From: an uncultured delta proteobacterium
GTDB taxonomy: Bacteria; Desulfobacterota; Desulfovibrionia; Desulfovibrionales; Desulfovibrionaceae
Direction: 5' to 3'
Length of the DNA: 64,000 nucleotides
Assembly: GCA_900079685.1 (NCBI GenBank)
Contig: LT599018.1
Span: 1,055,272 to 1,119,271 of the forward strand
The notes under the pieces are model-generated. The model was not told the origin of the DNA, searched no databases, and was given only the letters and a program-made list of their open reading frames with translations. The position numbers and the translations under genes were made by a program. Of the stretch, positions 1 to 64,000 are shown piece after piece (position 1 is the first letter of the stretch; every line of letters starts with the position of its first letter).

Positions 1-1
1 C

Positions 2-478
2 GACCGGCGCTGGGAAATCACGGCCGACGCCGCGGCGGAAATCGGTGTGGTGCTGACGGCCCTGGTCCTGGCCACGGGGTCCATCTGGGCCAAGGCGGCC
101 TGGTGGCGATGGTGGATATGGGATCACCGCCTGACGACCGCGCTGATTATGTGGTTCGTCTACGCGGCGTATCTTGTCCTGCGTGACCTCGATATGCCGC
201 ATGACAGGCGGGCGGCGGCCAAGGCCGTGCTCGGCGTCATCGCCTTTCTCGATGTCCCGATCGTGTTTTTCGCGACGCGGCTGTGGGAATCGCACCACCC
301 CGTGGGCACCATGACGGCGAGAGACGGCCTGGAGCCGGAAATGCGGCTGACCGTGTTCGCCTGCCTCGCGGCGTTCGGCCTGTTCTGGTTTGGCCTGCTG
401 CACCTGCGCCGCACAATTTTCCGGATGGAAGACGCATTGCGCGCCGCCCGCGAGGGCGCCGCGCGGGAGGAACAATGA
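2..478 (+). CDS. ccmC: Haem exporter CcmC, 3' fragment
   Basis: Inner-membrane haem-handling subunit of system I cytochrome c maturation, which presents haem to the chaperone CcmE. The reading frame is open from the window edge, so the N-terminus lies outside. The Trp-rich periplasmic WWD segment that contacts haem is visible (WWRWWIWDHRLT), followed by further hydrophobic helices and a charged C-terminal tail. An internal GTG at 47 is not the real start because homology continues upstream of it. The stop overlaps the next start by 4 bases (ATGA), so translation is probably coupled to ccmD. The family assignment is firm; only the 5' boundary is unknown. Confidence 0.87.
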   Translation, partial: DRRWEITADAAAEIGVVLTALVLATGSIWAKAAWWRWWIWDHRLTTALIMWFVYAAYLVLRDLDMPHDRRAAAKAVLGVIAFLDVPIVFFATRLWESHHPVGTMTARDGLEPEMRLTVFACLAAFGLFWFGLLHLRRTIFRMEDALRAAREGAAREEQ

Positions 479-633
479 ACGATACGTCATGGCTCATGTA
501 CGCCGGCATGGTCGTCTGGCTGGTGCTCGGCGGCTATCTCTTCCTGCTGGGAAGAAAGACCGCCGCCCTGGAAACCCGGCTCCGCCGCCTGGAATATACC
601 GCGAACAAAACCGCGCGGGACGAGGGGATGTAA
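475..633 (+). CDS. ccmD: Small haem-exporter accessory protein CcmD
   Basis: A 52-residue protein with one N-terminal membrane helix (about residues 8-27) and a basic, coiled cytoplasmic tail (RKTAALETRLRRLE). This is the standard architecture of CcmD, which helps release holo-CcmE from the CcmABC complex. Its start overlaps the ccmC stop, and the next gene begins 3 bases after its stop, so all three form one operon. CcmD proteins are poorly conserved in sequence, so the call rests on size, topology and position. Confidence 0.78.
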   Translation: MNDTSWLMYAGMVVWLVLGGYLFLLGRKTAALETRLRRLEYTANKTARDEGM

Positions 634-636
634 GGC

Positions 637-1242
637 ATGCGTTTTCGCGCCCACGCCGGGATCTTTTTGTTCTGCTGTCTTGCCCTGCTGCTGGCGGCGG
701 GACTCTACCAGCGCGTCGCCAACCCCTCGCTGGAGTATCACCTGGAGCACGCCGCCGCCCCGGCGGAAAGAGGCATGCCGCCCTCCGCCGCCGCGCCCGG
801 AGAGGATAAAACCATCCCCCTGACGCCGGAGTTCGCGGAAAAACTCGGGCAGGCCATGAAAGACCTGCGCGAGCAGCCGGGCAACCCCGAAATCCACATG
901 TATATCGCGGATATCTTTGTCCGCCACAACGATTGGCACAGCGCCGCGAAATTCATGGAGCGGGCCGTTGCCGCCGCGCCGGAAAACCCCAAAGCCTGGT
1001 ACGCCTACGGGATGGTGCTCTCCGGCCATAAGGAATACGACAAAGCGGCCCAGGCCTTTGAAAAGGTTCTTACCCTGGATGCGGCCAATACCGACGCCAT
1101 GGCCAACCTCATCACCCTGTACCGCCGGGACCTGAACCAGCCCATGAAGGCCGTGGGCCTCGCGGAAAAAATCCTGGCCGCGCCGGATGCCGGAGAAGCG
1201 GCAAAAAAAATAGCCGGGGAAGCGCTGCAAAAACCGCGGTGA
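637..1242 (+). CDS. Membrane-anchored TPR protein, CcmI/NrfG-like
   Basis: 201 residues: an N-terminal membrane anchor (about 9-26), a low-complexity Ala/Pro linker (about 38-58), then about three tetratricopeptide repeats (about 84-117, 118-151, 152-185) carrying typical W/G/Y/A repeat residues such as WYAYGMVL. TPR proteins at the end of ccm operons (CcmI/CycH, NrfG) bind apocytochrome C-termini for haem ligation, and that role is inferred here from position directly after ccmD. A strong terminator follows. The family of the repeat is clear; the exact orthology is not. Confidence 0.75.
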   Translation: MRFRAHAGIFLFCCLALLLAAGLYQRVANPSLEYHLEHAAAPAERGMPPSAAAPGEDKTIPLTPEFAEKLGQAMKDLREQPGNPEIHMYIADIFVRHNDWHSAAKFMERAVAAAPENPKAWYAYGMVLSGHKEYDKAAQAFEKVLTLDAANTDAMANLITLYRRDLNQPMKAVGLAEKILAAPDAGEAAKKIAGEALQKPR

Positions 1243-1275
1243 CCCTCCCCGGCCGCCCTGCCGCAACAAGAAAAC

Positions 1276-1306
1276 GGTTGCCGCAACCAGCGGCAACCTG
1301 TTTTTT
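1276..1306 (+). terminator. Intrinsic terminator of the ccm operon
   Basis: Perfect 9-bp stem (GGTTGCCGC with GCGGCAACC), 5-base loop, then a run of six T. It lies 34 bases after the TPR gene stop. Confidence 0.9.
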
Positions 1307-1368
1307 ATGTTGCCTTTTTTATCACCAAGGGCATAGTGGCCGGATACAAAACTGTTAAGGAGTTCACA

Positions 1369-1632
1369 ATGGTAAAGAAAATTCTAGCTCTCACCGTTCT
1401 CATGTTGCTCGGAACAGCCGGTTACGCGAGCGCCGCGTGCACGGTCGAGGAAGCCCAGGCCAAAGCCATGGCGTTCCAGCAGGCGGCCATGGCCGCCGCG
1501 CAGAAAGACGCCCAGAAGTATCAGGAAGCCATGACCGCCATGCAGAAGGACCTGCCGGAACTGCAGAAGGCGAACAACATGGACGCCATGTGCAAATTCT
1601 ACGACGACTGGACCGAAAAGTTGCAGAAGTAG
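1369..1632 (+). CDS. Small secreted Ala/Met/Gln-rich protein
   Basis: 87 residues. An N-terminal signal peptide (about 1-23, ending in ASA) precedes a short, highly helical mature chain rich in Ala, Gln, Met and Lys with two cysteines (C24 and C75) that could form a periplasmic disulfide. The ATG at 1369 is preceded by AAGGAG at 6 bases; an in-frame GTG at 1336 has no such site and would bury the signal peptide. The gene is monocistronic between two terminators. No family is recognised with certainty. Periplasmic location is inferred from the signal peptide. Confidence 0.75.
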   Translation: MVKKILALTVLMLLGTAGYASAACTVEEAQAKAMAFQQAAMAAAQKDAQKYQEAMTAMQKDLPELQKANNMDAMCKFYDDWTEKLQK

Positions 1633-1659
1633 CGCCGTAACGCGCGTTGGATACACAAA

Positions 1660-1686
1660 CGGCGGGCAGCAATGCCCGCCGTTTTT
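1660..1686 (+). terminator. Intrinsic terminator
   Basis: 9-bp stem CGGCGGGCA/TGCCCGCCG with a GCAA loop and a T5 tract. It sits between the small secreted-protein gene and the convergent trmH gene and may also slow reverse-strand transcription. Confidence 0.88.
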
Positions 1687-1707
1687 CTATTTCCCGCACC
1701 GCCGCCG

Positions 1708-2298
1708 TCATTTTTTCAGCCAGGCCTGGACCATTTCCTCCAGTTCGTCCGGCGGGCACGTCGGCGCATCGTACTTCCCGGCCAGAGCCCGTTGCCGCGA
1801 GGCCTCGCTCAAGATCAGGGCCGCGGCGACGGAAACGTTGAAGCTCTGGATCATCCCGTACATCGGAATATACAGCTCCCCGTCCACCAGGGGGAGCAGT
1901 TCCGCGTCCACCCCGGAGTGCTCGTTCCCCATAATCACGGCTACCGGCCCGGTCAGGTCATACTCGGCCACGGGTTTCGCCGCGGGCGAGCAACTGGTCG
2001 CGTATACCTTCATGCCTTTGGCCCTGAGGGCCGCCATCAGATCCCCGGGCGCGGAATGCCGCACGCTCGCGACCCATTTGCGGGCGGATGCCGAACTTTT
2101 TTCCCCAAGATGCGGGAAGGCCGTGCGGGTATAATACTGGTGGACCACGGGCACGCCAAAGGCGTCACAGCTGCGGTAAATGGCGGAAACGTTATGGGGG
2201 TCATGGATATTGGCCATCACGAGAGCCAGGTCGTGCTGCCGGCATGCGAGAACCCGCCTGATCTTGGCTTTGCGTTCCGGGGTGCGTGGGTATGTCAT
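1708..2298 (-). CDS. trmH: tRNA (guanosine-18-2'-O)-methyltransferase
   Basis: SpoU/TrmH-class knotted (SPOUT) methyltransferase that 2'-O-methylates G18 in the tRNA D-loop. All three family motifs are present: motif 1 with Asn30 and Arg42 (NIHDPHNVSAIYR), motif 2 around 120-130 (VIMGNEHSGVD) and motif 3 around 143-162 (YIPMYGMIQSFNVSVAAAL). The 196-residue length is typical of the TrmH subgroup. The start at 2298 (MTYPRTPERK) is chosen over an upstream ATG at 2337 whose extra residues are not family-like. Its ribosome site is weak. The gene is convergent with the preceding one. Confidence 0.9.
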   Translation of the reverse strand: MTYPRTPERKAKIRRVLACRQHDLALVMANIHDPHNVSAIYRSCDAFGVPVVHQYYTRTAFPHLGEKSSASARKWVASVRHSAPGDLMAALRAKGMKVYATSCSPAAKPVAEYDLTGPVAVIMGNEHSGVDAELLPLVDGELYIPMYGMIQSFNVSVAAALILSEASRQRALAGKYDAPTCPPDELEEMVQAWLKK

Positions 2299-2414
2299 AA
2301 AAAATCCGTTTGAAAAAGTGAAAAAAAGCGCTAGCACAGGGCCTCATCCGGGAAAAAACGCCGCCAGTGCTGTCTTTGCTTGATATCTGCCGGAAATGTG
2401 TATACAGAACATAA

Positions 2415-2475
2415 CGTTTTTAGGCAAATTTTTCACAATATCGTTTTCCGGCAAACAAAGATACCGTTTTCCGGC
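2415..2475. repeat. Three direct repeats upstream of the antiporter gene
   Basis: CGTTTTCCGGC occurs at 2442-2452 and 2465-2475, with a degenerate copy CGTTTTTAGGC at 2415-2425. Each is followed by an A/T-rich stretch and they are spaced about two helical turns apart. They lie 60-120 bases upstream of the NhaD-type gene and look like tandem regulator sites. The binding protein is unknown. Confidence 0.45.
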
Positions 2476-2534
2476 TAACACCCCAATCGCCGGGCGACGC
2501 CGCACGGCGACCACACACTTAAGGAGGCAGCTGC

Positions 2535-3965
2535 ATGGCCCTTACACGTTCGAAGGTTGTTACCCTACTCGGTAGCGCAGCGCTGGCGGTTCTGTTTGTT
2601 CTGGCTCCCGGCCACGCCATGGCGGCGGGTATGGACGGCGCCCAACTTTCCCTGCCCTGGGTCATCCCCTTTGTCTGCATGCTGCTGTCCATCGCCATCT
2701 GCCCCCTGACCGTACCCCATTTCTGGGAGCACAACTTCGGCAAAATCGCCGCGGGCTGGGGCCTGGCGTTCCTTATCCCCTGCGCCGTTGCCTTCGGATT
2801 TTCGACCGCTCTCGAGCAATTCCTCCACGCCATCGTCGCGGAATACATCCCCTTCATCATTCTGCTGCTCTCGCTGTTCACCGTGGCGGGCGGCATCCGG
2901 CTGAAGGGCACCCTGGTCGGCACCCCGGCCGTGAACACCCTGCTGCTCTTCATCGGCGCGGTTTTGGCGAGCTGGATGGGAACCACGGGCGCGGCCATGC
3001 TGCTCATCCGCCCGATGCTGCGCGCCAACGCCCACCGCAAATACAAAGTCCATTCCGTGGTGTTTTTCATCTTCCTGGTGGCGAACATCGGCGGCTGCCT
3101 GACCCCGCTGGGCGATCCCCCGCTGTTCCTGGGCTTTTTGAAGGGCGTTCCCTTCTTCTGGACCCTGACCCACCTCTGGGTCGAATGGCTGTTCGCCGGC
3201 GCCATTCTCCTCGCCCTGTATTTTGTTCTTGATACCGTTCTCTACGGCAAGGAAGGCAAGCCCGTTCCCCAGACCCAGAGCAACGAAAAGCTCGGCCTGG
3301 ACGGCTCCGTCAACTTCATCCTGCTGGCCTGCATCGTGGCCGCCGTGCTCGTGAGCGGCGTGTGGAACCCCGGCGCGGAATTCCACATTTACGGCCATGT
3401 GACCTACGCTCTCCAGGGCCTGTGCCGCGACATATTCCTGCTGCTCGTCGCCTTTGTTTCCTGGAAGATCACCAGCCAGGAATGCCGCAAGCTCAACGGC
3501 TTCTCCTGGTTCCCCATCATGGAAGTCGCCAAGATCTTCTTCGGCATCTTCGTCAGCATGATCCCGGCCATCTCCATTTTGCAGGCCGGCACCAAGGGCG
3601 CGCTCGCGGGCGTCATCAATATGGTCTCCAACCCTGACGGCACGCCGATCAACTCCATGTACTTCTGGCTGACGGGCGGGCTCTCGAGCTTCCTGGACAA
3701 CGCCCCCACCTACGTGGTGTTCTTTAACGCCGCCGGCGGGGACCCGGGCGTTCTGACCACCTCCATGGCTTCCACGCTCGCGGCCGTATCCCTCGGCGCG
3801 GTGTTCATGGGCGCGAACACGTATATCGGGAACGCCCCGAACTTCATGGTCCGTTCCATCGCCGAAGACCAGGGCGTGGCCATGCCCAGCTTCTTCGGCT
3901 ACATGATGTGGTCCGTGGGCATCCTGGTCCCGCTGTTTATCGTGACCACCCTGATATTCATGTAA
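2535..3965 (+). CDS. NhaD-type sodium:proton antiporter
   Basis: 476 residues, with an N-terminal hydrophobic segment and then about 11-12 membrane helices. It belongs to the ion-transporter superfamily that holds the NhaD antiporters. Characteristic elements are the paired hairpin-like segments ASWMGTTGAAMLLIRP and NIGGCLTPLGDPPLFLGFL, and a C-terminal counterpart with SSFLDNAPTYVVFF and GANTYIGNAPNFM. NhaD proteins exchange cytoplasmic Na+ or Li+ for external protons; substrate choice here is inferred from family. AAGGAG lies upstream of the ATG. It is a single gene with its own strong terminator and a repeat-containing upstream region. Confidence 0.85.
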   Translation: MALTRSKVVTLLGSAALAVLFVLAPGHAMAAGMDGAQLSLPWVIPFVCMLLSIAICPLTVPHFWEHNFGKIAAGWGLAFLIPCAVAFGFSTALEQFLHAIVAEYIPFIILLLSLFTVAGGIRLKGTLVGTPAVNTLLLFIGAVLASWMGTTGAAMLLIRPMLRANAHRKYKVHSVVFFIFLVANIGGCLTPLGDPPLFLGFLKGVPFFWTLTHLWVEWLFAGAILLALYFVLDTVLYGKEGKPVPQTQSNEKLGLDGSVNFILLACIVAAVLVSGVWNPGAEFHIYGHVTYALQGLCRDIFLLLVAFVSWKITSQECRKLNGFSWFPIMEVAKIFFGIFVSMIPAISILQAGTKGALAGVINMVSNPDGTPINSMYFWLTGGLSSFLDNAPTYVVFFNAAGGDPGVLTTSMASTLAAVSLGAVFMGANTYIGNAPNFMVRSIAEDQGVAMPSFFGYMMWSVGILVPLFIVTTLIFM

Positions 3966-3981
3966 CGACCGGATGTGTTGC

Positions 3982-4025
3982 AAAAAAAGCCGCCCTCCCG
4001 CAAGCGCGGGAGGGCGGCTTTTTAT
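3982..4025 (+). terminator. Strong intrinsic terminator
   Basis: 13-bp perfect stem (GCCGCCCTCCCGC and its complement), 4-base loop, flanked by A7 on the left and T5 on the right. It lies 16 bases after the antiporter stop and could work in both directions. Confidence 0.93.
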
Positions 4026-4099
4026 AACTTTGCAAAAAAATTGCGGGACTCGCTTGCCTTTTTGCCATTTCGTTATATGTTGGACACAAGGAGCTTCGT

Positions 4100-4207
4100 A
4101 TGGAAACCATCATCAGCATTTGCATCGCGGCGACAGCGGCTACAGTGCTCGGCATCATCACCCTGCGCGCACGGCGGCAGGCCGCCCCGGCCCGCGCCCG
4201 CAAGTAG
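4100..4207 (+). CDS. 35-residue single-span membrane peptide
   Basis: ATG at 4100 is preceded by AAGGAG at exactly 6 bases, the best ribosome site in this neighbourhood. The product has one hydrophobic helix (about 4-22, rich in Ile, Ala, Thr) and a basic C-terminal tail (RARRQAAPARARK), so a single-pass inner-membrane protein with a cytoplasmic positive tail is expected. It ends 7 bases before the convergent gluQ stop and stands alone after the antiporter terminator. No family is recognised. Its reality rests on the ribosome site and topology only. Confidence 0.55.
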   Translation: METIISICIAATAATVLGIITLRARRQAAPARARK

Positions 4208-4213
4208 GTCCGT

Positions 4214-5245
4214 CTATATGCCTTTTGCCTGCGCCGCCAGAAAAAACGCCACGGGATCCGGCGGAAGCCTGAGCCTGCGGGCGTGAAGCGCGGCGAACGA
4301 AAAGCCATCAATCCCCTCATCCGCGCGCATGGGCGCAAACGCGGGGCGTAGCCCCGATTCCGCGGCAAGCCAGCCCAGGATGGTTTGCGGCCGAACGCCC
4401 GCGTCACGTAGCGCGCCGAGCGTCAACGAAGCGTGGCGCTTGGCCAGCCGCTCTCCGGAATCATCCGTCACCAGCGGCACGTGCGCGTAACGCGGCGGCC
4501 GCGCCCCGAAAAGCGAATACAGGTACAGCTGGCGGGGCGTGCTGACCATGATGTCCTCCCCCCGGACAACTCTGGTAACGCCCATGGTAATATCGTCCAC
4601 CACCACGGCCAACTGGTAGGCAAAAACCCCGTCGGACCGGCGCAGGGCGAAATCCCCGCCGCACGCCGCGAGCGTCATCGCCCGTTCCCCCACGACCATA
4701 TCGTCGAACGCCCAGGAAGCCTCTTCCGGGCACAAAAGCCGCATGGAACAGCGGCGCCCGGCGGCCTCGTGCCGCTTTCTCGCCTCTTCCGTCAGATCCC
4801 GGCAGGTGCCGGGGTACGGCGCGCCCACATCGTCGACATGCGGCGCTCCCGCAATGTCGCGCAATTCCTTCCGTGTGCAGTAGCAAGGGTAGACACGCCC
4901 CCTTTCATGCAAGAACCGCAACGCGTCACGATACAGCGCCGTTCTTTCGCTCTGCCGGAAAGTACCGGGAAATTCCCAGTCCCGTTTGCCTCCGGGACCA
5001 TAATCCCAATCCAGGCCAAGCCAGGAAAGATCGCGCATGAGCGCTTCGGCAAACTCGGGCCTGGAGCGGGCAGGGTCGATATCTTCAAGGCGCAGAACGC
5101 ATTCACCGCCCAGGGAACGGGCGTCGAGCCAGGCGAGCCAGAACGCCCAGGCGTTGCCCAGGTGTAAAAAACCCGTGGGGCTTGGCGCAAGGCGGCCGCG
5201 TATGCCGGTTTCCGCCGCCGGAATATCATTGGCAAAGAAAATCAC
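4214..5245 (-). CDS. gluQ: Glutamyl-Q tRNA(Asp) synthetase
   Basis: Truncated paralogue of glutamyl-tRNA synthetase that attaches glutamate to queuosine-34 of tRNA(Asp). It has the class I HIGH-type motif (APSPTGFLHLGN), the LEDID segment, a zinc site in the CYC...Y...C insertion (CYCTRKEL then GTC) and a KMSKS-like GERLAKRHA loop, but no anticodon-binding domain. The GTG at 5245 with AGGGGA just upstream gives about 343 residues, near the usual 300. An upstream GTG at 5344 would add 33 residues of no recognised function and has a weak ribosome site. It is divergent from the histidine kinase. Confidence 0.87.
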   Translation of the reverse strand: MIFFANDIPAAETGIRGRLAPSPTGFLHLGNAWAFWLAWLDARSLGGECVLRLEDIDPARSRPEFAEALMRDLSWLGLDWDYGPGGKRDWEFPGTFRQSERTALYRDALRFLHERGRVYPCYCTRKELRDIAGAPHVDDVGAPYPGTCRDLTEEARKRHEAAGRRCSMRLLCPEEASWAFDDMVVGERAMTLAACGGDFALRRSDGVFAYQLAVVVDDITMGVTRVVRGEDIMVSTPRQLYLYSLFGARPPRYAHVPLVTDDSGERLAKRHASLTLGALRDAGVRPQTILGWLAAESGLRPAFAPMRADEGIDGFSFAALHARRLRLPPDPVAFFLAAQAKGI

Positions 5246-5469
5246 AGTGGGTTCCCCTGAAGCATCGTATAGCAGAGTGAGATATGCCCGCGGCTCTCCC
5301 GCTGCATTGCACGCAGTATATACATTCGCGCCGTGCCGGTCCACGGGCAGGGCGTCCGCGGGTATATTAAATTTTTTCCGTTTTGGGATGGCTTATATAG
5401 TAAAACACGATATAGTACGGTACAGAATACGAATGAGCGGAATGCGTTGCGACATAACATCACCATGAC

Positions 5470-8400
5470 ATGAAAAATATCAACAACGGAAAATGGGCGG
5501 ACGTGCTGCCGCAAATTTTGCAGATCGCTGGCATCGGCATCTGGGAGTTATTCTCTTCGCCCGGCGGCGCCCGCATGCATTTTTCTTCTTTTATCTACGA
5601 GCTGTTCGGGTATGAAGAAGGCGAACTGCGGGGCGATTGGGAACTGTTCATCGGAAAAGCCGTCCATCCCGACTACCGGGAAGGGCTGCGCCAGGGTATC
5701 CGCAACGCCATTGCCGAGCCGGACGAAATTTTCCACTACGAATTCCAGATCTGGAACAAATACGCCAATGACTGGCACTGGGTCTACGCGTTCGGGAAAG
5801 CCCTGCCCTCCGGCGCCCCGGCGGAGGTTCCCGGGGCTTTCCACATTCTCGGCGGCGTGCAGGACATCCACGAGCGCAGGGTTGCGCAGAAGCAGCTTGA
5901 GCGCAGCCAGCAGGAAGCCCTGCAAACGGTCGAGTTGCAAAAAGTCGTGCTTGAGCAGCAGGTCCAGGAACAGACAACCCTCCTCCACGATATCCAGGGC
6001 CGTGTCGACTCCATCCTCGGCGCGACCTCTCCCATGGGCCTTGCCGCCCCGTCACACGCCGACCTGTATGACCATGTGGACATGCAGTTCGCCGAAAGCC
6101 TGCACAAGGCCTTTGACGTCATCACGGACAAAATGGCCTGGTACAAGGCGGTCATCGACAGCATCCCCTTCCCCATCGCCGTGACGGACCTTGACTGCCG
6201 CTGGATGTATCTGAACGCCCCCGGTCTTGCGGCCGTCGGCGCGGACGATTTGCAGGACGTGTACAACTTCCCCGCCCGGCCCTGGAGCAGCCTGGGCGAA
6301 TGCGCCAAGACCCAGGACGGCGACCAGACCCTTTTCTCATTGCACCACAAGGAATTGGACCGGTTTTTCCAGGGGCAGGGCTCGGGGCTGTTTAACAGCG
6401 CCGGGCAGCGCATCGGCCATATTGAAACCATGCAGGACGTCACCGAAGTCTACGAGGCCGACGAGCGCACCCGGCTCATGCTCGACGCCATGCCGCTCAG
6501 CTGCTGTTTCTGGAACAAGGACGGCGACGTCATTGACTGCAACAGGGCCACGGTGACCCTTTTCGGCGTGGACGACAAGAACGAGTATATCAACAGCTTC
6601 TACGATCTCTCGCCGGAATACCAACCCTGCGGCGTAAAATCCCGGGACCTTGCGCGGCAGCACATTCAAAAAGCTTATACTGAAGGGTACTTACGGTTCG
6701 AATGGCTGCACCTGAACCGTTCCGGCGAGCAGATCCCCGTGGAGGTGACGCTCGTCCGCATCGACTGGCGGGACGATTTCGTCGTTATCGGCTATGTGAA
6801 CGATTTGCGGGAATTGAAGAGCGCCCGGCTTGAACTGGATAAAGAACGGTTGCTCCTCAGGCAGGTCCTCGACAGCAGCCCCGTGTGCATGATGATTCTC
6901 GTAAAGGGCAAGGCCCGGTTCGTCACGCCGTACACGCAAGCCTTCCTGGGCATCGCGGAGGGCGACTCCATCCGGGATTGGCACGCGGACCCGGCGGAAG
7001 GCGCGGCCCTCACGGAAGAGCTGATCCGCAACCGCGTCCTGAACTGGCGGCCGGTTTCCCTGAAATCCGCGTCCGGCGGCGTGCGCGATATGCTGGGCAA
7101 CGCCTTTTTCACCGACTATTACGGTGAGGAAGGGTTGATTATCTGGCTTGTGGATGTGACGGAAATGCGGGAAAAAGAACGCCAGCTCCTCCAGGCGCGG
7201 GACGCCGCGGAAGAAAGCACCCGCGCGAAAAGCGAATTCCTCGCCAACATGAGCCACGAAATCCGCACGCCCATGAACGCCATTCTCGGCATGACCCACC
7301 TGATCCAGCGGACCGAACTGACGGACAAGCAACGCGATTACATGAACAAGGCCGAGCAATCGAGCAAGGCTCTCCTGCGCATCATCAACGACATCCTGGA
7401 TTTTTCAAAAATCGAGGCCGGCAAGCTGGAAATGGAGAGCACGCCCTTTTCCGTGGAAAACGTCATGCGCGACGTCATCGCGGTCATCGGCGAACCGGCG
7501 CGGGAAAAAAAGTTGGAGCTATTGCTCTCCATCCCCGCCGATCTGCCGCTGAAAGCGTTAGGCGATCCGTTGCGCCTGCACCAGGTGCTGCTCAACCTGG
7601 CAGGCAACGCCGTCAAATTTACCGCCAAGGGGAGCGTCACGCTCGGCGTTTCCGTACAGCATTCGGCGGCAGGAACCGTCGTGCTCGGCTTCAGCGTGAC
7701 GGATACGGGCATCGGCATGACCCAGGACCAGATCGCGGGGCTTTTTTCTCCTTTTACCCAGGCCGATACCTCCACCACCCGCAAATTCGGCGGCACCGGC
7801 CTCGGGCTTGCCATCTCCAAACGGCTGGTGGAGCTCATGGGCGGCGCCATCTGGTGCGAAAGCCTGCCGGGTGCGGGGGCCACGTTCCGCTTCACGGCCC
7901 GCTTCGGCATGGTGGAACCGGCCCCCCTCTACAGCGCTTCCTTCTTTTCCAGTCTTGACGTGCTGCTCCTCGGCGATAACGTCGAGGCCATCTCGCTCCT
8001 CCGGCCCATGCTGCAGTCCATGGGGTGCAAAGTCAGCACGGCGTTCGGCCTCGACCGGGCGGTCTCCCTCCTGCATCGTCCCGCCGGTTTTGACATGCTG
8101 ATTATGGACTGGCGGGATGCCGCCGACCAGGCCTCCGAGGCCATGGCCTGCCTGCGGGAAAAAAACGGCAAAGAACTGCCGCTGACCCTGCTGGCCGTTC
8201 CGGAAACGGCGGCGGACACCTTGGCCGCCGTGGAAAACCTCGGTATCGCGCATATCCTGTCCAAGCCGATAACCCCGTCCAGCTTGTTCAACAGCATCAG
8301 CGACGTAATCCAGGGATCGAAAAAGCTCAACGGCGAAACCGCGCCGGCACGCCGGCCCATGGATTCGGAAGAGGCCCTCGAGGCGCTTAAGCCCCTCGCG

Positions 8401-8772
8401 GGGGCCAAAATTTTGCTGGTGGAAGACAATGCCATCAACCAGATGGTCGCCCAGGAATTGCTTGAAATCGCCGGCATGAAAACCGACATTGCCAATAACG
8501 GACGCGAAGCCTTGGCAATGGTGGAAAAAAACAGGTACGACCTGATCCTCATGGATATCCAGATGCCGGAAATGGACGGGTTTTCCGCCGCCCGGGAAAT
8601 CCGCTCCCGGGAAACGTTCGGCCATATCCCCATTATCGCCATGACCGCTCTGGCCATGGAAGGCGACCGGGAAAAAAGCCTGGATGCCGGGATGAACGAC
8701 CACGTGACCAAGCCGATCGACGCGCACGAACTCTATGCCACCCTTGCCCGCTGGCTTGCGGAAAAACCGTAA
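5470..8772 (+). CDS. Soluble PAS-rich hybrid sensor histidine kinase
   Basis: 1100 residues with no membrane segment, so cytoplasmic sensing is expected. Domain order: PAS (about 15-140), short coiled coil (about 140-180), three more PAS-like modules (about 215-330, 335-450, 465-570), HisKA with phospho-acceptor His596 in SHEIRTPMN, HATPase (about 690-820, DTGIGM and GTGLGLAI), a first receiver (about 835-950, Asp880) and a second receiver (about 975-1090, Asp1029 in [11 protein letters not shown], Lys in TKPID). The first receiver has lost part of its acidic pocket (LLLGDN instead of the usual LVEDN). No response-regulator gene is adjacent, so the output partner is unknown. The ATG has only a poor ribosome site. 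Confidence 0.93.
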
Positions 8773-8820
8773 CGCGCCGCCGCGCGCACAATGAGCCGCT
8801 TCCCCAATTGAGGACCGCCC

Positions 8821-9327
8821 ATGAAACCCCTGCTCGTTTTTTCACACGGCAAGGACGCGCCCCCCTGGGGGCGTAAAATTTCGTACCTCGCCCCTGTTGC
8901 CGAAGAGGCGGGCTGGACCGTCGCCAGCATCGACTATACCGACCTGGAAGACCCGGACGAACGGGTGCGGCGCTTGTGCGGCACGGATCTCGGCCCGTAC
9001 TCCCGCCTTGTTCTGATGGGGTCCAGCATGGGCGGCTACGTTTCCACCCTGGCTTCCTCCGTTCTGCGGCCCGACGGCCTCTTTCTCATGGCTCCGGCGT
9101 TCTACCTGCCGGGATACGCCAACCAATCCCCGAAGGCCGACGCCCGGCACATCAGCATTTGCAGCGGCTGGAACGATACGGTAGTGCCCGTTGACTCCTC
9201 CATCCGTTTCGCCCGCGAGACAAAAGCCGGGCTGCACCTCTTTGACAGCGACCACGCGCTGTGGGACGTTTTGCCGGAAATCGGCCTGCTGCTCAGGTAT
9301 TTTCTGGAAAAATGCCTGCGGGACTGA
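8821..9327 (+). CDS. Small alpha/beta hydrolase
   Basis: 168 residues, a minimal alpha/beta-hydrolase fold without a lid. The nucleophile elbow GSSMGG gives Ser69; Asp119 in GWNDTVVP and His145 in DSDHALWD complete a plausible triad. It resembles small esterase-like proteins such as the YqiA/UPF0227 type, but the substrate cannot be read from sequence. It follows the histidine kinase by 48 bases on the same strand and may be cotranscribed. The ribosome site is GAGGA upstream of the ATG. Confidence 0.78.
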   Translation: MKPLLVFSHGKDAPPWGRKISYLAPVAEEAGWTVASIDYTDLEDPDERVRRLCGTDLGPYSRLVLMGSSMGGYVSTLASSVLRPDGLFLMAPAFYLPGYANQSPKADARHISICSGWNDTVVPVDSSIRFARETKAGLHLFDSDHALWDVLPEIGLLLRYFLEKCLRD

Positions 9328-9460
9328 CGCGCACCGCTCCGAAGCTCGTCCTGATTTCCCTGATAAATTACCTTCTTCCATGCCGGCCCGATGCGGTTTA
9401 TGGTAGCCCGCCGGCTTCGCTGCCCGGCGGATTTTTTGAACACGCTACCAAGGATACGTT

Positions 9461-10321
9461 ATGCGCTGGCAAAACCGTTCCGAAAGCTCCAACGTCGAGG
9501 ACCGCCGGGGGCAACCGTCACGCGGCTTTCGCGGCGTTCCCGTCCGGGGGAAGGCCGGGCTCATACTCGTTGTCGTCGTTGTTGTCGCGGGATTTTACGG
9601 CATCGATCTGACGCCTCTTTTGACCGGCGGTCCGGGGGTGGGTTCCTCCGTCAGCCAACCGTACGTGCCTTCGGAAAAAGAACAGGAACTGGCGCGGTTC
9701 ACATCCGTTGCCCTCAAAACCACCGAGGACGCGTGGCAGGGCATTTTCAAAAAAACGGGCAAGGACTACCCCCCGCCCCGGCTGGTGCTCTATTCCGGCG
9801 CCACGGACACGGCCTGCGGGTACGGCCAATCCGCCATGGGGCCGTTCTACTGCCCTTCGGACCAGACCGTGTACATCGATCTTTCCTTTTACCAGGATAT
9901 GAAAACCAAACTGGGCGGCGGCGGCGACTTCGCGCAGGGCTATGTCATCGCCCACGAGGTCGGGCACCACGTCCAACACCTCCTGGGCATCGACAAGGAA
10001 GTGCGCAAAGCGCAGCAGCAGGGCGCGTCCCAAAAGGAAGCCAACCATCTCTCGGTCCTGCTCGAACTGCAGGCCGACTGCTTTGCGGGCATCTGGGGGC
10101 ATGCCATGCAGCGTGAGGGCATCCTGGAGGCGGGCGACCTGGAGGAAGCGCTCAAAACGGCCTCCGCCATCGGGGATGACCGCCTGCAGAAGCAAAGCAC
10201 CGGCCGCGTCGTGCCGGACAGCTTCACCCACGGAACCTCAAAACAGCGCTATACCTGGTTCAAACGCGGGTTCGATTCGGGCAACCCGAATTCCTGCAAT
10301 ACGTTTGAAACGGTCCACTGA
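9461..10321 (+). CDS. ypfJ: YpfJ-type neutral zinc metallopeptidase
   Basis: 286 residues: a basic N-terminal tail, one membrane helix (about 33-48) and a metallopeptidase domain. The zinc motif is HEVGHH (His165, Glu166, His169), followed by the conserved [12 protein letters not shown] helix that supplies the third ligand (about Glu202). This is the architecture of the YpfJ (KPN_02809) family, inner-membrane-anchored peptidases of largely unknown substrate. The start has AAGGA at suitable distance. A near-full-length match to the family is evident. Confidence 0.9.
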
Positions 10322-10346
10322 TTCCGGTTGTCCCCGGCGGGACGGC

Positions 10347-10391
10347 AAAAAAACGACCGGCGCGCCGGGGAATCTTTCCCGGCGCGCCGGT
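10347..10391 (-). terminator. Intrinsic terminator for the methyltransferase gene
   Basis: A 14-bp perfect stem (ACCGGCGCGCCGGG and its complement) with an 8-base loop. The A7 run at 10347-10353 becomes a T tract on the reverse strand, so termination of the leftward methyltransferase transcript is favoured. The forward side has no T run. Confidence 0.85.
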
Positions 10392-10411
10392 GCGCTGACG
10401 GAATCCTTATC

Positions 10412-11026
10412 TCAGTGGGGCTTATCGCTTTCCGCCACCCCGTTTTTGCCCAGAACCATCAGGGTTATGCTGGGCACAAGGCCATGGCGCGCCTTGTGCT
10501 GCAAGGTGAACTTCAACGGATCGACCAGCGCCCCCATGTCGAATATGGCCGAAAAATGCAGGAGCTTCGATAAGGGGGCCAGTTTCTGGTTGATCTTTTC
10601 GCGCACGGGACCCGTGCTTTCGTGGTTCAGGATAAAAACTTTGCCGCCGGGCTTCACAACCCGGTACACCTCATCCATGACCTTCACGGGGTCCGGCACG
10701 ACCGTCAGCACGTGCGAGATCACGCAGTAATCAAATGAGCCGTCGGGAAATTCCAGCCGGGCGGCGTCCATGATGCGGAGCGTGCAGCCCGCGGGCGCTT
10801 TTTTGCGGGCATAGGCCAGCATGCCCTCGGATACGTCGATTCCGGTAACCGGGGCGTGTTTGTAGTGCGGCAGGTTATCCCCGCGCCCCACGCCGATTTC
10901 GAGCAGGCTGCCCTGCTTTTCCTGGTTGACCCGCGTGAGCAGTTGTTTTTTCGGTTCCTGCAAAAACATATCCAAAACGGGATAAATTTTTGCTATTTTA
11001 TTATAAAAATTAGCAACTTGCGACAT
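10412..11026 (-). CDS. Class I SAM-dependent methyltransferase, PmtA-like
   Basis: 204 residues with a full Rossmann methyltransferase core: motif I LEIGVGRGDN (about 42-51), motif II GIDVSEGML, the DAARLEFPDGSFDYC strand and post-motif VVKPGGKVFILNHES. The overall pattern resembles phosphatidylethanolamine N-methyltransferases of the PmtA type and UbiE-like enzymes. Lipid headgroup methylation is therefore possible but unproven. The gene is single, terminated by the hairpin just downstream and convergent with ypfJ. Confidence 0.8.
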   Translation of the reverse strand: MSQVANFYNKIAKIYPVLDMFLQEPKKQLLTRVNQEKQGSLLEIGVGRGDNLPHYKHAPVTGIDVSEGMLAYARKKAPAGCTLRIMDAARLEFPDGSFDYCVISHVLTVVPDPVKVMDEVYRVVKPGGKVFILNHESTGPVREKINQKLAPLSKLLHFSAIFDMGALVDPLKFTLQHKARHGLVPSITLMVLGKNGVAESDKPH

Positions 11027-11199
11027 AAAACACTCAATGGATGGTTGCGGTTGTCAAACGGAGCGCGGCATGGCAGCCTGGTGCGCTTCCCTTGTCTCTG
11101 CCGGTCATGCGCAAATGTTTTTCGGTACCCTCCAGCAATGCTTACTGAAAATGCCTCACGGAAGCAACCATCGCCGAAGTGCCGCCCGGATGCCCGCCC

Positions 11200-12018
11200 T
11201 CAGCCCAGGCCCAGCGTGCGGACAAAACCGTCCATAGCCTCATAAAGCTTTTCCGGCTGCTCAATATTCGGCAGATGCCCGCAATGCCCGATCACCGTAT
11301 AGCCGCTGCCGCGAGTCGCCTGGTGCATTTCCCGCATCACGGCCGGGATATCGCCGTCATGCTCGCCGGCAACGAACAGCGCGGGCACGGTCAGGCCCGG
11401 ATAATCCGCCCGGAAGTCAAAATCCTGCAAGGCCGTGCCGCATTGGATATAGCCCTCTACCGACGTTCCGGCGATCATTTTTTTTATCCTCTCGACTACC
11501 TCGGGCTTGCGCGTGAAAAAACCGGGCTGGAACCAGCGCCTGACGGTCGGCTCCGCCAGGGCCTCCATGCCCTGCTCCCGGGCGACGGCAAACCGCTCGT
11601 TCCACATCGCCGCGCTCCCGGGGGCCGAACGCCATTGGCCGTCGCAGGCAACGACGCCCGCGCAGCGCTCCGGCGCGCGGGCCGCGCACCGCATGACCGT
11701 GGTGGCTCCCATGGACACCCCGACAAGGACGGCGTTATTCACGGCAAAATCATCCAGCAGGCCGAGCAGGTCGGTTGCGAGATCGTCCATGGTGAAACCG
11801 GCGGCGGGTACTTCCGAGCGGCCGTGGCCCCGCTGGTCATACCGCAGGAACCGGAAGCGATCGCCGAACGCGGCGGCCTGCTCGTCCCAGAGGGAAATGT
11901 TGGCTGACAGAGAATTGCTGAAAACCATCCACGGCGCGCCAGCCGGCCCGTCCAGTTGAACGTTCAGCCGCGTGCCGTTGACGGAATGAAGAAAGGGCTG
12001 TCCCATGATTCTGTCCAT
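11200..12018 (-). CDS. Alpha/beta hydrolase, 3-oxoadipate enol-lactonase-like
   Basis: 272 residues. Typical PcaD-like features are the oxyanion segment SNSLSANISLWDEQ, the RYDQRGHGRS strand, nucleophile elbow GVSMGA (Ser102), an acid residue in VAGEHDGDIP and the catalytic His near IGHCGHLPN. A strong ribosome site (AGGAGG) precedes the ATG at 12018. No protocatechuate pathway gene is nearby, so the lactonase name is only a fold-level resemblance; an ester or lactone hydrolase of unknown substrate is the safe reading. Confidence 0.8.
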   Translation of the reverse strand: MDRIMGQPFLHSVNGTRLNVQLDGPAGAPWMVFSNSLSANISLWDEQAAAFGDRFRFLRYDQRGHGRSEVPAAGFTMDDLATDLLGLLDDFAVNNAVLVGVSMGATTVMRCAARAPERCAGVVACDGQWRSAPGSAAMWNERFAVAREQGMEALAEPTVRRWFQPGFFTRKPEVVERIKKMIAGTSVEGYIQCGTALQDFDFRADYPGLTVPALFVAGEHDGDIPAVMREMHQATRGSGYTVIGHCGHLPNIEQPEKLYEAMDGFVRTLGLG

Positions 12019-12263
12019 ACGCTCCTCCTGCTCTGCGGTTCATTCGGGTTGTCCGCCGGAATACAGCCTCATTCGTTATGGCAGGCTATGGAAAAAGGAG
12101 CAACAAAAACAAGGATTATCATGGCGGCGCCCGGCCGGGCCGGGCATCCGGGCCGCCTTTGGCATGGTCCGGGAAACGCCCGGCCCGGCTTCCTCCCCCC
12201 ATTGCGATATCTATAATTTTATCCTTGACTGCGTCCAAACCCTGCTCTATAAAGATAAAACCA

Positions 12264-12360
12264 CGTAAGGGGAGTAGCTGGGTTCCTGGAGACCCGGGCA
12301 ATGTCGACAGCATGGCTTTACCGCCCGGCATTGCCGTCAAAAGCACGCTTTTGATTAGTG
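12264..12360 (+). promoter_or_regulatory. yybP-ykoY manganese riboswitch
   Basis: The leader has the hallmark GGGGAGTAGCTGGG at 12269-12282, the paired GACCCGGGCAATGTCGACA segment, a GCCCGGCATTGCCG block and the TGAGACC closing strand. These are the conserved parts of the yybP-ykoY aptamer, which senses Mn2+ and often controls TerC/Alx or MntP exporters. It directly precedes a terminator hairpin and a TerC-family gene. An on-switch by antitermination is the inferred mechanism. Confidence 0.88.
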
Positions 12361-12398
12361 AGACCTTCTGGCATTAAAAATGCCGGAGGTCTTTTGTT
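12361..12398 (+). terminator. Riboswitch expression-platform terminator
   Basis: A hairpin pairs AGACCTTCTGGCAT with ATGCCGGAGGTCT (one bulged T) around a short A-rich loop, followed by TTTTGTTTTT. Its 5' arm reuses the closing strand of the manganese aptamer, so metal binding should prevent its formation and let transcription reach the TerC-family gene. Confidence 0.85.
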
Positions 12399-12436
12399 TT
12401 TCTCCGGCATGCACACCAGCAAACGGAGTTACCACC

Positions 12437-13435
12437 ATGTTAGGGCATTATTCCACCGCCAACTTCATCGCCTTCCTTGTCATTATCGCGGTCTTTTTAT
12501 GGATCGACCTGCACGCCCATAAAAAAGACGAGCCCATCACCCTGCGCAACGCAGCCGTCTGGTCCTGCATCTGGATCGCGCTGGCGCTGGCCTTTGGCGC
12601 CTACATCGGCGCCACGCACGGGCTCAACGACATGTCGCTTTATCTTTCCGGCTATTTCCTGGAAAAGTCGCTGTCCGTGGACAACCTCTTCGTCATGATG
12701 GCGATCTTCAGCTCTTTTGCCATCAAGGGCCCCTACCAGCACAGAGTTCTCTATTACGGCATCCTCGGCGCGCTGATCCTGCGCATGGTGTTTGTCGCGG
12801 CCGGCACAACGTTGGTGGAGCTTTTCGGCAACTACGCCCTTGCGGCGTTCGGGCTGTTCGTTCTTTGGTCCGCCTGGAAAATGTGGCAGGAAATGCGCAA
12901 GCCCGATGAAGATATCGAGGATTATTCCAACCACTGGTCCGTCCGGTTCACCCGCCGGTTTCTGCCGGTTTCCACCACGCTCAACGGCCACGACTTTTTC
13001 GTGAAGGCCCCTTCCGCGAGCGGCGCTCTTATCTGGAAAGCCACCCCGCTGTTCCTCTGCCTTGTTGTGATCGAGCTGTGCGACGTTATGTTCGCCTTTG
13101 ACTCCATCCCCGCCATCATCGCCATCACCCAGGACCCGTTCCTGGTTTACACCAGCAACATTTTCGCCATCCTGGGCCTGCGGTCCCTGTACTTCCTCAT
13201 GGCGGCCGCCTCGAACATACTGGCCCACCTGGAAAAAGCGGTTATCGTCATTCTGGCGTACATCGGGGTCAAGATGCTGCTCGGCGTCTCCGGCCTCGTC
13301 CATATTCCGCCGCTGGTCAGCCTGGCTGTGGTGCTCGGCCTGCTGATCGCGGGCGTTGTCGCATCCCTTGTCTGGCCGGAAAAAAAGGAAGCGCCGGTCA
13401 GCGAGAATGCGGCCGCCCCCGTTGACGGCAAATAA
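12437..13435 (+). CDS. alx: TerC/Alx-family manganese exporter
   Basis: 332 residues with about nine membrane helices. The TerC-family signatures are present: SLSVDNLFV (acidic metal-binding helix) and ELCDVMFAFDSIPAII in the second half, where the conserved Asp residues sit. Alx and MeeF-type TerC proteins export Mn2+, and the riboswitch in the leader supports that role here. The ATG at 12437 has GGAG at 8 bases; an earlier in-frame ATG at 12380 lies inside the terminator hairpin and is rejected. It is monocistronic. Confidence 0.9.
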   Translation: MLGHYSTANFIAFLVIIAVFLWIDLHAHKKDEPITLRNAAVWSCIWIALALAFGAYIGATHGLNDMSLYLSGYFLEKSLSVDNLFVMMAIFSSFAIKGPYQHRVLYYGILGALILRMVFVAAGTTLVELFGNYALAAFGLFVLWSAWKMWQEMRKPDEDIEDYSNHWSVRFTRRFLPVSTTLNGHDFFVKAPSASGALIWKATPLFLCLVVIELCDVMFAFDSIPAIIAITQDPFLVYTSNIFAILGLRSLYFLMAAASNILAHLEKAVIVILAYIGVKMLLGVSGLVHIPPLVSLAVVLGLLIAGVVASLVWPEKKEAPVSENAAAPVDGK

Positions 13436-13480
13436 CAAGCAGCGCACCTCGCCCTGATTATACTTTCATTGGCCGATTAT

Positions 13481-13545
13481 GCCCCCCATTGGGTGGACAC
13501 CGGATAAAAGCCCCTGTAGGCTGACCGGTGTGCCCCGATGGGGGC
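13481..13545. repeat. Long imperfect inverted repeat downstream of alx
   Basis: Arms of about 22 bases (13481-13503 and 13525-13545) pair with only a few mismatches around a 21-base loop. There is no T tract of useful length, so it is a weak terminator at best. It could be an end remnant of a mobile element or an RNA structure between alx and the sigma-54 activator gene. Confidence 0.45.
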
Positions 13546-13627
13546 TTTGCATGCCGGACCCTTGCGGGAACCCGGCGGGAACGCGCTTTTACGCAGTGTA
13601 CGGTACTGACGACGGGAGGAACGGCAG

Positions 13628-15163
13628 ATGGAAAAACGGCAGGCATCCAACGCCGTAACGGAAAGGGAACGCCTCCGCAAGGCGGCTCCCGCGATCCATG
13701 AAGCGTTCAACATGGGCAAGACGAACAGGACCGCGCTGGCTCTGGCCCCGCGTGAAAAAATCCTGGCCGAGTACGACAGGCTGCACCAACTGTGCGTCAA
13801 CCTGGAAACTATTATCGAAAACTCCCAGGACAGCCTTTTCGTCACCAACGGGGACGGCATCATCGTCAAAGTGAACAGGGCGTATGAGAAGCTGAGCGGG
13901 GACAACCGCGAAAACTTGCTCGGCTACAGCGTGGGAGATCTGGAAGGGCTGAATTTTTCCGAATCCTGCACCACCCAGGTGCTGGAAAAACGGCAGCAGG
14001 TCACCATAGAGCAGACCATTTTCAAAACGAACCGCAGAACCCACGTGACCACGACCCCGGTGTTTGACGGGTACGGCAACATCACCATGGCCATCACCAA
14101 CAACCGGGATCTTCGGGAAATCGCCACCCTGAAGGAACGGCTGGCCGACACGGAAGAACTCGCCAACAAGTACAAGCGGCAGATCGAGGCGCTGAAATCC
14201 CAGGGGGAAGGGACCTTTGTGGCCCACGACCGGAAGATGCTCGACGTGCTCCTCAAAGCCGACAAAATCGCCAAGGTCGACGCGACCGTCCTTATCCTGG
14301 GGGAGACCGGATCCGGCAAGGAACAGCTCGTCAAGTATCTGCACCGGGCCAGCACACGGCGGGGCGGCAGGCTTATCAAAATCAACTGCGGCGCTCTCCC
14401 TGCCACGCTCATTGAAAGCGAACTGTTCGGGTACGAAAAAGGCTCGTTTACCGGGGCCAGTTCCGCGGGAAAAGCCGGTTTTTTTGAAGCCGCGAACAAC
14501 GGCATTCTGTTTTTGGACGAAATCGGCGAAATGCCCATGGAAATGCAGGTCAAACTCCTGCGCGTGCTCCAGGAGGGGGAATTTTTCCGGATAGGCGGCA
14601 CCCGGCCCATCAAGACGGACGTCCGCATCATCGCGGCGACGAACAGGGATTTGCAGGACATGGTGCGGAAGGGGTGCTTCCGCTCGGACCTCTACTACCG
14701 CCTGAACGTGACCTCCATCACCCTGCCGCCGCTCAGGGAGCGGATTTACGACATCATCCCGCTGGCCACCAGGTTCCTGGACGAATTCAACCTGAAGTAC
14801 GGCATGCGCAAAACCCTTTCGGTCTCCGCCTACCAGGCCCTCCAGAGTTTCGACTGGCCGGGGAACGTGCGCGAGCTGCGGAACGTGATCGAGCAGGCGC
14901 TCATCATGTCCGAGGGCGAAACCATCAGCCATGACGAACTCCCCTTCGCGCCCAAGGGAAATTTTGAATTTCTCCCCCTGGAGGGCACCGTTGATCTCGA
15001 CACCATCATCGCCAGGCTTGAGGCGTCGTACATTCTCAAGGCGTATGAAAAGCACGGCAACGTCCGGGCCGCCGCCAAATCCCTCGGCATGAAAACGACC
15101 CGCTACCTGCGTAAAAAACAGGAATACAGCCGGGCTGCGGGGGAAGGTCTCAAAAACGGGTGA
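13628..15163 (+). CDS. PAS-domain sigma-54-dependent transcriptional activator
   Basis: 511 residues: an N-terminal helical region, one PAS domain (about 58-170), a coiled linker, an AAA+ sigma-54-interaction domain (about 205-440) and a C-terminal helix-turn-helix (about 465-505). Walker A is GETGSGKE (about 225-232), the sigma-54 contact loop reads GSFTGA (272-277, the common Ser variant), Walker B is ILFLDEIGEM and the arginine-finger region is intact. There is no receiver domain, so a ligand sensed by PAS probably controls it. It is the likely activator of the -24/-12 promoter at 18584-18599, an inference from proximity. Confidence 0.92.
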   Translation: MEKRQASNAVTERERLRKAAPAIHEAFNMGKTNRTALALAPREKILAEYDRLHQLCVNLETIIENSQDSLFVTNGDGIIVKVNRAYEKLSGDNRENLLGYSVGDLEGLNFSESCTTQVLEKRQQVTIEQTIFKTNRRTHVTTTPVFDGYGNITMAITNNRDLREIATLKERLADTEELANKYKRQIEALKSQGEGTFVAHDRKMLDVLLKADKIAKVDATVLILGETGSGKEQLVKYLHRASTRRGGRLIKINCGALPATLIESELFGYEKGSFTGASSAGKAGFFEAANNGILFLDEIGEMPMEMQVKLLRVLQEGEFFRIGGTRPIKTDVRIIAATNRDLQDMVRKGCFRSDLYYRLNVTSITLPPLRERIYDIIPLATRFLDEFNLKYGMRKTLSVSAYQALQSFDWPGNVRELRNVIEQALIMSEGETISHDELPFAPKGNFEFLPLEGTVDLDTIIARLEASYILKAYEKHGNVRAAAKSLGMKTTRYLRKKQEYSRAAGEGLKNG

Positions 15164-15190
15164 CGCTTTCCCGGCAACGGGTATGCGAAC

Positions 15191-15223
15191 AGCCTCGCGC
15201 GGGAACCGTTCCCGCGCGAGGCT
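15191..15223. terminator. GC-rich palindrome between convergent genes
   Basis: AGCCTCGCGCGGGAAC and its complement form a 14-16 bp stem with a very short loop. It lies between the activator stop and the convergent MaoC gene stop and probably blocks transcription from both sides. T tracts are short. Confidence 0.6.
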
Positions 15224-15245
15224 GCGTTGTTGTGCCGAACCGGGT

Positions 15246-15668
15246 TCACTGCATGAATTTCTGCAAGCACTGGGCGGCGAGGACTATTTCATTCCGCTGG
15301 TTGAACACTTCGACTTTGCTGACCATTTTATTGGTCTCGGGGTCAAACTCCGACACGGTCTGGTGCGCCGTCAACGTGTCGCCGAAATAAATCGGCTTGA
15401 TGAAGCGCACCTTGTCGTACCCATACAACACCGCCGGTATCCAATACCCGTATTTTTTCTGGATATTCGTGGCCACGGTGCTCGCCAGGCCCATGGCGAT
15501 GACGCCGTGGGCGATCTGCCTGCCCATGGGCGCGGCCTCGGCGTACACCTTGTTCATGTGCAGTTCGAAGAAATCACCCGTGATGCCCGCGAACAGGTAG
15601 ACGTCCGTTTCCGAAATGGTCTTGGAAAAAGATACTGTATCGCCGATGTTCGGTTTTATGTCAGCCAT
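15246..15668 (-). CDS. MaoC-family enoyl-CoA hydratase
   Basis: 140 residues, a single hot-dog fold. The hydratase motif with catalytic Asp and His is visible in AGITGDFFELHMNKVYAE, followed by the RQIAHGVIAMGLAS helix typical of (R)-specific enoyl-CoA hydratases. The start at 15668 has GGAGGGA upstream. It is last in a reverse-strand operon with an acyl-CoA dehydrogenase and a CoA-transferase, so hydration of the enoyl-CoA formed by that dehydrogenase is the natural role. The forward-strand cluster carries a second, crotonase-type hydratase. Confidence 0.85.
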   Translation of the reverse strand: MADIKPNIGDTVSFSKTISETDVYLFAGITGDFFELHMNKVYAEAAPMGRQIAHGVIAMGLASTVATNIQKKYGYWIPAVLYGYDKVRFIKPIYFGDTLTAHQTVSEFDPETNKMVSKVEVFNQRNEIVLAAQCLQKFMQ

Positions 15669-15703
15669 GCCGTCCCTCCGGTGCGAGTTGTAAAACAAAT
15701 GTG

Positions 15704-16840
15704 TTATGCCAGTAAGTTGCCGGCGATGACCATACGCTGCACTTCGCTCGTGCCTTCGTAGATTTCCGTGATCTTCGCGTCCCGCATGTAGCGCTCCACC
15801 GGATAGGACTTGGTGTAGCCGATGCCCCCGTGAATCTGGACCGACTTGGTCGTGACGAACATGGCCGCTTCGGACGCGAACAGCTTCGCCATGGCCGCTT
15901 CCCTGCTGTAGCGCACGCCTGTGTCCCGCACCGCCGCGGCGCGGTATACGAGCTGCCGCGCGGCGTCCGTCTGCAGATCCATGTCCGCGAGCATCCACTG
16001 CAGGCCCTGGTTGGCGGCAATGGGTTTGCCGAACTGCACCCGGGTCTTCGCGTATTCCACGGCCGCGTCGAGCGCGCCCTGGGCGATGCCCAGCGCCTGG
16101 GAGCCGATGCCTATCCGGCCGCAGTCCAGCGCCTGCATGGCGATTTTGAAGCCTTCGCCCTCTTTGCCGAGCAGGTTTTCTTTGGGCACTTCGCAGTTGT
16201 CGTAGATGATTTCATGGGTGGAAGACGCGCAGATGCCCATTTTATCTTCTTTCTGCCCCACTTTGAAGCCGGGGAATTTTTTGTCCACGATGAACGCGGA
16301 AATGCCCTTGAGCCCCTTGGACTTGTCCGTCATGGCAAAGGCGATGAAGGTATCGGCCACGCCGCCGTTGGTGATGAAGATCTTGGAGCCTGTAAGAATG
16401 TATTTGTCGCCCTGCAGGGTGGCGGTCGTCTGCTGGGCCGAGGCGTCCGTTCCGGCGGCAGGTTCCGTCAGCGTGAACGCGCCGAGCTTGCGCCCGCTGG
16501 CGAGATCCGGCACGTATTTTTTCTTCTGCTCTTCCGAGCCGAACTGCATGATGGGAACGATGCACAACGCCACGTGGGTCGAAAGGCAGCACCCGTGGGA
16601 AGCGCAGACGCGGGAGAGTTCCTCGATGGCCATGGCCAGGCTGATGGTGTCGCCTCCGGAACCTTCGTATTCTTCCGGGGTAGCCAGGCCGAACAGACCC
16701 AGCTCGGCCATGCGCTTGACCGTGGCCGCCGGAAATTCGTGTTTTCTGTCAATTTCGGCGGCGATGGGCGCCACTTCTTCCACCGCGAATTCCCGCACCA
16801 TGTTTCTGATGAGTAATTGGTCTTCTGTCGGCATGTACAT
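15704..16840 (-). CDS. Short-chain acyl-CoA dehydrogenase
   Basis: Flavoprotein that oxidises an acyl-CoA to the 2-enoyl-CoA, passing electrons to ETF. It has FAD/substrate motifs LTEPAAGTDAS and FITNGG, the C-terminal QIHGGIGYTKSYPVERYMRD segment and the catalytic Glu (about E362) in IYEGTSEVQR, as in butyryl-CoA dehydrogenases. The ATG at 16840 has GGAG at 6 bases; an in-frame ATG four codons upstream (16852) lacks one. It sits between the MaoC and CoA-transferase genes with short spacers. No ETF genes are seen in this window. Confidence 0.92.
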   Translation of the reverse strand: MYMPTEDQLLIRNMVREFAVEEVAPIAAEIDRKHEFPAATVKRMAELGLFGLATPEEYEGSGGDTISLAMAIEELSRVCASHGCCLSTHVALCIVPIMQFGSEEQKKKYVPDLASGRKLGAFTLTEPAAGTDASAQQTTATLQGDKYILTGSKIFITNGGVADTFIAFAMTDKSKGLKGISAFIVDKKFPGFKVGQKEDKMGICASSTHEIIYDNCEVPKENLLGKEGEGFKIAMQALDCGRIGIGSQALGIAQGALDAAVEYAKTRVQFGKPIAANQGLQWMLADMDLQTDAARQLVYRAAAVRDTGVRYSREAAMAKLFASEAAMFVTTKSVQIHGGIGYTKSYPVERYMRDAKITEIYEGTSEVQRMVIAGNLLA

Positions 16841-16894
16841 TGCTTTCTCCATCGTGTTTCTTATGGTTTTCGCAGTTCTCGGTTGCTGTTCAAG

Positions 16895-18439
16895 CTATCG
16901 CGCGAGGCCCATGGGCTTGTCCGTGAATATCCGCGCGTCCATCAGAACAGGCGGCGTCTTCATGATGGGGACAAAGTCCATCAGCGCCAGGACGTCTTTT
17001 TCCAGATCCACGCCGGGCGCTATTTCCACGAGATGCACGCCGTCCTCACGCAGCGCGAATACCGCGCGTTCCGTGACGTACAGGACCGGTTGCCCGGTCT
17101 GCCGGGCGTAGCGGCCGCTGAACGTCACATGCCCGACGTGTTTCAGGAATTTTTTCTGGGCTCCCTCATTGAGGATTTCAAGTTTGCCGTCTCCGGCCCG
17201 GATCTTCAGCCCCTTGGCCGTGAAGGTGCCGCAATACACGAGCTGTTTCGCGTTCTGCGTGATGTTGATGAACCCGCCGGCCCCGGTTACCCGCCCGCCG
17301 AGTTTACTGACGTTGATGTTCCCGTCCTCGTCGGTTTCCGCAAGGCCGAGGAAGGCGAGGTCTATGCCGCCGCCGTCGAAAAAGTCGAACTGGGCGTTTT
17401 GCTGCAAAATGGCCTCGGGGTTGGCCGCCAGGCCGAACATCAAACCGCCCTGCGGGATGCCCCCGACGGCCCCGGCCTCCACGACCATGGTCATGTAATC
17501 GCCTATGCCTTCCTCGTTGGCCACCTGGGCCACGCCTTCGGGCATGCCGATGCCGAGATTGACCACGATGCCGGAGCGCAGTTCCATGGCCGCGCGGCGC
17601 GCGATGACCTTGCGTTCGTCCAGGGCCATGGGGGTGAAGGAGGAGGCGGGCACGCGGGAGTCGCCGCAGACCCACGTTCTCTGATCCTTGCAGGCTGTCG
17701 CGAGTTCCTCCTCGGGCACAGTGACGATGGCGTCGACGTAGATGCCGGGGATCATGACCAGGCGCGGGTCAAGCGAACCCGCCTGGACCACGGCGTCCAC
17801 CTGGACGATGACCTTGCCGCCGGAATTTTTGGTCGCCTGGGCGATGGCCTGAACTTCAAGGGTAGCGCCCTCATGCTGCAAGGTGACGTTCCCGCGCTCG
17901 TCGGCATACGTCCCGCGCAGAAAACAGACGTTGACGGGGAAAGATTTGTAGAGGAGCAGCTCGCGGCCGGCCACGGTAACGACTTCCACCAGATCCTCCT
18001 TGGCGGAAGCGTTGATCTTGCCGCCGTCCAGACGGGGATCGACGAAGGTCATGAGGCCCACGTGGGTGAGCGTTCCCACCTTCCCGGCGGCGATATCCCG
18101 GAACAGGTGCGACAGCACGCCCTGCGGGAAATTATACGCCTCGATCTTCTCCTCAAGCGCCAGTTTGCCGACCTGCCGCGTCATATTCCAGTGCCCGGCG
18201 ATGACGCGTTTGAGAAGGCCTTCCCTGGCCATGTAGTTGAGGCCCCTTTCATCGCCCGCGCCCGCGCCCGCAATATGGACGGCGGTCAGGTTTCTGGGGT
18301 GGCCGGTTGCGTCAAAGCGCTTTCCCACGGCTTTCAGCAGCGCTTCCGGCAACGCATGAATAATGAAGGAACTCGTGACCAAGGTGTCGCCGTCCGCAAC
18401 GAATTCGGCCGCTTGATCGGGAGTAATAAATTGAACCAT
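16895..18439 (-). CDS. Fused family I CoA-transferase, Pct/YdiF-like
   Basis: 514 residues carrying both alpha and beta halves of a family I CoA-transferase, as in propionate CoA-transferase and YdiF. The catalytic glutamate is about E321 in MVVEAGAVGG. Such enzymes activate a short-chain acid by moving CoA from acetyl-CoA or a similar donor, which fits the dehydrogenase and hydratase that follow. The ATG at 18439 is chosen because AAGGCGG lies 5-6 bases upstream; an in-frame GTG at 18445 overlaps that site. It is the first gene of the operon, about 130 bases downstream of a predicted sigma-54 promoter start. Confidence 0.92.
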   Translation of the reverse strand: MVQFITPDQAAEFVADGDTLVTSSFIIHALPEALLKAVGKRFDATGHPRNLTAVHIAGAGAGDERGLNYMAREGLLKRVIAGHWNMTRQVGKLALEEKIEAYNFPQGVLSHLFRDIAAGKVGTLTHVGLMTFVDPRLDGGKINASAKEDLVEVVTVAGRELLLYKSFPVNVCFLRGTYADERGNVTLQHEGATLEVQAIAQATKNSGGKVIVQVDAVVQAGSLDPRLVMIPGIYVDAIVTVPEEELATACKDQRTWVCGDSRVPASSFTPMALDERKVIARRAAMELRSGIVVNLGIGMPEGVAQVANEEGIGDYMTMVVEAGAVGGIPQGGLMFGLAANPEAILQQNAQFDFFDGGGIDLAFLGLAETDEDGNINVSKLGGRVTGAGGFINITQNAKQLVYCGTFTAKGLKIRAGDGKLEILNEGAQKKFLKHVGHVTFSGRYARQTGQPVLYVTERAVFALREDGVHLVEIAPGVDLEKDVLALMDFVPIMKTPPVLMDARIFTDKPMGLAR

Positions 18440-18583
18440 GTGCACCGCCTTTTTACTAAAACATGCCGCGTGCGGTCACGGGAACCCCCTGCCGCGCGAT
18501 CCAGAACTACCGGTGACTCGGATTGGGAAGTGGTGTATATGTACCGTACGGAAATGTGGTACAAACCCTGTGTGCGATGCAGC

Positions 18584-18599
18584 AGCAAGCACCGTGCCA
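18584..18599 (-). promoter_or_regulatory. Sigma-54 (-24/-12) promoter of the CoA-transferase operon
   Basis: On the reverse strand the sequence reads TGGCACG, 4 bases, TTGCT, a full match to the sigma-54 consensus. The expected start is near 18572, giving a leader of about 130 bases before the CoA-transferase ATG at 18439. A sigma-54 activator gene is encoded 3.5 kb away in the same cluster. Confidence 0.88.
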
Positions 18600-18790
18600 G
18601 CCCTGCCGGGCGCAACGAAAATGACGCCCGGAACGGCCTCCGCACGGAACGGGCATACCGTCCCCGGCCTCACGGGCGAGCCTCGCCAGAAGGAGAAACC
18701 CCTCACCGCCAAGCCGGACCCCGCGCACCTGTTGTCCACCCCGGCGCTCGTAAAAACCGGAGCCGAAAAGGCATGGCCGACCATTGCGAT

Positions 18791-18810
18791 TTGTTCCGAT
18801 TTCGGTACAA
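18791..18810. promoter_or_regulatory. Palindromic upstream activator site 1
   Basis: TTGTTCCGATTTCGGTACAA is an inverted repeat with one mismatch. It lies about 190 bases upstream of the -24 box, the usual range for enhancer sites of sigma-54 activators. Its reverse complement closely matches the site at 18861-18880. Confidence 0.6.
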
Positions 18811-18860
18811 AATGATTATTTTTCTATGAACAACCCCCAAAATATAATAAGAAACCCCAT

Positions 18861-18880
18861 GTGTACCGATTTCAGAACAA
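18861..18880. promoter_or_regulatory. Palindromic upstream activator site 2
   Basis: GTGTACCGATTTCAGAACAA repeats the half-sites of site 1 in the opposite order, centre to centre 70 bases away. A further half-site (TTTCAGAACA) follows at about 18888-18899. Paired sites suit binding of a multimeric activator. Confidence 0.58.
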
Positions 18881-19249
18881 AATTCCATTTTCAGAACATA
18901 CGGGTATTTTCCGCGCCTCCTCCCTTTCGGCGCTGTGTGCACTCTCCCAAACTTTTCGGGACAAAAACATTGCGCAGGAGCCATGCTTGGCCGTGTTCGC
19001 GACCGCGCCGATCCGGCCAGGGGGCCTGACGGTAATCGCGGAATAAAATCATTGCATACAGCAGATTACACGATATCGGCAATGTCGGTTACCCTCATTG
19101 ACCAACCGACGGCATAAAAGATGCAAGATCCTTTTTCAGCCGAGTAAAAATCCGGCCGCGTTTTCCGGTATCGCCGGATCCCCTCGCGGGTTGACGGCAC
19201 CGTTCGGGATAACGTTTTCCATAAGCCACCTGTAACCAAGGGAGCGTAT
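18881..19249. other. Non-coding spacer before the Liv transporter genes
   Basis: No convincing gene is seen. The region starts AT-rich and becomes GC-rich. Forward-strand GG/GC pairs with the exact 10-base sigma-54 spacing were looked for and no good one was found. Possible sigma-70-like TTGAC boxes (about 19098 and 19191) have no clear -10 partner. Confidence 0.5.
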
Positions 19250-20476
19250 ATGAAACGAGCGTTATGGATCAGCCTTTTCATCCTCTGCGTATTTGTCTTT
19301 GGCATGGCCGTACCGGCGACAGCCGCGGATGTTCTCAAAATCGGCATCGTCAGCCCCGTTTCCGGGAACTACGGGGACCATGGGGCGCTTGAACGGGCGG
19401 GCATGGAAATGGCGCTTAAAGAGCTTGGCGGCAAGATCGGCGGCCAGCAGGTGGAATTCATCGTCGCCGACTCCGAAACCAACCCGGATACGGCGGCCCG
19501 CCGCGTCCGCAGCCTGATTGAAAAAGACGGCGTGAAAATCGTCATGGGCGGGGTCAGCTCCTCGGTGTGCATGGCCGTCGCGGCCGTGGCCACGGAACGC
19601 AACATCCTGTACATCGCCACCAACGGCAACTCCGACGAGCTTACCTCCACCAAGGCCGTGCGCAACATGTTCCGTTCCGCGCCCAGCATGGCCAGCCTCG
19701 GCCGGGCCGCCGGCACCTACGCCTTCGAAAATCTCGGCAAAAAATGGTACTTCATGACCCACGACTACTCCTGGGGTCATTCCGGCACCCGTTGGGCCCG
19801 CGACGTTCTGAAAAAGAAAGGCGGCACGGAAGTCGGCGAAGTGAAATTCCCCATGGGCACCCGTGACTTCAGCGCCCAGCTGATGCAGGTCCGCAACTCC
19901 GACGCCGAAGTGCTGATGATCACCTGCGCCGGGTTCGACAACGTGGCTCTCATGAAGCAGCTGGCCGAATACCGGATCCACGACAAAATGAAGGTCGTGT
20001 ACACCCTGCAGGAATTCTGCGACATCTACCCCTTAAAGCCCGAAGAACACCGCGGCTACTACGCCACCGAAGTTTCCTGGGATGAAAACGACAAAACCAA
20101 GGCTTTTTCCAAGAAGTTCAGCGAAATGTTCCCCAAAGCCGCGGCCCCGGTCGTGGATAACGGCAACTACAACGGGTATGTGGCCATGATGGCCATTGCC
20201 GAAGCCATCGCCAAGGCCGGCACCGCGACGGACGTGGACAAGCTGATCGCCGCCCTGGAAGGCATGGAAGTCAAAAACAACCTGCGCGACAAACCCACCT
20301 TCATCGACCCGCGCACGCACCAGTTCCTGAGCAAGGTCGTCATGGTCGAAGGCAACCCCAAGGGCACGGGCACCAACATCTGGAAAGTCATCAAGACCTA
20401 TGATGCCACCCAGTTCGACATGACCAAGGAAGAAAACCCCATCGACATCAGCGTCGCCGCTTCGAAGAAGAAATAG
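19250..20476 (+). CDS. livJ: Branched-chain-amino-acid-type ABC substrate-binding protein
   Basis: 408 residues with a signal peptide (about 1-25, ending ATA) and a type 1 periplasmic-binding fold (KIGIVSPVSGNYGDHG at the N-terminus, YNGYVAMMAIAEAI in the second lobe). It captures ligand in the periplasm for the LivHMGF-type importer encoded next. The ligand may be an amino acid, amide or small acid; the neighbouring CoA-transferase and beta-oxidation genes hint at a carboxylate or its precursor. AAGGGAG precedes the ATG. A hairpin after the stop separates it from the permease genes. Confidence 0.92.
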   Translation: MKRALWISLFILCVFVFGMAVPATAADVLKIGIVSPVSGNYGDHGALERAGMEMALKELGGKIGGQQVEFIVADSETNPDTAARRVRSLIEKDGVKIVMGGVSSSVCMAVAAVATERNILYIATNGNSDELTSTKAVRNMFRSAPSMASLGRAAGTYAFENLGKKWYFMTHDYSWGHSGTRWARDVLKKKGGTEVGEVKFPMGTRDFSAQLMQVRNSDAEVLMITCAGFDNVALMKQLAEYRIHDKMKVVYTLQEFCDIYPLKPEEHRGYYATEVSWDENDKTKAFSKKFSEMFPKAAAPVVDNGNYNGYVAMMAIAEAIAKAGTATDVDKLIAALEGMEVKNNLRDKPTFIDPRTHQFLSKVVMVEGNPKGTGTNIWKVIKTYDATQFDMTKEENPIDISVAASKKK

Positions 20477-20483
20477 CCTCCCG

Positions 20484-20512
20484 ACCGGCCGCTTCCGGAG
20501 GGAGCGGCCGGT
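20484..20512 (+). terminator. Intergenic hairpin after the binding-protein gene
   Basis: ACCGGCCGCT pairs with AGCGGCCGGT around an 9-base loop, without a long T run. It lies 8 bases after the livJ stop and probably acts as a partial terminator or 3' stabiliser, so that binding protein exceeds permease. Confidence 0.65.
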
Positions 20513-20579
20513 CCCTTTCCCGAGAACACCCAAACCGGACCTGGCGTAGCAGCCATCGGACCGCGTTACGAGGACGGCT

Positions 20580-21443
20580 ATGCTTGAATTATCCCTGTTT
20601 TGCAACGGCATCGTGCTCGGGTTGGTGTATGCCGCCGTGGCGTTGGGCTTCAGCCTTGTGCTGGGCGTTTCCGGCGTCATCAATTTCAGCCACGGCATCA
20701 CCTTTACGTTCGGCGCGTATTTCTTCTGGGCCATGTACGAGACGATCGGCTGGATTCCGGCCATGATCGTTTCCCCGCTGTTCGTCGCCCTGATAGGCTT
20801 CTTCGTGGAACGCCTGATCGTCCGGCGCGTTTACGGGCAGGACCCCCTGATGGGCCTTTTGATCACCCTCGGCTTCGCCATGGCCATGGAAGAACTCATC
20901 CGCATGATCTTCGGCCCGGCCCCGCACAACGTCAACGCCCCGGCTTTCGCCAGCGGCGTCATCATCATCGGCGACTTCCTTTACTCGCAATACAGGCTCT
21001 TCATCGCCTTCGTGGCTGCGGTCATGGTCGCCTCCGTCTGGATTTTCACGGAAAAAAGCAAATACGGCGCGGTCGTCAAGGCCGGCATGTTCAACAGCGA
21101 AATGGTCGGCGCGCTCGGCCACGACCTGTACCGCATGCGCCTTTACATCATGATTCTGGGCTCGTTCCTCGCGGGTCTGGCGGGCATCCTCGCGGCGCCC
21201 ATCTGGAGCGTCAAGTCCGGGATGGGCAACTCCATCCTCATGCCGTCTTTCCTCATCGTCCTCATGGGGGGGCTGGGCAGCATACCCGGCACCCTTATCG
21301 GGGGGCTGCTGGTAGGGCTCTGCCTTTCCATGGGGACCCTCATCGCGCCGCGATTCGTGGATATCATGCCCTACATACTCATGGGCGTTATTGTCTACTT
21401 CTGGCCCAGGGGCCTGATGGGACAACAGAACATCATCGAATAG
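20580..21443 (+). CDS. livH: Liv-type ABC permease LivH
   Basis: 287 residues and about eight membrane helices. It shows the LivH features GVINFSHGITFTFGAYF near the N-terminus and the cytoplasmic EAA-like region ending in MGGLGSIPGTLIGGLLVGL near the C-terminus, which contacts the ATPases. It forms the inner-membrane channel with LivM. GAGGA lies upstream of the ATG and livM follows after 16 bases. Confidence 0.93.
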   Translation: MLELSLFCNGIVLGLVYAAVALGFSLVLGVSGVINFSHGITFTFGAYFFWAMYETIGWIPAMIVSPLFVALIGFFVERLIVRRVYGQDPLMGLLITLGFAMAMEELIRMIFGPAPHNVNAPAFASGVIIIGDFLYSQYRLFIAFVAAVMVASVWIFTEKSKYGAVVKAGMFNSEMVGALGHDLYRMRLYIMILGSFLAGLAGILAAPIWSVKSGMGNSILMPSFLIVLMGGLGSIPGTLIGGLLVGLCLSMGTLIAPRFVDIMPYILMGVIVYFWPRGLMGQQNIIE

Positions 21444-21459
21444 CGCCGAGGAGACGCCA

Positions 21460-22401
21460 ATGAGTAAAATCATCAAAGACCCGCTGCTCTGGATTTTCCT
21501 GGGATGCTTTTGCTACCCCTTCCTGCCCTACGTCGGTAACTTCACCTCTTTGGGGTCCGAACTGCTGCTCTGGTTCATCTTTACGTTAAGCTTCAACCTC
21601 TGCCTGGGCCAGACGGGCCTGCCCTCCTTCGGGCACGGCGCGTTTTACGGGCTCGGCAGCTACGCCGCGGCCATCACCTTCCTGCGCCTTTCCGGCGGGG
21701 GCCTCGTGCTGCCCATTATAGGCGGGATCATCATGGGCGCCCTTTCAGCAGCCCTCCTCGGCTGGTTCATCCGGGAAAAACGCGGCGTGTACTTCGCCAT
21801 GCTCACGGTTGCCTTTACCCAGGTCTGCTTCGGCATCTGCTTCCGCTGGGACGAAGTGACCGGCGGCGAAGCGGGGCTTTCGGGCATCAGCCGCCTGGAT
21901 TTTCTCGGCATCTCCCTGCGCGACCCCGTGACCTACTATTATTTCTGCTTCGTGGTCTTCGTTATCTGCGCCCTGGTCATCCGGGCCATCAGCCGCTCCT
22001 GCTTCGGGCTTTCGCTCCAATCCGTCCGGCAGAACTACATCCGGTCGCAGTACCTCGGCTATAACGTCGGGGTTTACAAGTTCGCGGTCTACACCCTGTC
22101 CGGCGCGTTCGCGGGCCTTGCCGGCGCGCTTTACTGCCTGCTCACGCAGTCCGCCTTCGCGGACATCCTCGACTGGACGAAATCCGGCGACGTGGTCATG
22201 GCGACCCTCCTCGGCGGCGGCACGGTCAGCTTCTACGGTCCCATTGTCGGCTCGCTCATCTTCATCATCTGCAAAAACCTGCTCAGCTCGCTCTGGGATC
22301 ACTGGCTGCTCATCTACGGTCTGTCTTTCGTCATCATTCTGTGCATGTTCCCCACGGGCATCATGGGCATGTTCAAGAAGAACAAGAAAAAAGACGGGTA
22401 A
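21460..22401 (+). CDS. livM: Liv-type ABC permease LivM
   Basis: 313 residues, about eight to nine membrane helices. Typical LivM segments are LSFNLCLGQTGLPSFGHGAFYGLGSY near the N-terminus and LLGGGTVSFYGPIVGSLIFI near the C-terminus; the tail is strongly basic. It pairs with LivH. Spacing on either side is short (16 and 39 bases), consistent with one operon. GAGGAGA precedes the ATG. Confidence 0.93.
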   Translation: MSKIIKDPLLWIFLGCFCYPFLPYVGNFTSLGSELLLWFIFTLSFNLCLGQTGLPSFGHGAFYGLGSYAAAITFLRLSGGGLVLPIIGGIIMGALSAALLGWFIREKRGVYFAMLTVAFTQVCFGICFRWDEVTGGEAGLSGISRLDFLGISLRDPVTYYYFCFVVFVICALVIRAISRSCFGLSLQSVRQNYIRSQYLGYNVGVYKFAVYTLSGAFAGLAGALYCLLTQSAFADILDWTKSGDVVMATLLGGGTVSFYGPIVGSLIFIICKNLLSSLWDHWLLIYGLSFVIILCMFPTGIMGMFKKNKKKDG

Positions 22402-22440
22402 GCCGCGCCGCGTGACCATGCCAACCAGCCGGGAGGAATT

Positions 22441-23187
22441 ATGACGCTGATTTCCATACAGGGACTGACCAAACGCTTCGGCGCGCTTACCGCGACAAAC
22501 AACGTGTCGCTGGATATCCCGCGCGAGGGCATACTGTCCATTATCGGGCCCAACGGGGCCGGCAAGACCACGTTTTTCAACCTGCTGACAGGCTTCCTCA
22601 AACCCGATGAAGGAAAAATCCTGTACAAGGGCCAGGACGTCACGGGTAAAAAACCCTACCAGATCATCAAATACGGCATTTCCCGCTCGTTCCAGATCGT
22701 GAGCCTGTTCGAGGAAATGACCGTGCTGGATAACGTGAAAGTCGGCGTGCAGCGCAATCTGGGGTTCATGAACAAGCTGTTCCTCAACTACAAGAACGCC
22801 GAGGCCGTGACCCGCCGGGCCATGGAACTGCTGGAAGAGGTGGGCATGGCGGAAATGGCGGATCTTCCGGCCGCGTCCATCCCGCACGGCGACCGCAAGA
22901 TCCTCGACCTGTGCGTCGCCCTGACCACCGACCCGGAAACGCTGCTGCTGGACGAACCCATGGCGGGCCTGTCCAAGGCCGAGCGGTTACGCATCACCCA
23001 GCTCATCAGGAAGCTGAGCGAAACCCGCAAGGTGATCCTCGTGGAACACGACATGGACCTTGTGTTCGGCATTTCGGATTACATTCTGGTTCTGCACTTC
23101 GGCGCCATTCTCGCGGTGGGCACCCCCGCACAGATCGCCGCCAACAAGGAAGTGCAGGCCGCCTACCTGGGAAGTGAGGTGGCATGA
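22441..23187 (+). CDS. livG: Liv-type ABC ATPase LivG
   Basis: 248 residues. Walker A is GPNGAGKTT (about 36-44) and Walker B is LLLDEPMAGL, followed by the H-loop VEHDMDLVF. The ABC signature is unusual: IPHGDRKILDL stands where LSYGQQR is common, so the usual Ser and Gln are missing. Other LivG/UrtD proteins tolerate variation here. A clean AGGAATT site precedes the ATG, and the last codons overlap the livF start by 4 bases. Confidence 0.92.
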   Translation: MTLISIQGLTKRFGALTATNNVSLDIPREGILSIIGPNGAGKTTFFNLLTGFLKPDEGKILYKGQDVTGKKPYQIIKYGISRSFQIVSLFEEMTVLDNVKVGVQRNLGFMNKLFLNYKNAEAVTRRAMELLEEVGMAEMADLPAASIPHGDRKILDLCVALTTDPETLLLDEPMAGLSKAERLRITQLIRKLSETRKVILVEHDMDLVFGISDYILVLHFGAILAVGTPAQIAANKEVQAAYLGSEVA

Positions 23188-23906
23188 TGCTGCAACTCAA
23201 TAATCTTGATATTTTTTACGGTCAGGCCCACGTCGTTTTCAAGCTCAACATGAGCGTCAAGGAAGGCGAATTCATCGGGCTTTTCGGCAGAAACGGCTCG
23301 GGCAAATCCAGCACGTTCCGGGCCATCATGGGCCTGAAGCCGCCCCGCGTCCAGGGGCAGATCCTGTTCAAAGGCCGGGATATCACGGACCTCCCGCCGC
23401 ATACCATCGCCAACCTCGGTATCGGCTGGGTGCCGGAAGACCGCAAGATATTCCCCAACCTGACCATCCGGCGCAACCTGCAACTCGGGGAAAAAGCGCC
23501 GCAGCACACCCCCAAGGGCACGAAGCTGTTCACTATTGACGACGCGTACCGGTTTTTCCCCAAGCTCTACGATATGCGCGACAAGCTGGGCAGCCAGATG
23601 AGCGGGGGCGAGCAGCAGATGCTCACCATCGCGCGGACCATGATGGGGAACCCGTCTCTGCTCCTCCTGGACGAGCCGACCGAGGGCCTCGCGCCCAACA
23701 TCGCCCATGACGTGATCAAGATGATCCTCGAAATCCGCAAGGATTTCAACGTGACGACCATTGTGGTGGAACAGTTCTCGGAGAACCTGCTCAAGTCCCT
23801 GGACCGCTGCTGCGTCATGGAAATGGGCGAATGCATCTTTGACGACTGCCCCAGCGTGCTGCAGTCCGACGAAAGCCTCAAGCTCAAACTGCTCGGCGTC
23901 GGGTAA
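23184..23906 (+). CDS. livF: Liv-type ABC ATPase LivF
   Basis: 240 residues with all ABC motifs: Walker A GRNGSGKSS, signature MSGGEQQMLTIARTM, Walker B LLLDEPTEGLAP and switch VVEQFSE. Its start overlaps the livG stop (ATGA), so the two ATPases are translationally coupled. It completes the LivJHMGF importer. The enoyl-CoA hydratase gene follows after 69 bases on the same strand. Confidence 0.93.
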   Translation: MMLQLNNLDIFYGQAHVVFKLNMSVKEGEFIGLFGRNGSGKSSTFRAIMGLKPPRVQGQILFKGRDITDLPPHTIANLGIGWVPEDRKIFPNLTIRRNLQLGEKAPQHTPKGTKLFTIDDAYRFFPKLYDMRDKLGSQMSGGEQQMLTIARTMMGNPSLLLLDEPTEGLAPNIAHDVIKMILEIRKDFNVTTIVVEQFSENLLKSLDRCCVMEMGECIFDDCPSVLQSDESLKLKLLGVG

Positions 23907-23975
23907 ACTCCGCGGTTGCCGCCCGGCACGGATAAGGCTAGTCTCAGAAAAAACCGAGAGGGAACCGAGGAAACA

Positions 23976-24755
23976 ATGAACACTCTGCTGTATGAATCAC
24001 GCGGCCATGTGGGTATTCTGACCATCAACCGTCCCCAGGCGCTCAACGCCTTCAACAGCGAGATGGTTGACGAACTGCTGACCCTGTTCCCGGAGCTGGT
24101 CAAGGAGAAACTGCGCTGCCTCATCATCACGGGCGCAGGGGAAAAGGCATTCATGGCCGGGGCCGATATTGCGGAAATGAACGCACTCCCCTTTGACAAG
24201 GCCGTGCATTATTACTGCGACGCCAGCAACGCCGCCATGGAAGCGGTGGAGCAATTCCCGGCCCCGGTTATCGCGGCGGTCAACGGATACGCCCTCGGCG
24301 GCGGGAACGAGCTGGCGCTCAGCTGCGACATCCGCCTGGCTGCGGAAAACGCCGTCTTCGCCCAGCCGGAAGTGAGCCTGGGCATCATGCCCGGTTCCGG
24401 GGGCATCCAGCGCCTGATGCGGGCCGTGGGCCCCGGCAAGGCCAAGGAACTCCTGTACACCACCAACCGCCTGAAGGCCGAGGAAGCGCTGGCCGTCGGC
24501 CTTGTGAACGCGGTGTACCCCAAAGAGGAACTCATGCCCGCCGCCCTCGCCATGGCGGAAAAAATCGCGGCCAACGCGCCGGTGGGCGTGCAGGCCACCA
24601 AGAGAATCGCCAACGCCAGCATCGGCCTGACCCTTACGGACAGCTACCGCTCGGAGCTGCAGGCATTCGGCGACTGCTTCAAGACCAAGGACCAGAAAAT
24701 GGCCATGACCGCTTTTGTGGAAAAGCGCAAACCCGAGCCGTTCACGGGATCCTGA
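23976..24755 (+). CDS. Crotonase-type enoyl-CoA hydratase
   Basis: 259 residues. The oxyanion-hole segments AFMAGADIAEM and ALGGGNELALSCD are intact, and both catalytic glutamates of the hydratase mechanism are present (E112 in GGGNELAL and E132 in PEVSLGIMPG). It converts a 2-enoyl-CoA to the (S)-3-hydroxyacyl-CoA. The ATG at 23976 has GAGG at 5 bases; an earlier ATG at 23916 adds 20 unrelated residues. It closes the Liv operon and so links uptake with CoA-dependent breakdown. The ligand-to-product route cannot be fixed from sequence. Confidence 0.9.
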   Translation: MNTLLYESRGHVGILTINRPQALNAFNSEMVDELLTLFPELVKEKLRCLIITGAGEKAFMAGADIAEMNALPFDKAVHYYCDASNAAMEAVEQFPAPVIAAVNGYALGGGNELALSCDIRLAAENAVFAQPEVSLGIMPGSGGIQRLMRAVGPGKAKELLYTTNRLKAEEALAVGLVNAVYPKEELMPAALAMAEKIAANAPVGVQATKRIANASIGLTLTDSYRSELQAFGDCFKTKDQKMAMTAFVEKRKPEPFTGS

Positions 24756-24767
24756 GCGTCTCTCAGT

Positions 24768-24820
24768 AAAAAAATCCACGCGAAAGGCCGGGAACATCCA
24801 GTGTTCCCGGCCTTTCGCGT
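24768..24820 (-). terminator. Strong bidirectional-type terminator
   Basis: A 19-bp perfect stem (24778-24796 with 24802-24820) and 5-base loop. The A7 run at 24768-24774 gives a T tract on the reverse strand, ending the mog transcript. It also lies just after the hydratase gene and may stop forward transcription. Confidence 0.9.
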
Positions 24821-24846
24821 AAAATCGCCTTTGGGAAAAACACCTG

Positions 24847-25341
24847 CTAGCGGGCGCACTCCCCTGCCGCGCCTTTCAGGATATCCAGGCCGTGACGAAA
24901 GTCCGGCAAGACGAGTTCAAGGCATTCGCGCACCGCCTTGGGGCTCCCCGGCAAATTGACGATGAGCGTCCTGCCCCGGATGCCCGCGACGGCCCGGGAA
25001 AACATGGCCCGCCTGGTCACCCCGAAACTGAACGCGCGCATGGCCTCCGGTATGCCGGGGCAAAGCCGCTCCACCACGGCCAGCGTCGCTTCCGGGGTAA
25101 CGTCGCGCTCCGCGAACCCGGTCCCGCCGGTCGTGAAGATCACATCCGCCAGCCGCCCGTCGCACAGCCGCCGCAGCTCGGCGCTGATCCGCGCTTCCTC
25201 GTCCGGCAAAATACCGTAATGGGCCACTTCATACCCGTGCTGTTCCACGAGCGAGATTATGGCCTTGCCGCTCGCGTCCTCGCGCTCCCCGGCGTGTCCT
25301 TTGTCGCTTATGGTCAGAACCGCAACAGTATGCACAGCCAT
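24847..25341 (-). CDS. mog: Molybdopterin adenylyltransferase, MogA/MoaB family
   Basis: 164 residues, MoCF-biosynthesis fold. The TTGGTGFAERDVTPE nucleotide/pterin loop and LTISDKGHAGEREDASG N-terminus are diagnostic. MogA-type enzymes adenylylate molybdopterin before Mo insertion. The ATG at 25341 directly abuts AGGAGG, which is too close for that site; the GTG two codons later (Val3) has ideal spacing and may be the true start. It is last in the moaC-moaA-MOSC-mog operon. Confidence 0.87.
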   Translation of the reverse strand: MAVHTVAVLTISDKGHAGEREDASGKAIISLVEQHGYEVAHYGILPDEEARISAELRRLCDGRLADVIFTTGGTGFAERDVTPEATLAVVERLCPGIPEAMRAFSFGVTRRAMFSRAVAGIRGRTLIVNLPGSPKAVRECLELVLPDFRHGLDILKGAAGECAR

Positions 25342-25346
25342 CCTCC

Positions 25347-25823
25347 TCACCCGGCGCCGGGCGTGTGGCGCACGGCCATGGCGTCCCCGGCCTTGAGAAC
25401 CCCGCCACGCAAAACCTTGGCGAACACTCCCTGGGTGGGCATGATGCATTCCCCCATGGAATGGTAGATCGCGCAACGGGTATGGCACTCCTTGCCGATC
25501 TGGGAAATCTCCAGCAGGACGTCGCCCGCCGTGAGCAGCGTGCCCACGGGCAGCGTCACAAAATCAATGCCGGAAACCACGAGATTCTCCCCGAAGTCGC
25601 CGTACCTGACGATCGCGCCGCGTTTTTTGAAGTCCTCGATCTTTTCCAGGGAAAGCAGGCTGACCTGGCGGTGCCAGTTGCCCGCGTGCGCGTCGTGCTC
25701 CAGGCCGTGCCCTTCGATGAGCGTTGCCGAGTCCACGGGCCGCTTGGCGGTTCCCTTTTTCTCGCTGATGCACACGGCGGCGATGGTTCCCGCAGTGATG
25801 GTTTCCGCAGTGGCGTTTCCCAT
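25347..25823 (-). CDS. MOSC-domain sulfur-carrier protein
   Basis: 158 residues forming a single MOSC domain (molybdenum cofactor sulfurase C-terminal). Conserved features are the GLEHDAHAGNWHRQVSLL segment, YGDFGENL and the cysteine in IGKECHTRCAIY that could carry persulfide sulfur. MOSC proteins are thought to move sulfur to metal-sulfur or molybdenum centres. Its place between moaA and mog supports a part in molybdenum cofactor maturation. The exact acceptor is unknown. Confidence 0.87.
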   Translation of the reverse strand: MGNATAETITAGTIAAVCISEKKGTAKRPVDSATLIEGHGLEHDAHAGNWHRQVSLLSLEKIEDFKKRGAIVRYGDFGENLVVSGIDFVTLPVGTLLTAGDVLLEISQIGKECHTRCAIYHSMGECIMPTQGVFAKVLRGGVLKAGDAMAVRHTPGAG

Positions 25824-25860
25824 GGACGCTCCGGTTCGTATGGTTTCCGGCGCGGCCCTC

Positions 25861-26856
25861 TCAGCCGCCCACCGAATTCATGAAAAATTCCTTTCCCCCG
25901 GTGGCGGCGAAGGAAAAACTGTGCCCGGCGGGCTTTTCCGCCACGGCCCGGCGGATCGTTGCCCGCAGCTCCTCGTCACGTGCGCCGCTCCGCGCCGGTT
26001 CCCGCAGATCCACGCCTGCCTCGTGGCAGAGGCAGGTTTTTAAAAACCCGGTGGATGTCAGGCGCACCCGGTTGCAGGAGGTGCAAAACCGCTCGCTGAG
26101 CGCGGCGATAAACCCGACGCGGCCGGGGTACCCGGAAACCTGGTAAACCGTGGCCGGGCCGTTGCCCGTCCGTTCGTATACCCGTTCAAGGCCGCCGAAC
26201 TCCCGCTCAATGGCCGCGAACAGTTCCTCCTGCGGCACACCGGAAAGCGTCCTGCCCCTGCCCACGGGCATCAGTTCAATGAACCGGATGTGGTACCCCC
26301 GCTCCAGGGCGAACCGCGCAAGCGCCACAAGCTGCCCGTCGTTATACCCCATGAGCGGCACTGTGTTGATCTTGATCCGCAGGCCAAGAGCCGCCGCGTT
26401 TTCCATGGACGCTTTCACGGCATCCAACGACGCGTCGGTCCGGGCGATCGCCGCGAAGGCCGTCTGGTCCATGGCGTCGCAGCTGAAGGTCACGCTGCGC
26501 AGGCCGCTTTCCGCCAAAAATTCGAGATGCGGCGCCAAAAGGGAACCGTTGGTCGTGAGCGTCACTTCCGTCACATCCGGAAGCGCCGCAAGGTCGCGGA
26601 TAAACCCGGCGGCTCCCCTGCGGCACAGCGGCTCCCCGCCGGTCACCTTGAACGTGGTTATGCCCAGAGAAGTCATGATGCCGCAGAGGCGCAGCATCTC
26701 CTCGTACGACATGATCCGCTCATGGGGGATGAAGGGCAGCCCGTCATGGGGCATGCAGTAGATACAGCGAAAATTGCAGCGGTCCGTCAGGGACAAGCGC
26801 GCGTATTCGATGCGGCGGCCAAACCCGTCGCGCAGATCCGCCCGGCCGGCGGCCAT
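25861..26856 (-). CDS. moaA: GTP 3',8-cyclase MoaA
   Basis: 331 residues. This radical SAM enzyme starts molybdopterin synthesis from GTP together with MoaC. The N-terminal cluster motif CX3CX2C is at C27, C31 and C34 (RCNFRCIYC), and the C-terminal second cluster is visible in FCTSCNRVRLTSTGFLKTC. The ATG at 26856 is chosen because GAGGGC precedes it and family homology starts there; the longer open frame upstream is moaC read in the wrong frame. moaC ends 20 bases upstream. Confidence 0.93.
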   Translation of the reverse strand: MAAGRADLRDGFGRRIEYARLSLTDRCNFRCIYCMPHDGLPFIPHERIMSYEEMLRLCGIMTSLGITTFKVTGGEPLCRRGAAGFIRDLAALPDVTEVTLTTNGSLLAPHLEFLAESGLRSVTFSCDAMDQTAFAAIARTDASLDAVKASMENAAALGLRIKINTVPLMGYNDGQLVALARFALERGYHIRFIELMPVGRGRTLSGVPQEELFAAIEREFGGLERVYERTGNGPATVYQVSGYPGRVGFIAALSERFCTSCNRVRLTSTGFLKTCLCHEAGVDLREPARSGARDEELRATIRRAVAEKPAGHSFSFAATGGKEFFMNSVGG

Positions 26857-26875
26857 GCCCTCGCCGGGGCCGTTT

Positions 26876-27340
26876 TCAGGACCGTTCAAAATCACCGCTT
26901 TTCCCGCCCGTTTTGCGTAAAAGCCGGATGCCGCCGATCTCCATGCCCTTGCCCATGGACTTGCACATGTCGTACACCGTGAGCAGCGCCACGGATACGC
27001 CGGTGAGCGCCTCCATCTCCACCCCGGTCTTGCCGGTGGTTTTGACCTCGCACACGGCGCGTATCGCGTCTTCCCCGGTTTCGAGCACCACCCGGCAGTG
27101 GGAAAGCGGCAGCGGATGGCAGAGCGGGATGCTGTCCGAAGTTTTTTTGGCGGCCATGATACCCGCGAGCTGCGCCACGCCCAGCACGTCGCCCTTGGCC
27201 GCCGTGCCCTGTTTGACGGCGGCCAGGACGTCCGGGGACACGCTGATTCTTCCTTCGGCCACGGCGGTACGGACAGTATCGCTCTTTGCCGAGACATCGA
27301 CCATGACGGCGTTGCCGTTTTCGTCCATATGGGTTGACAT
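26876..27340 (-). CDS. moaC: Cyclic pyranopterin monophosphate synthase MoaC
   Basis: 154 residues. It rearranges the MoaA product to cyclic pyranopterin. The family core is clear: MVDVSAK at the N-terminus, [16 protein letters not shown] in the middle and [19 protein letters not shown] near the C-terminus. The ATG at 27340 has GGAGC at 6 bases. It is the first gene of the operon; the 224-base spacer upstream should hold the promoter. No ModE-type site or moco RNA motif was recognised there. Confidence 0.93.
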
Positions 27341-27564
27341 GTTCCGCTCCGTTAGCAGTCCGGCCCTAGAGCCGGGGCCGCCGCCTGTATCCGAACCCGG
27401 CGTCGGCCCGGTAACGCGTGAAATCTTCGTGGGGGAGTATGGCACAGAAAGGGTAGCGCGACAACTGGCATGCGGGTATGGACGCGTGGCTGCCGAATGC
27501 CCCGGATTCCTGAAAAACAGCACGCCCGCAGGCATTCCCCGAAAACAGGGCACGCGGACGCGCT

Positions 27565-28845
27565 CTACTCGGCCTGCCGGAAGCGCTCGGTTTTCTTCCA
27601 CTCGATGCTGCGGCCGGAAATGCGGTCGATAACGGCTTCCACCGCGCCCACGGCGGTATACCACAAGCTGAAGGCGAAATAATACAAAAAATACGGCAAC
27701 AGGCGCACCCGCTCGGACGAGCCGTCCAGCATGGCGGCCATGGCCAGTTCGTAAAACGGGGCAAAGTTGCCGATGCAGCCGTAAAGGATGGACAAAACCA
27801 GGGGCATCAGGCCGGAAACCAGGCTGAGCTGCCCCAGAAACAACAGGACGAGCATGTCCGCGAGGCTCAGCCACCAGAGCAGCGGCAAAAGATAGATGAA
27901 CAGCAGCAGCACGCCGTCCACTTTCTCCCAGAAGCCGAGGTTGGGAGTGCGGATGATCGGCCAGAGGTAGGCGAACAGCACCTGGTTATGGCCTCGGCTC
28001 CAGCGCCGGATCTGGTTGGCGCGCACGTTCCACGTTTCCGGCGCCTCCTCGTAGCACTCGGCCCGGTTGGCGTAGGCCACCTTCCAGCCGTTCAGGAGCA
28101 GGCGGAAGGTCAGTTCCGTGTCCTCGGCAATGACGTTGCCCTTGAACCCGCCCAGCGCCAGCACAAGATCCTTGCGAAAACCGCCTACGGTCCCGCCGTA
28201 CTGCGGCACCAGGCCGAGGTTGTACCGGGCCTGCTGGTCCACCTGGTAGCCGCCGGAGCGTTCCAGATCCTGCATGCGCGTCAGCAGGTTCGCGCCCGCG
28301 TTGATCGGCACCACCCGCCCCATCACCGCGCCCACCTGCGGGTCGGTGAAACAGATGCTGAGCGTGCGCAAAATGCCCACCGGCGGCACGTAGTCCGCGT
28401 CAAAAATGAGCACGATGTCGCCCTTGGCTATCTTCAGGGCGTCGTTAATGGCGTGCTGTTTGCCGCGCGGGCCGGAATAGCGGTGCAGCGCGGTCAGAAT
28501 CGGCCATTCGCCCGGCTCGGCCCTGGACCGCGCCACGTAGGCGTCCACAATCTCCCGCGTGGTGTCCGCGGAGTGGTCGTTGATGGCGATGACCTCGAAC
28601 TTGTCGCGCGGGTAATCGCACCGGCGCAGGGCCTCAAAAGACCCGGCGGCGACCTTTTCCTCGTTGTGCATGGGGACCAGAACCGTGATGCTGAAGGTCT
28701 GGTCGTCAAGGATGTCGTTGTAGGAAATTTTCTGCCGGGCGAAAAACCGGTTCAGCGTGAACACGTAATGGCGGACAAAATAGGCCGCTATCACGAAAAA
28801 CAGCACGGCCAGATAGGCCCGCATGACACCAACGGCTACATCCAT
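27565..28845 (-). CDS. Processive family 2 glycosyltransferase (polysaccharide synthase)
   Basis: 426 residues: one N-terminal helix (about 9-28), a cytoplasmic GT-A domain (about 50-290) and three or more C-terminal membrane helices. It holds the D,D,D,QxxRW motif set of BcsA/PgaC/HasA-like synthases: Asp90 in INDHS, DAD at 149-151, ED at 241-242 and QIRRW at 278-282. It therefore likely polymerises a nucleotide sugar while moving the chain across the inner membrane. The start overlaps the upstream membrane-protein gene by 10 bases. With an upstream UDP-GlcNAc 2-epimerase gene, an N-acetylmannosamine- or GlcNAc-containing polymer is a reasonable guess. Confidence 0.88.
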
Positions 28846-29645
28846 TGCCACACCCTGACATCCTCGGCCACCCTGCGGGAAACGCGGCTGACCATGAGGG
28901 AAAACAGCGCGACCATATACACCACGTCCAACAGCGAGCAGAGAAAGAAAATGATGAGTGGGGCGACGAGGTACGTGCCCCAGGCGCACAAAAGGATGAA
29001 GATCGCGTACTTGAGCCAGAACAGCCCGAAAAGCGCCGCTTCCAGGGCAAAAAGATTCAGCAGCTTCCAGACCGCGCCCGTGGGCAGGGGGAAGGTTACC
29101 AGCCAGAACAGGACCGGCAGCGCCAGGGCGGTAACGATGGATATCTCCAGAAAAAACGCCGCCAGCGTCAGGTTTTCGGCATTGAAATACCCGGGCAGCA
29201 GCAGGAACAGCGCCGCGAAAAACGCAACGATGCATGCCAGCAGATTGACGATGACCACGGTCGGCCTGGCCAGGGGCAGACGGTACAACAGCAAAAAACA
29301 CAGCGAGGCCGCGCCGATGGCGCAACCGCACACCAGTGGCGAGGGGATGGCGGGCAGCACCTGGAACACCGCAAGCTCCCTGCCGCCGAAAAGAACCGTT
29401 GCCGGGGAACCGGCAAAACCGTACCCCGCGAACAGGTCTTGCATGCGGCGGGCGGCGTACGCGGTGAAGTCCGGCAGGAAATACATCTTGCCGCCCAGCA
29501 GGAACGCCGTCACCGCCAGGGAGATGATACCCCCCATAATAATTTGCGGGCTCACCGTCACCCGGCGATACGAGCGATGAAAGCTGATCGTCGCCTTTTG
29601 CTCGGGAGCGTCGCCCCCGGCGGACGCGGCGTGTTGCGCGGCCAT
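28836..29645 (-). CDS. Polytopic membrane protein of the polysaccharide locus
   Basis: 269 residues with about seven hydrophobic helices and short loops (first helix about 38-55). No enzymatic motif is visible and the family is not recognised. The start at 29645 follows AAGGGGG at good spacing; an upstream in-frame codon at 29714 would extend into the spacer. It overlaps the glycosyltransferase gene by 10 bases and lies 25 bases after the YaiO-type gene, so it is probably a partner of the synthase in chain passage or modification. Confidence 0.75.
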   Translation of the reverse strand: MAAQHAASAGGDAPEQKATISFHRSYRRVTVSPQIIMGGIISLAVTAFLLGGKMYFLPDFTAYAARRMQDLFAGYGFAGSPATVLFGGRELAVFQVLPAIPSPLVCGCAIGAASLCFLLLYRLPLARPTVVIVNLLACIVAFFAALFLLLPGYFNAENLTLAAFFLEISIVTALALPVLFWLVTFPLPTGAVWKLLNLFALEAALFGLFWLKYAIFILLCAWGTYLVAPLIIFFLCSLLDVVYMVALFSLMVSRVSRRVAEDVRVWQWM

Positions 29646-29670
29646 CGTTTCCCCCTTGGGGCCGGTTCGG

Positions 29671-30654
29671 TTAAAAGTGGAAAAACACACCAAGCCCGAG
29701 GTTGGCGCCGTCATAGGCGTCCTTTACCTTCAACGCGCCGCCCTGCACCCAGAACCCCCAGTCCTCGGTCACCCAGTGCCGGTGCCGGAGCAGCGCGGAG
29801 ACCGAGTCCCGCCGCACCGCCTCGGGCGAATCCAGATAGGTGGCCATGTAAGCCTGGTTGCCCCAGGACACGACCAGCGTGTTCATGTAGCGGCGCCAGT
29901 ACCCCTGGTCGATGCTCACCGAGTGCGACGTGGATTCCAGCGAGCCGGGATCGCTCACGTTGTAGAAGAACCGGTACCCGAGCACCCAGCCCGGCAGGTA
30001 ATAGTTGAGCCCGGTGGAGTAGATGGTGTCCGAGCTGCCCGTGTGGTAGTCGATATACGAAAACCCGGCGACCCAAACCAGATCCTTCTTTTCTCCCAGC
30101 TTGAAGTTGAAGTCCTGGTCCACCCGCAGGCGCGGCAGAAAATCCACATCCCCGGCCGTGGACAGGCTGGTGAAGGTATAGAACCGCTCCGCCCAGTCCT
30201 TGTACAGCCCGCCGACAACCTGCGCGGCCGCGCCGTCGCCCTTCTTGCGGTTGTAGCCGTTCATCTCGACGTACCAGGAATTGCCCTCGCCGCCGCGCGT
30301 CAGGCGCATGCCGCCGGAATCCCAGTTGCCGTAGGATTTGCTGATAAATTCGCGGTTCGTGTACATCTCCACCAGGTACCGCTTTTTCTCTTTGACCGGT
30401 TCGGCAACCGTGGCGGGCGCCACAGCGGAGCCGGGCTCCGCCGGGGGACCGGGAGGACCGGGGGGGCCTGGAGGCCCTGGAGGGCCGGGAGGGCCGGGGG
30501 GGCCAGGTAACCCGGCAGGCGCGCTCTCTTGGCGCATGGCAAGGCTGGCCTGCCCTTCGCCGCGCAAACTTTCCGCCCGCGCCGGTAAGGCCGCCGCCAG
30601 CAGCCATACGAAAAGCGCGCAGACGGCGCCACATTCTTTCCAATGGCGCTTCAT
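29671..30654 (-). CDS. YaiO-type outer-membrane barrel with collagen-like (GPP)7 stretch
   Basis: 327 residues: signal peptide (about 1-27, ending ARA), a Gly/Pro linker with seven uninterrupted Gly-Pro-Pro triplets (residues 51-71), then a beta-barrel of the YaiO family (about 95-327) with alternating aromatic strands and a C-terminal Phe (GVFFHF), as expected for outer-membrane insertion. YaiO genes in Escherichia coli sit beside a GT2 gene, matching this locus. The collagen-like segment is not a usual part of the family and might trimerise or act as a stiff periplasmic tether. The start overlaps the upstream stop (ATGA). Confidence 0.83.
   Translation of the reverse strand: MKRHWKECGAVCALFVWLLAAALPARAESLRGEGQASLAMRQESAPAGLPGPPGPPGPPGPPGPPGPPGPPAEPGSAVAPATVAEPVKEKKRYLVEMYTNREFISKSYGNWDSGGMRLTRGGEGNSWYVEMNGYNRKKGDGAAAQVVGGLYKDWAERFYTFTSLSTAGDVDFLPRLRVDQDFNFKLGEKKDLVWVAGFSYIDYHTGSSDTIYSTGLNYYLPGWVLGYRFFYNVSDPGSLESTSHSVSIDQGYWRRYMNTLVVSWGNQAYMATYLDSPEAVRRDSVSALLRHRHWVTEDWGFWVQGGALKVKDAYDGANLGLGVFFHF
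30442..30504 (-). repeat. Collagen-like GPP triplet repeat inside the YaiO-type gene
   Basis: Seven tandem 9-base units encode Gly-Pro-Pro (residues 51-71). Units differ at wobble positions, so the repeat is maintained at protein level rather than being a fresh slippage product. Such tracts are prone to length change. Confidence 0.9.
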
Positions 30655-31688
30655 GGTTCTTGCTCCCCGGCGACCCTGCCCTTTTCACAGGCGGCATACC
30701 CGTACACGATGACGCCCGGCCCCAGACGGATCGCGGCATGACTGATGACGGATTTGACATGGCCCGCCTCGCCGATCTGCGTTCCAAACCCCAGAGTCAC
30801 GTCCCCCTGGGCGAACACGTTGCCGACGATGCGGCAATTCTGGCCGATGGCCACCGCCTGATCCGCCACCACGGTCCCGTGCACGGTGACCCCGTCTTCC
30901 AGCTCCACGTTCCGCAGCCCCTTGATATCGCCGAAAATGACGCTGCCCGAACAAATTTTCAAATCCTGCGCGGCAATCACGTCGTTATGCAGCTCGGCCC
31001 CCGCCGGGATCGAAAACAATTGCGCGTTGACCACCAGAGCGTTTTCGCGGATGTTGCCCTCGGCCACGGGGTGCGCCGCGGGCTTTCCCGCAAAGGTGCG
31101 GATGGGGCTGCCGTAAAGGTTGTTAAACGCGCAGCCCGGCCCCAGGGAAAGCGGCCCGGCGCTGGCCGCGTTGCGCCCGAGGTCGCATTCCGCCCCGGCC
31201 TCCAGGCCGCCGCCGCGCGCGTCAACCCAGCGCCCTACGGAAACGCCGTCGCCCAGCCGCACGCCGCCCTTGCTCAAAAGAGCGCGCAAACGGCTGTGCG
31301 CGCCAATGACGGCCATGCCCTCCACGGCGAGTTCCTTGGCGAAGCGGGCCTTTTCTCCCACGGTCAAATTGCCCGCGGCGTACACGACGTTCCTGGTCCG
31401 GGCGCCCGGTTCCGTGCTCCAGTCCGGCGCGGTGACAACCGTCACTTTTTCCGGCCGGGAAAGCTGCACGGTATACTCACGCTGCTCCAAGGCCGCCGCC
31501 CCGTCCGCCGGTAACAGGGACCGCCGCAGCAGCGCGTCGAATTGGTCGCCGAAAAAAAACGGCGTCTTGCTGTACTCCATGTCGATCCGCAGGGGACGGC
31601 TGTCTTTGCCGCGCCGCAACTCGATCCAGCCGGGCACGAACGGCGCGGCCACCACGAGCAGCGCAATGAGCACAAGCAGATACAGCAT
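30651..31688 (-). CDS. Membrane-anchored beta-helix protein, bactofilin-like
   Basis: 345 residues: an N-terminal membrane helix (about 1-20), a periplasmic or cytoplasmic spacer and a C-terminal run of short hexad-like turns (VELEDGVTVHGTVVADQAVAIGQNCRIVGNVFAQ is typical but longer; the pattern spans about 215-335). Such left-handed or bactofilin-type beta-helices build scaffolds or bind sugars. No acyltransferase histidine is apparent. Translation is coupled to the YaiO-type gene by ATGA overlap and it sits 2 bases after the epimerase gene. A scaffold for the synthase-barrel assembly is a possible role; the function is unknown. Confidence 0.72.
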   Translation of the reverse strand: MLYLLVLIALLVVAAPFVPGWIELRRGKDSRPLRIDMEYSKTPFFFGDQFDALLRRSLLPADGAAALEQREYTVQLSRPEKVTVVTAPDWSTEPGARTRNVVYAAGNLTVGEKARFAKELAVEGMAVIGAHSRLRALLSKGGVRLGDGVSVGRWVDARGGGLEAGAECDLGRNAASAGPLSLGPGCAFNNLYGSPIRTFAGKPAAHPVAEGNIRENALVVNAQLFSIPAGAELHNDVIAAQDLKICSGSVIFGDIKGLRNVELEDGVTVHGTVVADQAVAIGQNCRIVGNVFAQGDVTLGFGTQIGEAGHVKSVISHAAIRLGPGVIVYGYAACEKGRVAGEQEP

Positions 31689-31690
31689 GG

Positions 31691-32899
31691 TTACGCCGCC
31701 TCCCGGTGCTGCTGGCACATGCCGCAGCGCAGGGTGTTGCAGATGCGTTCGGCGGCGCGGCCGTCGCCGTAAGGGTTGGGCTTGGCGGCCATGGCGGCGT
31801 ACGCGAACTCGTTGGTCATGAGCCGCAGGGTATTGGAGGCGATGCTCTCCTCCCCGGTGCCGACCAGCATGTTGACGCCGCTTTCCACCCCTTCGGGCCG
31901 CTCGGTCACGTCTCGCATAATCAGCACGGGCTTGCCCAGCGTGGGGCCTTCTTCCTGCACGCCGCCGGAGTCGCTCAGGATGAGCTTGCTCGCTTCCATA
32001 AGGCGGACAAAGGCTTTATGCGGCAGCGGCTCTTCCAGGTAGACGTTCGGCACGTCGCGCAGCGCGTCGAACACCGGGCCGCGCACGTTGGGATTGAGAT
32101 GCACGGGGTAGATCACCCGCGATTCCGGCAGGGTAAGGGCGATGCGGCGCAGGGCCTGGCAGATGTCCTGGATGCCCCGGCCGAAGCTTTCCCGCCTATG
32201 GCCGGTGACCAGCACGATTTCCCGCTTTTGGGCAATGGCTTCCTCCACCCTGGCGGACAGCGCGGGCGGGTTGCGCCGCGCGGCTTCCAGCGTGTAGAGC
32301 AGCGCGTCCACCACGGTGTTGCCCGTAACAAAGATCTGCGTGTCGGCAACCTGGTCCCGCAGCAGGTTGGCCCTGGCCAACTGGGTAGGAGCGAAATGCC
32401 AGCGGCTGACAAGACCCGTGACGCGGCGGTTCAGCTCTTCCGGGAAGGGCGTGTTGATATCCCAGGTGCGCAGACCGGCTTCAATATGCCCCACGGGAAT
32501 ACGGGCGTAGAAGGCGGCCAGCGAGGCCACCTGCACGGTGGTAGTGTCGCCCTGGACCAGAACGATATCCGGCTTCTGTTCCGTCAAAAAGCTGTCCACT
32601 TCTTTGAACAGGGCGGAACTGAGCCCGGAAAGGCTCTGGTTCGGGGCCATCACATCCAGGCTGACGTCCGGGGTGAGGCCGAAATCGGCAAAGGTTTGTG
32701 TCAACATTTCCTTATGCTGTCCTGTTGAACAAAGGCAAACGTCAAAACATGCCGCGTTTTCCCGCAACTTCGCCACCACCGGCGCCACCTTGACGGCTTC
32801 CGGCCGGGTGCCGGCAAAAACCGCAACTTTTTTTCTTTCCCCAACACGAGCGCAAGAACCGCGCTCACAAAGACCGTACTTGTTAGTAGAAGCGTTCAT
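31691..32899 (-). CDS. wecB: UDP-N-acetylglucosamine 2-epimerase (non-hydrolysing)
   Basis: 402 residues of GT-B fold. It interconverts UDP-GlcNAc and UDP-ManNAc, supplying sugar for surface polymers. Conserved residues match the WecB family: GTRPEAVKVAPV (about 30-42), the Asp in VQGDTTT, Glu in HIEAGLRT, Glu in FPEELNR, His in TGHRRESFG and the DSGGVQEE loop. The ATG at 32899 is preferred over a TTG two codons upstream; GGGGGAA lies upstream. It is the first gene of the polysaccharide operon and fixes the likely precursor. Confidence 0.92.
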   Translation of the reverse strand: MNASTNKYGLCERGSCARVGERKKVAVFAGTRPEAVKVAPVVAKLRENAACFDVCLCSTGQHKEMLTQTFADFGLTPDVSLDVMAPNQSLSGLSSALFKEVDSFLTEQKPDIVLVQGDTTTVQVASLAAFYARIPVGHIEAGLRTWDINTPFPEELNRRVTGLVSRWHFAPTQLARANLLRDQVADTQIFVTGNTVVDALLYTLEAARRNPPALSARVEEAIAQKREIVLVTGHRRESFGRGIQDICQALRRIALTLPESRVIYPVHLNPNVRGPVFDALRDVPNVYLEEPLPHKAFVRLMEASKLILSDSGGVQEEGPTLGKPVLIMRDVTERPEGVESGVNMLVGTGEESIASNTLRLMTNEFAYAAMAAKPNPYGDGRAAERICNTLRCGMCQQHREAA

Positions 32900-33336
32900 A
32901 CGCAAATTGTTCCCCCAAAGATATGATAACGACGCGCCGGACCCCCGTCCGGCGGCGTTGTTAATGCCTATGCATTTATCAGGCCATGCATAAAAGATAA
33001 GGTATTTTTACGAGATATCAAGACGTCGCATTGCGCGGCCGTCAAAAAAATCACATGCGCCGGCGACGATATGCCGACGCGCCGGAAACGGCCGTGCGCA
33101 TCGGATCGATGAAAATATTTCATCGATCCGATGACGTTTATTCGTTTTACTTTTCCCGGCAAAAGTCTGTACTGAGATAGCGTAAAAAATTACTTTAATT
33201 TTCAATCGTTATATTCACCGACGGTGTTCTTGCAATCGCGCAACCATGCTTTTCAGCGCCGTGCGGCAGGCACATGTTCTTGCGGCAACGCCACTCACTA
33301 CCCATACAGCCGGAAACAGCAAAGGAGAACGAGGCC
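32900..33336. other. Divergent non-coding region between wecB and pntAA
   Basis: No gene is supported. The region is AT-rich compared with its surroundings and must contain promoters for two divergent operons. Its only clear structure is the 33-base palindrome listed separately. Small open frames here lack ribosome sites. Confidence 0.6.
33100..33132. repeat. 33-base near-perfect palindrome
   Basis: ATCGGATCGATGAAA, three central bases, then the exact complement. It lies in the divergent region 200 bases from either gene and no transcript would need to end here. It could be a large operator, or a hairpin in the leader of pntAA. The T-rich stretch to its right is interrupted. Confidence 0.6.
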
Positions 33337-34509
33337 ATGAAATTTACAGGACTGACCATCGGCATCCCCAAGGAAATCATGCCGGGCGAGCGCCGGGTAG
33401 CCGCCATCCCCGACACCGTCAAGAAGATGAAGGATCAGGGCGCGCGGGTGCTGGTGGAGAAAGGCGCGGGCGAGGGGGCGTTTTTCATGGACGACGCGTA
33501 CCAGGCGGCCGGGGCGGAAATCATCCCGGAAGCGGCGAAAATTTACGCCGAAGCCCATGTCATCCTGAAGGTCAAGGAACCGCTCTTCAACGATGCCGTA
33601 AACAAGCACGAAGCCGAAATGTTCCGCGACGGGCAGTACTTCATCACCTTCCTGCACCCGGCGGCGCCCGTCAACTACGACATGATACAAACGCTCGCCG
33701 CCACCGGCGTCGTCAGCCTCACCCTTGACGGCATCCCCCGCATTTCCCGCGCGCAGAACATGGACGCCCTCACGTCCATGAGTTCCGTTGCCGGGTACAA
33801 ATCCGTTCTTATGGCGGCCAACCGCCTGGCCAAATTCCTGCCCATGATGGGCACCGCCGTGGGCGTGATAAAACCCGCCAACGTCGTGGTTATCGGCACC
33901 GGGGTCGCCGGGTTGCAGGCCGTCGCCACCGCCAAACGCCTGGGCGCCAACGTAACGGCCGTGGATATCCGCCCCGCCGCCATTGAGCAGGCCCAGTCCC
34001 TCGGCGCGAAAGTCCAGGAAACCGGCGTACCGGCGGAACTCGCCGTGGGAGAAGGCGGCTACGCCCAGCGCCTGCCCGAGGAATGGCTCCAGAAAGAACG
34101 GGAAGGGCTTAAAGATCTTGTTAAAAACGCGGACATCCTCATCCTGGCCGCGCTTATTCCCGGCAAGCTCGCCCCCATCCTGGTTACCGAGGAAATGGTC
34201 CGGTCCATGGCGCCGGGTTCGAGCATCGTGGATATTTCCATCGACCAGGGCGGCAACTGCGAACTGACCGCGCCCGGCGACGTGACGACGAAGTACGGCG
34301 TCTCCATTGACGGCACCAAGAACATCCCCGGCATGCTGCCGACCAGTTCCACCTGGATGTTCGCCAACAACATCTACAACCTGCTGGCGTTCCTGTGCGA
34401 GGACGGCAAGGTGGTGCTGAACAGGGAAGATCCCATCGTGTCCTCTTCCCTCACGACCATCGGGAAAAAGATCGTCCATGCGGGCGCCATCGAGGCCATG
34501 GGTCTGTAA
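33337..34509 (+). CDS. pntAA: NAD(P) transhydrogenase alpha-1 subunit (domain I)
   Basis: 390 residues forming the soluble NAD(H)-binding domain I of proton-translocating transhydrogenase. Key features are IGIPKEIMPGERRVAAIPDTV at the N-terminus, the RxxDVLTSMSSVAGYKSV-like segment (RAQNMDALTSMSSVAGY) and the Rossmann loop VVVIGTGVAGLQAVATAKRLGA. The alpha subunit is split, as in Rhodospirillum rubrum, with the membrane part encoded next. The ATG at 33337 lies after AAAGGAG. A stem-loop and a pair of palindromic repeats separate it from pntAB. Confidence 0.93.
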   Translation: MKFTGLTIGIPKEIMPGERRVAAIPDTVKKMKDQGARVLVEKGAGEGAFFMDDAYQAAGAEIIPEAAKIYAEAHVILKVKEPLFNDAVNKHEAEMFRDGQYFITFLHPAAPVNYDMIQTLAATGVVSLTLDGIPRISRAQNMDALTSMSSVAGYKSVLMAANRLAKFLPMMGTAVGVIKPANVVVIGTGVAGLQAVATAKRLGANVTAVDIRPAAIEQAQSLGAKVQETGVPAELAVGEGGYAQRLPEEWLQKEREGLKDLVKNADILILAALIPGKLAPILVTEEMVRSMAPGSSIVDISIDQGGNCELTAPGDVTTKYGVSIDGTKNIPGMLPTSSTWMFANNIYNLLAFLCEDGKVVLNREDPIVSSSLTTIGKKIVHAGAIEAMGL

Positions 34510-34517
34510 GAAAACAA

Positions 34518-34545
34518 GGCGCCGCTTCTGAAAGGAAGCGGCGCC
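34518..34545 (+). terminator. Hairpin after pntAA
   Basis: 11-bp perfect stem (GGCGCCGCTTC and complement) with a 6-base loop. No T tract follows, so it more likely stabilises the 3' end or attenuates than fully terminates. Confidence 0.6.
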
Positions 34546-34575
34546 GAGGTTGTTGACAAACTCGGTGCAAGACGG

Positions 34576-34689
34576 AAAGGCACTGGATTCCCGCCTTCGC
34601 GGGAATGACAAGTATTCTTTTGGAACTCGCGGCATAGACCTTTGCGTTCCCGGTCGTCATCCCCGCGCAGGCGGGGATCCAGTGCCTTT
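34576..34689. repeat. Facing pair of short palindromic (REP/BIME-like) repeats
   Basis: A 34-base unit at 34576-34609 is repeated in inverted orientation at 34656-34689 with a few changes. Each unit has an internal GC-rich hairpin (for example TTCCCGCCTTCGCGGGAA). The layout matches the widespread dispersed extragenic palindromic repeats that travel as inverted pairs. It lies inside the pnt operon, where it could modulate readthrough or mRNA decay between pntAA and pntAB. Confidence 0.82.
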
Positions 34690-34743
34690 GGATTTTGTCA
34701 GCAGTCTGTCACATCGTATCGCGGTATTTTCCGGAGGTTTTCC

Positions 34744-35025
34744 ATGAGTCCCATTTTACTGATTCTCGTTTTCGTGGCCGCGACCTTGCTCGGGTACAAG
34801 ATCATCAGCCAGGTGCCCAGCCTGCTGCATACGCCGCTGATGTCCGGCATGAACGCGCTGGCGGGCGTCATCATCTTGGGGGCGCTCACCGCCACCCATT
34901 TCGCCCACACTGCCGTCGGCGCATTTTTGGGCGGTGTCGGCATCGCGTTAGCCGCTACCAACGTGTTCGGCGGCTTTGACGTGACCCACAAAATGTTGAA
35001 GATGGTTGCGGGCAAAAAACGCTGA
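34744..35025 (+). CDS. pntAB: NAD(P) transhydrogenase alpha-2 subunit (membrane)
   Basis: 93 residues with about three membrane helices (LLILVFVAATLLGYKII first). It supplies the alpha part of membrane domain II of transhydrogenase, including the conserved SGMNALAGVIILGAL segment. The ATG at 34744 follows GGAGG; a longer frame from 34642 runs through the palindromic repeats and is rejected. pntB begins 53 bases downstream. Confidence 0.9.
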   Translation: MSPILLILVFVAATLLGYKIISQVPSLLHTPLMSGMNALAGVIILGALTATHFAHTAVGAFLGGVGIALAATNVFGGFDVTHKMLKMVAGKKR

Positions 35026-35078
35026 GCCGCGAAGGCCCCTCTTCCACCCAACCCTATTCCGAAGAAGAGCGTTTATCC

Positions 35079-37604
35079 ATGAGCACGTTAGCGTACAACA
35101 TGACCGCCGCTGCCCTGTCCGTCTCCATCCTTTACGGGCTCAGCCTTATGAGCAAGGTCCGGACCTCCGTGCGCGGCAATCTTATTTCCGCTTTCGCCAT
35201 GGCCGCGGCCATCCTCGTGACCATGTACAAGGACGGGGCCTTCGGTTCTCCGGCTCTCTGGGTGGCCATCGCGGCGGGCGTCGCCTTCGGCCTGTTTCTG
35301 GCCAACAAGGTCAGGATGCTGCAAATGCCGCAGCTCGTGGCTTTTCTGCACGGCATAGGCGGCGGGGCCGCGGCCATAGTCGGCGTGCTGGTCCTGGTGG
35401 ACACCGGGGCGGAAACCGCCTTCGCCCGCGCCAGCGCGGGCCTTGCGCTCGTCACCGGCATGATAACCATCGCGGGGTCCTTCGTGGCGGCCGGGAAACT
35501 GCACCAGATACTGCCGCAAAAGCCCGTGCGCCTGAACGGCCATTCCGCGCTGATAAACCTGCTCGTGGCTCTTGCGGTGCTTTCCGTGCTTATCTGCACG
35601 TTCGCGCCGGACTTTCTGTTCCTGCCCAACGTGGCCCTGATGTTCGCCTCCGGCGCGGCGTTCGGCATCGTTTTCACCATCCGCGTGGGGGGGGCGGACA
35701 TGCCCATCACCATTTCGCTCCTCAACTCCTTCGGGGGCGTTTCCGCCGCCATCGCCGGGCTGGCCATCGCCGACCCGCTGCTGGTTGCCATCGGCGGCAT
35801 CATCGGCTCCTCCGGCTTTCTGCTCACGCGCGTCATGTGCCGGGCCATGAACCGCAAGCTCATTTCCATCCTCCTGGGCGAATCGTCCTTGCAGGGCAAA
35901 AAAATCGCGGCGGATGCGGCGAAGCAGCCCACGGAAGCAAGGAAGCAACCCGAGGCCGCCGCGCGGGCGGTATCCCCTGGTGACGGCGCGCCTGATGCCG
36001 CCGCCGTTCTCGCTTCCGCTAAAAACGTCATCATCGTACCCGGCTACGGCATGGCGCTGGCCCAGGCCCAGCACAAGGTCAAGCAACTGGCCGAGGCATT
36101 GGAAGCGAACGGCGCGAGGGTCGTGTACGCCGTCCACCCGGTCGCGGGCCGGATGCCCGGCCACATGAACGTGCTCCTGGCCGAGGCGGACGTGGACTAC
36201 GAGCAATTGCTGGAAATGGATACCGCCAACCCCATGTTCGCGGACACGGACCTGGCGGTCATCATCGGGGCCAACGACGTGGTCAACCCGGCGGCCAACA
36301 CCGCCGAGGGCACGCCCATCTACGGCATGCCCGTCCTGAACGTGGCCGAGGCGAAGAACGTCATCATCTGCAACTACGACACCAAGCCCGGTTACGCGGG
36401 CGTGGATAACCCGCTCTACGCGAAAGCCGGGGTCATCATGATGACCGGCGACGCCGCCGTTACCGTCGGGTCTTTGGTTGCAATGGCACAAAAAGGGACC
36501 GCCGGTTCCGGACAAGACGACACCGGCTCTGGAAAAGACGCCGTCGGCTCCGGGTCGCTCGGGACCACACTCCGGAGCGCGAAGAACGTCGTCATCGTGC
36601 CCGGTTACGGCATGGCGCTGGCCCAGGCCCAGCACAAGGTCAAGCAACTGGCCGACGCATTGGAAGCGAACGGCGCGAAGGTCGTGTACGCCGTCCACCC
36701 GGTCGCGGGCCGGATGCCCGGCCACATGAACGTGCTCCTGGCCGAAGCGGACGTGGATTATGAGAAACTGCTGGAAATGGAGACGGTCAACCCCATGTTC
36801 GCGGATGCGGACCTGGCGGTCGTCGTCGGGGCCAACGACGTGGTCAACCCGGCGGCCAACACCGCCGTGGATACCCCCATCTACGGTATGCCCGTCCTGA
36901 ACGTGGCGGCGGCGAAGAACGTCATCATCTGCAACTACGACACCAAACCCGGCTACGCGGGCGTGGAAAACCCCCTGTACACCCAGGCGGGTGTGACCAT
37001 GCTGCTCGGCGACGCCGCGGACTCCGTCGCGAGCCTGGTGGCCGCCCTGGCCGGAGCGGGCGATACGGGAGAAAGCGCGCACGCGGCCGAAAACCCGGAC
37101 GCGGCTGTTGCCTCGGTCCTGCATGCCGCCAAAAAAGTGGTCATCGTGCCCGGCTACGGCATGGCGCTGGCCCAGGCCCAGCACAAGGTCAAACAACTGG
37201 CCGATGCCCTGGAAGCGAACGGCGCGGAAGTGGTGTACGCCGTCCACCCGGTCGCGGGCCGGATGCCCGGCCACATGAACGTGCTCCTGGCCGAAGCGGA
37301 TGTGGATTACGAAAAATTACTGGAAATGGAGACAGTCAACCCCATGTTCGCGAACGCGGACCTGGCAGTCGTCGTCGGGGCCAACGACGTGGTCAACCCG
37401 GCGGCCAACACCGCCGTGGACACGCCCATCTACGGCATGCCCGTCCTGAACGTGGCCGAGGCGAAGAACGTCATCATCTGCAACTACGACACCAAACCCG
37501 GTTACGCGGGCGTTGAAAACCCCCTGTACACCCAGGCAGGGGTGACCATGCTGCTCGGTGACGCCTCAGAATCCGTTGAGCGCCTTATCCGGAACGCGGG
37601 ATAG
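35079..37604 (+). CDS. pntB: NAD(P) transhydrogenase beta subunit with three tandem domain III copies
   Basis: 841 residues against the usual 460 or so. Residues 1-about 270 are the normal membrane domain II. A charged linker follows, then three complete nucleotide-binding domains III at about 314-470, 501-658 and 684-841. Each contains the Rossmann loop VPGYGMALAQAQHKV, HPVAGRMPGHMNVLLAEA, GANDVVNPAANTA and a GYAGVxNPLY loop. Gly/Ser-rich and Ala/Glu-rich linkers join them. In each copy the Lys-Arg-Ser of the Escherichia coli NADP 2'-phosphate loop is replaced by Asn-Tyr-Asp. The frame is uninterrupted across all copies. A terminator follows. How one membrane domain serves three domains III is unknown. 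Confidence 0.95.
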   Translation: MSTLAYNMTAAALSVSILYGLSLMSKVRTSVRGNLISAFAMAAAILVTMYKDGAFGSPALWVAIAAGVAFGLFLANKVRMLQMPQLVAFLHGIGGGAAAIVGVLVLVDTGAETAFARASAGLALVTGMITIAGSFVAAGKLHQILPQKPVRLNGHSALINLLVALAVLSVLICTFAPDFLFLPNVALMFASGAAFGIVFTIRVGGADMPITISLLNSFGGVSAAIAGLAIADPLLVAIGGIIGSSGFLLTRVMCRAMNRKLISILLGESSLQGKKIAADAAKQPTEARKQPEAAARAVSPGDGAPDAAAVLASAKNVIIVPGYGMALAQAQHKVKQLAEALEANGARVVYAVHPVAGRMPGHMNVLLAEADVDYEQLLEMDTANPMFADTDLAVIIGANDVVNPAANTAEGTPIYGMPVLNVAEAKNVIICNYDTKPGYAGVDNPLYAKAGVIMMTGDAAVTVGSLVAMAQKGTAGSGQDDTGSGKDAVGSGSLGTTLRSAKNVVIVPGYGMALAQAQHKVKQLADALEANGAKVVYAVHPVAGRMPGHMNVLLAEADVDYEKLLEMETVNPMFADADLAVVVGANDVVNPAANTAVDTPIYGMPVLNVAAAKNVIICNYDTKPGYAGVENPLYTQAGVTMLLGDAADSVASLVAALAGAGDTGESAHAAENPDAAVASVLHAAKKVVIVPGYGMALAQAQHKVKQLADALEANGAEVVYAVHPVAGRMPGHMNVLLAEADVDYEKLLEMETVNPMFANADLAVVVGANDVVNPAANTAVDTPIYGMPVLNVAEAKNVIICNYDTKPGYAGVENPLYTQAGVTMLLGDASESVERLIRNAG
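36006..36489 (+). repeat. Domain III copy 1 (diverged N-terminal copy)
   Basis: First of three tandem repeats inside pntB, covering about residues 310-470. It keeps all nucleotide-loop motifs. It differs most from the other two, for example LEMDTANPMFADTD against LEMETVNPMFAxAD, but long stretches of DNA are still nearly identical with copies 2 and 3. Confidence 0.9.
36579..37052 (+). repeat. Domain III copy 2
   Basis: Second tandem repeat inside pntB (about residues 501-658). Its DNA is nearly identical to copy 3 over most of its length, with changes mainly at wobble positions, pointing to recent duplication or gene conversion. Confidence 0.9.
37128..37601 (+). repeat. Domain III copy 3
   Basis: Third tandem repeat inside pntB (about residues 684-841), ending the protein. 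It has the natural C-terminus of PntB (SESVERLIRNAG), so it is likely the ancestral end, with copies 1 and 2 inserted before it or derived from it. Confidence 0.88.
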
Positions 37605-37630
37605 CGTCTCCGTCCATATATAACACGCAA

Positions 37631-37660
37631 AAGGGGCGGCCGCGCGGCCGCCCCTCTTGA
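37631..37660 (+). terminator. Terminator of the pnt operon
   Basis: AGGGGCGGCCG and its complement form a perfect GC-rich stem followed by TCTT. It lies between pntB and the convergent LysR gene and may act for both. Confidence 0.75.
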
Positions 37661-37691
37661 ATCAGCGCGATACCGGGGCACGCGCCGCGCG

Positions 37692-38624
37692 TCATCCCAA
37701 AATGGGGTTCTCATATATGGTGCTGTCGGGCGGCAGTTCCTCGCGCAAGAGACGCATCAGAATTTCGTTGAAAATCTCCAGCGCTGCCACGGTTTCTTCC
37801 GTCGGAAATTTGTGCGTCAGCGCGTAGCACACCCGTTCCGGAGGCGCGGGGGCGATGCGGAATATCTCCAGATTGCCGCGCGAAAGGCAAGCCTTTGCCA
37901 GGGAATACGGAAAGATCGTCCACTGCCCGGGCTTTTGCAAGAGGTCCCGGATGACGTTGAGGCTGTCCACCCGGACCCCGCCCGGCGCCGCAGGGTCCCA
38001 GTGCTGGCTGTGCCATACCCGCAGACTGTTGCTCCACTCCATGTGCAATTCCTGCCGCGGATCAAGGTCGGCGGCGCGGACTATCCCTTCCCCGCCGCGC
38101 GCGGCCGGGGCCGCTATCGGGCGCAGCCCGACCAGGGGTTCCCGGTAGCAAGGCCGCACGGTGACGTTGGGGTTGTACTGATCGAGCAGGGAAAACCCCA
38201 CATGGATCACGCGCTTGTCCACCAGCGAATACATCTCGTCGGAATGCCGCTGCATGATCTTCAATCTCAGAAGCGGGCGGTGCTGCAAAAGTTCCGCGTA
38301 CAACCGCGAGAAGAACGCGATGTTCTGGCTTTCCAGCGACCCCACGGCCAAGGGCAGGTGCTCGCTGACCGCCTGCAACGCCTGGACGTCTTCCTGGATT
38401 TCCAGCCAACGGTTGGCGATCGTCACAAAGGCCGCCCCCGCGCGGGTCAGGGTGACCGTGCGTACGCCCTTGCGGCGCTCCACAAGCTTCGCCCCCACCT
38501 CCTCTTCCAGTCGCAGCAGGCGCTTGCTGACGCTGGACGGGGTCAGGTGCAGATCGTCCGCCGCCTGCCCCAAGGTTTTGGTCGCGACGATCCGCAGAAA
38601 CGTCCGCACGTCTTCAAGCCGCAT
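37692..38624 (-). CDS. LysR-family regulator of the tct operon
   Basis: 310 residues. The N-terminal winged helix-turn-helix (about 1-60, with LGQAADDLHLTPSSVSKRLLRLE) is followed by an effector-binding domain that is less conserved. It is transcribed away from tctC with a 211-base shared region that holds a LysR-box-like palindrome, so it probably controls the transporter and itself. The effector may be the transported carboxylate. The gene is convergent with pntB. Confidence 0.9.
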   Translation of the reverse strand: MRLEDVRTFLRIVATKTLGQAADDLHLTPSSVSKRLLRLEEEVGAKLVERRKGVRTVTLTRAGAAFVTIANRWLEIQEDVQALQAVSEHLPLAVGSLESQNIAFFSRLYAELLQHRPLLRLKIMQRHSDEMYSLVDKRVIHVGFSLLDQYNPNVTVRPCYREPLVGLRPIAAPAARGGEGIVRAADLDPRQELHMEWSNSLRVWHSQHWDPAAPGGVRVDSLNVIRDLLQKPGQWTIFPYSLAKACLSRGNLEIFRIAPAPPERVCYALTHKFPTEETVAALEIFNEILMRLLREELPPDSTIYENPILG

Positions 38625-38665
38625 GCCTCACCTGCCCTTACAAAATGGTCCTATCAGGAACATTA

Positions 38666-38687
38666 TATGCGATAAATATTCGCTATA
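38666..38687. promoter_or_regulatory. LysR-type operator candidate
   Basis: TATGCGATAAATATTCGCTA contains the inverted repeat GCGA-N7-TCGC in an AT-rich context, of the T-N11-A class. It lies 42 bases upstream of the LysR start and 150 bases upstream of tctC. Confidence 0.55.
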
Positions 38688-38835
38688 CTTTTTCCATCGC
38701 TTCTTCCATACAATACGTCAAGGAAACGTTTTCGATGCCGCACGCACGGCGTTTCAACCGGAAAAACCCACTCTTTCTTTATAAAACACACCATTCCGAG
38801 AGAAAAACAACCTTTTCGCGAACAGGAGGCATCAC

Positions 38836-39801
38836 ATGGGTCGGATCGCAAAAAAAATGGGCATCCTTGCGGCATGCATGGCGTTTTCCGCCGTTCTTTT
38901 CAGCCCTGCCATCGCCGGGGCGGCGGAGTATCCCAAAAAGAACATCACCCTCATCGTGCCCTATTCCGCGGGCGGCAGCAGCGATATCGGTGCGCGCCGT
39001 CACGCGCAGTTCCTGGAAAAGGAACTCGGCGTTTCCGTCATCATTGACAACACCGCCGGGGCCGGCGGCTGGGTGGGCTGGAACAAGCTGATGAAGGCCA
39101 AGCCCGACGGCTATACCATCGCACAGTTGAACCTCGTGTACGTTGACGGGTATCTTAACCCGGAAATGAAGCGAACCCAGAACCTGGACAGCATCACTCC
39201 GCTTGCGCGGCACGTGCTGGATACAACCGCCTGGGCCGTCAAGCCGGATTCACCCTACAAGGACGCCAAGGAACTGCTCGAATACGTCAAGGCCAACCCC
39301 GGCAAAGTGAAGGTAGCGACCTCCGGCGTGATGACCCAGCACCACATTCTGCTGATCCAGTTGGAAAAGCTGGGCTACAAGATGGAACCCGTGCACACCA
39401 ACGGCCTGGCCGACGTCATGACCATGGTGCTCGGCGGCCATGTGGACGTAGCCTCCCTCGGCGCGGGCGATGTCCGCAAGCAGGCCAGGGACGGCGAATT
39501 GCGCGCCCTGGCGGTTATGTCTCCCGAGCGCTCCCGCTTCCTGCCCGATACCCCGACGATGAAGGAAAACACCGGCCTCGCCCTGGAAGCGTATGCCGCG
39601 CGCGGCTATGCCGGCCCGGCGGGCATGGACCCGGCCGTCGTAAAAATTCTTTCCGACGCGCTGGGGAAAGCCATGAACAACCCCGAGCACATCAAGGAAA
39701 TGGAAAACCTCGGCATGGACGTGGCGTACCTTAACAGCGACGACTGGAAGGCGTTTCTGAAAAAGATCGAAAAGGAACACAAAGAAATTCTCGGCTGGTA
39801 G
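38836..39801 (+). CDS. tctC: Tripartite tricarboxylate transporter binding protein TctC
   Basis: 321 residues with a signal peptide (about 1-29) and the Bug/TctC binding fold. Family motifs are ITLIVPYSAGGSSDIGAR near the N-terminus and VIIDNTAGAGGWVGW, which bind the ligand carboxylate through main-chain and water contacts. AGGAGG precedes the ATG. It captures a carboxylate for TctAB. The amidohydrolase gene two places downstream suggests an N-acylated or lactam-type acid rather than citrate. Confidence 0.92.
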   Translation: MGRIAKKMGILAACMAFSAVLFSPAIAGAAEYPKKNITLIVPYSAGGSSDIGARRHAQFLEKELGVSVIIDNTAGAGGWVGWNKLMKAKPDGYTIAQLNLVYVDGYLNPEMKRTQNLDSITPLARHVLDTTAWAVKPDSPYKDAKELLEYVKANPGKVKVATSGVMTQHHILLIQLEKLGYKMEPVHTNGLADVMTMVLGGHVDVASLGAGDVRKQARDGELRALAVMSPERSRFLPDTPTMKENTGLALEAYAARGYAGPAGMDPAVVKILSDALGKAMNNPEHIKEMENLGMDVAYLNSDDWKAFLKKIEKEHKEILGW

Positions 39802-39808
39802 CCCTATG

Positions 39809-39835
39809 GGCCGGGCGGCCAACGGCCGCCCGGCC
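39809..39835 (+). terminator. Intergenic hairpin between tctC and tctB
   Basis: GGCCGGGCGGCC pairs with GGCCGCCCGGCC across a 3-base loop, with no T tract. It follows the binding-protein stop by 7 bases, as in the Liv operon, and likely keeps tctC mRNA more abundant. Confidence 0.65.
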
Positions 39836-39871
39836 TGAAATGCCGTAACGCCGATAACAGAGGATGCACCC

Positions 39872-40366
39872 ATGACACCGAACACCACATTTTTCCAGCG
39901 GTTCCCGCTCGACTTCTGGGTCTGCACCGTCATCTTTCTGGCTGCCGCCTTTCTCTTCGCGGATTCGCGGGGGTATCCCGACAAGGCGATTCTGTTCCCC
40001 TCCATCATGCTGGTCTGCATGATGGGCCTGAGCGCGTACTGCATGGCCGCCTCCTGCATCAAACGGCAGAAACTCCTGCGCGCCGTTGCAGCCGGGACCC
40101 GGACGCTCCCGGCAAAAACGCCCATCGACCGCAAAGCCGTCTGCGCCTTTGCCTGCATGGCCGCCGCGTACGCGTTCCTCACGCCGTATATCGGTTTCGG
40201 GCTTGCCAGCCTTATTTTCATCGGGGCCGGGACCGTCTTTTTCGGCGAAAAGGATAAACGCGCCGTCGTGGCCGTCCCGCTGGGCACAATGCTCTTCGTC
40301 TACGGTTTCTTCATCTATTTCCTTGACGTGAGCATTCCCTTCTTCCCGGCGTCCTTCGGCTCGTAA
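39872..40366 (+). CDS. tctB: Tripartite tricarboxylate transporter small membrane subunit TctB
   Basis: 164 residues with four predicted membrane helices and the weakly conserved TctB pattern (DFWVCTVIFLAAAFLFADSRGYP at the start, ending in DVSIPFFPASFG). It is needed with TctA for secondary, ion-driven uptake. It sits between tctC and tctA on one strand. Ribosome site GAGGA precedes the ATG. Confidence 0.88.
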   Translation: MTPNTTFFQRFPLDFWVCTVIFLAAAFLFADSRGYPDKAILFPSIMLVCMMGLSAYCMAASCIKRQKLLRAVAAGTRTLPAKTPIDRKAVCAFACMAAAYAFLTPYIGFGLASLIFIGAGTVFFGEKDKRAVVAVPLGTMLFVYGFFIYFLDVSIPFFPASFGS

Positions 40367-40443
40367 CCCTCTTATTCCGAGACAGAAAGCCCGCGCTGGC
40401 ACGCGCCATTGGAATTCCCGACAGCGAAATCCGGAGGAGTATC

Positions 40444-41973
40444 ATGTCCCCATTTGAAATTGCTTCAGATGTTTTTACCGTCACCAATATCGCGATAATG
40501 TCCGGCGGTCTCATATTCGGCATGGTCGCGGGCGCGCTGCCGGGCATCAGTTCCACCATGGCCGTGACCCTGCTGTTGCCGTTCACCTTCGCCCTGCCCG
40601 CCGGGTCGGGCCTGATGCTGCTGATGGCCATCTATACCGCGTCTGTTTATGGCGGCAGCATTTCCGCCATTCTCATCAACACGCCGGGCACGGGCTCTTC
40701 CGCCGCCACGGCCATTGACGGATACCAGCTCACCCGCAAGGGGCACGGCGCGCGGGCGCTGCGTATTTCGACTTTCGCCTCCGCGCTGGGCGGGGTGGTC
40801 AGCGCCATCGCCCTGATTCTCCTCTCGCCCCCGCTCTCGAAAATCTCGCTCTGGTTCGGCCCGCCGGAATATTTCCTCCTGGCCTGCCTCGGGCTCTCGG
40901 CCGTGGCCACCCTGGCGGCGAACTCCATCGCCAAAGGCATTCTCGCTGCCGTCATCGGCCTCTTTCTCGCCTCGGTCGGGCTGGACTACTCGCTCGGCAG
41001 CCCGCGCTTCACCTTCGGCATCATGGAGCTTGAGGGCGGCATATCCTTCATCCCGGCCCTGATCGGGCTGTTCGCCCTTTCCGAGGTCCTGCGGATGGCG
41101 GAAAACCGCTTCGCGCCGGACTCCAAACCCGCCGATTTCCGCAACGACAGGTTCTTCCCCTCCCTGGCCGAACTGGCGCCAACCTGGGCCACCATGGGGC
41201 GCGGCTCCGTCATCGGCACCATTATCGGCATCCTGCCCGGAGCCGGGGCCGAAATCGGGTCCTGGATCAGCTACAACACGGAAAAGCGCCTGTCCAAACA
41301 CCGCCATGAAATCGGCCACGGCTCCACCGTGGGCGTCGCCGCATCCGAAGTAGCCAACAACGCGGTTACGGGCGCGGCGCTCATTCCGCTCTTCACGCTG
41401 GGCATTCCCGGCAGTTCCGTGGCGGCGGTCATCCTGGGCGGCCTTCTCATCCATGGGCTGGTGCCGGGGCGCGAACTGTTCACCGAATACGCGACCATAA
41501 CCTACACGGCCATGTTCGGCTTCCTCATCGCCAATATCCTGATGCTCTTTTTCGGGCTCCTGCTGGTGAAGCCCTTTGCCCAGGTCACGAAGATTCCCCG
41601 GCGGTACCTCGCGCCGATCATTGTAACGCTCTGCTTTATCGGGGCCTATGCCATCAACAACAGCTTCTTCGACGTGGGCATCATGGTGGTCTTCGGGGTC
41701 ATCGGGTACGTGCTGCAAAGAGCCGGATTTCATCCCGCGCCCATCGTCCTTGCCATGATTCTCGGCCCCATGGCGGAATCGCGCTATCTCCAGATGTACA
41801 GCCTGAGCGACGGCAACGTTATCAGTTACATGTTCACCCGCCCCATTTCGCTGGCGCTGATCGGAATGATCGTACTGTTCCTCTTCTCCCCGGCCTTTTT
41901 CAAGAACGTGCAGCAAGGCCCCGCGCCCGAAACCGCACCCGGCTCCGTAAAAGACACGCAGGAGGCCGCCTGA
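40444..41973 (+). CDS. tctA: Tripartite tricarboxylate transporter large membrane subunit TctA
   Basis: 509 residues with about eleven or twelve membrane helices. It has the family hallmarks GALPGISSTMAVTLLLPFTF near the N-terminus, GTGSSAATAIDGYQL and the mirrored GILPGAGAEIGSWISY and GIPGSSVAAVILGGL in the second half. It is the ion-coupled channel of the carrier. The stop overlaps the amidohydrolase start by one base (TGATG), so the two are coupled in translation. Confidence 0.93.
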   Translation: MSPFEIASDVFTVTNIAIMSGGLIFGMVAGALPGISSTMAVTLLLPFTFALPAGSGLMLLMAIYTASVYGGSISAILINTPGTGSSAATAIDGYQLTRKGHGARALRISTFASALGGVVSAIALILLSPPLSKISLWFGPPEYFLLACLGLSAVATLAANSIAKGILAAVIGLFLASVGLDYSLGSPRFTFGIMELEGGISFIPALIGLFALSEVLRMAENRFAPDSKPADFRNDRFFPSLAELAPTWATMGRGSVIGTIIGILPGAGAEIGSWISYNTEKRLSKHRHEIGHGSTVGVAASEVANNAVTGAALIPLFTLGIPGSSVAAVILGGLLIHGLVPGRELFTEYATITYTAMFGFLIANILMLFFGLLLVKPFAQVTKIPRRYLAPIIVTLCFIGAYAINNSFFDVGIMVVFGVIGYVLQRAGFHPAPIVLAMILGPMAESRYLQMYSLSDGNVISYMFTRPISLALIGMIVLFLFSPAFFKNVQQGPAPETAPGSVKDTQEAA

Positions 41974-43118
41974 TGATTACGGATACGGTCACCCGCATCA
42001 GGGGCGGTCATGTCGTGGACCCGGCAACGGGTGAATCCGCAATACGGGATCTGTGGATCGTCAACGGCCGCGTGGCGGCAACGCAGCCCGCAGGCGGCGG
42101 CGACCACACGGACATCGACGCCGCCGGCTGCTACGTGTTCCCCGGTCTTGCCGATTTCCACCTGCACATGTTCCAGGGCGGGACGGAAATCGGCCTGCAG
42201 CCGGATTCAGTACTGCTGCCCCAGGGCGTCACCATGGCCGTGGACCAGGGCAGCGCGGGCGTTGCCAACTGCGACGCGTTTTATGCGGGAACCCTGGCAA
42301 AAACCACGGTCAGGGCTTACGCCTTCCTGCACCTCTGCCCGGCGGGCCTTGCCACCACGCGGTATTTGGAAAACATCGATCCCGCCAATTTCGACCCCGT
42401 CGCCGTGCGGGACGTGTTCGACCGCTATCCGGGCGTTTTTCGCGGCCTGAAAATCCGGCAGAGCGTCGAAATAGCCGGAAATCACGGCCTCAAACCGCTG
42501 GAGCGAACGCTGCGCATCGCGGACGACCTGGACCTGCCCGTGGTGGTGCACACCACGGACCCGGCGGGCGACATTGAAGACCTCGCCTCCATGCTGCGGC
42601 CGGGGGACGTCTTCAGCCACGTCTTTCACGGGCGCGGCCAAACCGTTCTGGACGATGCCGGAAACATCCGCCCGGCCGTCCGCGAAGCCCGGAAACGCGG
42701 GGTGTTCTTCGATACTGCTGACGGCCGCGTCCATTACGGGCTGAAGCAAATCCGCCTTGCGCTCGGCCGGGGCTTTTTACCGGACACCATCAGCACGGAC
42801 CTGACGCGCATCAGCATGTTCACCGCGCCGGTGTTCGGTCTGCCGTTCATCATGTCCAAATACCTGGCGCTGGGCATGCGGCTGGAAGACGTAGTGCGGG
42901 CCGTGACGCAGACCCCCGCGCGCATCCTCGGGCTGGACGCGGCGAAATTCGGCACCCTGCAACCGGGAGCGTATGGCGACGTCGCGCTGTTTACCCTGGC
43001 GGAAAGCGCCGCCACCATCACGGACAAGACCGGTGACACCCTTGCGCTGCCCCGGATTCTTGTGCCGCAAATGACGCTCCGGAACGGAAAAGTCGTGTAT
43101 CGGAACATCACCTTCTGA
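41973..43118 (+). CDS. Amidohydrolase/deacetylase-family metallohydrolase
   Basis: 381 residues of the amidohydrolase superfamily: N-terminal beta-strand region, TIM barrel and C-terminal strand. Metal ligands are visible: HLHMF near residue 63, a likely carbamylated Lys in FRGLKIRQS, His in VVVHTTDP and FSHVFHG, and Asp in ISTDLTR. The closest relatives by pattern are the EF_0837/AHA_3915-type deacetylases and dihydroorotase-like enzymes. It begins within the tctA stop, so it probably acts on the imported compound, for example removing an acyl group. The substrate is unproven. Confidence 0.85.
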   Translation: MITDTVTRIRGGHVVDPATGESAIRDLWIVNGRVAATQPAGGGDHTDIDAAGCYVFPGLADFHLHMFQGGTEIGLQPDSVLLPQGVTMAVDQGSAGVANCDAFYAGTLAKTTVRAYAFLHLCPAGLATTRYLENIDPANFDPVAVRDVFDRYPGVFRGLKIRQSVEIAGNHGLKPLERTLRIADDLDLPVVVHTTDPAGDIEDLASMLRPGDVFSHVFHGRGQTVLDDAGNIRPAVREARKRGVFFDTADGRVHYGLKQIRLALGRGFLPDTISTDLTRISMFTAPVFGLPFIMSKYLALGMRLEDVVRAVTQTPARILGLDAAKFGTLQPGAYGDVALFTLAESAATITDKTGDTLALPRILVPQMTLRNGKVVYRNITF

Positions 43119-43493
43119 AGCGCGCCTCCTGAAACACTACGGCTGCTTCAATCCTACCCGCCCGCCCGGCCCCGGTTACGCTCTTGCGTTTCCGGGGCCG
43201 GGCGGGCCAAAACTTTTTTCCAAAAAATGTGTGTATGACTCCCCTGCCGTTTATTCGGCAGGGACTTTGTAACAGACCGTCATTGCAACCATGATTCCCC
43301 CTATCGAACAACCGTAAGCAACGTTTTGACATCTGCGCCCCGTTGACAGAATACGTTTTTTATGTTTCGTTGCAAATACGCTTTTTTTTAAAATTAGTTG
43401 TTGTAAATGATTCTATTCCGTTCACGGCGGCGCGCCGGAAATTCCGGCTTCGTGCACAGGCAACCATACAACCTTACCACCAGGAGCGTCCTC
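43119..43493. other. Spacer with terminator and hairpin
   Basis: No gene is seen. It holds the strong terminator at 43161-43219, a second small hairpin at 43242-43263 (CCCTGCCG/CGGCAGGG) and then AT-rich DNA with a TTGACA at 43343 that could be part of the promoter for the next gene, although no good -10 box is at standard spacing. Confidence 0.55.
43161..43219 (+). terminator. Terminator of the tct-amidohydrolase operon
   Basis: A 15-bp perfect GC stem (43161-43175 with 43192-43206) and a 16-base loop, followed shortly by a T6 run at 43214-43219. Confidence 0.85.
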
Positions 43494-44387
43494 ATGTCCT
43501 TCGCATTCATCGGATTTGGTGAAGTTTCCTACTGCATTTCAAAGGGATTCCGCAAGGATTTCGGGGAAACCGTCGCACTCACGGCCTACGACGTCATGCT
43601 GGGCAGCGGGAAACCGATTGAAAAAACCGTTCGCGAACGCGCGGCGGAGGTTCGCGTCACGCTGGCCGACTCCCTGAAAGAGGCCATCAAGGATGCGGAC
43701 ATCGTGTTCTGCGCCGTCCAGGGCGCGTATTCCCTTGAGGTGGGCAGATCCGCCCGCGATTTCGTCAAGGCCGGGGCCATTTACGTCGACCTGACCACCG
43801 CCAACCCCGCCCACAAGTTCGCCCTGGGCGAAGCCTTCGCGGAAAAGGGCATCGAGTTTGTCGACGCCGCCATGCTCGGCGCGCTGCCGGTTTCCCTGCA
43901 CAAGGTGCCCATGCTCGTTTCCGGCACAGGCGCGGCCAGAGCGGTCCCCCTCATGCGGGAACGCAATATGGACGTCACCCTAGTGCAGGGCCCCGCCGGG
44001 GAAGCTTCCAAAATCAAGCTGACCCGGAGCGTTTTCATGAAAGGGATGCAAGCGCTGCTCGTGGAGACTTTCCTCTTCGCCCGCAAGGCCGGTGTGGAGA
44101 ACATCGTCATGGATTCCATCACTGAATCCATGGACAAGGGCGGGTTCAAAACCATGGCGGAACGGATGATCTGCGCCGACCTCATCCACGCCGAGCGCCG
44201 CTCCCACGAAGTTTCCGACTCGATCCTGGTCATGCGGGACCTCGAGGTCGAGCCCATCATGGCAAGCGCCACCGTGCAGCGGCTGAAAGCTTCCGCCGCT
44301 CTCGGCTACCGCGAGGAACTGACGGGCAAAGCCCCGAAGACGCTCGCCGAGGCTTACGCCCTGTGGGAGAAAAAGAACTACGTATAG
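43494..44387 (+). CDS. NAD(P)-dependent dehydrogenase with DUF1932-type C-terminus
   Basis: 297 residues. A Rossmann N-terminus (FIGFGEVSYCISKGF) is followed by a DUF1932/6-phosphogluconate dehydrogenase-like helical domain (KLTRSVFMKGMQALLVETFLFARKAG). This two-domain plan is that of beta-hydroxyacid dehydrogenases. The ATG at 43494 follows AGGAG; an upstream ATG at 43407 lies in the AT-rich leader. It stands between the tct-amidohydrolase operon and an RpiR gene and may oxidise a hydroxy acid released in the same pathway. The substrate is unknown. Confidence 0.85.
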   Translation: MSFAFIGFGEVSYCISKGFRKDFGETVALTAYDVMLGSGKPIEKTVRERAAEVRVTLADSLKEAIKDADIVFCAVQGAYSLEVGRSARDFVKAGAIYVDLTTANPAHKFALGEAFAEKGIEFVDAAMLGALPVSLHKVPMLVSGTGAARAVPLMRERNMDVTLVQGPAGEASKIKLTRSVFMKGMQALLVETFLFARKAGVENIVMDSITESMDKGGFKTMAERMICADLIHAERRSHEVSDSILVMRDLEVEPIMASATVQRLKASAALGYREELTGKAPKTLAEAYALWEKKNYV

Positions 44388-44465
44388 CCCGCCGGGGCGT
44401 CTCGCCCCGCTCCGTGACAAGCTAAGAACAGCAACCCGTATTTGAATAAAACGGCCGCATGCCAC

Positions 44466-44496
44466 CCCCCGCCGGATGGCAGCCATCCGCCGGGGG
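44466..44496 (+). terminator. Palindrome between dehydrogenase and RpiR genes
   Basis: CCCCCGCCGGATGGC and its exact complement flank one base, giving a very stable stem of about 13 bp with a tight loop. It is probably a terminator or processing hairpin. The T-rich stretch is 25 bases further on. Confidence 0.6.
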
Positions 44497-44550
44497 CTGC
44501 CGTAACGGCACAGCCGATTATTCTTCTTTACGACCAAAAGGGCGCAAACG

Positions 44551-45417
44551 ATGCATCAGGGATTAGAAGACGCAATACGTCACGCCAAGTTGACAAAGCT
44601 GGAAAAGACGATTGCCGAGTACGTCCTGAGGAATATCGGCGAGGTTTCCTTCATGACCGTCGCGGAATTGGCGAAAGCCCTGGACGTCAGCGACACGAGC
44701 ATCATCCGGGCGACGCGGGCCATGGGGTACGCCGGGTTTTCCGATTTTCAGCGCAGTATCCAGCAGGAATTGCGCCAAAAAATGCAGGACCTGGACAATC
44801 CCATGTCTCCCAAAGGCAGGTTTCTCTCGAAAAGCGCCCGGCGGGATAAAGAAAACCTGACGGCGCAAGGGCTGTCCCTGGTCATGGGGCACCTGAATGC
44901 CGTCATGGAGAACAACAGCAGGGAAAAGCTCGAGAAAACCATCGATATCCTGGTCGGCAGCCGGCAGAAATTCATTTGCGGTTACAGGGGGAGCGCCGCG
45001 GTTCTCTACTTTTTCGGCCAGAAGCTCCGCCAGTTCCTGCCCATGGTGCATACGCTCATAACGGGCGACAGTGAAATGATCGAGCGGCTGGCGGACATAT
45101 CGTCCAAGGATTGCCTGTTCGTCTGTTCCTTTCCCCGGTATAACCATATGGTCATGCAGGCCTCGGACATGGCCCGCAGAGCCGGCGCGAAAGTGATCGC
45201 GCTGACGGACAAGGTAACCTCGCCCCTGGCCAGGAATACCGAGATCTCCCTGCTCGCGGGGGTGGATTTCCCCGGCTTCTGCAACTCCTACGTGGCCCCT
45301 CTCTTCATCTGCGACCTTTTACTCCTCCTCCTCAGCGAAAAGATCAACATGGAATCCAACGGCAAGGCCGACCTGATCGAAGAATACGTGCAGAAATTAA
45401 ACATCAACTACCTCTGA
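44551..45417 (+). CDS. MurR/RpiR-family transcriptional regulator
   Basis: 288 residues: N-terminal RpiR helix-turn-helix (about 1-77, LTKLEKTIAEYVLRN and VSDTSIIRATRAMGY) and a SIS sugar-isomerase-like effector domain (about 125-260). Such regulators respond to phosphosugars or related acids. It probably controls the neighbouring dehydrogenase or amidohydrolase genes, or the amino-sugar operon downstream. Which one cannot be told from sequence. A GC-rich hairpin follows the stop. Confidence 0.88.
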   Translation: MHQGLEDAIRHAKLTKLEKTIAEYVLRNIGEVSFMTVAELAKALDVSDTSIIRATRAMGYAGFSDFQRSIQQELRQKMQDLDNPMSPKGRFLSKSARRDKENLTAQGLSLVMGHLNAVMENNSREKLEKTIDILVGSRQKFICGYRGSAAVLYFFGQKLRQFLPMVHTLITGDSEMIERLADISSKDCLFVCSFPRYNHMVMQASDMARRAGAKVIALTDKVTSPLARNTEISLLAGVDFPGFCNSYVAPLFICDLLLLLLSEKINMESNGKADLIEEYVQKLNINYL

Positions 45418-45435
45418 TCTTCCCCAGCGCATACG

Positions 45436-45461
45436 CCGGGCCGGGGCGAAAGCCCGCCCGG
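45436..45461 (+). terminator. GNRA-capped hairpin after the RpiR gene
   Basis: CCGGGC...GGGC GAAA GCCC...GCCCGG forms a very stable stem with a GAAA tetraloop and one internal irregularity. It lacks a T tract. Confidence 0.5.
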
Positions 45462-45670
45462 ATACCCGGGAGACGCTCCTTCGCCGTCCCGCCACGGAGC
45501 CGCCCGCGCGCCGCAGCGAGACGCTTGCGCGAAAACCGCTTTCATAGAGCTTGAGTTTTAGGCAGAAATCCCTATTTTCAGGAAGGCGATACCGGCATGG
45601 TTATACGACTGACGGCGCATGGCCGTTTCTACTCTTGAAAACGCCTAACGACTCTCCCGGAGAAGAATGC

Positions 45671-46498
45671 ATGGACATCAGCAACGTTTACGCGGTCTAT
45701 TTCAGTGCAACCGGCACCACGCAAAAAATCGTGACGCATATCGCTTCCGCTCTCGGCAATGAGCTGGGCGCGAAAGTGGGAACACGCAACTTCACGCTCC
45801 CGGCGGGCAGAGCCGAACCCCTGGTTTTCGGCAAGGGCGATTGTATCGTGTTCGGCACCCCGGTCTACGCGGGACGGATTCCCAACGTTCTGCTCACCTA
45901 CCTGGAAACCATGGAAGGCAACGGCGCGCTGGCCGTTCCCGTCGCCCTGTTCGGGAACCGGAACTACGACGACGCCCTGATAGAACAGCGGGATCTTTTG
46001 GAGCGCAAGGGATTCCACACCGTGGGCGCCGCCGCCTTTGTGGGCGAGCATTCATTTTCCAAAATTCTCGCCGCGGGCAGGCCCGACAGCGAAGACATGG
46101 CCCTCGCCACGCGGTTCGCCGCCGACGTTGCCGCCAAAATCAAGGCCCTGCCCGAAGGGGAAGCCTTGCAGCCCGTGCCGGTCAAGGGCACGCCTTACCC
46201 GCATGCCGGGTATTACCGGCCGCGCGACGGGGAGGGGATCTTCATCGATATCCGTAAAGTCAAATCCCTGGTGAACGAGCGCTGTACGAACTGCAACATC
46301 TGCATCGGCCTGTGCCCTCTGGGGTCGATCAGCAAGGAAAACGTGCGCGAATACACCGGCATTTGCATCAAGTGCGGGGCCTGCATCAAAGGATGCCCCG
46401 AGAACGCGCGCTACTATACGGACGAAGGCTACCTGTTTCACCAGCATGATCTGGAAGCAAAATACACCCGCCGGGCCTTGCCCGAGTTGTTCGTATAA
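45671..46498 (+). CDS. EFR1-type flavodoxin/ferredoxin fusion
   Basis: 275 residues. A flavodoxin-like N-terminal domain (FSATGTTQKIV for FMN phosphate, GTPVYAGRIPNVLLTYL) is joined to a C-terminal ferredoxin domain with two CX2CX2CX3C motifs at C205-C215 and C232-C242, binding two [4Fe-4S] clusters. EFR1-type proteins move low-potential electrons in anaerobes. The ATG at 45671 has GGAGAAG upstream. It is a single gene with its own terminator, so its partner is not indicated. Confidence 0.9.
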   Translation: MDISNVYAVYFSATGTTQKIVTHIASALGNELGAKVGTRNFTLPAGRAEPLVFGKGDCIVFGTPVYAGRIPNVLLTYLETMEGNGALAVPVALFGNRNYDDALIEQRDLLERKGFHTVGAAAFVGEHSFSKILAAGRPDSEDMALATRFAADVAAKIKALPEGEALQPVPVKGTPYPHAGYYRPRDGEGIFIDIRKVKSLVNERCTNCNICIGLCPLGSISKENVREYTGICIKCGACIKGCPENARYYTDEGYLFHQHDLEAKYTRRALPELFV

Positions 46499-46525
46499 AT
46501 AATAACGCCGCCTTTCCGTTGACAA

Positions 46526-46571
46526 AAACCCGGTCCTCCGTACGCCGCCGCGCACGGAGGGCCGGGTTTTA
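46526..46571 (+). terminator. Intrinsic terminator
   Basis: A 16-bp stem (AAACCCGGTCCTCCGT with its complement, one wobble pair), 12-base loop and a TTTT tract. It ends the EFR1-type gene. Confidence 0.88.
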
Positions 46572-46652
46572 TCGGTTCGATCATTGACACGGGCACGGCG
46601 ACAAATTACCTTTGAAAACCCTATAAGGAGCCCCGCATCAGGAGTAAGACAT

Positions 46653-47918
46653 GTGGAACTAAGACCCGCGCTACGAGACAAAATTGAGGTTCTGACCGGC
46701 AAAGGCGTGACGTTTTGCAACCCCTACAGCGTTGATATCGGCGACGACGTCAATACCGGCCAGATTGCGGGCGACGGCGTGACGATATATCCGGGATGCC
46801 GGATCTACGGCGCCAAAACGGTTATTTCCGCCGGGGCGCAAATAGGCCGCGAAGGCCCCGTCACCATTGAAGACTGCCAGATCGGTCCCCGCGTCGAACT
46901 CAAGGGGGGGTATTTCAGTAAATCAGTCTTCCTCGCGCGGGCGAATCTCGGTTCCGGAGCGCAGGTCAGGGAAGCCTGCATCCTTGAAGAAGAAGCGGGC
47001 GGCGCGCACTGCGTCGGCCTCAAACAGACCATCCTCTTCCCCTTCGTCACCCTGGGCAGCCTTGTCAATTTTTGCGACTGCCTGATGGCCGGCGGCACCA
47101 GCCGGAAAAATCACAGCGAAGTCGGCAGTTCCTACATCCATTTCAATTTCACCCCGGATGGCGACAAAACCACGGCTTCCCTGCTGGGCGACGTGCCGCG
47201 CGGGGTGATGCTGAACCAGCCCCCGATCTTTCTTGGCGGCCAGGGCGGCATGGTCGGGCCGTTGCGGATGGGTTTCGGCAACGTGGTGGCCGCCGGGGGC
47301 GTCCTGCGCAAGGACGTTCTTGCCGACGGCCGGCTGGTTATCCCCCAGACGCCGCCCGCCAAAACGATCGAGTATGCGCCGAAGGCGTATCCCGGCCTTG
47401 CGCGCATCGTCCGCAACAACTTCTTCTACCTTGCCAACCTGACGGCGCTCGAACAGTGGTATATCCACGTCCGTCAAAGCTTTTTCCAGGAACAGGAGTT
47501 CGGCGGCCTTATCTTCCGGGGCGCTCTTGAAACGCTGGCGATGGCCACAAAGGAGCGGTGCAAACGGCTGGAAGACATGGGAAACAAGCTGGCTGCCCCT
47601 CCGGCCCGTTCCGGCGAGCCGGGACGGCGCGAAATGGCCGCGAACGCCGCCGGGATACGGGACCTTCTGGCCGGCTTCGCGAACGGCGCGGCCGGTCAAA
47701 CCGGCGAACGGCACAAAGACCTGTTTTTGGCGGGACTGCGCAAAAACCGCCAACAGGGCGCAGGCTATATCGAAACCATACAGAGCCTGCCGGAAGATAC
47801 CGTGCGGGAAGGAACATTGTGGCTTGAACGAATCGTCGCCGGGGCCTTCCGGCTTCTGGCGTCGCGGGTGCCCGCCCTGGAGTTGACCAATGACGCGGCC
47901 GTGGCCGCCAAAGAATAA
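46653..47918 (+). CDS. GlmU-like left-handed beta-helix protein
   Basis: 421 residues. The first 270 or so form a left-handed beta-helix with hexad repeats (VTIYPGCRIYGAKTVISAGAQIG style) and a signature block NFTPDGDKTTASLLGDVP then FLGGQGGMVGPLRMGFG, as in the acetyltransferase half of GlmU-type and UDP-GlcNAc pyrophosphorylase-related proteins. The C-terminal 150 residues are helical. There is no N-terminal nucleotidyltransferase domain. A GTG at 46653 has AGGAG at 8 bases; an upstream ATG at 46584 lies next to the previous terminator. It starts the amino-sugar operon with glmM. Confidence 0.78.
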   Translation: MELRPALRDKIEVLTGKGVTFCNPYSVDIGDDVNTGQIAGDGVTIYPGCRIYGAKTVISAGAQIGREGPVTIEDCQIGPRVELKGGYFSKSVFLARANLGSGAQVREACILEEEAGGAHCVGLKQTILFPFVTLGSLVNFCDCLMAGGTSRKNHSEVGSSYIHFNFTPDGDKTTASLLGDVPRGVMLNQPPIFLGGQGGMVGPLRMGFGNVVAAGGVLRKDVLADGRLVIPQTPPAKTIEYAPKAYPGLARIVRNNFFYLANLTALEQWYIHVRQSFFQEQEFGGLIFRGALETLAMATKERCKRLEDMGNKLAAPPARSGEPGRREMAANAAGIRDLLAGFANGAAGQTGERHKDLFLAGLRKNRQQGAGYIETIQSLPEDTVREGTLWLERIVAGAFRLLASRVPALELTNDAAVAAKE

Positions 47919-47928
47919 AGGATGCAGT

Positions 47929-49278
47929 ATGGGTAAATTATTCGGCACGGACGGAATACGGGGCGAAGCCAACCGCTATCCCATGGACAGCGCCACGGCC
48001 TTCGCCGTCGGCCAGGCGATCACCTACCTTTTCCGGAGGGACAAACGGCGCACGCGGGTCATTATCGGCAAGGACACGCGCATCTCCGGCTACATGCTGG
48101 AAAGCTCGCTGGAAGCGGGCATCACGTCAATGGGCGGCGATCCCTACCTGGTCGGCGTGTTGCCCACCCCGGGCATCGCCTTTGCCACGAACAGCATGCG
48201 CGCCGATGCCGGCATCGTCATTTCCGCCTCGCACAACCCTTTTCAGGATAACGGCATCAAAATCTTCGGCGAAGGCGGGTACAAACTTTCCGACGAGCAG
48301 GAACATACGCTCGAAGACCTGATAACCGGCGGCAAACTGCCGGAGATGGTCCCGGCCGTCGCGGCAATGGGCCGGGCCTACCGTCTGCACGACATGCCCG
48401 GCCGGTACACGGTGTTTTTGAAAAACACCTTCCCCCGCGACCTGTCGCTGGAAGGGGTGAAGATCGTTCTGGATACCGCCAACGGCGCGACGTACAAGGT
48501 CGCTCCCGAAGTATTCTGGGAACTCGGCGCCAAGGTCGAAACCATCCATAACGCCCCGGACGGCCTTAACATCAACGAAAACTGCGGCTCGCAGCATACG
48601 GCGGATCTCGCCGGCCGCGTGGTCGCGACAGGGGCCGCCGTCGGCCTGGCCTTCGACGGCGACGGGGACCGCCTGATCGCCGTGGATGAAAAGGGCCGCG
48701 AGATTTCCGGCGACCAGATCCTGCTCATTTGCGGCCTCATGCTGAAAGAACAGGGGCTGCTGAAAAACAACCTGCTGGTCAGCACCGTCATGAGCAACAT
48801 GGGGTTGCGCGTGGCCTGCAAAAAATACGGCTTCACACATCACGCCGCCAAGGTCGGCGACCGGTACGTGCTCGAGGATATGCAAAAACTCGGCGGCATT
48901 CTCGGCGGCGAAGATTCCGGGCATATGATCTTCCTCAACCACCACACCACCGGCGACGGCATCCTGACCGCGCTGCAATTGCTTTCGGCCATGGTCCGGT
49001 CCGGAAAGCCGCTGTCCGAGCTGGCGGCGCAGATGGACATCTATCCCCAGAAGCTCATCAACCTGGACGTGAAGAGCAAGCCCGATCTTGACACTGTGCC
49101 GGAAGTCGCCGAGGCCATCCGGCAGGTCGAAGCGGCGTTGCAGGGCGATGGCCGCGTGCTGGTCCGCTATTCGGGCACGCAGAACATGTGCCGCGTCATG
49201 GTCGAAGGGCCGAGCGTCGAACTGACCGACAAATATTGCGCCCAGATCGCCGATGTCATAAAAAAAGCGCTCGGGTGA
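47929..49278 (+). CDS. glmM: Phosphoglucosamine mutase
   Basis: 449 residues. It interconverts glucosamine-6-phosphate and glucosamine-1-phosphate. All four active loops are present: GTDGIRGE at the N-terminus, phospho-Ser about 101 in ISASHNPFQDNG, metal loop FDGDGDR and the phosphate-binding RYSGTQN near the C-terminus. AAGGA precedes the ATG, 10 bases after the GlmU-like gene. It links that gene and the NagB-like gene into one amino-sugar pathway. Whether it is the cell's only GlmM cannot be seen here. Confidence 0.93.
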   Translation: MGKLFGTDGIRGEANRYPMDSATAFAVGQAITYLFRRDKRRTRVIIGKDTRISGYMLESSLEAGITSMGGDPYLVGVLPTPGIAFATNSMRADAGIVISASHNPFQDNGIKIFGEGGYKLSDEQEHTLEDLITGGKLPEMVPAVAAMGRAYRLHDMPGRYTVFLKNTFPRDLSLEGVKIVLDTANGATYKVAPEVFWELGAKVETIHNAPDGLNINENCGSQHTADLAGRVVATGAAVGLAFDGDGDRLIAVDEKGREISGDQILLICGLMLKEQGLLKNNLLVSTVMSNMGLRVACKKYGFTHHAAKVGDRYVLEDMQKLGGILGGEDSGHMIFLNHHTTGDGILTALQLLSAMVRSGKPLSELAAQMDIYPQKLINLDVKSKPDLDTVPEVAEAIRQVEAALQGDGRVLVRYSGTQNMCRVMVEGPSVELTDKYCAQIADVIKKALG

Positions 49279-49323
49279 TACGGAATCCGCTCTCGACTCC
49301 ACTCTTTGCACAAAGGATACACC

Positions 49324-50313
49324 ATGCCGATCACGGTCTATGTCACGGACGATTTCGAACACATGAGCAGCGTCGGCGCGGATATCGTCAAGGCGCAGAT
49401 TGCCGGAACCCTCAAACAAAAAGGTGAAATGGTCCTGGGCCTGGCCACCGGCAATTCGCCGACCGGCCTTTACCGCCATCTGGCCCGGGCGGCCAATGCC
49501 GGGGAGGTGGACAGCCGCCGCATCCGCAGCTTCAACCTCGACGAGTATGTCGGCCTGCCGGGGGAGAACGCGCAGCAGCGCGTCCTGCACCGCGAAAGCT
49601 ACTGCACCTTCATGATCGAACATCTTTTCAGCCGCCTTGAACGTAAGTTCATCGAAACCAGCGTCCCCTACGGGACGCTGATCGACCAGGCGCAGCTGGC
49701 AAAAGAGCTCAAGGCCCACCCGGAAGACTGGCGCGGGGAAGGCGCGGACGCGGGCCGCTCCATCGTCATCAAAGCCGCGCCGGCTTCGCCGTATCTCGCC
49801 TGGATCCGCAAGGAGGTTCTCGACGGATACGCCAAAAAGATCAAACGGGCCGGGGGCATCGACCTGCAGATCATCGGCGTGGGCGGGCGCGGGCATGTGG
49901 CGTTCCACGAATCGGGGATTCCGTTCAAGAAAAGCACGGTGATGCTGGTCAAACTCGACGGCAACACCGTGGCCAACGCCGTGGCCGACGGCCACTTCGC
50001 CTCCAAAAAGGAAAGCCCCCGCTACGCGGTCAGCATGGGGGCCGAACTGGTCTACCAGGCCAAAACCGTGGTCCTTTTGGCCAACGGCGAGCGCAAGGTC
50101 GAATCGGTCGCGCGGTCCCTGCTCGAAGCCCCGACGCCGGAAGTGCCCATCTCCTACGGCCAGATTTACGCCGCGAACGGCGGCAACCTTTTCTACGTCG
50201 TGGACAGAGTCGCGGCGCGGGAGCTCCTTGGCGCCCGGTCCGCCCTGAAAAAGAAAGGCGTGACGATCCTGTCCCCCCAAACCGGACGCGCATTGCGGCA
50301 TGAACCAGCTTGA
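49324..50313 (+). CDS. NagB-like protein lacking one catalytic Asp
   Basis: 329 residues, against about 266 in Escherichia coli NagB, with an insertion near 105-160. The family core is clear: LGLATGNSPTGLYRHL, FNLDEYVGLP and GVGGRGHVAFHESG. In classical glucosamine-6-phosphate deaminase the last loop reads GVGNDGHIAFNEP, whose Asp is part of the catalytic set; here it is Arg while His and Glu remain. The enzyme may isomerise or deaminate a different sugar phosphate, or be non-enzymatic. It follows glmM by 45 bases and overlaps the next gene by 14 bases. Confidence 0.82.
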   Translation: MPITVYVTDDFEHMSSVGADIVKAQIAGTLKQKGEMVLGLATGNSPTGLYRHLARAANAGEVDSRRIRSFNLDEYVGLPGENAQQRVLHRESYCTFMIEHLFSRLERKFIETSVPYGTLIDQAQLAKELKAHPEDWRGEGADAGRSIVIKAAPASPYLAWIRKEVLDGYAKKIKRAGGIDLQIIGVGGRGHVAFHESGIPFKKSTVMLVKLDGNTVANAVADGHFASKKESPRYAVSMGAELVYQAKTVVLLANGERKVESVARSLLEAPTPEVPISYGQIYAANGGNLFYVVDRVAARELLGARSALKKKGVTILSPQTGRALRHEPA

Positions 50314-51214
50314 AGAACGCATAGCGGACCTTGTCCGCGAAAAAGGCCCCCTCACGGGGGCCGAGATACACCAGCACATCAAGGGCGACAGCCTGGCCGT
50401 ATGGCAAGCGTGCCGCACCTCGCGCGCGCTGGAAACACGAACCCTGGGGCGGCTCTATCTGCGGCTCGACGCGCAGGTGGAAGGCTACGCCCGCCTCTCG
50501 CCCTCCATCCTGAGGGAGTTTTTCACCTACTCGCTCGTCGGCCTGCCGGACGATCCGGAACCGCTGGAAGCGCGCAGGCGGGAAATAGCCGCGCGCATCG
50601 AGGCGATCAGCCGGGAGAAGCATGACCTGGCCCGCCGCTTTATCGAGGACATCCGCGAACGGTTCGGCAATGATTGGCCGGAAGAGAAACTCTGCGTCAT
50701 CCTCGCGGGGGACGTCGTCTACCGGATGGCGCACCGGGTCCCCCGGCCGGAGCGCAGCACGGGCAGGCTCGTGGACGGCTCCGACCTCGACCTGGTCGTC
50801 ATTCTGGCGGACGACGTGCCAGACAGCTTCGTCGAACGGCTCGACGACGCCATTTACAAAAGCAAGTACGTGGCGCTGGTCACCCCCTCGGTCAGGGAAG
50901 AGATCGACTACGTGGTGAAAAAAATGGCCCGGGTCGAGGAGCAACTCCAGTTCGACACCTTCAAGCGCATGGTCGCCTGCAAAATACTGCATGAAGGCGT
51001 GCTGCTGCACGGCAGCGGCGCCATGTTCGACGCCATCCAGGCCCGGCTCCGGGAGAAGGGAATCGCGCGGCGGCTGGAAGATCTGGAAACGCAGGCGCAC
51101 GAGTTCCGCAAAGCCGGGCAGGACTATCTGCTCCGGCACTGCCCCACGGGAAGAATGGAGAGCGACATCCGGAAGTTGTTCTACTCCGCCGAGGAATCCG
51201 AAGAGTTCGAATGA
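50300..51214 (+). CDS. Unrecognised wHTH plus nucleotidyltransferase-like protein
   Basis: 304 residues. The N-terminal 65 residues resemble a winged helix (LTGAEIHQHIKGDSLAVWQA). The middle has a charged helix and then VVYRMAHRV...GSDLDLVVILADD (about 155-175), similar to the G-S-x-x-D-x-D core of pol-beta-type nucleotidyltransferases. The C-terminal third is helical. No family is assigned. Its 14-base overlap with the NagB-like gene implies coupled expression and a role in the same process, perhaps regulation or nucleotidyl transfer to an amino sugar or RNA. It is convergent with the osmoprotectant transporter. Confidence 0.7.
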   Translation: MNQLEERIADLVREKGPLTGAEIHQHIKGDSLAVWQACRTSRALETRTLGRLYLRLDAQVEGYARLSPSILREFFTYSLVGLPDDPEPLEARRREIAARIEAISREKHDLARRFIEDIRERFGNDWPEEKLCVILAGDVVYRMAHRVPRPERSTGRLVDGSDLDLVVILADDVPDSFVERLDDAIYKSKYVALVTPSVREEIDYVVKKMARVEEQLQFDTFKRMVACKILHEGVLLHGSGAMFDAIQARLREKGIARRLEDLETQAHEFRKAGQDYLLRHCPTGRMESDIRKLFYSAEESEEFE

Positions 51215-51251
51215 ACCGGCGATGCCGCGGCGGCATCTGTTGCCGTCGCCG

Positions 51252-51872
51252 TCATACCGTTATTTTGCCCTCGATCCATTCAAGCAGCGCGTTCACGCCG
51301 ATTGCCAGACCGGCGGACAGAACGGCGCCGCAGACTATTTTATACGTGTTCACGGTTCGCAAGCCGTCAAACAAAATGTCTCCGAGGCCGCCCGCGTTGA
51401 TGGCGGCGGCTATGGTGGCGATGCCGATGGTCGAGACGGCGGCGAGGCGGATGCCTGCGAACAGCGCCCGCAGTGAAAGCGGCAGGCGGATTTTGTACAG
51501 CACCTGCATGGGGGTCATGCCCATGCCGGTCGCGGCCTCGATGATCGCCGGATCAACGCCCTGCAAACCGGCCAGAAAATTCCGCAGCAAAAGATACTGG
51601 TTATAGAAAACCAGAACGATGATCGCGGTCGGTTTGCCCAGCCCCGTGACCGGGATGAGCAGGGCGAACAGGGCCAGGCTGGGGATGGAGTACACCACGG
51701 AAAAAAGATTGGTCAGGATCGCGCCCCAGATTTTTGAACGCATCGCGGCCAGCGTCAGAAGCGCGGCAAGCGCAAGGGAAAGAAAAAGAACGACGGCCAC
51801 TATCCAGAGGTGCTCGCAAAAGGCGGCGCCGAGTTTCCCGTACTGGGTAAAAAGATAGTTACGCACCGGCAA
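51252..51872 (-). CDS. Osmoprotectant-type ABC permease, second copy
   Basis: 206 residues with about five membrane helices and the EAA-type loop EAATGMGMTPMQVLYKIRLPLS. It is of the OpuBB/YehW class that imports quaternary amines such as glycine betaine or choline. Its start overlaps the ATPase stop by 14 bases. Together with the permease encoded at 53585-54214 it forms a two-permease importer of the YehWXYZ type. It is the last gene of the operon. Confidence 0.88.
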   Translation of the reverse strand: MPVRNYLFTQYGKLGAAFCEHLWIVAVVLFLSLALAALLTLAAMRSKIWGAILTNLFSVVYSIPSLALFALLIPVTGLGKPTAIIVLVFYNQYLLLRNFLAGLQGVDPAIIEAATGMGMTPMQVLYKIRLPLSLRALFAGIRLAAVSTIGIATIAAAINAGGLGDILFDGLRTVNTYKIVCGAVLSAGLAIGVNALLEWIEGKITV

Positions 51873-52635
51873 CCTCCTCCCAGACCCGCTCCCGCAGCCG
51901 TGCGGAATTGACGAGCGACGCGACGAAACCCTCCGCCGGATGCGCGCAAATCCTCGCCGGCGTATCGAACTGGCAGACCCTGCCCTTGTCCATCACCACC
52001 ACCCTGTTCCCGAGTTTGAACGCTTCGGCGATGTCGTGCGTGACGAGGAGGAAGGTTTTTTTCAGGCCGCCATGGAGCCGGAGCACCTCATCCTGCAAGT
52101 TGTTCCGGGTTATGGCGTCAATGGCGCCGAACGGCTCGTCCAGGAGCATGATTTTCGGGTCCACGGCAAGGGCGCGGGCCAGCCCCACCCGCTGCTGCTG
52201 GCCGCCGGAAAGCTGGCTCGGATACCGGAAGCGGAACGCTTCCGGCTCCAGCCCCACAAGGGCGAGCAATGCGTCGACCCGGTCCCGGATGCGCGCTCTG
52301 TCCCATTGCAGGAGTTCGGGAACAGTCGCGATATTCCGGGCCACGGTCATGTGGGGAAACAGCCCCACCTGCTGGATGACGTAGCCGATCCGCCGCCGGA
52401 TCTTGATGGCGTCCACATCGCGCGTGTTTTCGCCGAAAAGGTACACGGAACCGCTGTCCGGCTCATACAGACGGTTCACCATTTTCAGCAGGGTCGTTTT
52501 GCCGCATCCCGAGGACCCGAGTATGGTGATGAACTCGCCCTCGTGTATGGAAAGGCTCACGCCGTCCACGGCGGGCGGCCCGGACGTGCCGAACCGCTTG
52601 CTGACCGCGTCGAAGATGATGGCGGCCCGGCTCAT
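51859..52635 (-). CDS. Osmoprotectant-type ABC ATPase
   Basis: 258 residues with Walker A GSSGCGKTT (about 40-48), signature LSGGQQQRVGLARAL and Walker B IMLLDEPFGAID. It belongs to the OpuA/OpuB ATPase group, but it ends right after the nucleotide domain, so the tandem CBS osmosensor of OpuCA-type ATPases is missing. The ATG at 52635 follows AAGGGA. It abuts the binding-protein gene by one base. Confidence 0.9.
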   Translation of the reverse strand: MSRAAIIFDAVSKRFGTSGPPAVDGVSLSIHEGEFITILGSSGCGKTTLLKMVNRLYEPDSGSVYLFGENTRDVDAIKIRRRIGYVIQQVGLFPHMTVARNIATVPELLQWDRARIRDRVDALLALVGLEPEAFRFRYPSQLSGGQQQRVGLARALAVDPKIMLLDEPFGAIDAITRNNLQDEVLRLHGGLKKTFLLVTHDIAEAFKLGNRVVVMDKGRVCQFDTPARICAHPAEGFVASLVNSARLRERVWEEVAGA

Positions 52636-52636
52636 G

Positions 52637-53563
52637 TCACCGTCCCTTGCGCGGGGATGCCGCCCGCATCGAGCGGAAATGTTCCAGCGCCACGTCCTCG
52701 TACTCCCGTTTCGCCACGTCGACCCCGGCATTGAGCCGGATCATGGTCTCCGTATCCAGCGAGGCGCTGACCCTGTTCAGGATGCCGCCGATATCGGGAT
52801 GCGCCACCAGCGTTTCGGCCCGGATTACCGGCGCCAGATAATACGGCGGCCACATGCGCTTGTCGTCCCGCAGGAGCGTGAACGCTTCCGTGTTCAGCAA
52901 CTGCCCCTCGGTCGTATACGCGGGAGCGAGATCCGCTTCATCGTTCAGGAGGATCTCGTATTTCAAGCCGTTGTCGTACACGCGTGAAGATTTCCAGCAG
53001 AACGGCCCGTAGACCTTCTCCAAACCGGGCAGGCCGTCGTCGCGCAGGTCGAATTCCCCTTGCGACGCGAAACGGATCTTCTCGGCGTTCCGTTGCAGGT
53101 CGGAGATGGTGGCAATGCCCAGCTTGCGGGCGACCGGGGTCCGCATGACCAGTCCCTGGCTGTCGTTGGCGCGCGACTGCTCAAGCCACACGAGCTTGAA
53201 GCGCTTCGCGTACTCCCGTTTCACCGTCTCGTAGACCTGCGCCGGATCTGTCATCGGTTTCATTTTCAGTACGGTTAAAAGCCCTGTCCCGGTATACTCC
53301 GGGTAAAGGTCGATCCGGTCGTTCACGATGGAGGTGTGGACGAGCGATCCGGCGATGTTGAAAATGCGCGTGACCGCGTACCCGGCGTCTTCGAGCGCTA
53401 AGGCGTACAGTTCGCCGACGATGAGGTTCTCCGTGAAATCCTTGGTGCCGATCCGTATGGCGGGCGCTCCGTTTTTCCCCGCGCCAGAGGAGACAGCCGG
53501 GGCGGCGCCCAGCGCGAAGATGCAGACCGCCGCGATCAGCCACATTTTTTTCCGTATGCTCAT
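52637..53563 (-). CDS. Osmoprotectant-type substrate-binding protein
   Basis: 308 residues with a signal peptide (about 1-27) and an OpuBC/OsmF-type fold. Conserved parts are IRIGTKDFTENLIVGELYAL and YPEYTGTGL, where aromatic residues usually form the cage for a quaternary ammonium group. No lipobox Cys is visible, so a soluble periplasmic protein is expected. It lies between the two permease/ATPase parts of the operon. GGAGG upstream of the start is well placed. Confidence 0.9.
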   Translation of the reverse strand: MSIRKKMWLIAAVCIFALGAAPAVSSGAGKNGAPAIRIGTKDFTENLIVGELYALALEDAGYAVTRIFNIAGSLVHTSIVNDRIDLYPEYTGTGLLTVLKMKPMTDPAQVYETVKREYAKRFKLVWLEQSRANDSQGLVMRTPVARKLGIATISDLQRNAEKIRFASQGEFDLRDDGLPGLEKVYGPFCWKSSRVYDNGLKYEILLNDEADLAPAYTTEGQLLNTEAFTLLRDDKRMWPPYYLAPVIRAETLVAHPDIGGILNRVSASLDTETMIRLNAGVDVAKREYEDVALEHFRSMRAASPRKGR

Positions 53564-53584
53564 GGTATCCTCCTTTCCGCAACC

Positions 53585-54214
53585 TCAATAGCGGAACAAG
53601 ACTTTGCCCAGAATGCCGAACAGGCACCCGCCCGCCAGAGCAAGCAGTGCCACGGCCGAGCCCCCGATAAGGAGCAGGTCGGCCCTGTCCAGGCCCAGGC
53701 CGGTAAAAATGATTTCCCCCAGACCCCCCGCGCCTATTTTCGCCGCGAGGGCGGCGCTCGCCACTATTTCAACGTAGGCGATTTTCACCCCTGTCAGGAT
53801 CATCGGCATGGCGAGGGGAAGACGCACCTTTCGCCAGGCCTGCCGGGGCGTCATGCCCATTCCGGCCGCCGTTTCCAGCATGAATTCGGGTACGCCGCGC
53901 AACCCGGCGACGGTGTTCAGGAAAATGGGCGGTATGGCAAGCAGCACGAGCGCGGTGACGGCGGGCTTTATTCCGGTGCCCATGATCGGGATCAGCAGCA
54001 GAAGCACCGCCAGGCTGGGAACGATACGCAGGGTTTGAAACACCGATTGCACCGGCACGTTCGCCCTGCCGGACCAAACGCACAGCACCCCGCCGGCCGC
54101 GCCGACGGCCAGGGCAATGCCGAGGGAGGCCGCGCTGATGGAAACGTGTTCCCATACGGCAGCCTGGAAAGACGCATGGTTCGTCGTAAAGTAGGCGGCT
54201 ATTTCCTCAAGCAT
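53585..54214 (-). CDS. Osmoprotectant-type ABC permease, first copy
   Basis: 209 residues, about five membrane helices and the EAA loop ETAAGMGMTPRQAWRKVRLPLA. It is a paralogue of the permease at 51252-51872. It is the first gene of the operon, with the binding protein, ATPase and second permease downstream. The binding protein follows after 21 bases. Confidence 0.88.
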   Translation of the reverse strand: MLEEIAAYFTTNHASFQAAVWEHVSISAASLGIALAVGAAGGVLCVWSGRANVPVQSVFQTLRIVPSLAVLLLLIPIMGTGIKPAVTALVLLAIPPIFLNTVAGLRGVPEFMLETAAGMGMTPRQAWRKVRLPLAMPMILTGVKIAYVEIVASAALAAKIGAGGLGEIIFTGLGLDRADLLLIGGSAVALLALAGGCLFGILGKVLFRY

Positions 54215-54561
54215 GCATGCTCACTTTGAAAACGTGTGCGCGTCGCAACGCCGGTACACCCCATGCCAGTATAGCACCATACTCCCGCTTCTCAATGAAA
54301 AATATCCCGTACGACGGCTCTGCGGCGCAACCGGAACATCCTTCCCCACGTTCCTGATGTCCCCACCATACCGGTTTATGCGGCCCGGACAAATTAGAGT
54401 CACTCTACCGGCGACTCAAGGGAGCGCGTTCCCGGCGGCGGGCCGGGCCCCGGAAACTCCCTTTTGCCGCTCCCTTCCCGCCCCCGCCGGATTTACCGTT
54501 GCCGCTCCGGGATATTTCTAGTAGCAACCGTACATCGTTACTACTTTTCCGGGAGTTGCAC
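54215..54561. other. Divergent regulatory region with two palindromes
   Basis: No gene is supported. It separates the osmoprotectant operon from uup. It contains TAGAG-N3-CTCTA at 54395-54407 and AGTAGCAAC-N8-GTTACTACT at 54520-54545. Either could be an operator; the second lies just upstream of the uup start and could form a leader hairpin. Confidence 0.5.
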
Positions 54562-56463
54562 GTGGCTTTACTGAGCATGCAGGGCGTTTCCCTGAACCTT
54601 GGCGGCAAACCGCTGCTGGAGAACGCCGACCTTTTCATAGAACCGGGCGAGCGGATCTGCCTGACCGGGCGGAACGGCGCGGGCAAGTCCACGCTGCTGG
54701 CGCTTCTCAGCGGCGCGTTACGGCCGGACGCCGGAACCGTGGTCCGCACGGGCGCGGTGTTCGGCTACATGCCCCAGAACGTGCCGGAGACATGGGCCGG
54801 GCCGGTCTTTTCCCTGGTGGCGGAAAGTCTTGGGGCCGAAGGCCGCGCCATGGCCGAGGCCCACAAGGCGTTGGAAAGCGGCCGCGCCGATTCTTCCCTC
54901 ACTCCTGACGGCTGGGAGCGGTACGGGGATATCCTGGCTGTCCTGAACCATCTGCAACTGGACCCTGACGCGGATTTCGCGACGCTTTCCGGCGGCACCA
55001 GGCGGCGGGTGGCTCTCGCGCGGGCGCTTATCCTGTCCGAAGACCTGGCGCTGGACGAACCGACCAACCACCTCGATCTCGCGACCGTCACCTGGCTGGA
55101 GGACTACCTCCTGCGCAGGGCCAGGACGCTCGTGTTCGTCAGCCACGACCGGGCCTTTGCCGAGCGCCTGGCCACCCGGATCGTGGAAATCGACCGGGGG
55201 AGGCTCTACAGTTACGCCTGCGGGTTTGCCGCGTACCCCGAACGCCGGGAGGAACGGCTGGAAATCGAAGCGCGGGAATTCGCGCTGTTCGACAAGAAAC
55301 TGGCGAAAGAAGAATCTTGGATCCGCCAGGGCATCAAGGCGCGGCGCACACGCAATATGGGCCGCGTGCGCGCGCTCCTCGACATGCGCCGCGAGCGGGC
55401 CGCCCGCCAGGAAAAACTCGGCAACGTCCGCATGAACGCGCAGGAAGCGGAACGGTCCGGCAAACTGGTCATCGAGGCCGATACCGCCTCCTTCGCGTAT
55501 CCGGGGCAAGAGCCGTTGTTCTCCGGCTTTTCCACTGTCATCCGGCGCGGCGACCGGGTGGGCATCATCGGCAGCAACGGTGCGGGCAAGAGCACCCTGA
55601 TCCGCATGCTGCTGGGCGAATTGCAGCCGACCACGGGGCGCGTCCGCCTCGGCACCAATCTTGAGGTCAGTTATTTCGACCAGCTGCGGGAGACGCTGAA
55701 CCCCGACGAATCCGTAATGGACAGCGTGGCCGAGGGCAACGACGTGGTCGTGATCGGCGGCAACGCCCGCCATGTGGCCGGGTATCTGCAGGATTTTCTT
55801 TTCACGCCGGACAGGCTCCGGCTGCCGGTCGGCGTCCTGTCCGGCGGGGAACGCAACCGCCTTCTGCTGGCGAAATTGTTCACCCGGCCCTCCAACGTGC
55901 TGGTTCTGGACGAGCCGACCAACGACCTGGACGTGGAAACCCTCGAACTGCTGGAAGAGCTGCTGGCGGACTATTCCGGCACCGTGCTGGTGGTCAGCCA
56001 CGACCGGCGTTTTTTGGATAACCTCGTGACCAGCATCCTGGCCCTGGAAGGGGACGGTCTCGTGCGCGAATACGTCGGGGCTTACACCGACTGGCTGCGG
56101 CAGCGCCCCGAACCCGCCAACGGGAAAAAAGACAAAGCCCCGGAGCCGAAGAGGAACAGAGAAGCGCAGCCGGACAAACCGCGCCCGGACAAACCCCGTA
56201 AACGGACGTATAACGAGCAGCGGGAATTCGACCAGATCACCAAGGAACTCGCCGCCCTGCCGGGCACGCTGGACGCGCTGGAACAGGAGCAGAAAGATCT
56301 TGAAGCCCTGCTGGCCGATGCCGGTTTTTTCGCTAGGGACCCGGAGGCCTTCAACCGTTCCGCCGCGCGCCTGGCCGCCCTGGAGGAGGAGCAGACAGCC
56401 CTCCTGGGCCGCTGGGAGTTCATCGAGCGGCGCATGGAAGAGCTGGGCGCGCTCAAGGGGTAG
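54562..56463 (+). CDS. uup: ABC-F family ATPase Uup
   Basis: 633 residues: two ABC domains (about 1-230 and 300-520), a helical linker rich in Arg and Glu and a C-terminal coiled coil (about 555-633) typical of Uup. Walker A sequences are GRNGAGKST and GSNGAGKST; signatures LSGGTRRRVAL and LSGGERNRLLL. Walker B of the first half, SEDLALDEPTNHLD, is one or two residues shorter than usual. ABC-F proteins act on the ribosome or DNA intermediates, not in transport. The GTG start at 54562 has GGGAG at 6 bases; a longer frame from 54499 covers the operator-like palindrome. Confidence 0.92.
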   Translation: MALLSMQGVSLNLGGKPLLENADLFIEPGERICLTGRNGAGKSTLLALLSGALRPDAGTVVRTGAVFGYMPQNVPETWAGPVFSLVAESLGAEGRAMAEAHKALESGRADSSLTPDGWERYGDILAVLNHLQLDPDADFATLSGGTRRRVALARALILSEDLALDEPTNHLDLATVTWLEDYLLRRARTLVFVSHDRAFAERLATRIVEIDRGRLYSYACGFAAYPERREERLEIEAREFALFDKKLAKEESWIRQGIKARRTRNMGRVRALLDMRRERAARQEKLGNVRMNAQEAERSGKLVIEADTASFAYPGQEPLFSGFSTVIRRGDRVGIIGSNGAGKSTLIRMLLGELQPTTGRVRLGTNLEVSYFDQLRETLNPDESVMDSVAEGNDVVVIGGNARHVAGYLQDFLFTPDRLRLPVGVLSGGERNRLLLAKLFTRPSNVLVLDEPTNDLDVETLELLEELLADYSGTVLVVSHDRRFLDNLVTSILALEGDGLVREYVGAYTDWLRQRPEPANGKKDKAPEPKRNREAQPDKPRPDKPRKRTYNEQREFDQITKELAALPGTLDALEQEQKDLEALLADAGFFARDPEAFNRSAARLAALEEEQTALLGRWEFIERRMEELGALKG

Positions 56464-56507
56464 AGCCGGGGAGGCCCGCCGCCCTTTCGGGACGCACGAC
56501 AGGGGCC

Positions 56508-57491
56508 TTATCGCCGCAGCAGCGCCCTGCCGCCCGCCCTGACGTACAACATGGTCACGTACGTCACGACAAGGACCGCAACGGCAAGTTCGGCGGTGGC
56601 CATGCTGCGCAGAACGCCCGCGTATCCCGTGGTCGCGGGGTTGGCGGCGAACAGATGCATGGCCTTGAAGAGCGCGGTGGCGCTGATAACCAGCGGAAAC
56701 GTGAACGCCGCGTAAGCCGGGCTGAACGGCAGGCGCAAAAGGCGGATCAGGGCGATATAAATGACGGCGGTCAGCAATACCGCAACCCCGAGCAACACAG
56801 CGACCAGGACGAGGGAAGGCCTCTGCTCGACGCTCAGGTACCCGGCAAGGAACAAGCTGGCCGGGGCTGCGAGAATGGCGATGGTCGGCTTGGCCGCATC
56901 GGTTATCTCGGCCAGGAAGATGAGCCGGTAGACCATCACCGGCAGCAACAACGCGAAGCTGGTGCCCCCGAACAGCAGCAGCATGTCCGCCAACGGTGCG
57001 AACGCGCCGCCCGGCGAGGTCAGCGCGGCGGTGACGATCCCCACCGGCGGCACGAACCAACTCGGCACCATGGAGGAAAAAGAGAAGGCGCGGCACTGGC
57101 ACCAGGCGAACCCGGCCAGGAAGAACAGATGCAGCGCCACCGCGGCCAGCCACATATGTTCACCGGCCGCCGGGGCATGCAGGGAAACGGCCTTGGAAAC
57201 GACCATCATGCCCATGGCGAGGGTGGGCAAAATGCTGCCCAACACCGGATGGCGCATTTCCGTAAAGACCAGCGGCGGATGCAACAAAAATTTACCCGCG
57301 ACGCACACCAGAAAAAGGGATGCAAGCGCGGCCCCGGCGAGTTGTGCCGCCCCGCCCATGGGCGCGGCGTTTTCCAACGCCCAGCCCAGGCTGGCGATGC
57401 CCAGCCCAAGCCCCGCCGCGGGCGTGGGAATACGCCCCGAGGCCTGCCGTACCTGACTGACTATACCGCTTTTTCCCGACAACGTTCTCAC
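56508..57491 (-). CDS. TDT/SLAC1-family carrier, TehA-like
   Basis: 327 residues with about ten membrane helices in the SLAC1/TehA pattern, including the repeated small-residue helices with a central Phe or Met. This superfamily covers tellurite resistance TehA, malate permeases and sulfite exporters such as SSU1. Substrate cannot be told. The GTG at 57491 is chosen because AAGGAG lies 8 bases upstream; the open frame from 57542 starts in the shared promoter. It is divergent from a LysR gene, probably its regulator. Confidence 0.82.
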   Translation of the reverse strand: MRTLSGKSGIVSQVRQASGRIPTPAAGLGLGIASLGWALENAAPMGGAAQLAGAALASLFLVCVAGKFLLHPPLVFTEMRHPVLGSILPTLAMGMMVVSKAVSLHAPAAGEHMWLAAVALHLFFLAGFAWCQCRAFSFSSMVPSWFVPPVGIVTAALTSPGGAFAPLADMLLLFGGTSFALLLPVMVYRLIFLAEITDAAKPTIAILAAPASLFLAGYLSVEQRPSLVLVAVLLGVAVLLTAVIYIALIRLLRLPFSPAYAAFTFPLVISATALFKAMHLFAANPATTGYAGVLRSMATAELAVAVLVVTYVTMLYVRAGGRALLRR

Positions 57492-57529
57492 TGCGATGCT
57501 CCTTGCTACTCGATGGATTTGACCTTGCC

Positions 57530-57551
57530 ATATCCACGTCATTCAGGATAT
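57530..57551. promoter_or_regulatory. LysR-type operator candidate
   Basis: ATATCC-N10-GGATAT lies in the 98-base divergent spacer between the TDT-carrier and LysR genes, where a LysR protein would bind. Confidence 0.5.
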
Positions 57552-57589
57552 CGAAATACTCATTACATACCGTTCGGAAAAATTAAACG

Positions 57590-58492
57590 ATGAACATTAC
57601 GCTGAAGCAATTGCAGGTTTTCGTGGCGGTGGCCCGGCACCAGAACCTTTCCCGCGCCTCGGAGGCGCTGTTCATGACCAAGGGGGCCGTGTCCCAGTCC
57701 CTCGGGGAACTGGAACGCCGCCTCGGCGTGGCGCTCTTCGACCGGGCGCACCCGAAGCTGCATTTGAACCACGAGGGCAAACGCCTTCTGCCCATGGCGG
57801 ACGAGTTGGTTCACCGAGCCGAGGATGTTGAGCGGAGCTTTTCCGGCACCGCCAACGAAGGGGCGGAAGGCAATTTCCTCCGGGTGGGCTGCACCCAGAC
57901 CATCGGCAACGACGTCCTGCCGGAACTCCTGGCCGGATTTTCCGCCACGGCCGGATGGCTCCCGGAGGTAACAATAGCCAACACGGCGGAAATACTGCGC
58001 ATGCTCGCCTCCTTCACCCTGGACGCGGCCCTGCTTGAAGGTGAGGAACGGCTGCCGGAAATCGTCTTTGAACCATGGATCGAGGACGAGATGGTCGTTA
58101 TCGCCCCGCCGGGGCACCGCCTGGCACAAGGGCACCGTGTTCACCCGGCCCGCGAGCTTGCCAAGGAACGCTGGATCGTGCGGGAAGTGGATTCCGGAAG
58201 CCGTGAATATTTCAACCATACGCTCGGCCCGCTGGTGGAACCCATGACCATCGCGTTAACGCTCAGTTCCCCGGCGACCATCGTCCGGTCCGTGTCCCAG
58301 GGGCTGGGGCTGGCCTTCGTCTCCCGCCTGTCCGCGTCCCGGGCAAAATCCGGGAGTGTGGCCGTCATTGCGCTGAAAGAGCGCTTTTCCCGGACCTTTT
58401 CCATCTGCTACCACAGCCGGAAATACCACTCGGCGGCCATGCGCGCCTTTCTCTCCTTTTGCCGGGAGGATTTTTCCTCCCGTGAGCGATAA
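57590..58492 (+). CDS. LysR-family regulator of the TDT carrier
   Basis: 300 residues with an N-terminal winged helix (LKQLQVFVAVARHQNLSRASEAL, MTKGAVSQSLGELERRLG) and a CysB/CbbR-like effector domain. It is transcribed away from the TehA-like carrier, a common autoregulatory pair (for example YeiE-YeiH type). The effector is unknown. The ATG has a poor ribosome site. A strong terminator follows. Confidence 0.92.
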   Translation: MNITLKQLQVFVAVARHQNLSRASEALFMTKGAVSQSLGELERRLGVALFDRAHPKLHLNHEGKRLLPMADELVHRAEDVERSFSGTANEGAEGNFLRVGCTQTIGNDVLPELLAGFSATAGWLPEVTIANTAEILRMLASFTLDAALLEGEERLPEIVFEPWIEDEMVVIAPPGHRLAQGHRVHPARELAKERWIVREVDSGSREYFNHTLGPLVEPMTIALTLSSPATIVRSVSQGLGLAFVSRLSASRAKSGSVAVIALKERFSRTFSICYHSRKYHSAAMRAFLSFCREDFSSRER

Positions 58493-58505
58493 GCGACCGG
58501 CCATG

Positions 58506-58545
58506 AAAAACGCCCCCCGGGATGCTGTTCCGGGGGGCGTTTTTC
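58506..58545. terminator. Bidirectional terminator
   Basis: GCCCCCCGGGA and its complement form the stem, flanked by A5 and T5. It lies between the convergent LysR and DASS genes and suits both. Confidence 0.92.
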
Positions 58546-58583
58546 AGTTTTGCGCAAGGCGGGCGAAAGCTCCCTCTTTTCCA

Positions 58584-60083
58584 TCACCTGCCGAGCGCCG
58601 GGTTCAGCACGCCGAGCCAGGGCACGGTGACGAGCAGAAACGCCGCCAGATAGAGCACGCCGAAGACGAAGCCGAGCGCCCAGAAGGCCTTGGGCGAAAC
58701 GTAGCCCGCGCCGTACCAGATGGGACTCGGCCCGGCGCCGTAAGGCGTGATGATGCCCATCAGGCCCAGGCTCATGGCCAGGAGCAAGGCGGTCTGGGCC
58801 ACGTCCACCCCGGCAATGCCCGCGGCCGTCGTGATGAAAAGCCCGAGCAGAGCCGTCACATGGGCGGTCACGCTGGCGAAGAGGTAGTGCGAGACGAAGA
58901 ATATCACCAGCAGAATCAGGGTGATCATGTGCGGGCTGTACCCTTGCACCAGCGTCCCCGTTCCGGCCGCGAACCAGGGCAGAAACCCCACGTGCCCCAG
59001 CCCGCCCGCCAGGGTCACCAGCGTGCCGAACCAGATCAGCACGTTCCACGCGCCCTTGTTGGCCAGGATGTCGTCCCAGGTGCAGACGCCGAGCAGCGGC
59101 ATGAGCATGAGCACGATCAGGGCGGCTTCGGTTCCCTCCATAAGGTGCGATCCCCATATCCACAGGGAAAGGGCCAGCAGGGCCAGGCCCAGCATGGTCC
59201 ATTCCCGGCGGGTCACGCGGCCCATCTTTTCCAGTTCGGCCGCGGCCCAGACCGGGGCGTCCTCGGCGCGCTTCATGGTGGGCGGGTACAAAAAGTACGT
59301 CAGCAGCGGGACGAGCAGCAGCAGCGGAATGCCCACCGGGGCCATGGCGAAGAACCAGGTGGTCCAGCTGAAGGTCACGCCGTTGCTGTTCAGGATGCTT
59401 CCGGCCAGGATGTTGGGCGCGAGTCCCGTGTAGAAAAGGGAACTCGTGACGCAGGTGGAGGCCAGCGCCACCCAGGTGAGATAGGCCCCGAGCTTGCGCG
59501 GCTCCTTGTCCGGGAGCGAGCCGAACATGACCGGAATGTTGCGGATGATGGGAAAGAGCGTGCCGCCGCTGCGGGCCGTGTTGGAGGGCATGAAGGGGGC
59601 GAGCACGCAGTCGGCTAACGCCACGGCGTAGCCGAGACCGAGGCTGCTTTTGCCGAGGCGGCGCACCAGGATAAGGGCGATGCGCTTGCCCAGGCCGGTT
59701 TTCTCGTACCCCATGGCGAACATGAAGGCCACGAAGATCAGCCAGACGGTGCTGTCGGAAAAGCCGGACAAGCCCCAGGCGAGCGCGGTCTTGATGTCGA
59801 TGGCATGGTTGTGCGGGGCGATGGCCCCCACGCGCAGAAACACCGCCGCGGCCATGCCGATGAAGCTGACCAGGGCGGCGGGCACGGGTTCCAGAATCAG
59901 GCCCGCGACCACGCCCATGAATATGGCGAAATACAACCAGGCTTGCGGCGGCAGCCCCTCCGGCACGCCCACGGCCAGAAGCCCGGAGGCTCCGGGCGCG
60001 GCGGCCGCCCCGAAAAGGGTGGGCAGCAGATAGACGGCAACGCCGACGCCGATGGTGAGGCATCCTTTGACGAGTTTGGACAT
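58584..60083 (-). CDS. DASS-family dicarboxylate/tricarboxylate carrier
   Basis: 499 residues with about twelve or thirteen membrane helices. It belongs to the SLC13/DASS group (CitT, TtdT, SdcS), shown by the SNTARSGGTLFPIIRNI segment and the second-half SNT-like hairpin. These carriers exchange or co-transport di- and tricarboxylates or sulfate. The ATG at 60083 follows GGGAGGGA; a longer frame from 60224 has no ribosome site. It shares the strand with a TPP-dependent dehydrogenase pair but a terminator lies between them. Confidence 0.9.
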   Translation of the reverse strand: MSKLVKGCLTIGVGVAVYLLPTLFGAAAAPGASGLLAVGVPEGLPPQAWLYFAIFMGVVAGLILEPVPAALVSFIGMAAAVFLRVGAIAPHNHAIDIKTALAWGLSGFSDSTVWLIFVAFMFAMGYEKTGLGKRIALILVRRLGKSSLGLGYAVALADCVLAPFMPSNTARSGGTLFPIIRNIPVMFGSLPDKEPRKLGAYLTWVALASTCVTSSLFYTGLAPNILAGSILNSNGVTFSWTTWFFAMAPVGIPLLLLVPLLTYFLYPPTMKRAEDAPVWAAAELEKMGRVTRREWTMLGLALLALSLWIWGSHLMEGTEAALIVLMLMPLLGVCTWDDILANKGAWNVLIWFGTLVTLAGGLGHVGFLPWFAAGTGTLVQGYSPHMITLILLVIFFVSHYLFASVTAHVTALLGLFITTAAGIAGVDVAQTALLLAMSLGLMGIITPYGAGPSPIWYGAGYVSPKAFWALGFVFGVLYLAAFLLVTVPWLGVLNPALGR

Positions 60084-60222
60084 GGCGTCCCTCCCGGTAT
60101 GGCCGTAGGAAAATCGGAAGCGGCCGGCTTGCACGGGTGAACGGATTTCACCCGCAACGAGTCCATTCTCTCCCAAAATACCCGCGACCAATCGCCCAGG
60201 CAATGATATTGGGCAAAAAAGC

Positions 60223-60267
60223 AACGCGCCGCTCCCCTTTGCCGCAAAAGGGAACGGCGCGTTTTTT
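60223..60267. terminator. Bidirectional terminator after the E1 beta gene
   Basis: ACGCGCCG and CCCTTT pair with AAAGGG and CGGCGCGT around a small internal bulge and short loop. T6 follows on the forward strand and, from A6 at 60216-60221, on the reverse strand. It ends the leftward E1 operon. Confidence 0.82.
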
Positions 60268-60303
60268 CGTCACGGGCGATGCTCCGCCCGTCTCACAAGG
60301 CCG

Positions 60304-61284
60304 TTATCCGCGCATGCACCGGCGCGCGGCGTCCGCGATGTCTTTGGGCAGCGTCCGGCACATATCCTCAAGATGGGGCGAAACGGGAATGGGCACGAAC
60401 GGGGCGCCTATCCGGACAACCGGCCCTTTCAGGCTGCCGAACGCCTCTTCCGCGATGGTGGCCGAAATCTCCGTGCCGAACCCGCATTGCCGGGTGGCTT
60501 CATGGGCCACAACGGCCCGCCCGGTCTTTTTCACGGAAGCGAGAACGGTTTCCTTGTCCCACGGGGACAAGGTCCGCAGGTCGACAACCTCCGCCTCGAC
60601 GCCTTCCGCCGCCAGCTCCGCGGCGGCTTCCAGCGCCCGGCCGACCATGATGCCGTAAACCACGATGGTCACGTCCCCGCCTTCGCGCGCAAGGCTGGCC
60701 TTGCCGAGCGGGACGGTATACTCCCCGTCCGGGACCTGGCCTTTCATACCGAACAGGAGCTTGTGCTCGAAAAACATGACCGGGTTGTTGTTGCGGATCG
60801 CCGTTTTGAGCAGCCCTTTGCCGTCCGCCGGGTTGGAGGGCACGACCACTTGCAGGCCGGGGACGTGGGCGAACCACGCTTCCAGGCAGTCCGTGTGGTG
60901 CGCTCCCTGCATTTTCACGATGCCGTCCGGGCAGCGGATCACCATGCTCACTTTTCCCTGCCCGCCGAACATGTACCGGGATTTGGCAGCCTGGTTGACG
61001 ATTTCGTCCATGCTGCACGGGATGCAGTTGGAAAACCGCAGGTCGACCACCGGCCGCATGCCGGAAAGGGCCGCGCCGATGGCGCAGGAAACGATCCCGG
61101 CTTCCGAAATCGGGGTATCCATGACCCTCGCGGGGTCACCCACCGCCGCTCCCAAGCCCGTGTAGGCGCCCACGCCGCCGCCCTGGCCGTTGATGTCTTC
61201 CGCCATGGCGAACACGGCGGGATCGCGCAGCATTTCTTCCTTCATCGCCTCAAAAGTGGCTTGCATATAGGACATTTCACGCAT
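60304..61284 (-). CDS. TPP-dependent 2-oxoacid/acetoin dehydrogenase E1 beta
   Basis: 326 residues, an E1 beta subunit of the pyruvate/acetoin dehydrogenase type. Conserved segments are the Glu of ISEAGIVSCAIGAALSG, RFSNCIPCSMDEI and the C-terminal VVDLRTLSPWDKETV with its transketolase C domain. It pairs with E1 alpha encoded 11 bases upstream. No E2 (lipoyl acyltransferase) or E3 gene is next to it, unlike acoABCL or pdh operons, so the acceptor is unclear. Confidence 0.9.
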   Translation of the reverse strand: MREMSYMQATFEAMKEEMLRDPAVFAMAEDINGQGGGVGAYTGLGAAVGDPARVMDTPISEAGIVSCAIGAALSGMRPVVDLRFSNCIPCSMDEIVNQAAKSRYMFGGQGKVSMVIRCPDGIVKMQGAHHTDCLEAWFAHVPGLQVVVPSNPADGKGLLKTAIRNNNPVMFFEHKLLFGMKGQVPDGEYTVPLGKASLAREGGDVTIVVYGIMVGRALEAAAELAAEGVEAEVVDLRTLSPWDKETVLASVKKTGRAVVAHEATRQCGFGTEISATIAEEAFGSLKGPVVRIGAPFVPIPVSPHLEDMCRTLPKDIADAARRCMRG

Positions 61285-61295
61285 GATGGTGGCTC

Positions 61296-62270
61296 CTAGG
61301 CGTCATATATATCGGTGTACAGTTCGGCGGGGTCGGGATACGGGCTTTCAATGGCGAACTGCTTGGCTTCCCGCACTTTCTCCAGCACGCGTTCCCTGAC
61401 GGGCGCAAAGTCGGAGGTTTGCAGCCAGCCCTCGGCAAGGCACCGGTTTTCAAAGTTCACGATGCAGTCGTCCGCCTGCAGCCGCCGCTTCGCAATTTCC
61501 GCATCGCGGTAGGGTTGCTTGTCGCCGATATAATGCCCCATGATGCGGAAGGTTTTGCATTCCAAAAAGCCGCAGCGATTGCCCTCGCCGTTCCGCGCGC
61601 GGGCGGCCAGGCGGCTCATGGCGTCGTAAACGGCGAAAAAATCGTTGCCGTTCACAATGAAGCTTTCCATGTCGTACCCGACGGCGCGTTTGGCGATATC
61701 CTGCACCGCCTGCTGGCTTCCCCGGTCATGGCTCGTGGCGGCCGCCCAGCCGTTGTTTTCGCAGACAAAGATGACCGGGAGCTTCCATGCGGCCGCCATG
61801 TTGGCCGCTTCATGAAAGGTTCCCCTGTTGGATGCGCCGTCGCCGAAGAACACGACGGAAACCGCGTCGCGCTTCTGGAACCGCGCGGCGAGCGCAGCGC
61901 CCACCGCAAGCCCGTATCCGCCGCCCACGATACCGTTCGCCCCGAGCATGCCGATACTGAAATCGGCGATATGCATGGAGCCGCCCTTGCCCTTGCAGCT
62001 TCCGGTAATCCTGCCGAACAGTTCCGCCATCATGCGTTTGACGTCCGCGCCTTTGGCGATGGTGTGGCCGTGGCCCCGGTGCGTGCTTTCAATGTAATCG
62101 GTCGGTTTGAGGCACGCGCAGACCGCCGTGGCAATGGCTTCCTCGCCGATGTAGGTGTGAAGGGTGCCGAGAATCTCGTCCCTTTCGCGCAGGCGGATGG
62201 CTTCCATCTCGAATTCGCGGATGGTGTGCATGGTCTCATAGTATTGCAGTAACTGCGTCCGCTCGAACAT
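61296..62270 (-). CDS. TPP-dependent 2-oxoacid/acetoin dehydrogenase E1 alpha
   Basis: 324 residues. The thiamine-diphosphate motif is complete: GDGASNRGTFHEAANMAAAW through to VCENNGW (GDG-N-NN pattern), and the E1 alpha phosphorylation-loop-like HRGHGHTIAKGADV segment is present. The ATG at 62270 follows GGGAG. An upstream in-frame ATG at 62450 would run into the neighbouring lipoprotein gene. It decarboxylates a 2-oxoacid or cleaves acetoin together with the E1 beta subunit. Confidence 0.92.
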   Translation of the reverse strand: MFERTQLLQYYETMHTIREFEMEAIRLRERDEILGTLHTYIGEEAIATAVCACLKPTDYIESTHRGHGHTIAKGADVKRMMAELFGRITGSCKGKGGSMHIADFSIGMLGANGIVGGGYGLAVGAALAARFQKRDAVSVVFFGDGASNRGTFHEAANMAAAWKLPVIFVCENNGWAAATSHDRGSQQAVQDIAKRAVGYDMESFIVNGNDFFAVYDAMSRLAARARNGEGNRCGFLECKTFRIMGHYIGDKQPYRDAEIAKRRLQADDCIVNFENRCLAEGWLQTSDFAPVRERVLEKVREAKQFAIESPYPDPAELYTDIYDA

Positions 62271-62397
62271 AGGAATCTCCCATAAGAAGTTACAGAGCAT
62301 GTGCTGGGGCAATAGCAGTTTTCCCGAAAAAAGACAGCCTCCGGCGCGGCGGCCCCGGCGGCGGATTCTCCGGCGCGTTCCGGGCGGCGCGGCGGCG

Positions 62398-63078
62398 CTA
62401 CTGTGCGCCGAGGGCGGTTTGGATGCCTTCCAGAATATTTTTTTCCACAACGGACCGGGAGACGCACTGGGTCAGCCCGCCGCCGTGCATGCGGCCCGTC
62501 TGCCCGCCGCTGAAAATGACAGCGGAGGAGGTTTTGAACGGCATGACGCCTTCGCTGTAGCCGTACGTCACGGGCATATCCCCCGTATTGGCGATGGCAA
62601 CGGTATACCGCACGGTGACGACGGCGCGGGTTTTCCCCTTGCCCTCGGCGGAAAAGACGACGGTAACTTTTCCCGCCAGGGTTGCCGTGCGCACGACTTC
62701 CCTGGGGGGCGAATCGCCGTCGCCGTACATATACTTCGCAACGGGCGCGGCGCCCGCGACCGTCACCGTTTCGCCGCCGCCCATGCCGCCGGCGGTGGTG
62801 TATGTCAGCACACCGCAATCCACGTAATCCGCCGGGTTTTCCGTCATGAAAGAAAGCGTCATGGTCCGCGCATCTTTTTGGAGTTGATCGAGCACAAAAA
62901 AACTTCCCTGGACCGACGCGACGGCGGCGCTCCATACCTTTTCCAGGCCGGCGTCGTAAACCATGGTGTTTTCGAACGGGTAGCGCTGGGGCTGCTGGTA
63001 GGAAACGTCCGTTTTGGCGGAGCATCCGGGCAGGACAAGGCAGGCGAGCAAGAGAGCGGGAAACAGAGTTTTCCTCAT
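62398..63078 (-). CDS. Lipoprotein of unknown function
   Basis: 226 residues with a lipoprotein signal (LVLPGC, Cys about 20) and a beta-rich mature chain holding glycine-rich turns (AGGMGGGETV). No family is recognised. The ATG at 63078 is preceded by GGAGG at 6 bases, and an in-frame ATG at 63117 is rejected. It lies between the E1 operon and the divergent ytcA-mdtN operon. Outer-membrane or periplasmic lipoprotein is expected. Confidence 0.75.
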   Translation of the reverse strand: MRKTLFPALLLACLVLPGCSAKTDVSYQQPQRYPFENTMVYDAGLEKVWSAAVASVQGSFFVLDQLQKDARTMTLSFMTENPADYVDCGVLTYTTAGGMGGGETVTVAGAAPVAKYMYGDGDSPPREVVRTATLAGKVTVVFSAEGKGKTRAVVTVRYTVAIANTGDMPVTYGYSEGVMPFKTSSAVIFSGGQTGRMHGGGLTQCVSRSVVEKNILEGIQTALGAQ

Positions 63079-63225
63079 TGTGAACCTCCGTGTGTCCTTT
63101 GAGCTACCACATTGCAAATTGAAGAGGAAGCCCGGTAAACCGCCTCTTTTGCTTTCTCCGGAGCGCTGTTTCGTTTTATATTCATCCTCATTGTCTTTCT
63201 TTGTGACTTTATTTACAGCGTATAT

Positions 63226-63483
63226 ATGGGAAAAGTATCTATCGCCGTTTTACTTGCCGTTATGCTTTCCGGTTGCGCGGTCTCGCCGTCCATCCCGATT
63301 CTGGGCGCGTTTTTTCCGGGATGGCTTTTGTGCGCCGCCGCCGCGCTTTTTGTCACGCTTGTACTCCGGGCCGTGCTCATAAAGGCGCACCTGGCCGAAA
63401 GCCTGGGGCCGCCGGTGCTTGTGTACCCGCTCATAACGGCCATCGGCACCCTTCTTTTCTGGATTCTTTTTTTCCATAACTGA
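63226..63483 (+). CDS. ytcA: YtcA-type small lipoprotein
   Basis: 85 residues: lipoprotein signal with MLSGC (Cys about 17), then two membrane helices. Size, lipobox and position directly before an MdtN-type gene match YtcA of the ytcA-mdtNOP efflux operon. Role is not established in the family. The ribosome site is weak. mdtN starts 11 bases after the stop. Confidence 0.78.
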   Translation: MGKVSIAVLLAVMLSGCAVSPSIPILGAFFPGWLLCAAAALFVTLVLRAVLIKAHLAESLGPPVLVYPLITAIGTLLFWILFFHN

Positions 63484-63494
63484 GGCTCGAGATT

Positions 63495-64000
63495 ATGACG
63501 ACGAAAACAACACCGGCCAAAAGCGGCATGACCAAACCGGCCCTCCTGGCGCTCCTGGCCGTGGCCGTGATTCTCGGCGCCTACGTGGTGTACCGCCTCG
63601 ATACGGCGCCCAGAACCGATGACGCTTACGCATACGCCCCGACCATCAACGTCGCTCCCGAGGTCAGCGGGTATATCGTGGATTTGCCCGTCAGGGACAA
63701 CCAGACGGTTAAAAAGGGCGACGTGCTCTTTATGATAGACCCCGGCCCCCACCGCGAAACCCTGGTGAAAGCCAAAGCGGGCATTGCGGTGCTGGACGCG
63801 GAAATACGGCAGGCTTCCAAGCTTGTCACCGCGCAAACCTTCAGCGCGGACGCGGCCAAAGAGGCCCTGGAACAGGCGGAAGTCGCGGTGCGCCAGGCCC
63901 GTTCCAGCTATGAGCGCCTGGCCCCTCTCAAAGCCCAGGGCTATGCTTCCGCGGAGCGGGTGGATCAGGCGCGCTCCGCCCTGAACGCCGCCATTGCCCA
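63495..64000 (+). CDS. mdtN: MdtN/EmrA-type membrane-fusion protein, 5' fragment
   Basis: The frame is open to the window end, giving 168 residues of a HlyD-family adaptor. It has one N-terminal helix (about 15-34), TDDAYAYAPTINVAPEVSGYI (lipoyl-like start) and a growing coiled coil (EQAEVAVRQARSSYERL). It links an inner-membrane pump to an outer-membrane channel. Neighbourhood with YtcA supports MdtN. The pump and channel genes should follow outside. Confidence 0.85.
   Translation, partial: MTTKTTPAKSGMTKPALLALLAVAVILGAYVVYRLDTAPRTDDAYAYAPTINVAPEVSGYIVDLPVRDNQTVKKGDVLFMIDPGPHRETLVKAKAGIAVLDAEIRQASKLVTAQTFSADAAKEALEQAEVAVRQARSSYERLAPLKAQGYASAERVDQARSALNAAIA

Follow-up and report, generated by a model that had tools for sequence, protein, structure and literature searches.

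Three domain III copies on a single PntB chain: a variant plan of proton-translocating transhydrogenase

Transhydrogenases are membrane proton pumps in which hydrogen is passed between cofactors by way of one mobile cofactor-binding domain. In domain III (dIII) the KRS motif holds the 2'-phosphate, and NAD(H) binding by domain I (dI) is marked by an Asp and a RAQ-x-x-D stretch. An open question about these enzymes is how hydride transfer and proton translocation are divided between the two dIII of a dimer. According to passages of a review (PMC5742237), the dIII of the ordinary dimer alternate between dI and domain II (dII), one being up while the other is down, and a second face-up dIII would clash; ovine PDB entries with the titles 'double face-down' and 'single face-down' exist. 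The KRS motif corresponds to residues 424-426 of E. coli PntB and is named as an NADPH-site motif in a passage of PMC9529548. In the window, that is, the whole stretch of 64,000 nucleotides of DNA analysed here, all three domains of the proton-translocating enzymes (E. coli PntAB, R. rubrum, Thermus thermophilus and mammalian NNT) were recognisable. The three-gene plan is shared with Thermus, as described in part of PMC5742237, and the dIII fold and the GYGMA, HPVAGRMPGHMN and GAND motifs are shared with the known transhydrogenases. Those enzymes have one dIII per protomer and a KRS (in Thermus KRG) motif, whereas the window enzyme has three dIII with NYD in each. Single-dIII PntB proteins of Bacteroidales and Clostridia, such as that of Prevotella koreensis (L050), have the N-x-D motif, the operon plan and the clade in common with the window protein but carry one dIII against its three.

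The pntB gene is one open frame on the forward strand (35079-37604, stop included), supported by translation and Pfam and coding for 841 aa. On the same strand, a pntAa-like gene (33337-34509) encodes a dI of the NAD(H)-binding type, recognised by Pfam AlaDh_PNT_N and AlaDh_PNT_C, and a pntAb-like gene (34744-35025) encodes the first dII membrane helices, or dIIa (Pfam PNTB_4TM, 90.4 bits, cut-off 26.2). The pntAa-like product scored 351.6 with the NCBIfam subunit alpha model, under the cut-off of 383, because the gene holds dI alone. PntB itself belongs to the Pfam family PF02233 (1002.3 bits, cut-off 31.7), and the genes that supply its dI and dIIa partners adjoin it, as in the PntB family. 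Its score of 704 with NCBIfam NF006974 is only just above the cut-off of 689 and is a total over three stretches, helped by the dIII repeats. It departs from the family in having three dIII per protomer instead of one, which we treat as a variant plan and not as grounds for exclusion from the homologous PntB family. The dII part (35079-35881, forward strand) comprises nine membrane helices according to the AlphaFold2 model; in an alignment with E. coli PntB, its His91, Asp207, Asn216 and Arg259 correspond to E. coli His91, Asp213, Asn222 and Arg265, residues tied to proton transfer. The gene is the sole match in its own genome and sits on a 3.0-Mb contig. We consider it near certain that a genuine transhydrogenase operon with the plan pntAa-pntAb-pntB is present here and that its mobile dIII has been multiplied within one chain.

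All parts that follow dII lie on the forward strand. A linker (35882-36005) leads from dII to dIII copy 1 (residues 310-471, 36006-36491), which is joined by linker 1 (25 aa, 36492-36566) to copy 2 (residues 497-657, 36567-37049) and then by linker 2 (22 aa, 37050-37115) to copy 3 (residues 680-839, 37116-37595). All three copies were found complete with a profile built from dIII sequences, and each, taken alone, scored 257-263 bits against positions 298-455 of Pfam PNTB (cut-off 31.7). The linkers between the copies were located by linker measurement and by the model. Between copies, protein identity is 81.9-91.2% and DNA identity over the domain 85.6-89.0%, dN is 0.055-0.108 and dS 0.34-0.36, and because of this divergence they are neither fresh nor identical repeats. 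The AlphaFold2 model (mean pLDDT 79.4, pTM 0.47, 24 sequences) shows, besides the nine membrane helices, three Rossmann domains that fold separately; how the domains lie relative to one another in it carries no meaning. Its low-confidence stretches are residues 270-304, 474-490 and 660-671; the long stretches with pLDDT below 50 are the three linkers, besides two 4-residue stretches within domains, and the low pTM fits mobile domains. The best structural matches to the model were transhydrogenases, including the NADP-bound dIII of R. rubrum. The dIII profile, Pfam and the model thus uphold the claim of an earlier note on this DNA that one 841-residue frame carries three dIII on flexible linkers, an architecture about which we have practically no doubt. 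The further claim that the dIII cannot all dock at once agrees with the published geometry as given in part of PMC5742237. Of the functional roles suggested in that note (a nucleotide reservoir, rapid alternation or different affinities), the last is made less likely by how closely the copies resemble one another and by the motifs they have in common.

The same note had credited every dIII with all nucleotide-loop motifs, which does not hold, since KRS is replaced by NYD in all three copies (36372-36380, 36933-36941 and 37482-37490, forward strand; translation and motif comparison, for copy 3 also alignment). Copy 3 aligned without gaps to the R. rubrum dIII, with NYD opposite KRS, and with a single gap before the motif to the Thermus dIII, with NYD opposite KRG. 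The pocket motifs GYGMA, HPVAGR and GAND are present in all three copies. The KRS or KRG of NADP(H)-specific dIII was found in none of them, and because of this replacement we do not file the window dIII as NADP(H)-specific. Of the 129 domains compared at first, 96 had N-[YF]-D and 26 had KR[SG], the other 7 being truncated or illegible; the variants NLD, NMD, NRD and NWD came to light when the sample was widened. No basic residue beside the motif is invariant in the N-x-D group in place of KRS. Basic residues occur at the position of K436 in 62% of the N-x-D group vs 0% of the KR group, and at that of K335, in the helix after the GYGMA loop, in 98% vs 46%. We think that the pocket of the N-x-D dIII probably continues to hold a nicotinamide dinucleotide, with the selectivity for the 2'-phosphate relaxed or achieved otherwise. 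A swap of cofactors between dI and dIII was considered and is unsupported, as dI keeps the NAD-type Asp, and also the RAQ-x-x-D stretch (window with 6 of 52 N-type and 4 of 20 KR-type rows). Identity to the window dI is 57-77% for the dI of N-x-D operons, against 38-45% for that of KR operons.

The search for homologues with repeated dIII, which the earlier note had proposed, returned relatives with two, three or four dIII in three phyla, with members among Desulfovibrionaceae, Bacillota and Bacteroidales; three of these relatives come from genomes assembled as a single contig. Among the named organisms with more than one dIII are Desulfovibrio sp. ZJ369, Desulfovibrio sp. MES5, several Clostridiaceae MAGs and Dysgonomonas sp. 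PF1-14. These relatives rule out uniqueness of the window architecture, and multiplied dIII looks like a recurring design. The earlier statement that no such PntB was described stands for the literature searched, although the plan is frequent in genome data. Neither a PntB with several dIII nor an N-x-D class appeared in the titles, abstract openings and passages covered of the open-access literature. A search for 'copies of domain III' gave only a review of the two dIII per dimer, and neither subject is mentioned in the passages covered of a review of NADPH systems (PMC4518329) and of a paper on a human NNT model (PMC5026163).

Genome matches were counted with the window protein as query at E <= 0.001, single-dIII enzymes included. 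On this basis, matches occurred in 13 of 199 genomes and 7 of 44 genera of the family sample, in 19/79 genomes of genus g52 and in 3/25 of the genus of the Dysgonomonas genome. At the level of order, 85 of 188 genomes matched in that of a Clostridiaceae MAG and 91 of 344 in that of Dysgonomonas. The phylum of Leucothrix pacifica gave 351 of 398, the window's own phylum 23 of 297 and the phylum of the Clostridiaceae MAG 49 of 388; 2 of 59 mixed relatives matched, one being the window's own genome. Among the matches listed, 8 of the 8 long Pseudomonadota frames of at least 588 aa (L216-L223) have one dIII. A 1095-aa frame in another genome (L224 in G1333) has one KRS dIII at its end and is, by its length, a fused single-chain transhydrogenase.

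In 168 distinct whole frames, N-x-D proteins with one, two, three and four dIII numbered 43, 16, 23 and 14, and KR-type proteins with one and two dIII numbered 71 and 1; these counts are not population frequencies, because loci were picked for their resemblance to the window protein. At least two dIII were thus present in 53 of 96 N-x-D frames vs 1 of 72 KR frames, and all but one of the 54 whole multi-dIII frames in the count fall in the N-x-D clade. The count leaves out 35 contig-edge frames, 31 duplicates, 4 frames without dII in frame and 2 with a partial dIII only, and four frames of 561-606 aa from the window's phylum (G1367, G1393, G1417 and G1261) lie outside the domain counting. L030, whose third dIII is cut by runs of N, was scored with two, and L207 was included among the proteins with four. 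Some rows scored with a single dIII, L010 and L043 for example, may be multi-dIII genes that were broken. Since 43 whole N-x-D frames have a single dIII, this clade works without multiplication. Conversely, multiplication does not require N-x-D, because a KRS-type PntB from another family of the window's phylum (L196), with its own dI and dIIa, has two dIII, both with KRS; a need for N-x-D was ruled out on this ground. One genome (G330) holds a three-dIII N-x-D enzyme and a single-dIII KRG enzyme (L142 and L235), a hint of separate roles. A single-contig genome (G226) has four dIII in its PntB. Two others (G227 and G268) carry the pnt operon twice, with identities between the operon copies of 99.8% over 4104 bases and 99.3% over 4231; in each genome the PntB of one operon carries four dIII, and that of the other operon ends after the third.

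The reading that we favour, to which we give about an even chance of being right, is that the dIII copies are interchangeable tethered carriers whose docking at dI and at dII can overlap. Each dIII of an ordinary dimer serves in turn at dI, for hydride transfer, and at dII, for nucleotide exchange and the proton step. If a protomer has three, one dIII could be at dI and another of the same chain at dII while the rest wait loaded, so that the half-reactions at dI and dII would overlap and turnover would be higher. The extra dIII would then be tethered carriers comparable to tandem acyl carrier proteins (ACPs). In the ACPs of polyunsaturated fatty acid synthases, as in the lipoyl domains of 2-oxoacid dehydrogenases, a mobile carrier visiting separate sites is repeated on flexible linkers; productivity rises with ACP number (PMC5067506, in part), and lipoyl domains vary in number (PMC8421416, in part). 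The likeness is one of working only, as dIII is not homologous to these domains, holds its dinucleotide without a covalent arm and has its docking tied to a proton channel. The carrier reading is favoured by the three full domains with separate Rossmann folds and flexible linkers, by the range from one to four dIII inside one clade together with the separate KRS-type two-dIII case, by the keeping of both a four-dIII and a three-dIII operon in G227 and in G268, and by the conserved motifs and purifying selection described below. Against it stand the 43 N-x-D frames with a single dIII and a dII-dIII linker that is long in single-dIII members too, and the frequent changes of copy number would suit drift as well. 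These natural versions with one to four dIII in one clade, two of them in one genome, are ready tests of whether dIII movement is rate-limiting and whether the copies work in turn.

The dIII copies tested are under purifying selection: dN was lower than dS in every computable pair from 39 multi-dIII proteins, two pairs being saturated and none computed for L025. Degeneration of the extra copies was rejected as a candidate. All five motifs are kept in 149 of 164 complete dIII copies from 58 multi-dIII frames, and only 15 copies miss a strict pattern, 12 of which differ in GAND alone. GAND-only deviations were seen in every copy of L205, L209, L211 and L213 and in copy 1 of L206; copy 4 of L206 lacks HPxAGRxPGHMN, and in L232 each of the two copies deviates from two patterns. 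This last protein, a PntB from G1659, has N-R-D and changed HPVAGR and GAND motifs in each of its two dIII and may represent an intermediate or another type.

In a tree of the membrane domain, built from 137 rows by a quick method and with weak support at 37 of its 134 inner branches, the N-x-D proteins are set apart by a branch with support 97; the same split had support 100 in an earlier tree of 98 rows, and the motif marks one clade. One single-dIII N-W-D PntB (L197 in G1362) stands on a very long branch of the membrane-domain tree. In the dIII tree, the three copies of the window protein cluster with support 91, and those of L032, L136, L162, L163 and L166 also cluster within their protein. 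Close relatives cluster by position (e.g. copy 4 of L006, L007, L102 and L103), and in Clostridia the pattern is mixed, with the copies of L026, L029, L030, L031 and L139 interleaved and with copy 4 of L144 and both L148 copies standing apart. The L145 copies form a long branch among Desulfovibrionaceae copies, unlike the L145 membrane domain. From these groupings, the copies have therefore been multiplied repeatedly, or homogenised, or both.

Such a history also fits the main rival to the carrier mechanism, namely that copy number drifts through recombination between tandem repeats without any benefit, in a form of constructive neutral evolution in which the copies would stay intact because a damaged dIII would block the docking sites. 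Drift is served by the frequent changes of copy number, with at least 12 changes between single and multiple dIII on the 137-row tree (11 with the N-x-D rows alone), by the clustering of copies of one protein, which fits duplication or gene conversion, and by the near-identical operon pair in one genome that differs by exactly one dIII. However, multiplicity recurs in separate clades, even outside N-x-D, while 71 of 72 KR-type frames stay at one dIII, and the dS above 1 between copies in several Bacillota shows that several copies have long been retained. We regard drift as possible but less probable than overlapping carriers.

The linker from dII to dIII was measured from the MNR end of dII to the start of the dIII profile, a longer measure than that of the review (PMC5742237), a passage of which gives 14-19 aa in all enzymes. 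It spans 38-83 aa (median 47) in 38 multi-dIII frames, 31-84 aa (median 56) in 43 single-dIII N-x-D frames and 34-57 aa (median 36) in 49 KR frames. Because single-dIII N-x-D members share it, the long tether is a trait of the clade and no adaptation to multiplicity. The linkers between dIII measure 14-44 aa and are rich in Ala and Pro in many Desulfovibrio proteins. By eye, the dII-dIII linker of a Bacteroidales single-dIII N-x-D PntB (L038) is long, heptad-like and of coiled-coil appearance.

The N-x-D motif allows a bolder and rather doubtful proposal, in which the clade would be a distinct pump whose dIII hold NAD(H) or another dinucleotide instead of NADP(H), the two to four dIII forming a tethered array of hydride carriers that would connect dI with the proton channel and might also reach another partner. 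In any case the clade raises the question of the nucleotide for many anaerobes, which matters where NADPH supply is assumed from annotation alone. It is improbable that the extra dIII merely act as a tethered store or buffer of tightly bound nucleotide without a turn in the cycle. Isolated dIII of other species do bind NADP(H) with a sub-nM apparent Kd, whereas binding by the intact enzyme is far weaker, according to a passage of PMC5742237, but the copies keep their whole conserved surface and motifs, beyond the pocket alone, and two or three bound molecules per chain would be little compared with the cellular pool. Docking of the extra dIII on another partner protein, to which nucleotide or hydride would be handed over, is less probable still: dI, dIIa and dIII of the N-x-D type all differ from the KR type, so that a different use is possible, but no partner gene was identified in an unsystematic view of the neighbouring genes. 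An assembly artefact or frame error hiding a true gene with one dIII is barely conceivable, since the copies and linkers have diverged and recur in many independent genomes, three of them single contigs, although assemblies do break or garble at such repeats elsewhere (L008, L010, L025, L030 and L043).

Around the window pntB, some further features were seen. Between the dI and dIIa genes, inside the operon, lies an inverted REP-like repeat (34586-34679) made of GATTCCCGCCTTCGCGGGAATGAC and a mirrored partner; this sequence has two matches within the window, where none is expected by chance. The region adjoining pntB (37692-43118) contains a LysR-like regulator, followed by tripartite tricarboxylate transporter-like and amidohydrolase-like frames, as named by eye. 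A frame on the reverse strand (29671-30654), as read from its translation, contains a collagen-like Gly-Pro-Pro run behind an apparent signal peptide.
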